A stretch of 36,318 nt of DNA from Bacillota bacterium. Lineage in GTDB: Bacteria > Bacillota > Limnochordia > DTU087. Below the pieces are notes generated by a model. It worked only from the letters and a program-made list of their open reading frames with translations, ran no database searches and was not told where the DNA came from. Every line of letters begins with the position of its first letter. The first letter of the stretch is position 1. Location: positions 1 to 36,318 of the forward strand of contig JAAYQZ010000045.1 of the NCBI GenBank assembly GCA_012519025.1, in the 5' to 3' direction. Both the position numbers and the translations under genes were made by a program. Below, piece after piece: positions 1-36,318 of the stretch.

Positions 1-843
1 ATGATGCTCTTTGTAGGCATACTTGCTTGTACTGGAGAAAAACAAGGCCCCCATCGGCCGATTATTGATGTTTAGCGGCATAGTCATGCTTGAACGAATG
101 CCTTCCTTCAGCATAAGTTGGGTGGCTTCAGAATCAGGATGTTTTTCAGCGTATAATTCCAGATCTCCGATAATTCTCGGCACACCGGATTCTATCACTC
201 GGCGCAAACTTGTTTGACCTAAAGGCAAGCTGTAGCCCACTTCTAAATGCACTGGAACTTCGGATTGGGCCCGTTCGGCACGTATCGTCTGTGTAGCATG
301 ATCAATCAAAGCAATCCCCATCCGTTCATAAGGCAAGTACCGATGAAATGAGTCATAGATGCTGTCGAAGATGTCTTCGAATGATTCACCACCGGCTAAT
401 CGCCCACTCAGCTTCAGCGAGGATTTTGCTCTTTCTATAACATGATTAAATCCTTGTGCAAGCCCTTGGATCTCTTTGGAGCCGTCGATTTGAATCTGCT
501 GCTCGAAATCTCCATTAGACACCCTTCCCAAAACGTTCACCATACTTTGGAGCGGCCTTATATGGGAGGTCCATAAGACACCACTGCCCCACACAACAAA
601 ACCAACTGCAGATATGGAAAGCAGTGTTATGATCAGAAACACTTTCCTGGCTGAAACCATCAGTGCCTGGATATTGGCAGCCTGCCTGTGGTCAACAGCA
701 TTTTGAATCTCAGACACATCTTGACTAAGACTTCTATCCAGATAAAATGCGGCCACCAAAATCCCAACTAAACAGACTACCAATAACACGGTTAACAGCA
801 GCACGCTGTTTTTAATGCCCCGTTGAACACCAAAACTAAACAT
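1..843 (-). CDS. Membrane sensor protein, HAMP-GAF (partial, cut by left edge)
   Basis: Reading from an ATG at 843, the frame stays open for 281 codons to the first base of the window, so the C-terminus is missing. A GGAGGG ribosome site lies just upstream. Residues about 13-34 and 66-86 are strongly hydrophobic and fit two membrane helices around a short extracytoplasmic loop. They are followed by a HAMP-like linker (about 87-140, with RPLQSMVNVLGRVSNGDFEQ) and then a GAF-like domain (about 150-281). This is the input half of a signal-transduction protein. The missing output domain could be a histidine kinase, HD-GYP, GGDEF or PP2C phosphatase; the visible part does not decide. It lies 59 bp downstream of nikR on the same strand and may be co-transcribed. 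The domain assignment is by eye. Confidence 0.8.
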   Translation of the reverse strand, partial: MFSFGVQRGIKNSVLLLTVLLVVCLVGILVAAFYLDRSLSQDVSEIQNAVDHRQAANIQALMVSARKVFLIITLLSISAVGFVVWGSGVLWTSHIRPLQSMVNVLGRVSNGDFEQQIQIDGSKEIQGLAQGFNHVIERAKSSLKLSGRLAGGESFEDIFDSIYDSFHRYLPYERMGIALIDHATQTIRAERAQSEVPVHLEVGYSLPLGQTSLRRVIESGVPRIIGDLELYAEKHPDSEATQLMLKEGIRSSMTMPLNINNRPMGALFFSSTSKYAYKEHH

Positions 844-902
844 GGAACCCTCCATTTCTCCGGCCTTTCTAAGCAGAATTGGAGCCGAGCCACCTGACGC
901 GC

Positions 903-1322
903 CTAGCGCAGATTCCTGCCTGTGGAAGCAAGAGTCAGCTTACCGTGAACGACCCCTTTCAAGCAGATAAGTTCATCGGCAAGCAAATTCGCGCGGTATG
1001 GTTCACCTCTTATGATTAAGGTTTCAAGGCAGTGGCGCTCATCGAGGTGAACATGCAAGGTGGAAATCACTAAATCAAGGTATTCATGTTGTACACTGGT
1101 TAAGATGTCGCCAAGACCTGCAGTATGATGGTCATAGACAAGTGTAATCGTACCAGCAACCTCACTGTCCCCATTTTCCCATTCTCTTGCCACTAAAGCG
1201 TCTCTGACTAGATCTCTGATCGCTTCCGATCTGTTGGCATAGCCCCGTTCTTCGATCAGTCGATCGAATTGCTCAAGTAATTGCGGGCTCATACTTACCC
1301 CAAAACGTGCCACCTTAGACAC
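903..1322 (-). CDS. nikR: Nickel-responsive regulator NikR
   Basis: Encodes a 139-residue ribbon-helix-helix repressor with a C-terminal ACT-like nickel-binding domain. The N-terminal strand (VARFGVSMSPQLLEQFDRLI) and RSEAIRDLVRDAL match the CopG/NikR DNA-binding fold. The four nickel ligands known from E. coli NikR (H76, H87, H89, C95) are present in matching spacing as H79, H90, H92 and C98. NikR normally represses nickel uptake genes when nickel is plentiful. None is visible here, so its targets are elsewhere or beyond the left edge. A TTG sits one codon upstream at 1325, but GTG at 1322 is seven bases from GAGGTGA and is the better start. Confidence 0.93.
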   Translation of the reverse strand: MSKVARFGVSMSPQLLEQFDRLIEERGYANRSEAIRDLVRDALVAREWENGDSEVAGTITLVYDHHTAGLGDILTSVQHEYLDLVISTLHVHLDERHCLETLIIRGEPYRANLLADELICLKGVVHGKLTLASTGRNLR

Positions 1323-1391
1323 CAATTCGTCACCTCTTTCTTATGAATTACCCACCTGCATGAGGTTTGGTTAACCTTTTTCTTCTCTAGC

Positions 1392-1403
1392 AACATATAT
1401 GTT
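1392..1403. promoter_or_regulatory. Palindrome in the nikR/merR divergent region
   Basis: A perfect 12-base palindrome, AACATATATGTT, lies in the 240 bp between the divergent nikR and merR-type genes, about 70 bp before nikR. It could be an operator for either regulator. It does not match the E. coli NikR half-site GTATGA, so the assignment is speculative. Nothing else in this gap stood out as a gene. Confidence 0.3.
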
Positions 1404-1564
1404 CCTGCCACATAACCCCGCGGCGAAAACTTGTCAGCACTTTTGCGATAACTTTATGTCAAGGCAGGTGTTTTGTGGAAACTGACGAACTATACACTCA
1501 AATCAATAAATATATTCGACAGTGCCCATGAGTGAATTTTCTTGAATGTCAAGGAGGGAAAAAG

Positions 1565-2317
1565 ATGTCCGCAACCGGGAAAACGTTGAGCCAAGCAGCA
1601 TCAGATGTAGGTGTGGAGCCTTCGACCATAAAATATTGGTGTGAGGAGTTTAGCAACTTCATTCGCCCGGCCCGCACCCAAGGCGGCCATCGGCGTTTTA
1701 ATGAACAGGATATCCAAGATCTGCTTTACCTTAGACGACTTTTGCATGAGCAAAATTTTTCCATCAAACAAGCTAAGGCCTATCTCAACGAACCAGAGGA
1801 TTTGTCCATTGAATCAGCAAATGCCGATGTTCCCACACCTTTGCATCTTATTGCACCACCTACCACAGCCTCCACCCAAGAACTGGGGCAGTACTTGGAA
1901 AAACGTCTGCAGCTGATTACCGGAGCCCAACTTCAAGCTATCCAAGCCACTATAGAACAAACGGCAGCAACTCTTTTGGAGCATGTACAGGAATCCGATA
2001 CAGCACGTTTCCACGAACTCAACAATATAATCACCCGTACTGCCCAAGAAGCAAATGAAGAACTCCTGGCGGCCGTAGAAGAGACCAAACAAAGCCCCGA
2101 AGAATTGAACGATGCCAGACATATGTACACCGAGGCCAGGGATCGTTGGTTGACAGAGGAGGCCAAGGTGAGAATGGAGATACAAAGATTAAAACATGAG
2201 TTGGAGAACATACAAAGTCAAAGTTTTTGGCAGCGCTTGCGCTGGGCTTTTTTAGGGCACAGCAAGCAGTCTAACGCAGAGGACAGCTCGCACAATGCTG
2301 ATGATCCGAAATCGTAA
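1565..2317 (+). CDS. MerR-family transcriptional regulator
   Basis: Encodes 250 residues. Residues about 7-73 form a MerR-type winged helix (LSQAASDVGVEPSTIKYWCE, then GGHRRFNEQDIQDLLYLRRL). The rest is a long, mostly helical region (about 105-225) rich in E, Q and A that should form a coiled coil, ending in a basic tail. No metal-binding cysteine cluster typical of MerR, CueR or SoxR is visible, and the effector is unknown. The start is the ATG at 1565, placed behind AAGGAGGG; an in-frame GTG at 1532 lies upstream of that ribosome site. The 3' end overlaps the convergent RseC-like gene by 47 bp. Chromosome-partition-type MerR proteins such as RacA share this layout, but nothing specific supports that role. 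Confidence 0.85.
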   Translation: MSATGKTLSQAASDVGVEPSTIKYWCEEFSNFIRPARTQGGHRRFNEQDIQDLLYLRRLLHEQNFSIKQAKAYLNEPEDLSIESANADVPTPLHLIAPPTTASTQELGQYLEKRLQLITGAQLQAIQATIEQTAATLLEHVQESDTARFHELNNIITRTAQEANEELLAAVEETKQSPEELNDARHMYTEARDRWLTEEAKVRMEIQRLKHELENIQSQSFWQRLRWAFLGHSKQSNAEDSSHNADDPKS

Positions 2318-2726
2318 CTTGCTTCGGATCCAATCGACGGCGAATAGTGTATTCCGGTTCAAGGCGGTCGCCAAAATGCAGGCCCAGTCCCATGGTGCCC
2401 GCCGCAGTCGCTAAAGCCCAAAATCCCGAATAGGCTAAAGATAAGGTATCAGCCAGCAAGTAGGCGCCCAAACCGGCGATAATCGGCAGCATATAGATGG
2501 CAAAAGCTGCTTTTAGTGATTGCTGTGTGTCAAAAACTATCTCCACAAAATCTCCTACAGCGGCCCCGATGGAGTTTTGCGCGTCTATCAACAGTTCATT
2601 GTCTTGATCGGGAAATATCCCCAGGCCGCAGCTTCCGTGAGAACACGCCGCTGCCTTAGTCACTGAAACGGTAGCGCAATCATTCGCTGATTTTATCGCG
2701 ATAATCTGACCTATCTGTTCAGCCAC
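2271..2726 (-). CDS. SoxR-reducing system / RseC-MucC family membrane protein
   Basis: Encodes 151 residues with a GTG start behind GGGAGGTAGG. The layout is that of the RseC/MucC family: an N-terminal soluble domain with cysteines C17, C28 and C33 (ACSHGSCGLG), two adjacent membrane helices (about 73-115) and a short cytoplasmic tail ending in CASC (C145, C148). In E. coli RseC is a positive modulator of sigma-E and is linked to reduction of SoxR. In anaerobic Firmicutes the family often accompanies Rnf-type electron transport, but no rnf genes are present here. The gene is convergent with and overlaps the MerR-type gene at its 3' end, and is divergent from the deacetylase gene. Confidence 0.85.
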   Translation of the reverse strand: MAEQIGQIIAIKSANDCATVSVTKAAACSHGSCGLGIFPDQDNELLIDAQNSIGAAVGDFVEIVFDTQQSLKAAFAIYMLPIIAGLGAYLLADTLSLAYSGFWALATAAGTMGLGLHFGDRLEPEYTIRRRLDPKQVTISDHQHCASCPLR

Positions 2727-2919
2727 AAAAACCTACCTCCCACACTTTTTCCCAATTTGCCGTTGTCGTCGACATGCCCAAGCACACCGCCGTACTATAT
2801 GCTGCAACAGAATCTGTAGACAGCCAATCTCCAACAATGATAGTATATCATTATAAAGACAGGTTCGACAATTATCCATCCTACCTTGTTGACAGCAGTG
2901 TCTGTTCGGAGGTGCTTTT

Positions 2920-4290
2920 GTGTTTCCCGACTCTTTCATTGTTTTAACCATCACGGGGTTTGTCCTTGGTCTGCTTAATTCTGCCAACATTGGCCAAAAA
3001 CTGCAGCTGCCCGGTCATAGAACCGTGAATCCGCAAATATTGGATGTTTCTTTGGCACTGCTCCCTACTGTCATCGCTCGGATAGGTGTGGGCAGTGGAA
3101 TGAGTGTTGTTTTGACAGGCCTTGCCAGTTTGATCGGGTTCCAGTTTGCTGACTGGAATGAACCCCATTCACGTTTGCGCCGCTATACCCCCATTGCCGT
3201 CACTTTGGCCTTTTTGTCACCACTGACATTGACAGCAGTAGCAGCCGCGTGGTGGCTTTTGGGCAAACTGAAGACATCGGAGTCGTTGAACATATTTATG
3301 ACCGGCATAGTATTGATTCCAGTTATTTGGCTGCTTCACCACCGGGATTTGTATGTTTTGTTTGGCTTTGCCTGCCTCATTATCATTTTATATAACGAAT
3401 CACCCTACTTTCGATGGAAGGCCATTAGAAATTGTCCAGCCTACGGCACGTCTGAACCATATTCCGTGCCGCCCAAAGCTGCCCTGTTGCGACGTCTAAC
3501 CGGAATCGGAATTGTTTTGGCTTTGGGCATATTTCTATTTGCCAATCGATATGTCTATCGCGGTTTTGGGCTTCAACAAGAGCTTTTCCGAGTAGGGAAT
3601 CGGGAACTCCCATTTATAGCACTGACATTTGATGATGGACCTGACCCGCTTTACACGCCTTTCATTTTAGATATTCTAACCGAAAAAGAGGTACCTGCTA
3701 CATTTTTCCTTATTGGGAGGCATGCCGAAGCTTATCCTGAGCTTGTCAAAAGAATTGCTCTAGAAGGGCATCTAATTGGCAACCACACCTACAACCATCG
3801 GAATTTATATGGGCTGGATGAGGAAAACACGCGGAAGGAAATTTTTCAAGCCCATGACATCATTTCCAATACAATTGGCTCACCAATACATTTGTTTAGG
3901 CCCCCCCGGGGAATGTATTCCCAATCTACCCTTGAATTTGCCCATGAACTCCAATACACAACTGTGCTTTGGTCCATCAGTTCCAGAGATTGGGCTGAAG
4001 TCAGCAGCGGAAGTGTGGCTAGAAATATCTTGCGCAACACTCAAGGTGGAGATATTTTGCTGTTTCATGACAGCGGCAGTATAATTGGTACCTCGGGTGG
4101 GTATCGGTATAATACGGTCAATGCACTGCCGCTGATTATCGATGGTTTGCGTTCCCAAGGGTTTATTTTTGTTACCGTGGATCAACTCATTATGATCAGC
4201 GGATTAACGGAGGGTGACCATGACTTACTACCAGACATCTTGCCGGAGCTGCCGGACATCCTGGGTGATCCGCCCTTCACAAAAGAATGA
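2920..4290 (+). CDS. Membrane-anchored polysaccharide deacetylase (NodB domain)
   Basis: Encodes 456 residues, GTG start behind GGAGGTG. The C-terminal half (about 230-430) is a NodB/carbohydrate esterase 4 domain: TFDDGPD with D238 and D239, the metal histidines H289 and H293 in GNHTYNH, RPPRG, the DW motif and LLFHDSG. These fit an active metal-dependent deacetylase of cell-wall or exopolysaccharide N-acetyl groups. The first 210 residues contain about six or seven hydrophobic segments instead of a simple signal peptide. Their order loosely resembles the acyltransferase PlsY, but the PlsY glycine-rich motifs are not preserved, so an inactive or unrelated membrane domain is equally possible. 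The end of the gene overlaps the GNAT gene by 71 bp, which suggests translational coupling. Confidence 0.88.
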   Translation: MFPDSFIVLTITGFVLGLLNSANIGQKLQLPGHRTVNPQILDVSLALLPTVIARIGVGSGMSVVLTGLASLIGFQFADWNEPHSRLRRYTPIAVTLAFLSPLTLTAVAAAWWLLGKLKTSESLNIFMTGIVLIPVIWLLHHRDLYVLFGFACLIIILYNESPYFRWKAIRNCPAYGTSEPYSVPPKAALLRRLTGIGIVLALGIFLFANRYVYRGFGLQQELFRVGNRELPFIALTFDDGPDPLYTPFILDILTEKEVPATFFLIGRHAEAYPELVKRIALEGHLIGNHTYNHRNLYGLDEENTRKEIFQAHDIISNTIGSPIHLFRPPRGMYSQSTLEFAHELQYTTVLWSISSRDWAEVSSGSVARNILRNTQGGDILLFHDSGSIIGTSGGYRYNTVNALPLIIDGLRSQGFIFVTVDQLIMISGLTEGDHDLLPDILPELPDILGDPPFTKE

Positions 4291-4921
4291 TCTGACCCAA
4301 ATGTCCCAGATTTTTTTGCTCGGGTTCCACGACAGCATCGCACATTATCTAGGTAAATCTTCCTTTGGTATCCAAAGAGCTATGGGGGATATTTTCGCCG
4401 CGATGCGGGAATGTGAACCAGAGGGCGTATTGATCGCCGATGCGAAGGGCCATGTTGCAGGCTATGTTATTGCCATCCACAGCATGAGCCACATGTGGTG
4501 GCAAACGTTTAAGAGATTGTATTGGTGGAAATGGACATGGCATTGGTTGAAGGGCGATTATGGGATCGGTCTAAAAGGCGCTTTTAAACTTATTCGCAGT
4601 AAAATGGGTTTTGCTGCATCACAGATGTTTTTTGTGCGCAAAACACCTTACTTGAGGGGTCGGGTTGCTCAGATATTATCAATTGCAGTACATCCTTGTT
4701 TCCGAGGTTTAGGTATTGGCCAAGCACTTTTGCACGAAGCCCTCTCATATCTTCACGGTACCCAAGCCTCTTTTGTTAAACTGGAAGTAAGGCCCAGCAA
4801 CATATCAGCAAAACACCTTTATGAAAAGTCCGGTTTTAAGGCCATTGCCTCTGTATCGGATTCCCAAGGACCTTGGATAGTCATGTTAAAAGACCTTGAA
4901 AAACATACCATACAACAATAA
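4220..4921 (+). CDS. GNAT-family N-acetyltransferase
   Basis: Encodes about 233 residues. The acetyl-CoA binding core is clear near the C-terminus: LSIAVHPCFRGLGIGQALL followed by KLEVRPSNISAKHLYEKSGF, the signature of RimI-like GNAT proteins. The N-terminal part (VIRPSQKNDLTQMSQIFLLG) is the usual first strand and helix. Between them is a tryptophan-rich insertion (about 90-125). The ATG at 4220 follows GGAGGG with five bases between and is preferred over the GTG at 4214. Most of the first 23 codons are read in a second frame inside the deacetylase gene. The substrate is unknown. Pairing with a deacetylase suggests envelope polymer modification, which is inference. Confidence 0.85.
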   Translation: MTYYQTSCRSCRTSWVIRPSQKNDLTQMSQIFLLGFHDSIAHYLGKSSFGIQRAMGDIFAAMRECEPEGVLIADAKGHVAGYVIAIHSMSHMWWQTFKRLYWWKWTWHWLKGDYGIGLKGAFKLIRSKMGFAASQMFFVRKTPYLRGRVAQILSIAVHPCFRGLGIGQALLHEALSYLHGTQASFVKLEVRPSNISAKHLYEKSGFKAIASVSDSQGPWIVMLKDLEKHTIQQ

Positions 4922-4952
4922 CCCGACACCGGGTGGCCCCCAGTGCCGGGTT
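4920..4952. terminator. Hairpin between convergent GNAT and DUF5320 genes
   Basis: AACCCGACAC pairs with GTGCCGGGTT with one mismatch around a 13-base loop. It begins inside the stop codon of the GNAT gene and lies between two convergent genes. The T-run after it is weak (TATATTT), so termination strength is uncertain. Confidence 0.5.
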
Positions 4953-4976
4953 ATATTTGAACCCTACGCATCGCCA

Positions 4977-5309
4977 TTAACCTTCATTTTCGTCTTCCAA
5001 GGCGCTCAGCCTTTTTTTGATCTGTTTCAACTGTAGTTCAAGGGAATCAGCCATATCTTTCAGCATGGCAGCCTCGCTTTCATGTGCAGGCTCTGCCCAA
5101 GCTGGATCCGGTGCCCCCCAAGGGGCGTAGCCGCCACCATAGCCCCTCCCGGGCCCAAAGCCGCGACCAAAACCAAATCCCCGCCTAAAACCAAATCTTC
5201 TACCGCCGGGATTCATATATCCGGGTGTAGGAAAACCGGCACAATATCCGGCCCCTCGCCCAGTCATAGGACCTTGACCCCAAGGTCCAGAAAAGTCACC
5301 TCTTGGCAT
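4977..5309 (-). CDS. DUF5320 family glycine/arginine-rich small protein
   Basis: Encodes about 110 residues. It opens with MPRGDFSGPWGQGPMTGRGA, the hallmark of DUF5320. A glycine, arginine and aromatic-rich low-complexity stretch follows (about 30-68), then an acidic coiled-coil tail (about 78-108). Three ATGs run in a row; the last, at 5309, has the right distance (seven bases) from GGAGG and yields the family-typical N-terminus. The biochemical role is unknown. These genes usually sit beside DUF134 and dinitrogenase iron-molybdenum cofactor-type or Mrp/NBP35 ATPase genes. Here only the DUF134 partner is present, immediately upstream. Confidence 0.85.
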   Translation of the reverse strand: MPRGDFSGPWGQGPMTGRGAGYCAGFPTPGYMNPGGRRFGFRRGFGFGRGFGPGRGYGGGYAPWGAPDPAWAEPAHESEAAMLKDMADSLELQLKQIKKRLSALEDENEG

Positions 5310-5349
5310 CATCATACCTCCTTTATGTTATGGTCATATGCTCACTATG

Positions 5350-5378
5350 ATTATAAGCTAGTTTTGAGCGTATGTCAA
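5350..5378 (-). promoter_or_regulatory. Consensus sigma-A promoter for the DUF5320 gene
   Basis: On the minus strand TTGACA (5378-5373) and TATAAT (5355-5350) are perfect hexamers with exactly 17 bases between. They lie about 40 bp before the DUF5320 start. Just downstream, TCATA and TATGA form a small inverted repeat with a 7-base spacer (about 5332-5348), a possible operator. The gene can therefore be transcribed separately from DUF134. Confidence 0.85.
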
Positions 5379-5401
5379 TAACTAAAAGCGATGATGATAA
5401 A

Positions 5402-5842
5402 TTATCGAAATCGTTTGCCTCTCCCGCGCTCTCCCACCCGCTGTGCTCCTGTGGTATCACACTCAGGACAACGTGCGTCAAGACCGCGCTGTCCACTGCC
5501 AAAAGGCAAGTCAAATTCATGATTGCAGCCAAGACAGCGGAATTTCCGCATTGCAAGACGGTAACTTCCGCCTTCGACTCTCAAGAGTTTGCCGTTGGTT
5601 AAGGCATCTGCCACCTTGGTCCGGCCTGCTGTTAAAATCCGTTGAAACGTAGGGCGTGATATATTCATGCGCAAAGCGCAGTCTTCTTGCTCCAATGCCT
5701 CCAAGTCTTTTAAGCGCAGGGCTTCAAATTCATCAACAGTTAGTACGACTTCATCGAGTTCCCGCATGGGCACACCTGCAGGTTTAAAAACAGAAACCTC
5801 GGGCATAACTTCAACTCGACGGGGTTTCAAAGGTCTAGCCAC
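5402..5842 (-). CDS. DUF134 (UPF0251) DNA-binding protein with zinc ribbon
   Basis: Encodes 146 residues. The family N-terminus MARPLKPRRVEVMPEV appears if translation starts at the GTG at 5842, which has AAAGGAG seven bases upstream. In-frame codons extend to 5878 but lack a good ribosome site. Residues about 35-85 form a sigma-70-region-4-like helix-turn-helix (LTVDEFEALRLKDLE, MNISRPTFQRIL). The C-terminus is a zinc ribbon with C103, C106, C125 and C128. The family is thought to regulate metal or Fe-S-linked genes, but the ligand is not established. The DUF5320 gene is 92 bp downstream on the same strand and may be its target. Confidence 0.9.
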   Translation of the reverse strand: MARPLKPRRVEVMPEVSVFKPAGVPMRELDEVVLTVDEFEALRLKDLEALEQEDCALRMNISRPTFQRILTAGRTKVADALTNGKLLRVEGGSYRLAMRKFRCLGCNHEFDLPFGSGQRGLDARCPECDTTGAQRVGERGRGKRFR

Positions 5843-5911
5843 ACCTACACTCCTTTCCACACTGTGCAATCTTGGCAATTGGGTGGGGCTCTCTACCCCA
5901 TCTCATTATAC

Positions 5912-5941
5912 TTGACTTTGCTGTATATAACAGGATAGATT
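5912..5941 (+). promoter_or_regulatory. Possible promoter for the aminotransferase gene
   Basis: TTGACT (5912-5917) and TAGATT (5936-5941) are 18 bases apart and lie about 36 bp before the start of the aminotransferase gene. The match to sigma-A consensus is moderate. Confidence 0.45.
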
Positions 5942-5977
5942 AAAAGATAGATCAAGAATATGGAGGTGTAGGGCACA

Positions 5978-6889
5978 GTGAACATCACAGGCTTTACCTA
6001 TTGTGGGTTCATTCAGGTGCCGCTTATGGACAGAACGATTTATTTCAATGGTAAGTTTGTCCCAGAAAATCAAGTGCGAATCTCTTTTGAAGACAGGGGC
6101 TTTCAATTTGGCGACGGTGTCTACGAGGTGATTAAAGTAGAGAACGGTCGAGCCTTTGCACTGTATCGCCACTTGCGCCGCCTTGCCCGCAGTTTGCACG
6201 GCTTGGACATCCGAATCTCCGAAGATATAGATTTCGGGACCGTTGTCCGCCATCTCATTCAAGCAAATTCAGCCAGTGATGGGCTAATATACATACAAAT
6301 CACTCGTGGTGCGGCACCAAGGGCCCACGGGTTTCCAAAAGACTCAAAACCCACTGTTGTCGCCTATTCTATGCCGTGGAATGATATAACACCAAAGGAA
6401 TTTGATGCAGGTGCCTCCGCGATTATTATCCCCGATGAACGTTGGGGACGCTGTGATATTAAATCATTGAATCTTTTGGCAAATGTGCTCGCCAAACAGA
6501 AAGCCGCCCAGGCCGAGGCCGCTGAAGCACTATTAGAAAGGGTGGGAGTTGGAGTTTTAGAGGGGACAAGCAGCAATCTTTTTGCGGTGAGCGGCGGGAA
6601 TTTGGTCACAGCGCCGAGTTCCCCATATATTTTGGGGGGCATTACACGGGAAATTATTTTAGAACTTGCAGATCAACTCCAGCTTCCCATAGAGGAGAAA
6701 GCTTTGAGTAAAAAGCAATTACTGCGAAGCGACGAGGCCTTTATCACCAACCGCGGAATTGCTGTTCTCCCCTTAGTTACCATAGATGATAATATAATTG
6801 GCAGTGGCAAACCCGGCCCCATCACCCGCAGATTGGCCTTTGCTTACAATGAGTTGATTAGTAAAGCTACAGATCTCGAGTGGCTTTAG
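5978..6889 (+). CDS. D-amino acid aminotransferase-like class IV enzyme
   Basis: A fold-type IV PLP enzyme of 303 residues. The PLP lysine lies in CDIKSLNLLANVLAKQKA (K162), and EGTSSNLFAV and LGGITREIILELA are the cofactor phosphate and substrate regions typical of D-alanine aminotransferase. Such enzymes interconvert D-alanine and D-glutamate with 2-oxoacids, supplying peptidoglycan. Branched-chain aminotransferase and aminodeoxychorismate lyase share the fold, but the DIKSLN motif favours the D-amino acid type. The GTG at 5978 has a strong GGAGGTG at nine bases. The family, however, normally begins near MDRTIYFNGKFVP (ATG at 6026, preceded by a weaker AGGTG), so the first 16 residues may not be translated. 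Confidence 0.88.
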   Translation: MNITGFTYCGFIQVPLMDRTIYFNGKFVPENQVRISFEDRGFQFGDGVYEVIKVENGRAFALYRHLRRLARSLHGLDIRISEDIDFGTVVRHLIQANSASDGLIYIQITRGAAPRAHGFPKDSKPTVVAYSMPWNDITPKEFDAGASAIIIPDERWGRCDIKSLNLLANVLAKQKAAQAEAAEALLERVGVGVLEGTSSNLFAVSGGNLVTAPSSPYILGGITREIILELADQLQLPIEEKALSKKQLLRSDEAFITNRGIAVLPLVTIDDNIIGSGKPGPITRRLAFAYNELISKATDLEWL

Positions 6890-6925
6890 AACATGCACCT
6901 AATCTATACTGCACTGCTGCAGCCG

Positions 6926-7678
6926 TCAAAGTGTTTTTTGAAACCATGTCGCTGTTTTTTCAATGACGGCTGTTTCCCAGTCGTGGCTATTGAACGTGTG
7001 ATCGGCCTTAGGGATGATCAGCTTTTCTTTTTCCCCGGGTATGGCACCATAATATAGATCTGCGTGATCTACCGGCACAGTGGGATCGCCATCACCATGT
7101 ACCACCAGTGCCGGTCCTTTGTAAGATGCTGCCCATTTTAATGGATCCTGTGTTAAGGCATCTTCGTAAAAAGCCCAGTTCAGCACATTGCCGCCGAGAT
7201 CAACATAACCTTGTTTCCGTGCCTGCTCAACCATGTCAATTTGGGCTCTAAACAAACTAAAATCAGCTACAGCCGCCCAAAGTGCTAAAGATTTTACCCT
7301 TGTGTCTTGACCGGCAACAGAGGCAGCCACCGCCCCTCCCATACTCAGTCCCAAAACTCCAAGTCTATTAGGATCAACACTTGCCTGTTCCTGCAGAAAA
7401 TCTAAAATCCGTTTGGCATCTACAATCTCTCGGCTGACAGTCATATCGGCAAAATCCCCTTCACTGTCGCCTGAACCCCGAAAATCAAACCGGACAACGG
7501 CAATTCCCATTTGACATAAGGCGCGGGCCATCTTCACGAATATCCGATGAGGCTCCACTTTTGTTCCCGTAAATCCGTGATAAATTGCTACCGCAGGAAA
7601 GGGACCTACCCCCTGCGGCTGATGAAATACCCCCAACATTTGCTCTCCTTCACTCGTCCAAACAACTGGTCTTTCCAA
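6926..7678 (-). CDS. Alpha/beta hydrolase (serine esterase/acyl hydrolase)
   Basis: Encodes 250 residues with a TTG start five bases behind GGAGGGG. The alpha/beta-hydrolase triad is visible: nucleophile S112 in GLSMGG, D198 in HGDGDPTVP and H227 in KADHTF. The oxyanion loop is YHGFTGTKVEPH. The sequence resembles cinnamoyl/feruloyl-esterase-like and dienelactone-hydrolase-like bacterial enzymes of about 250 residues with no signal peptide, so it acts in the cytoplasm. The physiological ester is unknown. Given the glycosidases nearby, de-esterification of plant-derived sugar esters is one possibility, which is inference. It is transcribed alone between two oppositely oriented or terminated units. 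Confidence 0.87.
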   Translation of the reverse strand: MERPVVWTSEGEQMLGVFHQPQGVGPFPAVAIYHGFTGTKVEPHRIFVKMARALCQMGIAVVRFDFRGSGDSEGDFADMTVSREIVDAKRILDFLQEQASVDPNRLGVLGLSMGGAVAASVAGQDTRVKSLALWAAVADFSLFRAQIDMVEQARKQGYVDLGGNVLNWAFYEDALTQDPLKWAASYKGPALVVHGDGDPTVPVDHADLYYGAIPGEKEKLIIPKADHTFNSHDWETAVIEKTATWFQKTL

Positions 7679-7778
7679 CTGTACCCCTCCCTACTGATGC
7701 TGCTATATGCCCATTGATGTTCGCTTTTGGAACAAGTAATCCTCCTATATCTAGTTCTACAAACATGCTTACAAGGTA

Positions 7779-7814
7779 AAGAAGACCATGCCCATCTGCG
7801 GGCATGGTCTTCTT
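7779..7814 (-). terminator. Rho-independent terminator after the LysM gene
   Basis: A perfect 15-bp stem (AAGAAGACCATGCCC with its complement) closes a 6-base loop. Read on the minus strand it is followed by TTTACC, so it lies just behind the LysM protein gene. The long stem could also work in the plus direction. Confidence 0.8.
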
Positions 7815-7833
7815 CGTGCAGTAGGTCTTTTAT

Positions 7834-9261
7834 CTAATTTGTTAGACTCGCTGTTAGAACTCTGCTTCCTACAGGTCTTTGCACGTTCGATGTTTGTTCC
7901 GCAGAAATCACTGCACCGGAAAACGAACTCAGCGACTGTGATGGTACCAAACGCCCCACCCAAACATCCTGGGGTGAACTAAACATAGTTGTAACAACCC
8001 AATTGTTTGTATTACCTTCCCTCAGCCACAGTTTATACACATCTTGGTTAAATACTGTGGGATCGGGTACATTTGACGCTGTTGCCAGTACCACGTTGCC
8101 GGAAGGATCCATAAACAGGATACCTTCGCCATTAGGAGCGAGATCTGTTGGTGCCATAACGATACACCGGGGCCCCGGCGGCTGCGGCTGTACTGGGATA
8201 CAAATTTGCTCTCCGGGTACAAGCCTCATTGGATCGATGCCTGGGTTGGCCGCAACAATGGCTGAAACTGTTGTGCCAAACCGCTGGGCAAGTTCAAACA
8301 GGGTATCGCCCGGCCGTATGGTGTAGAAGAACCCGGAACAAGGCGGCGGCGACGGCTGTACCGGGATGCAAATCTGCTGTCCGGGTACAAGTCTGGCCGG
8401 ATCGATGCCCGGATTGGCAGCGATAATAGCTGAAACCGTTGTGCCAAACCGCTGGGCAAGTTCAAACAGGGTATCGCCCGGCCGTATGGTGTAGAAGAAC
8501 CCTGAACAAGGCGGCGGCGACGGCTGTACCGGAATGCAAATCTGCTGTCCGGGTACAAGTCTTGCCGGATCGATGCCCGGATTGGCCGCAACAATGGCCG
8601 AAACCGTTGTACCAAACCGCTGGGCAAGTTCAAATAGAGTATCGCCCGGCCGTATGGTATAGAAGAACCCTGAGCAAGGTGGAGGCGGTGGTGGCGGTGG
8701 TGGCGGTGGCGGCGGACCAGGTGCAACTGTCGGTATACATATTACCTGCCCGATCTGTAGGTTGTTAGGATCAACTCCCGGGTTAGCCGCTTGAATTGCT
8801 GCTGCAGTAGTTCCAAATCTTTGTGCTAACAAAAAGAATGTGTCACCAGCTCTGATTGTGTACAAAAATCCGTTGGGGCAAGATGGCGTCGGCGGCGGAC
8901 CGGGTGCAGCAGTTGGTATACAAATTACCTGCCCGATCTGCAGGTTGTTGGGATCAACTCCCGGGTTAGCCGCTTGAATTGCTGACGCGGTAGTGCCGAA
9001 TCGCTGTGCCAATAAGAAGAATGTGTCTCCCGCCCTGATCGTGTACAAGAACCCGTTGGGGCAAGATGGCGTCGACGGGGGACCGGGCGCCACAGTCGGG
9101 ATGCAAATTACCTGCCCGATCTGCAGGTTGTTGGGATCAACTCCCGGGTTAGCCCTTTGAATTGCTGACGCGGTAGTACCGAATCGCTGGGCCAACAAAA
9201 AGAATGTGTCGCCCGCCCTTATTGTATAAAGAAAACCTGGGCAACTTGATGTCTGACTCAC
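7834..9261 (-). CDS. Six-LysM protein with C-terminal RskA-like domain
   Basis: Encodes 475 residues. Six LysM domains fall into two sub-families: units 1-3 (FLYTIRAGDTFFLLAQRFGT type, 61-residue period) and units 4-6 (FFYTIRPGDTLFELAQRFGT type, 56-residue period). A proline run of more than ten separates the two blocks. LysM binds N-acetylglucosamine in peptidoglycan. The last 105 residues (ILFMDPSGNVVLATASNVPD onward, with VYKLWLREG) resemble the extracellular domain of anti-sigma-K factor RskA. There is no signal peptide or membrane helix, which fits a protein made in the mother cell and assembled on the spore, as with SafA-like coat proteins; that location is inferred. The start is the GTG at 9261 behind AGGAGG, since an upstream TTG at 9288 precedes that site. 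Confidence 0.88.
   Translation of the reverse strand: MSQTSSCPGFLYTIRAGDTFFLLAQRFGTTASAIQRANPGVDPNNLQIGQVICIPTVAPGPPSTPSCPNGFLYTIRAGDTFFLLAQRFGTTASAIQAANPGVDPNNLQIGQVICIPTAAPGPPPTPSCPNGFLYTIRAGDTFFLLAQRFGTTAAAIQAANPGVDPNNLQIGQVICIPTVAPGPPPPPPPPPPPPPCSGFFYTIRPGDTLFELAQRFGTTVSAIVAANPGIDPARLVPGQQICIPVQPSPPPCSGFFYTIRPGDTLFELAQRFGTTVSAIIAANPGIDPARLVPGQQICIPVQPSPPPCSGFFYTIRPGDTLFELAQRFGTTVSAIVAANPGIDPMRLVPGEQICIPVQPQPPGPRCIVMAPTDLAPNGEGILFMDPSGNVVLATASNVPDPTVFNQDVYKLWLREGNTNNWVVTTMFSSPQDVWVGRLVPSQSLSSFSGAVISAEQTSNVQRPVGSRVLTASLTN
8185..8670 (-). repeat. Three tandem 168-bp repeats (LysM units 4-6)
   Basis: A 168-bp unit, 56 codons, is repeated nearly three times with very high nucleotide identity, including the CSG linker and the proline-rich spacer. 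For example, the GGCGGCGGCGACGG string recurs exactly 168 bp apart. The near identity, including silent positions, points to recent duplication or gene conversion. Confidence 0.85.
8732..9234 (-). repeat. Three tandem 183-bp repeats (LysM units 1-3)
   Basis: A 183-bp unit, 61 codons, occurs three times. Each encodes one LysM domain plus a TVAPGPP-type linker and a CPNG turn. It is a separate family from the 168-bp units and slightly more diverged at third codon positions. Confidence 0.82.
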
Positions 9262-9407
9262 ACTGACCCTCCTCCTTTTGCTCTCCAATGTTACCGTAGG
9301 AACTTACTCCCACAGCGACATTCTATGCAATACCAGGAGAAGAGTGCTAGGAGTCAATTCCTATTTGCCCGTCCCGCCCCACCAGACCTTATTTAAAGCA
9401 CAAAGGA

Positions 9408-10241
9408 CTACCTTCCCAAGATACGGTCCATCGCATGGGAAATATCATCGATCAGCTGGTCGCCATAATGTTTGTACGGAGATAGCTCAGTATAAGCATA
9501 ATCATCGTATCCAATTTCACGCAAAGCAGCCATTACCTCAGGCCAATTTACATCTCCCTCAAGCAAATTTACAAACCCGCCCAAAGTACCTACAGACATT
9601 CTAAAATCTTTAAAATGAACTTTTTTAATTCGCTCACCAAGCACCCTGATCCAGTCCTCAGGGAACCCATATAATAGCACATTACCAACATCGAAGTAAG
9701 CGCCTACGTAGTCACTGTCGACAGCATCAAGAAAATCCCGCATCTCAATGGGACTAAGCAGAAACTTGTTCCATACATTTTCAACCCCGATATGCACACC
9801 AGCGGCCTCTGCTTCAGGGGCTAATTCCCGCAGACCTTCCAAGGCACGCTCCCATGCATCAGCATAAAACACTCTTTCCTCTGAAGCAAAAGGTGCCGAA
9901 ACTACCCCCGGAACCACTAATATTGTGTCTGCGCCGAGCCCTTTGGCCACTTCCAGTGCCTTGCGGACAATTGATTTACTTTTTGCTCGGACTTGAGGAT
10001 CACCGGAAGTCATTGGGTACTGCCAGAATAGTCCCGTCGCTAAGCTATTGAGCTCCAATCCTATGCCATCGGCAAGATCCTTGATAGCCCGCACCTAAGC
10101 GGCGCCGGTTTCCAAAGATAGTTCCCCGCTCTCATCCAAAGCTAGTTCTATCCCCTCAAAACCAGCCTTCTTCGCAGCTTCCATACACTGCCGAATTGTC
10201 CAATCCGCCGGCAGTGACCAGCGATTGATACCCTTTTTCAT
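9408..10241 (-). pseudogene. Sugar phosphate isomerase/epimerase interrupted by in-frame TAG
   Basis: A xylose-isomerase-like TIM barrel of about 277 residues is read in one frame from an ATG at 10241 (seven bases after GGGAGG) to 9408. A single TAG at 10097-10095 breaks it after residue 48. The reading frame resumes at once with GTG CGG GCT and no shift, and the flanking protein reads naturally across the stop (SLETGAA, stop, VRAIKDLADGIGLEL). All four metal ligands downstream are intact: E in GVENVW, D in AYFDVGN, H in VHFKDF and E in YTELSPY. Loss of the first strand and helix should disable the barrel, and no ribosome site precedes the restart. A GAG or CAG codon changed to TAG, a sequencing error, or stop readthrough would explain it. 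Confidence 0.8.
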
Positions 10242-10413
10242 TCTCATGCCTCCCAGTAGTGTATATTCGACAACTTTATATTGTGTATATATTAGTGGCC
10301 ATACCATATATTACCTGCAAATTATCGATTAATTCCGGCAACCAGCACAAAAGGACGAAGACATCTTTTGTCGAATAACAACACAATTGTTGGCTTTGTT
10401 AGGAGGTATATAG

Positions 10414-11685
10414 TTGACCAAATCCCGCCGGCCCATGGGAAACTATTATGCAGTCTTAATCGATGGTGCATTTTACTTTACTGCCATGACATTTGTGGCC
10501 GCTGCCACTGTTGTCCCCACCTTCGCCAAAGAGTTGGGGGCTACGCCTTTAGTTATTGGGCTTGCACCCATGTTAGCCAACATGGGCTGGATGCTGCCAC
10601 AACTTTTTAGTGCCAGATATGTACAGCGCCTTACCTACCGCAGACCGTACGTCCTTACTATGATGGGTCTGCAAAGACTTTGCTTTTTAGCGATTGCCGT
10701 CTTCTGCTGGCTTTTACCTGCTTCACGAATGCGGCTTCTCTTATTTGCTTTTTTGGCAATGTATCTTCTAGCACACATAATTGATGGGATTGGCACGGTG
10801 GCTTGGTTGGAATTTGTGGCAGCAGCCGTTCATGAAAGGCAGCGGGGTACACTTTTCGCCTCCCGGACATTGATCAGCTGTTTTACGGGTCTGGCGGCAG
10901 GATGGTTGACAAGCCTGACCCTTGCTAAATTTGCCTTCCCCACCAACTTCGGTCTCCTTTTTTTGTGGGCATTTTTACTATTTGCCGCGGGATGGACTGT
11001 TTTCGCCGGCCTCAGTTGGGAAGAGGACCGTACTCAACCTCAAATCCAATCTCTCAGCCTCGGCAAATATTTGAAACAAATCCCGACGATCTTAAAAAAA
11101 GATGTCCCGTTTCGGGGACATGTTGTCGGAACAGCATTTTTGCTATTTGGCCAAATGGGTTTGGCCTTCTTTTCGATTCATACATTGGAACGCATGGAAT
11201 TACCGCCGGCTTTTGTGGGATATTTAACTATGGCTATGACAGCGGGCCAAATGCTTGCCGCGCTGATCGCTGGGCGGTTAAGTGATGCCAAAGGTCATAA
11301 GATCAATTTGGTCTTATCATGTACTTCCATGGGATTGGCAGCGCTGATCTCGTTACTTCCTGCCGCCAGGTTGTGGGCACTGCTCATTTTTGTCCTCATG
11401 GGAATTGCAAATACCACATACAGTGTTTCGCGGCTGCCTATTGTTATGGAGTATGCGGCCGAAGGTTACCGCTCAGTGTATGCGGGGATAGTCAACACAA
11501 TTCTGGCACCTGTAGTACTTCTGACCCCTATTGTAGGAGGAAGGCTTGTGCAGGTTTATGGTTATGACATTGTATTCGGCACAGCTTTATTCGTCAATCT
11601 CTTGGCTATTTGGATCTACCTCAGACGTGTCCAAGATCCAAGAACACTGCAAAGAGAGTCCCACTTGTTTACGGGAGATGCCTAG
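10414..11685 (+). CDS. Major facilitator superfamily transporter
   Basis: Encodes 423 residues with a TTG start eight bases behind AGGAGGT. About twelve hydrophobic helices are visible in two halves with a cytoplasmic loop near residues 205-235. The loop between helices 8 and 9 carries GRLSDAKGHK, a variant of the MFS motif GxxxDRxGRR. The substrate cannot be read from the sequence. It is divergent from the interrupted sugar isomerase across 172 bp, and glycosidase and sugar dehydrogenase genes follow, so sugar uptake or efflux is a reasonable guess only. A possible promoter (TCGACA, 17 bases, TATTAG) begins near 10268. Confidence 0.88.
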   Translation: MTKSRRPMGNYYAVLIDGAFYFTAMTFVAAATVVPTFAKELGATPLVIGLAPMLANMGWMLPQLFSARYVQRLTYRRPYVLTMMGLQRLCFLAIAVFCWLLPASRMRLLLFAFLAMYLLAHIIDGIGTVAWLEFVAAAVHERQRGTLFASRTLISCFTGLAAGWLTSLTLAKFAFPTNFGLLFLWAFLLFAAGWTVFAGLSWEEDRTQPQIQSLSLGKYLKQIPTILKKDVPFRGHVVGTAFLLFGQMGLAFFSIHTLERMELPPAFVGYLTMAMTAGQMLAALIAGRLSDAKGHKINLVLSCTSMGLAALISLLPAARLWALLIFVLMGIANTTYSVSRLPIVMEYAAEGYRSVYAGIVNTILAPVVLLTPIVGGRLVQVYGYDIVFGTALFVNLLAIWIYLRRVQDPRTLQRESHLFTGDA

Positions 11686-11755
11686 AGCCCAGTGCCATGG
11701 CGGCCTGAAATAACTTACCAGCACATGGATTAAAAAATCTCCGGCTTAGTTATTA

Positions 11756-11959
11756 TCATACCTTGCGGACTGTAAAACGTCTTGGCAAAAAAATCTCCTC
11801 TTGTTGAACTTCGAGAAGCCCACATATCTTTTGGACAACACGCCAGTCGGCTGGTCTTTTACCGTGCTCGATCAAGCAATATGAACTTTGTGGTATACCA
11901 ATGGCCAGTGCCACTTCCTTTTGGGTCAAACCTCGAGTCTCCCGCACTTTCCGCAGCAT
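11756..11959 (-). CDS. Small XRE/Cro-type DNA-binding protein
   Basis: Encodes 67 residues that are almost entirely one helix-turn-helix domain: MLRKVRETRGLTQKEVALAI, then GIPQSSYCLIEHGKRPADW. It resembles the small Cro-like regulators that control switches, toxin-antitoxin pairs or competence-like genes. The ATG at 11959 is chosen because HTH_3 domains begin there; the frame extends ten codons further to 11989. The neighbouring XRE gene points the other way across a shared 166-bp control region, so mutual regulation is likely. Confidence 0.82.
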   Translation of the reverse strand: MLRKVRETRGLTQKEVALAIGIPQSSYCLIEHGKRPADWRVVQKICGLLEVQQEEIFLPRRFTVRKV

Positions 11960-11990
11960 GGATATCCCACCACCTTTAACTGTCAACATA

Positions 11991-12090
11991 TTGCCAAAAC
12001 AAAAGCGTTTGCCTTTAGTCTAACTTTGCGAAACGCAAAAGTCAAGAGCCTCTCTACATTTTGCAAAGAATCCTTCTCCAATATTGCAAA
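11991..12090. promoter_or_regulatory. Shared operator region of two divergent XRE genes
   Basis: The spacer holds several copies of a TTTGC/GCAAA motif. TTTGCG-AAA-CGCAAA (12025-12039) is a perfect inverted repeat, with further elements at 11991 (TTGCCAAAA), 12008 (TTTGCC), 12060 (TTTGCAAA) and 12084 (TTGCAAA). Such iterated half-sites are what would be expected for binding by the XRE dimers on either side. Confidence 0.55.
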
Positions 12091-12125
12091 TCGTGATAAA
12101 CTCATCGTAAAGGAGAGAGGCTGCC

Positions 12126-12527
12126 ATGTCAGTTTTGGGAAACCGTATCCGCCGTCTGCGCAAAAAAGCCAATTTAACCCAGGCAGAACTTGGCAAACTG
12201 CTTGACTGTTCCAACAGCACTATCTCCCTGTATGAGGGAGGGCAGCGCTCCCCTGACACGATGATGCTGGTTCGACTCGCGGACGTTTTTGATGTATCTG
12301 TAGACTATCTTTTAGGCCGGGAGCACTCTCCGGACCCAAAAGAGGAAGTCCACACCTACCCTCCAAGCCCCGACTCTTCCATGCTGCTTATGGAAGGGCT
12401 TACCCCGGAGGGAGCCCAGTTTTTGGCGGCCATGACCCGTGAAGTGAAAAAATTCTTTTCCAAAAGGCCGTGTCAAACATACAGCCGCGGACACTGCTCA
12501 AAATGCAATGAAGACTCCGACTCGTAA
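12126..12527 (+). CDS. XRE-family transcriptional regulator
   Basis: Encodes 133 residues. Residues 5-62 form a textbook HTH_3 domain: LGNRIRRLRKKANLTQAELG, NSTISLYEGGQRSPDTMML, then VSVDYLLGR. The C-terminal 70 residues are poorly structured, with a short helix (LTPEGAQFLAAMTREVKKFF) and three cysteines in CQTYSRGHCSKC that could bind metal or sense redox state. A GGAGAGAGG ribosome site lies upstream. The LLG-type ending of the HTH is shared with SinR and phage-type repressors. It is divergent from the small XRE gene and convergent with glucokinase, leaving only 10 bp between stops. Confidence 0.88.
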   Translation: MSVLGNRIRRLRKKANLTQAELGKLLDCSNSTISLYEGGQRSPDTMMLVRLADVFDVSVDYLLGREHSPDPKEEVHTYPPSPDSSMLLMEGLTPEGAQFLAAMTREVKKFFSKRPCQTYSRGHCSKCNEDSDS

Positions 12528-12537
12528 AAACACACCA

Positions 12538-13530
12538 TTACACTTTGTGAGACATCTTCTTGGCAATTTCTTCCCAGGCTATAGCAGCCGCACCCTTTAC
12601 ACCGCTTACAGAACCGCCCTTCATCTGTAGCACATTGGCTCTGAAATCAGGGTGCAAAGACGGCATCGCTTTGTCAACTGCCCTAAGCAGTGCATCACTT
12701 TGTGTGACAACGCCGCCGCCAACTAAAATGGCCTGCGGAGACAGCAATCTTTGAATATTGAGTATACCAATCGCTAGATAGCGCCCTGCCTCAGCAAGCA
12801 CCTTGTTTGCCAGTTCATCACCTTTATCAGCTGCCTGGGTTACATCTGCTGCCGTCACTTCACCTTTTTCCTGGTAAGTCTCCCACAGTTTTCCTTTTTG
12901 TGCCGCTTTAGCGGCCTGGGTCCCCTCCCGACCGATGGCAGTACCGGATGCTAAAGCTTCCAAACAGCCTTTAGTGCCGCAGTTGCACTGGGCGCCATCT
13001 GGCTCCACTATAATGTGACCGATTTCCCCTGCCAAAGGCCATGGACCACCGTGTAGAAGACCGTTCATGATAATGCCGCCTCCCACCCCGGTACCGATGG
13101 TCATAAATACAAAATTTTCAATTCCCCGGGCTTCTGCTGCATAACGCAGGGCCCCTAGAGCCGCCGCATCAGCATCGTTTTCCAATTTAGCACTCACTCC
13201 AAATTTGTCTTCAATCATCTGGCAAATATGAAAGTCTTGCCAAGGCAAATTGGCCGCCCTCATGGCTACGCCTTGATTGCGGTCAACCGACCCGGGTACA
13301 GCTACACCAACACCTACAACTTCAAACGGAGCCCCTTCAACCGGACTGTCGCCCTTGCCGGAAGCGGCCTCCAGCATGTGTCCGACCAACCACATCAAAT
13401 CATGTTCCAGATCGGGGAATTCCGCAGGTGTTGCCACAGTGTGGGAGTAAAGAATATTCCCATCAAAATCTACGATACCACCCGCCATTTTTGTGCCACC
13501 AATATCAAGTCCAATTGCTACTTGCAGCAT
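12538..13530 (-). CDS. glk: ROK-family glucokinase
   Basis: Encodes 330 residues. The phosphate-binding motif DIGGTK (9-14), the catalytic region LENDADAAALGA (D119) and the ROK signature are all visible: EIGH (E169, H172) and the zinc cysteines C182, C184 and C189 in CNCGTKGCLE. ROK enzymes with this full motif are usually ATP-dependent glucokinases that make glucose 6-phosphate, which would feed the zwf-gnd genes further on. No helix-turn-helix precedes the kinase domain, so it is not an XylR/NagC-type repressor. The ribosome site before the ATG at 13530 is weak. A long hairpin lies just upstream in the leader. Confidence 0.9.
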   Translation of the reverse strand: MLQVAIGLDIGGTKMAGGIVDFDGNILYSHTVATPAEFPDLEHDLMWLVGHMLEAASGKGDSPVEGAPFEVVGVGVAVPGSVDRNQGVAMRAANLPWQDFHICQMIEDKFGVSAKLENDADAAALGALRYAAEARGIENFVFMTIGTGVGGGIIMNGLLHGGPWPLAGEIGHIIVEPDGAQCNCGTKGCLEALASGTAIGREGTQAAKAAQKGKLWETYQEKGEVTAADVTQAADKGDELANKVLAEAGRYLAIGILNIQRLLSPQAILVGGGVVTQSDALLRAVDKAMPSLHPDFRANVLQMKGGSVSGVKGAAAIAWEEIAKKMSHKV

Positions 13531-13561
13531 TTTTTATGTTCACGCCCTTACTTAAGTGATG

Positions 13562-13603
13562 TTATGCCCGTGGGCAAATAACGCTGTGTGGCCCAGGGCA
13601 TAA
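13562..13603. other. Long hairpin in the glk leader
   Basis: TTATGCCC and TGGGC, split by one bulged G, pair with GCCCA and GGGCATAA around a 15-base loop, giving 13 base pairs. It sits 32-73 bp upstream of the glucokinase start. No T-run follows on the minus strand, so it may be a 5' leader structure or an operator instead of a terminator. Confidence 0.5.
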
Positions 13604-13651
13604 TATTGTATCTTCTGCCACAAATCACTTACTCCTGCACAGATTGCTCTG

Positions 13652-13680
13652 TTGACAACAACCGGAGAAACTGACAATAT
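13652..13680 (+). promoter_or_regulatory. Possible promoter for the THUMP methyltransferase gene
   Basis: A perfect TTGACA (13652-13657) is followed 17 bases later by a weak CAATAT (13675-13680), about 48 bp before the start codon. Confidence 0.42.
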
Positions 13681-13728
13681 GTAGTTGGTTAAAGATATTG
13701 TTAAATAAAGGGGTCTAGGAGAATTAAG

Positions 13729-14760
13729 ATGCAGACCGGTTCCTTAACATACATGGCAACGACGGCCCCAGGGCTTGGGTCCATCGCCATATCCGAAATA
13801 AGTGCAAAACTGCCCGGAGCATGGATTCAAAATCAAATGCGTGGTCGCATACTCTTTAATACTGATGCACCTTGGGGGCAAATTCAAGAGCTTAAATGCG
13901 TAGACAACCTATACTTACATATCGCATGGTTGAAGATCGGTCCTCACAGAAACCACCTTGGCGATTTAACTGATGACTTTGAAAGCATTTCCCTGCTTGA
14001 TCTACCCTTTTTGCGCAGAGCACGTCCCGGATCTAAAGTTATAATCAATGCCAGTCGTTCAGGAAAACATACTTTCAGTCGATTTGAAGCTGCCAAAGCT
14101 GCCATGAAGGGCCTGGCTAAGGCGTATAAGTTCACCCCCGGCACTGTCGATGATCATGAATTCAACTTCCGCCTAGATATTGTGGACCAAGATGCGCTGT
14201 TTTCTTTGAAGCTGACCGACTCAACTTTTAGATTTCGTGGCCAAAGGGACTTTTCCAAGGGGGCTTTGCGGCCTCCCATTGCCCATGCCCTTATTTGGCT
14301 AAGCAACCCTAAACCTGAAGACACCTTCTTGGATCCGTTTTGCGGTTCCGGCACAATAGTCGCCGAGCGTTCACTTTACACAGCACAATCAATTATAGGC
14401 AGTGATCTTTCCAAAAACATCGTTGCGATTGCAAAAGCCAATGTACCCGACAATGTAGAAATAGTGCAGATGGATGCATGCAGTCTGACAGATATTGCGG
14501 ATGAATCCATTAACTCCATTGTTTCCAACCCACCTTGGGGGAAGCAGGTTGCGCAAGGTGAAGACATTGGCAAACTCTATATGCAGTTCTTCCAGGAAAT
14601 GAATAGGGTACTTACTAAAGGCGGTTCTGCTGTTTTGCTGACTGACCGAAAAAGCGCCATTCAGGCAGCTGCTGAAAGCACTAATCTCCAGTGCCAAGAG
14701 CTGTATACGATCAGCCTGCATGGTCTGTTACCGGTAGTCTATCAAATATGGAAAACGTAA
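13729..14760 (+). CDS. THUMP-domain RNA guanine-N2 methyltransferase (Trm14/TrmN-like)
   Basis: Encodes 343 residues, ATG start behind AGGAG. The first 165 residues fit a ferredoxin-like plus THUMP RNA-binding module, and the rest is a class I SAM methyltransferase. DPFCGSGT (202-209) is the SAM-binding loop and NPPW (267-270) is the catalytic motif of amino-methylating enzymes acting on guanine N2. Members include tRNA m2G6 methyltransferase Trm14/TrmN and the 23S rRNA enzyme RlmL. The single compact methyltransferase domain and size favour a tRNA enzyme. It is a lone plus-strand gene, convergent with the GH4 gene. Confidence 0.87.
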   Translation: MQTGSLTYMATTAPGLGSIAISEISAKLPGAWIQNQMRGRILFNTDAPWGQIQELKCVDNLYLHIAWLKIGPHRNHLGDLTDDFESISLLDLPFLRRARPGSKVIINASRSGKHTFSRFEAAKAAMKGLAKAYKFTPGTVDDHEFNFRLDIVDQDALFSLKLTDSTFRFRGQRDFSKGALRPPIAHALIWLSNPKPEDTFLDPFCGSGTIVAERSLYTAQSIIGSDLSKNIVAIAKANVPDNVEIVQMDACSLTDIADESINSIVSNPPWGKQVAQGEDIGKLYMQFFQEMNRVLTKGGSAVLLTDRKSAIQAAAESTNLQCQELYTISLHGLLPVVYQIWKT

Positions 14761-14763
14761 AAA

Positions 14764-14792
14764 CCCGCCCGGCTTTGAGGGGCTCGGACGGG
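14764..14792. terminator. Hairpin between convergent methyltransferase and GH4 genes
   Basis: CCCGCCCG pairs with CGGACGGG, with one mismatch, in the 71 bp between the two convergent stop codons. The loop is about 13 bases. It ends the long minus-strand gene run as well as the methyltransferase gene. The T-run is poor. Confidence 0.5.
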
Positions 14793-14831
14793 CATTTGTA
14801 AATGGGGTGTGTCGCATAAAGCGGTGAATGC

Positions 14832-16154
14832 TTAAAATTCTACGCTTTTAAACTGTGGCAAGTAATCACGGTTTTGAGCAAACATTGCCTTCACCATGTT
14901 TTTGATCTCCTCAAGAGACAGCACAGCCGCAGTGAGCGGATCATAGCAAATGGCATGGAATATCAACCGTGGATCTCCTGTGAGTGCCCCCTCCACTGCC
15001 ATTTCTTCTACTGCCACACTAATGTTGTTTAAAGCAGCCAACTGTGGCGGTAATTCGCCGACATGAATGGGGTTAAACCCCCTGCGATTGGCTACTACCG
15101 GCACTTCTACACATACATCCTGCGGCAGGTTCGTAATTAGGCCGGTGTTGGGTACATTGCCGTTAAACTCAAATGGCTCCCCGCCCATATAAGCGTTGAT
15201 AATATAGGCTGCATACTCATTGCCTCTATTGAGATCGATTTCATCTTGCTCAAACCAATCTTCCACATCCTGCATCCAGCTGTCTTCACGCCGCAAATAC
15301 TCGTTGAGTATGTACGCATAAACACCGGGATTCCAGCCGGTTCCGTGGGTGCAGTACTTTTCAATCAATTCAGGCCGTTTTCTAAACCACCAATTATATT
15401 CTGAGTTGTGGCCGCTGGATTCAGTTACATAGTAATCCAGATGGATAAACATTTCGTTGCGCACGATCTCTTCATTGTAAATATCCGGATTTTTGACAGC
15501 CTCTCTAAGCATCGGGTAAGCATCTTTGCCATTCCATTTGTAATCCAAGTACCAAGCCTGGTGATTAATACCGGCACATACATAGTCAATTTCCTCTATA
15601 GGTGCGCCGATCCAATTGGCCAACATGTGGGCAGTGCCCTGGACACTGTGGCACAATCCGGTCACCTGGACTGATGTCTCTCGCTCAATAGCTCTGCAGA
15701 GCATGGCCATGGGATTCGTGTAGTTTAGCAAAATCGCGTCAGGACAATATTTTTCCATATCCCGACATATATCCAACATATCGGGAATAGTGCGCAGTGC
15801 CCGGAAAATACCAGATGGACCCCGCGTGTCGCCTACATTGGTGTCTACGCCAAACTCCATGGGAATCTCAATGTCATGGCGCCAAACCGACACATCACCG
15901 GACAAAATTGTACAAAGAACGGCGTCCGCACCCTCAAGGGCCTCTTTTCGATTCAGGGTGGCCACTACTTTGGCGGGGTAATTACCCTCATTAATGATCC
16001 GCTCAACTGCCCGCCTTGCAAACTCAAGTCGATCTTCGTTGATGTCCATCAGGGCTATCGTTGAATCTTCCAACAAAGAAAATGTCAAAATGTCCCTCAC
16101 TAAGGCTCGAGTAAAACCCAAACTGCCGGCGCCTATAAAAGCAATCTTTGCCAT
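14832..16154 (-). CDS. melA: GH4 alpha-galactosidase (NAD- and metal-dependent)
   Basis: Encodes 440 residues of glycoside hydrolase family 4. The N-terminus is a Rossmann NAD site ([11 protein letters not shown]). Metal ligands are C168 and H198 (GINHQAW). The tetrapeptide at C168 is CHSV, which in this family marks alpha-galactosidases such as MelA, unlike CNVP or CDMP of the 6-phospho-glycosidases. GH4 enzymes cleave by transient oxidation at C3 of the sugar followed by elimination, using NAD and Mn. The protein is cytoplasmic, so its substrate (melibiose-like) must be imported. It is the last gene of the run that includes zwf and gnd. Confidence 0.87.
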
Positions 16155-16228
16155 TTTGGTGCTGCACCTCTCTCACTAATTTACTTTCTGTTGTGACTGC
16201 TGTGATTAAATAATTCGACGAATTCTAT

Positions 16229-16873
16229 TTATTCTCCTCCATTTGCTACAGGACCCAGCCCCTCGACTAAAACCACGCGGGCCGGGGCTGCCTCGGCCCC
16301 AATTATGTTAAGAGGTGCGGCGAGCAGCAAATACTCGCCTGCGGGAACATCAGCCAAACGTAAACCTTCAATAATGACAACCTTCTCTTTAAGCAGTGTC
16401 CGATGAGTAACATGATCAGGCTGCCCTCTCTCCACACTGAGAGCGTCAATCCCAACTCCCACAACACCTTTATTGATCAGGTATTTAGCACCAGAGCCGT
16501 CCAAATAGACAAAAGCAGGATCAAAACCGCTGACAGTGGAGTTGCGAGTCTTTAAGATAATAAAGTCCCCTGCCTTGATATCATGGGCCTTGAGGTGAGT
16601 GTCGGTTACAGCATCAGGCACATCGGTAAAATCCAAAAGTCGACAAGGACGAATAACCTTATCTAAAGGCATGGTATCGATCTTTTCTCCATCCGGCAGA
16701 AAATGGAAAGGAGCATCGACGTGGGTACCGGTGTGCATATTCATTGTCAAGCGAGTCTCCCAAGCACCCTTGGTAAAATCCCGGTCTACAGTTAGCTTGG
16801 GTTTGTTTGCTTCTCGATTTTTGTACACTGCCATTGCTTCATGTATAGACATAGACACATCATACAGTTTCAC
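16229..16873 (-). CDS. Cyclase-family (PF04199) metal-dependent hydrolase
   Basis: Encodes 214 residues, GTG start behind GGAGGAG. The family metal motif HxGTHxDxPxH is intact as H47, H51, D53 and H57. Relatives include kynurenine formamidase and isatin hydrolase, which open amide or lactam bonds with Mn or Zn. No tryptophan-degradation gene is near. It lies 24 bp after zwf and 74 bp before the GH4 gene on the same strand. Because no 6-phosphogluconolactonase accompanies zwf and gnd, a lactone-opening role in that pathway is a testable idea, but this is inference from position only. Confidence 0.88.
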   Translation of the reverse strand: MKLYDVSMSIHEAMAVYKNREANKPKLTVDRDFTKGAWETRLTMNMHTGTHVDAPFHFLPDGEKIDTMPLDKVIRPCRLLDFTDVPDAVTDTHLKAHDIKAGDFIILKTRNSTVSGFDPAFVYLDGSGAKYLINKGVVGVGIDALSVERGQPDHVTHRTLLKEKVVIIEGLRLADVPAGEYLLLAAPLNIIGAEAAPARVVLVEGLGPVANGGE

Positions 16874-16897
16874 GTAGGCATCTCCTCCTTAAAACCC

Positions 16898-18436
16898 TCA
16901 AACTCTCTCAAGCACGGGGCGCTCAGTAAGCAGGCATTGAAAAGGGAAAAGCCAACTGTGGCCATTGTTGCTCAGCATCCTATCAGCAGATTCCGGTCCC
17001 CAACTACCTGCCGGATACAGCTCAGTCTGCTGCCCAATTTGTTCCCAAGCAAGACTTATATTATCTACAAAACTCCAAGCATACTCCACCTCATCCCAAC
17101 GAGTAAACAAGGTACTGTCTCCACGAATGCAGTCAGTAAGCAAACGTTCATAGGCCTCCGGAGAATTAAATCCCAGTATACAGCTTTGGCAATAGTCCAT
17201 GCGCACCGGTGTAATAGAGCTGCGGGTACCGGGTTCCCTGGCATTAAACTGTAAATAGATACCTTCTTCAGGCTGTATTTTTACCACCAGCAGATTGGGT
17301 CCCAGACTATTTGGCTGTTTGCCGAAATACAGCACCCCCGGCTGTTCCCGAAATCGTATCACGATCTCAGCAGAGCGAATCGGTAGGCGTTTGCCTGTTC
17401 GAAGGTAAAACGGCACACCGCTCCAGCGGAAATTATCTATATACAGTTCCAATGCCACATATGTTTCTACTTCGGAATCAGGATGAACGCGGTCTTCCTC
17501 CCTATAGCCCACCACCGGCCGCCCGTTCAGATGTCCGGAACTATATTGACCTTTTATGGTTTGGCGGCCAACATCCTCCGGTCTCAAAGGACGAAGGGAG
17601 CGCAGCACTTTAACCTTCTCATCTCGCACCGAATCAGCATCAAGTGCAACAGGTGGTTCCATGGCAATCAAAGTTAAAAGCTGCAGCATATGGTTTTGCA
17701 CCATATCCCGTAATGCTCCGGCTGTTTCGTAGTAACCGCCCCGGGTTTCCACTCCCACATCCTCGCTGATAGTGATTTGTACTTCCTCGATATAGCGGCT
17801 GTTCCAAAGCGGTTCAAATAAGGTATTGGCAAATCGAACTACCATTATATTTTGCAGCATCTCTTTGCCAAGGTAGTGGTCAATACGATAAATACACCGC
17901 TCCCCAAATGCTTCAGTAAGTTCCTGATTCAGCCTTCGGGCTGAAATCAAGTCGTTGCCAAAGGGCTTTTCAACTACAACTCGCTGCCATGTCCCATGGT
18001 TGCCCTTTGACATGCCGTGGTGATGCAGTTCATGGGCAATAACGCCAAAGTAATGGGGGGCAACGGCCAGGAAAAATACCCGATTACCTTTCGTGCCGTA
18101 AATCTCATCTAAGCCGTTCAAATATGTCCGCAGCTTCTGATACCCGAAAGGTTTATCAAAATCCATACGGAAATAGTGGAGATTATTTATAAAGGAGGCC
18201 GTATGCCTATCTTTCGCCGACGGGTGTTTTGCCAACCCTGCTGCTGTTTTGGCTTCTGCTCGCACTTCTTCATCGGTCTTTTCACGCCTGCCTACAGCAA
18301 CAGTAACAAACGGTTTTGGCAATAGCTCCTGTCTTGCCAAATTCACCAACGCTGGATATAGTTTACGCTGGGTCAAATCACCGGTCGCCCCAAATATTAC
18401 CAAAATACAAGGTTCCATATCTTGGAAATCTTTCAT
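16898..18436 (-). CDS. zwf: Glucose-6-phosphate 1-dehydrogenase
   Basis: Encodes 512 residues, close to the usual 480-510. The coenzyme loop GATGDL (16-21), EKPFG (156-160) and the substrate/catalytic motif RIDHYLGKE (184-192, H187) are all present. It oxidises glucose 6-phosphate to 6-phosphoglucono-delta-lactone with NADP or NAD, the first oxidative pentose phosphate step. It is 48 bp after gnd and 24 bp before the cyclase-family hydrolase, in one apparent operon. The nearest ribosome site (GGAGG) is 14 bases before the ATG, rather far, so translation may be modest or start slightly differently. Confidence 0.96.
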   Translation of the reverse strand: MKDFQDMEPCILVIFGATGDLTQRKLYPALVNLARQELLPKPFVTVAVGRREKTDEEVRAEAKTAAGLAKHPSAKDRHTASFINNLHYFRMDFDKPFGYQKLRTYLNGLDEIYGTKGNRVFFLAVAPHYFGVIAHELHHHGMSKGNHGTWQRVVVEKPFGNDLISARRLNQELTEAFGERCIYRIDHYLGKEMLQNIMVVRFANTLFEPLWNSRYIEEVQITISEDVGVETRGGYYETAGALRDMVQNHMLQLLTLIAMEPPVALDADSVRDEKVKVLRSLRPLRPEDVGRQTIKGQYSSGHLNGRPVVGYREEDRVHPDSEVETYVALELYIDNFRWSGVPFYLRTGKRLPIRSAEIVIRFREQPGVLYFGKQPNSLGPNLLVVKIQPEEGIYLQFNAREPGTRSSITPVRMDYCQSCILGFNSPEAYERLLTDCIRGDSTLFTRWDEVEYAWSFVDNISLAWEQIGQQTELYPAGSWGPESADRMLSNNGHSWLFPFQCLLTERPVLERV

Positions 18437-18484
18437 TGCGCTAATTGAAGCCTCCTCACCAAACGTTTGCCTAAAACTATCTGT

Positions 18485-19900
18485 CTATTTGCCCCACTCA
18501 GTATGGAAAGCACCGGTCCGATCAACACGTTCGTACGTATGAGCCCCAAAATAGTCCCTTTGAGCCTGCAGTAAATATGCGGGCAATCGTTCTTTGCGGT
18601 AGCCATCATAGTAAAAAAGCGCTGACCCAAAACCCGGCACAGGAATCCCGGCCAAAGCAGCCTCAGCCACTACGGTCCGCAGGCTCCGTTGATTCGTTTT
18701 TAGTGTTTCGGCAAAATACGGATCAACTAAAAGGTTGTTTAAATCGGAATTCCGCTGAAAAGCGTTGGCAATATCATTAAGGAATCCTGCCCGAATAATA
18801 CAGCCTGCTCGCCATATCAACGCCACTCCACCTAGATCTAAATTCCATCTATAGTCTGAACTGGCCTGCCTCAAGATAGCAAACCCCTGGGCATATGAGC
18901 AGATCTTCGATAAATACAGTGCTTTTCTAATGTCTTCTACAAAAGCCGCTTGGTCTTTCCCGAATAATACAGCCGGACCCTCAAGAATTTGAGCCGCTTT
19001 CTCCCTTTCGGATTTGAGTCCGGAAAGAGCCCGGGCAAAAACTGCTTCCGCAATAGTTGGTGCCGGCACTCCCAGCTCCATGGCCTCTTGGGCTGTCCAC
19101 ATTCCCGTGCCTTTTTGCCCGGCCTTGTCTAAGATTACATCAACCAGAGGTTTGCCGGAAATCTCATCATCTCTGGATAGAATATCAGCGGTTATTTCTA
19201 TTAAATACGACTCCAGCTCCCCTTGATTCCATTGAGCAAATATTTGACCGATATCCTTGGGCTCCATACCAAGCAGTGTTCGCATCAAAAAATAGGCCTC
19301 ACTGATAAGCTGCATGTCACCATATTCGATACCGTTGTGAACGGTCTTAACGAAATGACCAACTCCACCCGGTCCCAAATATGTACAGCAGGGTTTACCA
19401 TCACTGGCCTTTGCCGCAGCCGCTAAAAGGGGGTCACGACTTATGTGCCACGCTTCCTCATCACCGCCGGGCATCATGCTTGCCCCTCTAAGGGCACCTT
19501 CCTCTCCACCGGAGATACCCATCCCAAGATACAGCAAGCCTTTGGCCTGCACCAATTGCTGGCGCCGCACGGTATCCTGAAAGCGGGAGTTGCCGCCATC
19601 TATAATTACATCGCCGGGCCGAAGCACATTCAACAGCTCACCTATCACACTATCTACCGGAGTGCCGGCTTTAACCATGAGCAGCACTCGTCGGGGAGGC
19701 TGAAGTGCCTCGGCAAGTTCCTGCCACGTAATCGCCCCTACGATCTTCTTACCCTTGGCCTTCCCTTCTATAAACTCTTTTGTCACTTGACTGCTGCGAT
19801 TGTATACCGCAACCTTAAAACCATTTGCGGCAATATTCAAGGCCAAGTTCTGGCCCATAACGCCCAGGCCTACAAGGCCAAGTTCGGCTCGTTTATCCAT
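18485..19900 (-). CDS. gnd: 6-phosphogluconate dehydrogenase (decarboxylating)
   Basis: Encodes about 471 residues, the normal length of the long-chain Gnd family. GLGVMG (11-16) is the coenzyme loop and HFVKTVHNGIEYGDMQ carries the catalytic lysine. The C-terminal all-helical domain is complete. It makes ribulose 5-phosphate, CO2 and NAD(P)H. The ATG at 19900 fits the family N-terminus; a GTG at 19921 in the same frame is possible, and neither has a strong ribosome site. It lies directly before zwf and 76 bp after a Gfo/Idh gene. Confidence 0.96.
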   Translation of the reverse strand: MDKRAELGLVGLGVMGQNLALNIAANGFKVAVYNRSSQVTKEFIEGKAKGKKIVGAITWQELAEALQPPRRVLLMVKAGTPVDSVIGELLNVLRPGDVIIDGGNSRFQDTVRRQQLVQAKGLLYLGMGISGGEEGALRGASMMPGGDEEAWHISRDPLLAAAAKASDGKPCCTYLGPGGVGHFVKTVHNGIEYGDMQLISEAYFLMRTLLGMEPKDIGQIFAQWNQGELESYLIEITADILSRDDEISGKPLVDVILDKAGQKGTGMWTAQEAMELGVPAPTIAEAVFARALSGLKSEREKAAQILEGPAVLFGKDQAAFVEDIRKALYLSKICSYAQGFAILRQASSDYRWNLDLGGVALIWRAGCIIRAGFLNDIANAFQRNSDLNNLLVDPYFAETLKTNQRSLRTVVAEAALAGIPVPGFGSALFYYDGYRKERLPAYLLQAQRDYFGAHTYERVDRTGAFHTEWGK

Positions 19901-19976
19901 GCAATACTGGGCCACCGCCACCTAGCGGTGGGTGAAGTCGATGGCCCTCCACCCCCTAGTTTATAATCAGTTTATG

Positions 19977-21131
19977 TTATGCTTGGAGATCTTTAAGGTA
20001 CTTATCCCAATCAAAAGCTTTCTCCGGAGCATTTTTACGCTCTTTCTCTCTCAGCTCTTCCAAAAGAGCATCGAATTCGGCTTCACATACAGGCAGTGTC
20101 ACCGATTTATTCTTCAAACCGGCCAACAACACAGCATTGGCAAGCTGCACTGACTTGAGGCCTTCTGTTCCAGGAGAAAGCAAATCCGCTTTGCCCTTAA
20201 TGGCATCGACTACATTTTGAGTGATATACATATGCCCGTGGGATCTTGTTTCCACACTTAATTCAACTTTCTCCGGTTTTGCCGCATAAAATCCCTCTGT
20301 GCTCGTCTCCAGAATCGTTTGGACCGAGTCAGGCATTCGGTAAAAGATCAATCTCCCGTTTTCTAATACAAGCTTACCGTTTTCAGCGGCAATTTCCAGA
20401 CGGTTAGTCCCGGGGGTATCAGCAGTGGTTGTTATAAAGCTGGCAGTGGCCCCGCCTTCCAGCTCCATCAACACAGAAACATCATCTTCTACAGTTATAT
20501 CATGCCATTTGCCCAAGTACACCAAACTCGTTAACCGCTTGGGAAGACCGAAAAGCCACTGGAAAAGATCCAGATTGTGCGGGCATTGGTTCATTAAAAC
20601 ACCCCCGCCTTCTCCTGTCCAATTGCCTCGCCAGCCACCTGAGTCGTAGTAAGACTGTGTCCTGAACCAATCGGTAATAATCCAGCTGACCCGGCGCACC
20701 CCACCCAATGTACCATCCTGCAAGAGCTCTTTGATTTTGTGAAAAACGGGATTGGTGCGCATCTGGAACATAGCCGCGAAAATGACGTTTGAGTCTTTAT
20801 ATGCAGCATTTATGGCTCGGGCTTCCCGGCCGGTAATCGCCACAGGCTTTTCTAAAATCACATGAAGCCCGGCTTCGAAAGCTGCAATAGCCATTTCTGG
20901 GTGAAAAACATGAGGTGTTCCTATAATCACGGCATCGACCAAACCGCTGTCATACATTTCTTGGTAATTTTTAAACCTTTCAATTGTGTCATCTATACCC
21001 TCAAACCGCGCTTCATCAACATCACACACTGCAGTAAGTTCGGCACCTTTTAACTTCGGGAAATATCGGTAATGTGTGGTACCAATATTGCCAAGTCCAA
21101 TAAGACCAAATCGCACTTTCTCCAAACCCAT
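19977..21131 (-). CDS. Gfo/Idh/MocA-family oxidoreductase
   Basis: Encodes 384 residues. The N-terminal Rossmann fold begins FGLIGLGNIGTTH, and EKP (94-96) carries the conserved lysine of the family. The C-terminal alpha/beta domain has CPHNLDLFQWLFG, with the histidine expected at the active site. Enzymes of this family oxidise or reduce sugars, inositols or their derivatives with NAD(P). The aromatic-rich loop DWFRTQSYYDSGGWRGNW resembles members acting on pyranosides. The exact substrate is unknown. An AGGGAGAGGGG ribosome site precedes the ATG. It is 30 bp after the MATE gene and precedes gnd. Confidence 0.9.
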   Translation of the reverse strand: MGLEKVRFGLIGLGNIGTTHYRYFPKLKGAELTAVCDVDEARFEGIDDTIERFKNYQEMYDSGLVDAVIIGTPHVFHPEMAIAAFEAGLHVILEKPVAITGREARAINAAYKDSNVIFAAMFQMRTNPVFHKIKELLQDGTLGGVRRVSWIITDWFRTQSYYDSGGWRGNWTGEGGGVLMNQCPHNLDLFQWLFGLPKRLTSLVYLGKWHDITVEDDVSVLMELEGGATASFITTTADTPGTNRLEIAAENGKLVLENGRLIFYRMPDSVQTILETSTEGFYAAKPEKVELSVETRSHGHMYITQNVVDAIKGKADLLSPGTEGLKSVQLANAVLLAGLKNKSVTLPVCEAEFDALLEELREKERKNAPEKAFDWDKYLKDLQA

Positions 21132-21161
21132 CGCCCCTCTCCCTATTATCTTTTAATGCTA

Positions 21162-22589
21162 TTATACACTGAGCTCCTTCCAACCACCTTTCCGAAAGCG
21201 ATAGGATATCACCGAGGCACGAGTAAGTTGATCTAAAGCCATGCCCATCCACGCCCCCAGAAGCCCCAGACCTAAGACAACACCAAATAAATAGCCGGCT
21301 ATGACCCGCATGACCCAGATACCAAGAAATGTGGAATAAAGCGGCCATCTGGTATCCCCCGCTCCCCTGAGGCCACCACCTAAGATGAATTGTGTAGATT
21401 GTGCCGGCTGCACGACCCCAATAATTTTCAATACCATAGCCGTCTTCACAATGACATCCGGATCATTGGTATATAATGCCGCTATATACTTGCCGAACAC
21501 GAACATAAGTAAGGCAATTGTCGTGGAGAATATCATCCCCAGCCGCCTGGCAACAAGGGCACTTCTTTCAGCAAGCTGGGGCCGATTGGCACCAAGACCT
21601 TGTCCGACTAATGTTGTAGCTGCAATACCAAAGGCTTGCCCCGGCATGAAAGACAACGAAAGGATGTTTACGCCGATCTGGTGGGCAGCAAAAACAGACG
21701 TTCCAAACCCGGAAACCATCCGCACAAAAATCAACTGGCCGCCTCGAAATATAAACTGCTCTATTGCAGCTGGCAGCCCTATATTAAACACACGCCCCAA
21801 AAGGTTGCGGTCCGGGCGGTATCCACCTTTTAACCCAATACCGATAACCGATTTTTTGGCAAACAGTACATACAAAAAGATGATGCAGGCTACAACTCGG
21901 GAAAATGCCGTAGCCAAAGCAGCTCCGGCAATACCCAATCTTGGGAAACCAAAATGTCCATAAATCAAAAGATAGTTACCTGTTACATTAACCAAGTTGG
22001 CCGTCAAATTCACTATCATAGGTATGCGAGTATCTCCCGCCCCACGTAAAACGGAAGAACAAACCATAGAAACTGCATTAAATGCGAAACCTAAACATAC
22101 AATGCGCATATACGAAATACCTAACGGTAAGACTTCAGGCTCAGCCCCCATGGCCTTAATCACCCAAGGTGTAGCAAGATAACCCAATATGCCCACCAGT
22201 GTCCCCATGAAAATAGTTATTGCAAGGCTTTGTTTAGCTGTATCTTGCGCATCTTTTCTTTGGTCTGCGCCAAAAAATCTTGCCACTAATGCAGTCGTTC
22301 CCACATTCAATGCTTGGAAAACACCATGTGCAAAAAATACAGGTTGATTAGTTAAACCAACGGCAGCAATCGCTGCCGGTCCCAATCTTCCCACCATTAT
22401 CATGTCGGCAACTCCGACAAAACTGATCAAGACCATCTCAATCAATGCCGGTGTGGCCAAATGCTTTACTTCCCGCTTAATCTCCTCATCATCGATCTCG
22501 ATGTCCCCTGTCTCCATCTGTGCTTCTTCTCGGGAAGGCCGGATTTCCTCGTCCGGCCACTGCACCTTAGGGTCTGTCTGTGATTTCAT
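21162..22589 (-). CDS. MATE-family efflux transporter
   Basis: Encodes 475 residues with about twelve membrane helices in two similar halves, preceded by an acidic cytoplasmic tail of about 40 residues. FVGVADMIMVGRLGPAAIAA and the later GLGANRPQLAERSA fit the NorM/DinF-type MATE signatures. These exporters use Na or H gradients to expel drugs or metabolites. AGGAGGT stands six bases before the ATG. It lies 33 bp after the DUF3298 gene and 30 bp before the Gfo/Idh gene, so the three are probably co-transcribed. The substrate is unknown. Confidence 0.92.
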   Translation of the reverse strand: MKSQTDPKVQWPDEEIRPSREEAQMETGDIEIDDEEIKREVKHLATPALIEMVLISFVGVADMIMVGRLGPAAIAAVGLTNQPVFFAHGVFQALNVGTTALVARFFGADQRKDAQDTAKQSLAITIFMGTLVGILGYLATPWVIKAMGAEPEVLPLGISYMRIVCLGFAFNAVSMVCSSVLRGAGDTRIPMIVNLTANLVNVTGNYLLIYGHFGFPRLGIAGAALATAFSRVVACIIFLYVLFAKKSVIGIGLKGGYRPDRNLLGRVFNIGLPAAIEQFIFRGGQLIFVRMVSGFGTSVFAAHQIGVNILSLSFMPGQAFGIAATTLVGQGLGANRPQLAERSALVARRLGMIFSTTIALLMFVFGKYIAALYTNDPDVIVKTAMVLKIIGVVQPAQSTQFILGGGLRGAGDTRWPLYSTFLGIWVMRVIAGYLFGVVLGLGLLGAWMGMALDQLTRASVISYRFRKGGWKELSV

Positions 22590-22622
22590 GTGCTACCTCC
22601 TAAATTTACTGTGACTGCGTTC

Positions 22623-23369
22623 TTAACTACCCTGCTTTTTGAAAAATCGCGGCTGCAGACCTTCCCATACCCAGGAAAAGGGGATGGGAAACTCCCTTAT
22701 CCCAGAGCTATAAGGAGCAATTTCGTACAATCCAAAAAAGATGACCAAATTTTCAGCCGTGAAGTAAAATGGCTGTTCAGGTGTGATTTCCAAATTGCTA
22801 AAATTCTCTGGGAAATAGATTTCAGGTTCAAGCCCCATTTGTCTTTTAACTTCATCGGCAATAAATCGGCGATAATCGAAATTTGATAAAAATAAATCGG
22901 CTAAGGTAAGCACCTTACCGGTTCGGGTATCAATGTTATAGGCAAATTGATAGGTCATGCCATGGGCTCCACCTGAAAACCTGTAGTATTGGATAGGTAT
23001 ACTCAACACGTTCTTATCGGCATAGCCCACCCTAAAACTGCCGGCAGCCACAAACGGAAACCAGTGGCTCCCCCCGTCCTCCAACTCCCCAAACAGCTTC
23101 TTGGCTGAGGTGGATATTTCATCAATAAATAGCTCTGCCTGTGTTTGCCATTCTTCATTGAGCTGTTTGGCTGCATTTTTGTTACCGAGCCCAACCTGAG
23201 GTATCCTAAGATCAACTGTCAGTAGTTCGGTTTCGCTAAAGATAACTCTTTCACTAATAAAAAAGGCATCTTCCCCTTGAGCCCCAATAACTGTACCGAC
23301 GCACAAAATCAGCAGTGCGGATGCTAGAATACGCTTATATAAAAAAGAAAATCCTTTGGTGAAAGTCAC
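22623..23369 (-). CDS. DUF4163/DUF3298-domain secreted or membrane-anchored protein
   Basis: Encodes 248 residues with a GTG start after a G-rich site. Residues 10-32 form a signal peptide or anchor (YKRILASALLILCVGTVIGA). The rest matches the DUF4163 plus DUF3298 pair found in RsiV anti-sigma factors and PdaC: FSGGAHGMTYQFAYNIDTRT, LTLADLF and the C-terminal IAPYSSGI. In RsiV this module binds lysozyme. No sigma factor gene adjoins it here, so a general wall- or glycan-binding role is as likely. It heads the long minus-strand run. Confidence 0.85.
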   Translation of the reverse strand: MTFTKGFSFLYKRILASALLILCVGTVIGAQGEDAFFISERVIFSETELLTVDLRIPQVGLGNKNAAKQLNEEWQTQAELFIDEISTSAKKLFGELEDGGSHWFPFVAAGSFRVGYADKNVLSIPIQYYRFSGGAHGMTYQFAYNIDTRTGKVLTLADLFLSNFDYRRFIADEVKRQMGLEPEIYFPENFSNLEITPEQPFYFTAENLVIFFGLYEIAPYSSGIREFPIPFSWVWEGLQPRFFKKQGS

Positions 23370-23420
23370 AGACAGCCCCCCAGCTCACCAATTTTCAGCT
23401 ACCAACCGATTGTTGTCACT

Positions 23421-23449
23421 ATCATACGTCAAAAATAAACCAACAGCAA
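23421..23449 (-). promoter_or_regulatory. Possible promoter at the head of the DUF3298-MATE-gnd-zwf run
   Basis: On the minus strand TTGCTG (23449-23444) and TATGAT (23426-23421) are 17 bases apart and 52 bp before the DUF3298 start. The match to sigma-A is moderate. The rest of the 228-bp divergent gap shows no gene. Confidence 0.5.
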
Positions 23450-23597
23450 CATTAATAGCTGCTTACCCAAAGTATTTGGCAATACAGTCATATTTTCCCC
23501 ATATCTTCCTTCTGAAGTACTGGGAAGGGATCTTCTGTCGGGAAGGGGAAATGCTACACTGATCGCCCAAGAATACTAACAGAAATGGGAGGGATTT

Positions 23598-24365
23598 ATG
23601 TTGTCCAGCGCAAACATCGCCGCTACCTTGTATACAGTAAGAGAGTTCACTCAGACTGCTGATGATCTTAAAAAGACACTTAAGCTTATTAAGGAAATAG
23701 GATATGATGGTGTGCAGCTTTCTGCCGTTGGCCCAATAGAGCCTGCCGAAATTCGTGAGCTAGTTGATGAAGCCGGGCTTGTGGTCGCTGCCACCCACAT
23801 TAACTACCCCCGTCTCGTTGAAGAGCCGGAAGCGGTAATAGCGGAACACCGCATCTATGACTGCAAATATGTGGCTATTCCCAGCATCCCCCCGGAATAC
23901 AGACACGAGAAAGGCTATTATCAATTTGCTGAGGAAGCATCTCAAGCTGCAGCCGTTTTAAAAGAAGGCGGACTTGTCCTTGGTTACCACAACCACAGTT
24001 TCGAGCTAGAAAAATTCCAAGGCCGAACCGCCCTGGAAATACTGTACACCGAAAGTGATCCTGAGCTCTTTACCAGTGAGATCGACACATACTGGATTCA
24101 ACATGGGGGAGGCGATCCGGCACAATGGATGCGGGATTTAAAAGGCCGCTCCCCGATTGTTCATTTAAAAGACATGGCAGTTGTAGATGGTGAACCTACT
24201 TTTGCTGAAGTAGGTGAGGGGAATCTTAATTGGCCCTCTATCTTAGACGCCTGCCGCGAAGCCGGAGTCATTTGGTACATAGTAGAACAGGACACCTGCC
24301 CCGGAGATCCATTCGAAAGCTTAAGCATCAGTCGCCGCAATCTTAAAGAACTGGGACTAGGCTAA
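23598..24365 (+). CDS. Sugar phosphate isomerase/epimerase (xylose isomerase-like barrel)
   Basis: Encodes 255 residues, ATG start seven bases behind GGGAGGG. It is a TIM barrel of the AP endonuclease 2 superfamily. The probable metal ligands are in GYHNHSFE, SEIDTYW (E), VHLKDM (H) and WYIVEQD (E). Homologues such as IolE- or IolH-like proteins convert sugars or inositol derivatives, commonly next to Gfo/Idh dehydrogenases as in this window. It is intact, unlike the related gene at 9408-10241, with which it shares the fold but little direct sequence. The substrate is unknown. Confidence 0.88.
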   Translation: MLSSANIAATLYTVREFTQTADDLKKTLKLIKEIGYDGVQLSAVGPIEPAEIRELVDEAGLVVAATHINYPRLVEEPEAVIAEHRIYDCKYVAIPSIPPEYRHEKGYYQFAEEASQAAAVLKEGGLVLGYHNHSFELEKFQGRTALEILYTESDPELFTSEIDTYWIQHGGGDPAQWMRDLKGRSPIVHLKDMAVVDGEPTFAEVGEGNLNWPSILDACREAGVIWYIVEQDTCPGDPFESLSISRRNLKELGLG

Positions 24366-24387
24366 AAAACCTTTACCCGGCTCATAA

Positions 24388-24410
24388 AGGCCGCCTACAG
24401 CAGGCGGCCT
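24388..24410. terminator. Hairpin between convergent isomerase and radical SAM genes
   Basis: AGGCCGCC and GGCGGCCT form a perfect 8-bp GC-rich stem around a 7-base loop. On the minus strand TTTATG follows, giving a weak T-run behind the radical SAM gene. Confidence 0.55.
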
Positions 24411-24451
24411 GCAGCCTAAGCTCGGTCCCAAAAAAATCGTGTTTGAAACCT

Positions 24452-25714
24452 TCAATCGTACAACTGTTGGCAGCATTTTTTATATTTACGCCCACTGCCG
24501 CAGGGACACAGGGCATTGCGGCCCACATTCTGCCACAAGGACTTAAGCCGTTTTCGCGCACTTTCTGCTAAAATATGGGGACCCGCCTGCTGTCTAAACA
24601 GCCCGGCAAAATCTTCCATGAAGGGACCAATATATGTGAAAAATTGCTTATAGCCTTCGCAAAGGTAGTTGAGTCCCGCTTCTTTGGTTGCAGTCAAAGC
24701 AAAACGATTCTTGGGGCATCCGCCGTGGCACATAAAAACAACCGGACATTGACGACACTCTGCGGGGAGCTTGTCCCGTTTATCCAAACCAAACTGTATC
24801 TGCTTCGGCGAGTCAACTAGACTATGAAGCGGTTCTTTTTGGATATTCCCCAAAAGATGCTCCGGAAAAACAAAGTGGTCACAAGCATAGACATCGCCAT
24901 TGTGTTCTAAGATCATAGCCCGCCCACATGTTTCTGTAAAAAGACAAAGCCGGGCACCGTAACCCACCCAAACGGAAAGACATTCCTCAAACAGCTGTAC
25001 AAAAACGGTCCCAATATCGTATTCAGCCCATTGATTGAAAACACTTACCAGAAAGCGGCCGTAATCTTTGCCACTTACCGATCTATCAGATACCTTACCT
25101 TGACCGAAATGTTCAACCAAAGGTATGAATTGTATATGTCTGACTCCCAGTTCTTTAAAAAACTCATACGTCTCCTTGGGATGCTGGGAATTGACGTTAT
25201 TTACAACACACAATATATTGTATTCCACACCGTGGGTCTTAAGCAAATCCACTCCCCGCAGCACAAGGTCGGCAGTAGGTCCACCTGTTTTTGTATGTCT
25301 ATATGTGTTGTGCAGTTTGGGTGGCCCATCTAAACTGATGCCCACTAAGAAACGGTGCTCATGTAAAAAACGACACCATTCGTCATTCAGAAGCGTACCG
25401 TTGGTTTGAAGAGCATTTTCCGCCTGCCATCCTTTAGGCAGATACCGCTTTTGCAGCTCTACAACTTTCTTGAAAAAATCCAGTCCCATTAAAGTGGGCT
25501 CCCCGCCTTGCCAAGCAAAGGGTACCATTGGACCCGGTTGGGCAGCAATATATTGTTTAATAAATTCCTCCAACAGGGCTTCACTCATGCGGAATCGTGT
25601 TGTATTTGGATATAGCTCATCTTTATCCAAATAGAAACAGTATTGGCAAGCAAGATTACAGCTTGGCCCCGTTGGTTTTACCATGATGTGGAAAGGTTTG
25701 GTATTTAACTTCAT
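24452..25714 (-). CDS. Anaerobic sulfatase-maturase-type radical SAM/SPASM enzyme with SEC-C tail
   Basis: Encodes 420 residues. CNLACQYC (C19, C23, C26) is the radical SAM cluster, WQGGEPTL follows, and the SPASM region (TCGRAMILEHNGDVYACDHF, then CRQCPVVFMCHGGCPKNRF) supplies two more Fe-S clusters. This is the pattern of anSME, which oxidises Cys or Ser of sulfatases to formylglycine without oxygen. A SEC-C metal-binding motif (NALCPCGSGRKYKKCC) is fused at the C-terminus. No sulfatase gene is in the window. The ATG at 25714 follows GGAGG and starts where the family does; the open frame continues upstream to 25777. It lies 13 bp after azlD. Confidence 0.9.
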   Translation of the reverse strand: MKLNTKPFHIMVKPTGPSCNLACQYCFYLDKDELYPNTTRFRMSEALLEEFIKQYIAAQPGPMVPFAWQGGEPTLMGLDFFKKVVELQKRYLPKGWQAENALQTNGTLLNDEWCRFLHEHRFLVGISLDGPPKLHNTYRHTKTGGPTADLVLRGVDLLKTHGVEYNILCVVNNVNSQHPKETYEFFKELGVRHIQFIPLVEHFGQGKVSDRSVSGKDYGRFLVSVFNQWAEYDIGTVFVQLFEECLSVWVGYGARLCLFTETCGRAMILEHNGDVYACDHFVFPEHLLGNIQKEPLHSLVDSPKQIQFGLDKRDKLPAECRQCPVVFMCHGGCPKNRFALTATKEAGLNYLCEGYKQFFTYIGPFMEDFAGLFRQQAGPHILAESARKRLKSLWQNVGRNALCPCGSGRKYKKCCQQLYD

Positions 25715-25727
25715 AAGGTCCTCCGTC

Positions 25728-26036
25728 CTACCTGAGCAATGCTGCCACGGCAAATGCCGCAACAATAGTATAAACAAGATTATTCCATTTAAGGCTTACT
25801 GCCACCGCGGCCGCTCCTCCCACCAAACCAACCCATGCCCGATCGGGATCCACACTCAATATCCCCGGAAAGATGAGTGCCCCCAAAGCAGCATAAGGTA
25901 CAAGCTTCAGCCATCGGTCCACCCATGGCGGTAAAGGAGCATTCCCGGGCAGAAGCAGCGGCAGCATTCTCGGCAAATAGGTGCCCGCGGCCATACCAAA
26001 CAAAAGTATCAAATAGGTGTTAGTGCTCAGGGTCAT
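25728..26036 (-). CDS. azlD: AzlD-family branched-chain amino acid transport subunit
   Basis: Encodes about 102 residues with three or four hydrophobic helices and the family-typical GTYLPRMLPLLL near the start. AzlD is the small partner of AzlC in exporters of leucine-like amino acids. The ATG at 26036 overlaps the end of azlC by 17 bp and has a G-rich ribosome site; the frame extends upstream to 26078 inside azlC, but family alignment favours the shorter form. The overlap indicates translational coupling with azlC. Confidence 0.9.
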   Translation of the reverse strand: MTLSTNTYLILLFGMAAGTYLPRMLPLLLPGNAPLPPWVDRWLKLVPYAALGALIFPGILSVDPDRAWVGLVGGAAAVAVSLKWNNLVYTIVAAFAVAALLR

Positions 26037-26760
26037 CCACCCCCTCGTCCCACAGCCAAGCCCCCAAGGCCGCCGCAATAGTCGTGGCTAACACCATTGC
26101 CCAACCGAAAGCAAACACTTTGCCAAAAACCCAACACAAAGCTCCGCTAATTGCTGCTATGGCTCCGATTTTCCAAGATCTTGCTATGGAAGGGACTAAA
26201 AGTGCAATAAACATCGCATACAGCACTATGCCCATTCCGGAAATAACGCGTCCGGGTAAAATACCGGCAAAAACAGTCCCAACAACGGTGCCGATGACCC
26301 AGCCTAGATATGCCACTGTGTTTACACCCAAAACATAACCACTTGTCAATGCTCCACGCTGTGCCAATGAATTCAGCACAAAAGTTTCATCTGTCACACC
26401 AAATCCAATCACAGCCGCTTGTAAGGAATCCAGCTGAATTCTCCGGGACAAACTGGCTGACATCACGATATATCTAAGATTAATTATAAGATTGGCCAAT
26501 ATTACAGCACCCAGTGATGCCCCACTCTGCCACAGATTAACACCCAAAAACTGCCCAGCCCCGGAAAAGACGAACATTGACATCATCACGGGCTGCCATC
26601 CGCTGAAACCGGAAGCTAGGGCCACTACTCCAAAGGCAATCGATGAAGGGAAATACCCAAAACTAATGGGTAGACCGGCCCGCACGCCTCGCCAAAACTC
26701 ATGGCCCCAAGTCGGTGTACCCACAGATGACTCAAAATTCTGCGATACATCTTTAGCCAT
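26020..26760 (-). CDS. azlC: AzlC-family branched-chain amino acid permease
   Basis: Encodes 246 residues with about six to seven membrane helices. GVRAGLPISFGYFPSSIAFG and the NLRYIVMSASLS segment are typical of AzlC, the large subunit of the AzlCD exporter. AAGGAG lies seven bases before the ATG. It follows the short MscS gene by 46 bp and overlaps azlD. In B. subtilis AzlCD confers resistance to 4-azaleucine. Why it is joined to an anSME-like radical SAM gene is unclear. Confidence 0.92.
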   Translation of the reverse strand: MAKDVSQNFESSVGTPTWGHEFWRGVRAGLPISFGYFPSSIAFGVVALASGFSGWQPVMMSMFVFSGAGQFLGVNLWQSGASLGAVILANLIINLRYIVMSASLSRRIQLDSLQAAVIGFGVTDETFVLNSLAQRGALTSGYVLGVNTVAYLGWVIGTVVGTVFAGILPGRVISGMGIVLYAMFIALLVPSIARSWKIGAIAAISGALCWVFGKVFAFGWAMVLATTIAAALGAWLWDEGVDDPEH

Positions 26761-26806
26761 TAACTGACTCCTTCTGCACTCCTTGCTGTAGATCGCAGCT
26801 AGAGAC

Positions 26807-27385
26807 CTAACCGTTTTTACGGCTGAATCTGGATCTTAGCCTTCCGGCCGGTAAAGCCTCCTGTTCAGGGCCCCGATCCAGCAAGGTGTATGTGGCATTA
26901 TCGATTAATCGGTTGGGGACAGTATGCAAAATACCGTCATCATCCCGTATTTTCGTTTTACGGATCGTTACTGATTCCACGATCCCCTCAAGACCCGTTG
27001 CTTTGACTTTGTACCCGACGCGGAAATCATCATCTGCGATGAGAAAAACCCCGGCCAAAAGATCCTGAGTAACTGAATTCATGCCAGATGCCAAAGCCAT
27101 AGCCACTAACGCCACTGAGCCGCCCAATGCCAACGATATCTGCTGCATCCCCATGGCCGCCGTCACCGCCGCCAGCACAAAGATCCAGCCGACAAAACCT
27201 ACACCAGAGCCTAAAAGGCTGGCTAAAGTTGGATCAACATGGGTTGCAGAAGTAGCCCTCAGCACCACCATCCTGGCAACCTTGACAAACAAGGCCCCAA
27301 TGATAAGTGTGAAAAGAGCCCCCGGCACCTTATTTAGATATTCCGACATTTCAACAAATGCCGTGCCAAATAATGTCCCTTCCAA
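26807..27385 (-). CDS. Short MscS-like mechanosensitive channel protein
   Basis: Encodes 192 residues with a TTG start behind AGGAGGTG. Three hydrophobic stretches (about 20-42, 58-82 and 84-110) lead into the glycine/alanine-rich pore helix (LGGSVALVAMALASGMNSVT). The beta-domain follows: FRVGYKVKATGLEGIVESV, KIRDDDGILHTVPNRLI. After the PN motif the protein ends in a basic tail (LRSRFSRKNG). It lacks the large C-terminal alpha/beta cage of E. coli MscS (286 residues), so it is a minimal form. MscS proteins release solutes under osmotic shock. It heads the azlCD operon. Confidence 0.85.
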   Translation of the reverse strand: MEGTLFGTAFVEMSEYLNKVPGALFTLIIGALFVKVARMVVLRATSATHVDPTLASLLGSGVGFVGWIFVLAAVTAAMGMQQISLALGGSVALVAMALASGMNSVTQDLLAGVFLIADDDFRVGYKVKATGLEGIVESVTIRKTKIRDDDGILHTVPNRLIDNATYTLLDRGPEQEALPAGRLRSRFSRKNG

Positions 27386-27620
27386 CGTACCACACCTCCT
27401 ATCTAATCACTCACCTTTTAAGTCATTCTCCACAAAATCCTGCGTTCCTGCGCATGTATCTTGACTGCCCGTCCCTGCGGCAATGGGGTGCCGGCAGACT
27501 TCAACATATTGATCTGAAAGGTGTTTTCTATCTTTTCGGAAAACATCCTGGGTGGAAGGCTTCAAGCAGAACCACAGCGAATTTCCTTTAGACACTTCGA
27601 CTTTTTGGAGGAAAACTGAC

Positions 27621-28760
27621 ATGAACCTTAAAAATCGCGACACCCGTTGGGGATTTATTTCCCCACTCAGTCCTGCACTGGGACTGGTGTATTATCTTCT
27701 TTTGTTAACCAAATTTAAGGAGATTTGGCACGGAATTAAGACAAATAAAGCCACCCGCGCAGCCCTCCTAGGATTGACTATTGCAGGTGTGCTCAGTGCC
27801 TTGCTTTCAACCAACAAGGTTGAAGGTTTGCTTAACATGCCTATTCCAATAGTCTTTATCTTTATTTACGCCCTGGCCCGCTGGGGTATTCAAAAACCCC
27901 AGGAGTTTTTGCGGGCCTTGGTTTTGGGGTGCGGAGTCCTCGGCTTAATAGTTGTTATAAGCAGCCAACTGCGTTTGAACATTTGGTGGGGCTCAATCCC
28001 TATACTTGCTCGCTTTACGGGAAGAGGCAATGTGCTTGGTATGGCAGACAACGGCCTTGCCGCGATGATGGAGGCCGGTGTTGCTGGCGGGATAGGGCTG
28101 TTTTTGTATGAAACCCGCTACCGTTGGCTGTATTTGTTAGCCAGTGTTGTATCTTTACTTGCCATTTTCGCCACCTATTCCCGCGGCTCCATGGTGGCCG
28201 TTTTGGCAGCCGCATTGCTCATCTTTGCCCTGGACATTAAATTGGTAAAAAGGCACTGGAAATTGATTGTCGCCTTAGGGCTTCTAGTAGTGGTTGTCAT
28301 AAGCCAATCCCCGGGTCTTGCCAGACGAGTTTCATCAATAACTAGTGCACATGACAGAAGTAATATAGGCCGTCTGCAGATCTATGAAGTTACCTGGCAA
28401 ATGATTAAAGAGCACCCCCTATTAGGTATAGGTCCCGGCCAATATGGAAACGTTTACGAAACTTATCGACCGGAGGGGTATTTGAAGGCCCGCAGTCCCC
28501 ATAACTTATATCTTTTCGTTTTGGCCGGCTGGGGCCTTGTAGGGTTCATGCTGTTTTTTGGTTGGATGGCAAATGCTGTTATTTATCCACTTATAAAAGA
28601 TAACAGTCCTTACCGTCGAATTGCTTTTGTGATGATGATTTCCTTCTGGGTGCACGTACTTTTCAATGATATTTATATCGCCCACGTGCCCTTAATTATG
28701 GGCTGTATCGCCCATCCAAAGCTGGGTTCAAAGGACACGCAAAACACAGAATCTATCTAA
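27621..28760 (+). CDS. O-antigen ligase/Wzy-like membrane protein
   Basis: Encodes 379 residues with about ten membrane helices. Before the last helices comes the Wzy_C region: RLQIYEVTWQMIKEHPLLGI, then GPGQYGNVYETY, and SPHNLYLFVLAGWGLVGF with the histidine conserved in this superfamily. Members join or polymerise glycans on lipid carriers. In a Gram-positive organism it would act in exopolysaccharide or wall teichoic-type polymer transfer. The ATG at 27621 follows GGAGG by nine bases; upstream in-frame codons to 27552 lack a ribosome site. Its 3' end overlaps galM by 8 bp, convergently. The 235 bp before it hold no recognised gene. Confidence 0.85.
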   Translation: MNLKNRDTRWGFISPLSPALGLVYYLLLLTKFKEIWHGIKTNKATRAALLGLTIAGVLSALLSTNKVEGLLNMPIPIVFIFIYALARWGIQKPQEFLRALVLGCGVLGLIVVISSQLRLNIWWGSIPILARFTGRGNVLGMADNGLAAMMEAGVAGGIGLFLYETRYRWLYLLASVVSLLAIFATYSRGSMVAVLAAALLIFALDIKLVKRHWKLIVALGLLVVVVISQSPGLARRVSSITSAHDRSNIGRLQIYEVTWQMIKEHPLLGIGPGQYGNVYETYRPEGYLKARSPHNLYLFVLAGWGLVGFMLFFGWMANAVIYPLIKDNSPYRRIAFVMMISFWVHVLFNDIYIAHVPLIMGCIAHPKLGSKDTQNTESI

Positions 28761-29739
28761 CAACCTCTACCCACATATTGCCGGTAAAACTGTTGCCTGG
28801 GGAAATAACTACAAGGCCAGTCTCCTCGTGGGGCAGCTCCATATTTGGTGCATTGGTTACCCAAGTATAAGGTTCCAAGCATACAAAGGGATCTTCAGGA
28901 CTGTGCCCGGTCCAAACAACCCAGTGCTTAAATTCCTTACCAGCACCATATTCTATGGCAATACCTGCACCACTATCAGCAAGTCTGGCTGTACTTTTTC
29001 CATCAACCAGAGTGAGATCAGTGTATACATCGTCAAGTACTACACCGGACAGTTTGACAGGTTCTTGCAAATTCTGCCCCTTGGAAACGGACAGTTTCTT
29101 ACCGGTGGGGAGTAAATCAGCTAACTCCCAGATTTGTTTGGCCGGCACTTGAACAGTGCAGTTTTCTTTTGCACTATCGGGCATTAAAGGTACATTGAAA
29201 TAAGGATGAAATCCAATGCCAAACGGCATGGAAGTCGAATCGAGATTTTCTGCTTCTACCCGAAAATCCACCCGTGACTCCTTCAGTGAAAATGTCATGC
29301 GAAGTTCAAATGAATGTGGGTAAGAATGTTTGATTGATGGGTGATCATCGGAACGAATGGCTGTCATCACCTGAGCTGCATTTTCCGTGTCAGTGGCTAC
29401 AATTCGCCAAGGTAAATTGTGAACCAACCCATGGATATGATTGATTCCCTTTTCATTAATCTCAAATATATACTCCCGCCCTTCGAATGTGAATCTACCG
29501 TGTTCAATTCGGTTGGGGGGCATCAGCACGGGAAAGCCCCAACCAACAGAATTTTCCCGTAAATCATTAGCTGAGTTGGGAGTTCGCAATATCTTTACCC
29601 CGGTTTCATCATGTTCCAAACTGATTAGATTACTGCCCCACCCCACCACTAAAATACCGTTCAAGCCACTTTGTTTATCTTTTAATTTGACTGCTTCCAA
29701 TCCATGGAACTTAAAGTTTTCGACAGAGAAGCGCGCCAT
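28753..29739 (-). CDS. galM: Aldose 1-epimerase (galactose mutarotase family)
   Basis: Encodes 328 residues of the galactose mutarotase fold. The residues expected for sugar binding and catalysis are visible: R77 (NRIEHG), H103 (HIHGLVH), H178 (GFHPYF) and the base E289 (CLEPYT). It interconverts alpha and beta anomers of aldohexoses, supplying the form used by glucokinase or galactokinase. Homologues can act on hexose 6-phosphates (YeaD type); the sequence does not settle this. GGAGGG lies six bases before the ATG. It is divergent from a Gfo/Idh gene. Confidence 0.88.
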   Translation of the reverse strand: MARFSVENFKFHGLEAVKLKDKQSGLNGILVVGWGSNLISLEHDETGVKILRTPNSANDLRENSVGWGFPVLMPPNRIEHGRFTFEGREYIFEINEKGINHIHGLVHNLPWRIVATDTENAAQVMTAIRSDDHPSIKHSYPHSFELRMTFSLKESRVDFRVEAENLDSTSMPFGIGFHPYFNVPLMPDSAKENCTVQVPAKQIWELADLLPTGKKLSVSKGQNLQEPVKLSGVVLDDVYTDLTLVDGKSTARLADSGAGIAIEYGAGKEFKHWVVWTGHSPEDPFVCLEPYTWVTNAPNMELPHEETGLVVISPGNSFTGNMWVEVVR

Positions 29740-29903
29740 TCAGAGCCCTCCTTGAGCATTTTGATTTATAGAAGGTTTCTAGTCGTTGGACCTATATCCC
29801 TTTGCCAACCTGCCCGGTCATTTTGATTAGGCAGGAAACTTCCACTTAAGCGTGAATGAGTATGATGGATTCAGCAGTAATATACACGAGCGAGGTGGAT
29901 TTT

Positions 29904-30854
29904 ATGGTTAAAATTGCGCTTGTAGGCTGCGGCGGCATTGGGACCAATCATGCCAACAAACTCATACAAATTCCCGACGCGAAAATTGTAGCGGCAGTGG
30001 ATATTATCCCTGAGCGCGCAGAAAAAGTGGCAGAGCTGGCCAATGCGAAGGCCTTTACCGATTATCGAGATGCTTTGCCGCTGGCTGATGCTGTGTGGGT
30101 CTGCACACCTCCCGACAGCCATCGAGACATAAGTGTAGATGCCCTGAATGCAAACAAACACGTGTTTTGCGAAAAACCTATGGCACTTTCTTTGGAAGAG
30201 GCAGATGCCATGATCGAAGCGGCCAAAACCAATGACAGGCTGCTTGGTATAGGCTATTGTCTCAGATTTCTTCCTTGGGCTGAAAAATGTAAGGAAATAG
30301 TGGAAAGTGGCGAGTTGGGAGATATAACGGTGGCTTGGATTGCCCGCATGAGCTCCATTCCTCCCGCACCTTGGCTCAAAGATCAAGCTGCAAGCGGTGG
30401 TATGCTGACTGAGCAAACTACTCATAACCTCGATTGGCTTCGCTATGTGTTGGGGGATGTAGCAGAAGTCACCGGTCTTTCTAAAACTGCCCTTCCCGAT
30501 GTGACAATTCAAGATAATGTTGTGGCTGTGCTCAAGTTTGCCAGAGGTACCATTGGACAAATTATGGCATCATGGTCATCTGCCTCAAATTGGTTGGAAT
30601 CCGGCTTGGTGGGCACTAAAGGTGTGCTTCGAACCGGTCAAGGCGGCCCCATTACCGTGTATCCCGTTGGCGGGGAACCTAAAACCTACGAACCGGAACG
30701 TATAGACATGTATCTCAAGGAAGATGAGGTTTTTATAGACAGTATCGTAAACAACTCACCCTATCCTTTGGACCCCGCAGAAGCAAAAGAGAGTCTTGCT
30801 CTCAGTCTTGCTATACTCAAATCAGCCCAAACAGGTCAAACCATCACAATCTGA
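29904..30854 (+). CDS. Gfo/Idh/MocA-family oxidoreductase
   Basis: Encodes 316 residues, slightly shorter than the usual 330-380. The coenzyme motif is VGCGGIGTNH (7-16), EKP is at 90-92, and the active-site histidine lies in TTHNLDWLRYVLG. It is distinct from the 384-residue Gfo/Idh protein encoded at 19977-21131. The ATG at 29904 follows GAGGTGG by five bases; a further upstream ATG at 29856 would add 16 residues before the Rossmann strand and is unlikely. A strong terminator follows, so it is a single-gene unit. The substrate is probably a sugar or polyol derivative. Confidence 0.9.
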   Translation: MVKIALVGCGGIGTNHANKLIQIPDAKIVAAVDIIPERAEKVAELANAKAFTDYRDALPLADAVWVCTPPDSHRDISVDALNANKHVFCEKPMALSLEEADAMIEAAKTNDRLLGIGYCLRFLPWAEKCKEIVESGELGDITVAWIARMSSIPPAPWLKDQAASGGMLTEQTTHNLDWLRYVLGDVAEVTGLSKTALPDVTIQDNVVAVLKFARGTIGQIMASWSSASNWLESGLVGTKGVLRTGQGGPITVYPVGGEPKTYEPERIDMYLKEDEVFIDSIVNNSPYPLDPAEAKESLALSLAILKSAQTGQTITI

Positions 30855-30863
30855 CCCTTAATC

Positions 30864-30896
30864 AAGATGCCCCGGCTTTTAAAACCGGGGCATCTT
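30864..30896. terminator. Strong bidirectional terminator after the Gfo/Idh gene
   Basis: A perfect 12-bp stem (AAGATGCCCCGG and its complement) closes a 9-base A/T-rich loop. TTTGC follows on the plus strand and TTGATTAAGG on the minus strand. It separates the Gfo/Idh gene from the convergent osmC gene. Confidence 0.8.
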
Positions 30897-30929
30897 TGCT
30901 GTTGTGCTGTTTAGACGCATCTTCTAAGT

Positions 30930-31340
30930 TTAGCTATCAATGATTTCAAAATCATATTCAATGGAAGCATTCAAAGAATGGGATACAGAACAATATTTTT
31001 CCGTGGAGAGTTGAACTGCCCGTCCCACGCGCTCGGGATTCAAATCCTTACCTGTGATCACGTAGTGGATCTTAACCTGGGTAAACCGCCTTGGATGCTC
31101 TTCTGCCCGCTCGCTTTTAATTTGAACCTTCACGCCTTCAATGGGCTGCTGCATCTTCTGCAAAATACTTACCACATCTATTCCTGTACAGCCCCCCACC
31201 GCGGCCAATAGAAATTCTGTTGGCCTTGCGCCCAAGTTTTCCCCTCCACCTTCAACTGATGCATCCATTACTAAAGTATGACCGGATCCTACTTCGGCCC
31301 GAAACTCCATGCCGCTCGCCCAATTAACTTCAACTTGCAT
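30930..31340 (-). CDS. OsmC-family protein
   Basis: Encodes 136 residues. The two cysteines of the OsmC/Ohr fold are present, C51 in AAVGGCTGIDV and C117 in EKYCSVSHSL. The family reduces organic hydroperoxides through these thiols; members of the YhfA-like branch, which this resembles, are less well characterised and may handle sulfur compounds. GGGGGTC precedes the ATG. It lies 32 bp after the CsoR-type gene on the same strand, so both are likely one operon under CsoR control. Confidence 0.88.
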   Translation of the reverse strand: MQVEVNWASGMEFRAEVGSGHTLVMDASVEGGGENLGARPTEFLLAAVGGCTGIDVVSILQKMQQPIEGVKVQIKSERAEEHPRRFTQVKIHYVITGKDLNPERVGRAVQLSTEKYCSVSHSLNASIEYDFEIIDS

Positions 31341-31372
31341 AAAGTGACCCCCTAAATGATCAAATACTTCGC

Positions 31373-31648
31373 CTAGAATGTGTATTTTTTAATTGCATCC
31401 ATCAATTCGTCGATAGAGGCATCGCCCACACCATGCTGGATAGCATCAGTCACGCAGCCTTTGATATGCCCTTCAAGCATAATTTGACCGACACTGTTTA
31501 GCGCGGAGCGGGCAGCAGATATTTGGTTCAGCACGTCAATACAATACTGCTCATCCTCGATCATGCGGCTTATACCTCGAATTTGGCCTTCGATTCGGCT
31601 CAATCGAGAAAGTAAGTTTTTCTTGCGTGCTGGGTCAATGCTCGGCAT
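31373..31648 (-). CDS. csoR: CsoR/RcnR-family metal-sensing repressor
   Basis: Encodes 91 residues, the usual length for CsoR. It is an all-helical repressor: KKNLLSRLSRIEGQIRGISR, then the copper triad C36 (QYCIDVL), H61 and C65 (EGHIKGCV). That Cys-His-Cys pattern marks Cu(I)-sensing CsoR; RcnR has an N-terminal histidine and CstR lacks the His. The open frame runs upstream to 31765, but GGGAG lies eight bases before the ATG at 31648 and the family starts there. No copper exporter is present. A GC-centred inverted repeat 36 bp upstream could be its operator. Confidence 0.9.
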   Translation of the reverse strand: MPSIDPARKKNLLSRLSRIEGQIRGISRMIEDEQYCIDVLNQISAARSALNSVGQIMLEGHIKGCVTDAIQHGVGDASIDELMDAIKKYTF

Positions 31649-31684
31649 CAACTTGGCTCCCTTCACCTCATCATCACTGAAACC

Positions 31685-31701
31685 ATACCCACCCCAGGTA
31701 T
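31685..31701 (-). promoter_or_regulatory. Candidate CsoR operator before csoR
   Basis: ATACC-CACCCCA-GGTAT is an inverted repeat with a C/G-rich centre. It lies 36 bp before the csoR start, between csoR and the end of the GH127 gene. CsoR operators are typically AT-rich arms around G/C tracts, so the fit is suggestive but unproven. Confidence 0.45.
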
Positions 31702-31719
31702 AGGTTAAACCTCCAACAG

Positions 31720-33615
31720 CTATTCGGTCAGCAGCGGGAATTCGGTCACGCGAAGGTTGGTACATCCGTAGGGAATAAGTGTGAGCCTTTCCACTTTTTC
31801 TCGGGAACGAGTCGGGCTTTGAGGGATTTCACCGGCCGAGTTCTTAACCAAATTCCATTCCGGCACCAGCCGCCCCGCTATTTTAAGCTCGATCGGAGCA
31901 CCTTCCGGCGAAAACGGTACTTGGCCCACAGACCGGGTCACCACTTTAATGGACCGATGCGGATTTTCTGTATCAACTATCAGCCCGTAATTCCATGGAG
32001 TAGTCGGATAGACTTCCCAATCGTTGTGAGATTGTGTACCACCAATCAGTTTCCACTCTTCACCAATCTTCAACGAAAATACCAAAGGCCCTCTTAAAAC
32101 AGCAACTGAACCGTGGTGTCGGCGCTCTGTTTCAATCTCCATTGGCAGTGTTAATGTCATTCTATCTCCGGGCTGCCACTCCCTTGTCACCGTATAAAAA
32201 GTTTGTCGACCAAGTGATTGAATTTCACCATCGGGCAAAGTTAGAACAGCATTTTTTGTCCAGGCGGGGATTCTCAGGGTCAAAGGGAAAGTCACAGCCC
32301 GTGCAGTCTGAATAGTAAAGGTAATCGTGTCATCAAACGGGTAATCGGTGTCTTCCACAACACTTACCTCTTGCCCATTTTCCCCTACTTCCGCAGTGAC
32401 TTGCGATGGACCGTAACCGACAGCCACCAGTCCTTTGTCTGGTCCCTGCATCCACAAACTCTTGACAAACTTGGGCCAACCTTGGTGCATGTTTGCCGTA
32501 CAACAGCCGAAGTTGGGCTCCAACCCGAAAATATTGGCATCAGGACCATTGCTCCAATCTCTCTCAGCCACATTGACTACCACCTGGTTAACCTGTTGAT
32601 CATATTGATGAGCCCACATATCCGGAGTAAATGCCGCGGGCAGCGCGTTGTAGGCGATGCGCTCCAAACGATCAGCAAACACCGGGTCCCCCAAAACAGC
32701 AATCAAATGTTCTAATGAAAACATGTACTCCACAACAGCACAAAGCTCAGTCCCTTGTGAGGGATTTTTGCCGGCAAGGTGCTCATCCCCAGTAAAAACC
32801 CCGGTAACCTGGCCGTGAAACTTATCCAAATCATGCAGCCCTGAGTAAACTGATTTCCGTTCCGCCTCACACTGGGATTGACGATACCACACTCCCGGCA
32901 CCTTTAGGCCCATGGCATTGTTGACCACATGGTGTTCTAAGGCAATATCTGTCTGTTTTCTTTGGTAGCGAAAATCAGCAAAATGCCTTTGCCAGTCATA
33001 ACCTTGCTCTTTCACTTTTTCACCAAGTGCCAACAGCCAATCTTCGTCAGTCCGCTCATAGAGCCAATGTAGGCTTAAGACAAAATCACCCCAGCGGAAT
33101 TTTGCCCAAGATACAAGGGGACGTGTATCAAGTTGCTCAGCCAGATAACGGCAAAATCCAAGCATCACCGGGAGAACTCGCCCATCGCCAGTGACCTCAT
33201 GGTACTGGGTCAGCACTTTAAAAACTATAAATATCGGCCAGGGATCATATTCCGGATATGTATGCTCACCAAGCAGTCCCTGTTTTGGACCGATCCATCC
33301 ACTTTCATGTTGGCTGCCTAAAAAGGCCTCTATCCATTTTTCAACTTTTTCTATAAGACGCTCATCTTCTAAAAGATAGGCTAAAGGCAGTAATCCATCC
33401 ACGTAATACGGGCCCCGTTCCCATCCTTCTTTGTCGCCCCCAAGCCACTGATTGCGGGGCCCTAAATCTTCCCAAAATCCATCAATATGTCCTGATAAAC
33501 CATCTGCTTGGATCTGCAGCTGCTGCTTTAACCATCCCAAAGGTTTAACCGCCCCTAGGGGAAGCATTTTAAATGCACTTTGCATTAAATTGATGTTTTT
33601 GCCTACCTCAGACAT
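31720..33615 (-). CDS. GH127 beta-L-arabinofuranosidase-like glycosidase
   Basis: Encodes 631 residues of the DUF1680/GH127 family. The zinc site and cysteine nucleophile of the bifidobacterial enzyme HypBA1 (E338, C340, C417, C418) have counterparts at E290, C292 (GTELC), C371 and C372 (FGCCTANMHQGWPKF). The first 380 residues form the (alpha/alpha)6 barrel and the rest beta-sandwich domains. Without a signal peptide it acts in the cytoplasm on imported oligosaccharides carrying beta-L-arabinofuranose, or on a related sugar, as the family has diversified. GGGAGGG precedes the ATG. It is followed by csoR and osmC on the same strand. Confidence 0.9.
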   Translation of the reverse strand: MSEVGKNINLMQSAFKMLPLGAVKPLGWLKQQLQIQADGLSGHIDGFWEDLGPRNQWLGGDKEGWERGPYYVDGLLPLAYLLEDERLIEKVEKWIEAFLGSQHESGWIGPKQGLLGEHTYPEYDPWPIFIVFKVLTQYHEVTGDGRVLPVMLGFCRYLAEQLDTRPLVSWAKFRWGDFVLSLHWLYERTDEDWLLALGEKVKEQGYDWQRHFADFRYQRKQTDIALEHHVVNNAMGLKVPGVWYRQSQCEAERKSVYSGLHDLDKFHGQVTGVFTGDEHLAGKNPSQGTELCAVVEYMFSLEHLIAVLGDPVFADRLERIAYNALPAAFTPDMWAHQYDQQVNQVVVNVAERDWSNGPDANIFGLEPNFGCCTANMHQGWPKFVKSLWMQGPDKGLVAVGYGPSQVTAEVGENGQEVSVVEDTDYPFDDTITFTIQTARAVTFPLTLRIPAWTKNAVLTLPDGEIQSLGRQTFYTVTREWQPGDRMTLTLPMEIETERRHHGSVAVLRGPLVFSLKIGEEWKLIGGTQSHNDWEVYPTTPWNYGLIVDTENPHRSIKVVTRSVGQVPFSPEGAPIELKIAGRLVPEWNLVKNSAGEIPQSPTRSREKVERLTLIPYGCTNLRVTEFPLLTE

Positions 33616-33640
33616 CTTTCACCCTCCCAACATTACCTTA

Positions 33641-33665
33641 CATACGCGTATGCCCTAGTATGCCC
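33641..33665 (-). promoter_or_regulatory. Palindrome and direct repeats upstream of the GH127 gene
   Basis: A perfect 12-base palindrome (CATACGCGTATG, 33641-33652) overlaps the first of two GTATGCCC direct repeats (33648 and 33658) spaced exactly 10 bp, one helical turn. They lie 26-50 bp before the GH127 start and look like an operator for a local sugar regulator. No regulator of this gene is recognisable nearby. Confidence 0.4.
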
Positions 33666-33735
33666 TTAATCTTAACACTGTTATCTTCAGCTGCAGCTAA
33701 CTTTCTCCTGCCCCGGGATGCGGCCAGGCATTTGA

Positions 33736-33783
33736 AAAGACAGCCCAATCGGCCACTGCAATACGGCGAATTGGACTGTCTTT
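33736..33783 (-). terminator. Terminator after the SleB-like gene
   Basis: AAAGACAG and CCAAT, with one mismatch between them, pair with ATTGG and CTGTCTTT across a 20-base interior. On the minus strand the stem ends in a T-run (TCTTTTC). It lies about 40 bp after the cell-wall hydrolase stop. Confidence 0.75.
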
Positions 33784-33820
33784 AGTCATTGTTCAAAACC
33801 GAGTTGTCAAAGTCGATGAG

Positions 33821-34501
33821 TTAAGCCGCAAAAACGTGGCGTCCAATCTGCCCCAATACTGGCCTTGTATAGATCCAGCGTGAAGTAGTGCGCGCGGGGT
33901 TGTAGAAATAAAGTGCACCACCGGTCGGATCATATCCATTTGCTGCTTGACGGGCCGCCTCCAAAGCTCGAGCATCCGGCGTTAAATAAATCTGACCATC
34001 GGCAACAGTGCAAAATGCACCAGGCTCATAGACTACGCCTGCCAAAGAATTGGGAAACCGACTGTCCCTCACTCGATTAAGCAGCACAGCACCTATAGCA
34101 ATCTGACCTTGCAGCGATTCACCGCGCCCTTCTGCATGAATTACCTGTGCTAAAAGCCAGATATCACCTTCAGATACAGAAGAAGCGTAAACATTACCAG
34201 TATCCATATTTGTATTTGGGTTAGGTGCCGCGGCCTCCTCTACTTGGCTTTGTCCACTGGCATCAGCAGACTCGGGCAAAGGTGCTTCCTGAAAACTCTT
34301 TTCATCTGCACGGGAAGTGTCATCTATGCCTTCTATCCCTTCATTTTGAAGGGCCGCAGTTGCTTCTTCTTGCCCAAGCCCTTGGGTGATTCCATCGGGT
34401 ATATCAAAGGCGGCCATCGCCATCACAACAGTAACCAGCCCAATCAGCAGTGCCAGTGCAGCCGAGAATATTTTGACATATTTATCTTCTAACAGCAACA
34501 T
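33821..34501 (-). CDS. Cell-wall hydrolase, SleB-like (Hydrolase_2)
   Basis: Encodes 226 residues. An N-terminal membrane anchor (about 11-32) is followed by an acidic, proline-containing linker (about 40-110) and a SleB-type lytic transglycosylase domain: VIHAEGRGESLQGQIAIGAV (catalytic glutamate probably E124), LLNRVRDSRFPNSLAGVVYE and the GALYFYNP and HVFA ends. Unlike B. subtilis SleB it has no peptidoglycan-binding repeat. SleB acts on spore cortex at germination; YkvT/CwlJ relatives act in wall remodelling. The ATG at 34501 is six bases behind GGAGGG; a TTG two codons earlier lies too close to it. It follows addA on the same strand but is separated by a terminator. Confidence 0.85.
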   Translation of the reverse strand: MLLLEDKYVKIFSAALALLIGLVTVVMAMAAFDIPDGITQGLGQEEATAALQNEGIEGIDDTSRADEKSFQEAPLPESADASGQSQVEEAAAPNPNTNMDTGNVYASSVSEGDIWLLAQVIHAEGRGESLQGQIAIGAVLLNRVRDSRFPNSLAGVVYEPGAFCTVADGQIYLTPDARALEAARQAANGYDPTGGALYFYNPARTTSRWIYTRPVLGQIGRHVFAA

Positions 34502-34534
34502 TGTCAACCCTCCTAATAGACTTTTTAAAAGTAA

Positions 34535-34557
34535 AGCGATGCTTCCAAGGCATCGCT
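34535..34557 (-). terminator. Rho-independent terminator after addA
   Basis: AGCGATGC and GCATCGCT form a perfect 8-bp stem around a 7-base loop, followed on the minus strand by TTACTTTTAAAAAG. It ends the addA transcript before the SleB-like gene. Confidence 0.72.
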
Positions 34558-34654
34558 CAACTATTGTAGTAGATTATCTGCATTGTTGCAACTAGCAATA
34601 CTTGCCGTTCTTATCCGAACCCTTGTCAGGCCTTCCTATCGTGGCCTTGTGAAA

Positions 34655-36318
34655 CTACGTCTTAGCCCTGTCGGGAATCGGCATAGACACTGCTACACCA
34701 CCGCGCAGAAAATACAGATAGGCCTCTTCGACATCCTTTCCCACGGCACAGGCCGCAGCACGGCAGTATTGTTGGATCTGCACTTCGTATTCAAGCGCCC
34801 TTTGTGCGGCCTGCCGGGGGTTTATCCGATCGGTTTTAAAATCAATCAGCAAAAGCCCATCAGGCTCTTGGACAACACAGTCAATTACTCCTTGGATGAC
34901 AACATCCTCAGTGCCCTCGTTTTGGTTCGATTGCTTGGTTGGTAACGATTCTGATATAGAATAGACTTTTTCCACCGGAACAGACATAGTAAACGGCAGT
35001 TCCCGCCAAACTGCTTTGGGTCTTTTTAAAAGACGCTTGCCTAATTCACTTTTGAAAAAGGCGATTATGGAGTCCAAATTTACCTGGGCAAGCTGCTCTT
35101 TTGTTAAATATCCCTGTTTGACCAAACGCCGTGCCTCTGTGTATAAAATGGTCTCATCACCAAGCGCCTTACCTAAGTCCAGGCACTGCAGCAGAGTGTG
35201 GGTCCAAATGCCCTGTTCTACCGCACTCACGCGTTCCCTCTCCTCCAGCACAAAGCGGGGGCGTCTGGCACGAAACTGAGTGTCTTGATGGGCATCAACA
35301 TGGCCTTTTGCCAGACTTTCATCATCTTCCATGCTTTGAAACCAATTCTTCAACTCTGTGACAGACAGTTTTTGGGGCAAATCCCCTAACACTTTGTTGG
35401 GATATTCCCAAAGAAAGTGCCGGTTAAAAAACTCTGTTTGGTGTCTAGTCAAGGTTTGAGGCTGCACCGGTTCCAACTCCACAAATTTGCGCCAAGGAAA
35501 ATCATCTCTTTGATCTAGAGCCTGCTCTGACTCAAACCAATCCAAAGGTTCAGAATATCCTTCCAGATAAATGAACCAATGGGACGGGTCATGTAAAGTT
35601 CTGTTAGCCTGCTTTTTTCCGTTGTTGTCGGTGCCGGCCGCCTGTAAAATGATGCCACCATCTTCATGACGCACCAAGCTTGGGCCCAACCAATCCAGAT
35701 AACTATTTGCTGACACCAATAAATCGTCTGAAAGGGGCCAGTTTCGATCCGGGACACCGTTTGTCCAAGTTTTGCACACCCTTTCCATGGGTGCCTGGCT
35801 CCCTACTAAAATCAATGTTTCACGGGCCCTGGTCATCGCCACATACAAGATACGCATCTCTTCTGCAAGAGTTTCTCTATGTGTGCGGCCTTTTATCACA
35901 TTATGGGCGAAGGAGTTGTATTTGATACGGGAGGAGGGATCTACAACTTTCAGACCTACTCCCAGTTCTTTATGGAGCAAAACATCGTTGCGCTGATCGG
36001 TAAGATTGAATTGTTTACCAAGATCAGCTAAAAAAACTATGGGGAATTCCAACCCTTTGCTTTTATGCATGCTCATGATCCGGACAACATCGGCATTCTC
36101 GGCCAAGGTTTTAACTTCCCCCAGTTCATCCTCCTCCTGCAGTTTCTTTAAAAAATCAACAAACTGATTCAGACCCCGAAAGGCAAATCCATCAAACTCT
36201 TTGGCCTTATCCTGAAGACCTCTTAGATTAGCCTGTCTTTGTTCGCCTCGGGGCATCACGGCAGCATAATCATAGAACCCCGTCTCTTTATAAAGATAGG
36301 TGATTAAAGCACTTAAAG
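34655..36318 (-). CDS. addA: AddA helicase-nuclease, C-terminal part (cut by right edge)
   Basis: The frame is open from the right edge (LSALITYLYKETGFYDYAAV at the edge) to a stop at 34655, showing 553 residues of a protein normally about 1,200 long. The visible part holds the second RecA-like helicase domain (VVRIMSMHKSKGLEFPIVFL, then LYVAMTRARETLILVG, motifs V and VI of superfamily 1) and the RecB-type nuclease: GVIDC, LLIDFKTDRI and QIQQYCRAA with the catalytic D and DxK intact. AddAB processes double-strand breaks for recombination, the Firmicutes counterpart of RecBCD. Upstream, addB would be expected beyond the edge. An internal GTG at 36259 is not the start. Confidence 0.95.
   Translation of the reverse strand, partial: LSALITYLYKETGFYDYAAVMPRGEQRQANLRGLQDKAKEFDGFAFRGLNQFVDFLKKLQEEDELGEVKTLAENADVVRIMSMHKSKGLEFPIVFLADLGKQFNLTDQRNDVLLHKELGVGLKVVDPSSRIKYNSFAHNVIKGRTHRETLAEEMRILYVAMTRARETLILVGSQAPMERVCKTWTNGVPDRNWPLSDDLLVSANSYLDWLGPSLVRHEDGGIILQAAGTDNNGKKQANRTLHDPSHWFIYLEGYSEPLDWFESEQALDQRDDFPWRKFVELEPVQPQTLTRHQTEFFNRHFLWEYPNKVLGDLPQKLSVTELKNWFQSMEDDESLAKGHVDAHQDTQFRARRPRFVLEERERVSAVEQGIWTHTLLQCLDLGKALGDETILYTEARRLVKQGYLTKEQLAQVNLDSIIAFFKSELGKRLLKRPKAVWRELPFTMSVPVEKVYSISESLPTKQSNQNEGTEDVVIQGVIDCVVQEPDGLLLIDFKTDRINPRQAAQRALEYEVQIQQYCRAAACAVGKDVEEAYLYFLRGGVAVSMPIPDRAKT

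Follow-up and report, generated by a model that had tools for sequence, protein, structure and literature searches.

In a genome of the Bacillota (GTDB class Limnochordia) we analysed a window of 36,318 nucleotides, that is, the whole of positions 1 to 36,318 on contig JAAYQZ010000045.1, and in it we find a gene for a sugar isomerase/epimerase-like protein whose reading frame is interrupted by a single in-frame TAG. We consider it very probable (roughly 0.93) that the interruption is either a nonsense mutation that arose recently in a dispensable gene, or else an error of the consensus or a minority strain allele, the assembly being a fragmented draft. The features on which the argument depends are as follows.

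9408..10241, minus strand: interrupted sugar isomerase/epimerase-like gene (Pfam, NCBIfam, family orthologues)
10095..10097, minus strand: in-frame TAG, codon 49
10098..10241, minus strand: first 48 codons, with GGGAGG upstream of the ATG
9408..10094, minus strand: the 228 codons that follow the internal stop, opening with GTG, and the natural closing TAG
10414..11685, plus strand: MFS transporter, divergent from the interrupted gene (Pfam; kept in family genomes)
7834..9288, minus strand: LysM-repeat protein, downstream of the interrupted gene (Pfam; kept in family genomes)

A preliminary description of this DNA had reported a sugar isomerase gene split by one in-frame TAG at 10095-10097, giving no strand. 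We place the gene on the minus strand, where the frame consists of an ATG that follows shortly after a GGGAGG, 47 further codons, the internal TAG, 228 codons and a closing TAG, for a total of 277 codons when the internal stop is counted as one. No other stop or frameshift was found inside this frame between 9408 and 10241, and beyond the closing TAG a TAA is met after five codons in the same frame.

When the internal stop is replaced by X, the translated protein matches the Pfam family PF01261 (AP_endonuc_2, the xylose isomerase-like TIM barrel) with 160.3 bits against a cut-off of 31.1, and the match, over residues 21-257, extends across the stop; a genome-wide profile search likewise reports one TAG within the AP_endonuc_2 match at this locus. 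What distinguishes the gene from those of other PF01261 proteins is that one TAG. Of the NCBIfam families, the protein matches eight and stays below the curated cut-off of every one; the best match is to L-ribulose-5-phosphate 3-epimerase (NF009689), with 89.9 bits against 200. Judged by these profiles, the product is a xylose-isomerase-like TIM-barrel protein, a putative sugar isomerase/epimerase. Its putative metal ligands, the E in VEN, the D in YFDVGN, the H in VHFKD and the E in YTELSP, all lie downstream of the internal stop.

The same description had held that the two halves share one frame and that the reading runs on across the stop, and comparison with homologues agrees. In the 14 closest homologous loci listed, the alignment is unbroken from residue 1 to residues 272-277, so that the homology on either side of the stop is, by these alignments, far beyond chance.

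An uninterrupted orthologue is present in 7 of the 10 other genomes of the family, at 69-76% identity, and absent at E <= 1e-20 from the remaining three, one of which belongs to the same genus. The surroundings of the gene are conserved as well: in all seven family genomes that hold the isomerase gene (loci L067-L073) both the MFS neighbour and the LysM-repeat neighbour are kept, the LysM-repeat match in L071 being short and truncated where the locus ends. Sixty genomes, our own included, were searched at the DNA level; 13 of them gave matches, which supplied the loci L010-L021. A megablast search of plasmids gave no match.

Reading the relatives' codons at this site by tblastn, as had been suggested for close relatives, we find a sense codon in each of the seven family orthologues: CAG in three, GAG in two, AAG in one and CAA in one. 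The claim that one base change would suffice agrees with the first three of these codons, each of which is a single step from TAG. We also examined a wider set of 87 homologous loci, composed of the best 80 of 419 relatives in genome_contigs together with the seven family genomes (seven of those best 80 appear, from their same identities, to duplicate the family genomes). At 86 of the 87 there is a residue in the codon-49 column (E at 39, D at 25, Q at 15, K at 3, S at 2, G at 1 and T at 1), and at none of these 86 aligned loci is there a stop. The position is tolerant, with no special residue required there.

These comparisons suggest how the interruption would have arisen. The sugar isomerase/epimerase gene would be an inherited one, in which a single base change at codon 49 made TAG out of a sense codon; the ancestral codon was probably CAG (Gln), with GAG and AAG also one step away. 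The change may be a real and recent nonsense mutation, in a gene which this family can do without. If it is real, the product would end at residue 48 and no TIM barrel would be made, presumably with loss of activity. Alternatively, the TAG may be a consensus error or a minority strain allele in the assembly, which is a fragmented draft of 165 contigs, 98.61% complete and 2.66% contaminated. A study of public genomes (PMC11017572) attributes many putative pseudogenes to assembly errors. Our gene resembles the recent nonsense pseudogenes and internal-stop artefacts of bacterial genomes in having one stop, an otherwise conserved gene and a fragmented draft, and we found no difference from them. 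The single-stop interruption is an event of an ordinary kind.

The rest of the protein bears on the age of the stop. An alignment of 81 rows has 70 columns with a conservation of 90% or more; the window protein departs from the consensus at 1 of these 70, compared with a row median of 3 and a maximum of 9. When the family alone is considered, it departs at 15 of 171 conserved columns, and its relatives at 1 to 8; we attribute this excess to the position of the window protein in the tree, where it branches outside the other seven family orthologues. A slight relaxation of constraint on the window protein may be present, and apart from the stop we see no sign of decay in the sequence. Since the departures at strongly conserved columns are no more than those of intact homologues, the stop would be either recent or not in the organism at all.

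The codon immediately 3' of the TAG is a GTG, which opens the frame of 228 codons. One might suppose, therefore, that the ribosome restarts at this GTG and that the two fragments then assemble into a split TIM barrel. However, the counterpart of the GTG codon is Val in six of the seven family orthologues and Leu in the other, so its appearance as a restart codon is probably due to chance; by eye there is no good ribosome-binding sequence just before it; and a stop in the aligned stretch occurs at none of the 87 homologous loci (the best 80 of 419 relatives and the seven family genomes). We regard a restart as very unlikely.

The conserved frame on both sides of the stop would also be expected if the TAG were decoded, either as pyrrolysine or as Gln by a suppressor tRNA, so that the full enzyme is made. 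The preliminary description had named a site of readthrough as one of three readings, beside recent nonsense mutation and assembly error, and had pointed to a suppressor tRNA or pyl genes as the thing to look for. Both of the other readings fit our results; readthrough finds little support in them. For PylS no match in the genome passes the cut-off: there are four weak ones, and the best of these (29 bits against 178) is to the histidyl-tRNA synthetase. For PylB there is no match at E <= 1. Of 14 control genomes, one exceeded the cut-off in the PylS search and one in the PylB search. Release factor RF1 (prfA), on the other hand, is present, with 545 bits against a cut-off of 423. A TAG kept in homologues, as pyrrolysine would have it, is found at 0 of the 86 aligned loci, and at the codon-49 site these loci have no stop and no residue that is invariant. 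We set pyrrolysine aside on the strength of the searches for PylS, PylB and RF1.

Among the 40 tRNA matches to RF00005, an incomplete set, none has a CTA anticodon, although an unusual tRNA could escape the RF00005 model. ARAGORN typed 39 of the 40 (37 distinct sequences). The one that it missed (C58, L059:232-304, 35 bits) is by eye a tRNA-Ala with anticodon GGC; the pairing between its 5' and 3' halves is poor, perhaps because of a misjoin near the contig end. We also observe that tRNA-Gln, tRNA-Cys and tRNA-Tyr are missing from the 40 matches, even though the draft is 98.61% complete, and the tRNA set of the draft is therefore incomplete. The lack of tRNA-Gln leaves the decoding hypothesis some room, in that an altered tRNA-Gln could sit in the missing part.

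In the window, TAG serves as an ordinary terminator. It ends 8 of 24 open reading frames there, the interrupted gene included (the 24 were hand-picked from 85); a Pfam scan of nine of the 24 gave a match for every one, and three of the nine end in TAG. Within the 140 matches to ABC_tran and BPD_transp_1 there is no TAG at all. A TAG-reassigned code would be expected to lack RF1 and to have given up TAG as a terminator; here RF1 is present and TAG still terminates frames of the window. Readthrough or recoding at codon 49 is poorly supported, and we judge decoding of the TAG as an amino acid highly improbable.

Internal stops of any kind are found in 2 of the 32 AP_endonuc_2 matches in this genome, in 1 of 85 ABC_tran matches and in none of 55 BPD_transp_1 matches. 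The ABC_tran case, a TGA, falls where two partial matches overlap, and looks like a frameshift. Besides the window gene, the other AP_endonuc_2 case is a second sugar-isomerase-like gene (contig C92, L064:1108-1974). Its lone internal stop is an in-frame TGA at codon 86, a position at which three family relatives carry Arg codons. A further copy, on C124, was reported with one TAA, and we rejected it: the stretch aligned by tblastn holds no stop, and the coordinates point to the natural end of the gene. Lone stops are, in short, rare but present, as scattered mutations or draft consensus errors would give.

That both lone stops fall in one superfamily could hint at a non-random cause, though the counts are low and the domains of unequal length. 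For example, amber readthrough by a tRNA-Gln missing from the draft might keep some full-length enzyme, with the C92 TGA as a parallel, and the stops in these two genes of sugar catabolism would then be leaky or under regulation; we hold this to be even less probable than decoding of the TAG in general.

As a nonsense mutation or a consensus error, the interruption matters little in itself. It is a clean example of why a lone internal stop, in a genome without the machinery, should not be called recoding, and a reason to check the reads before a gene is declared lost in a draft genome.
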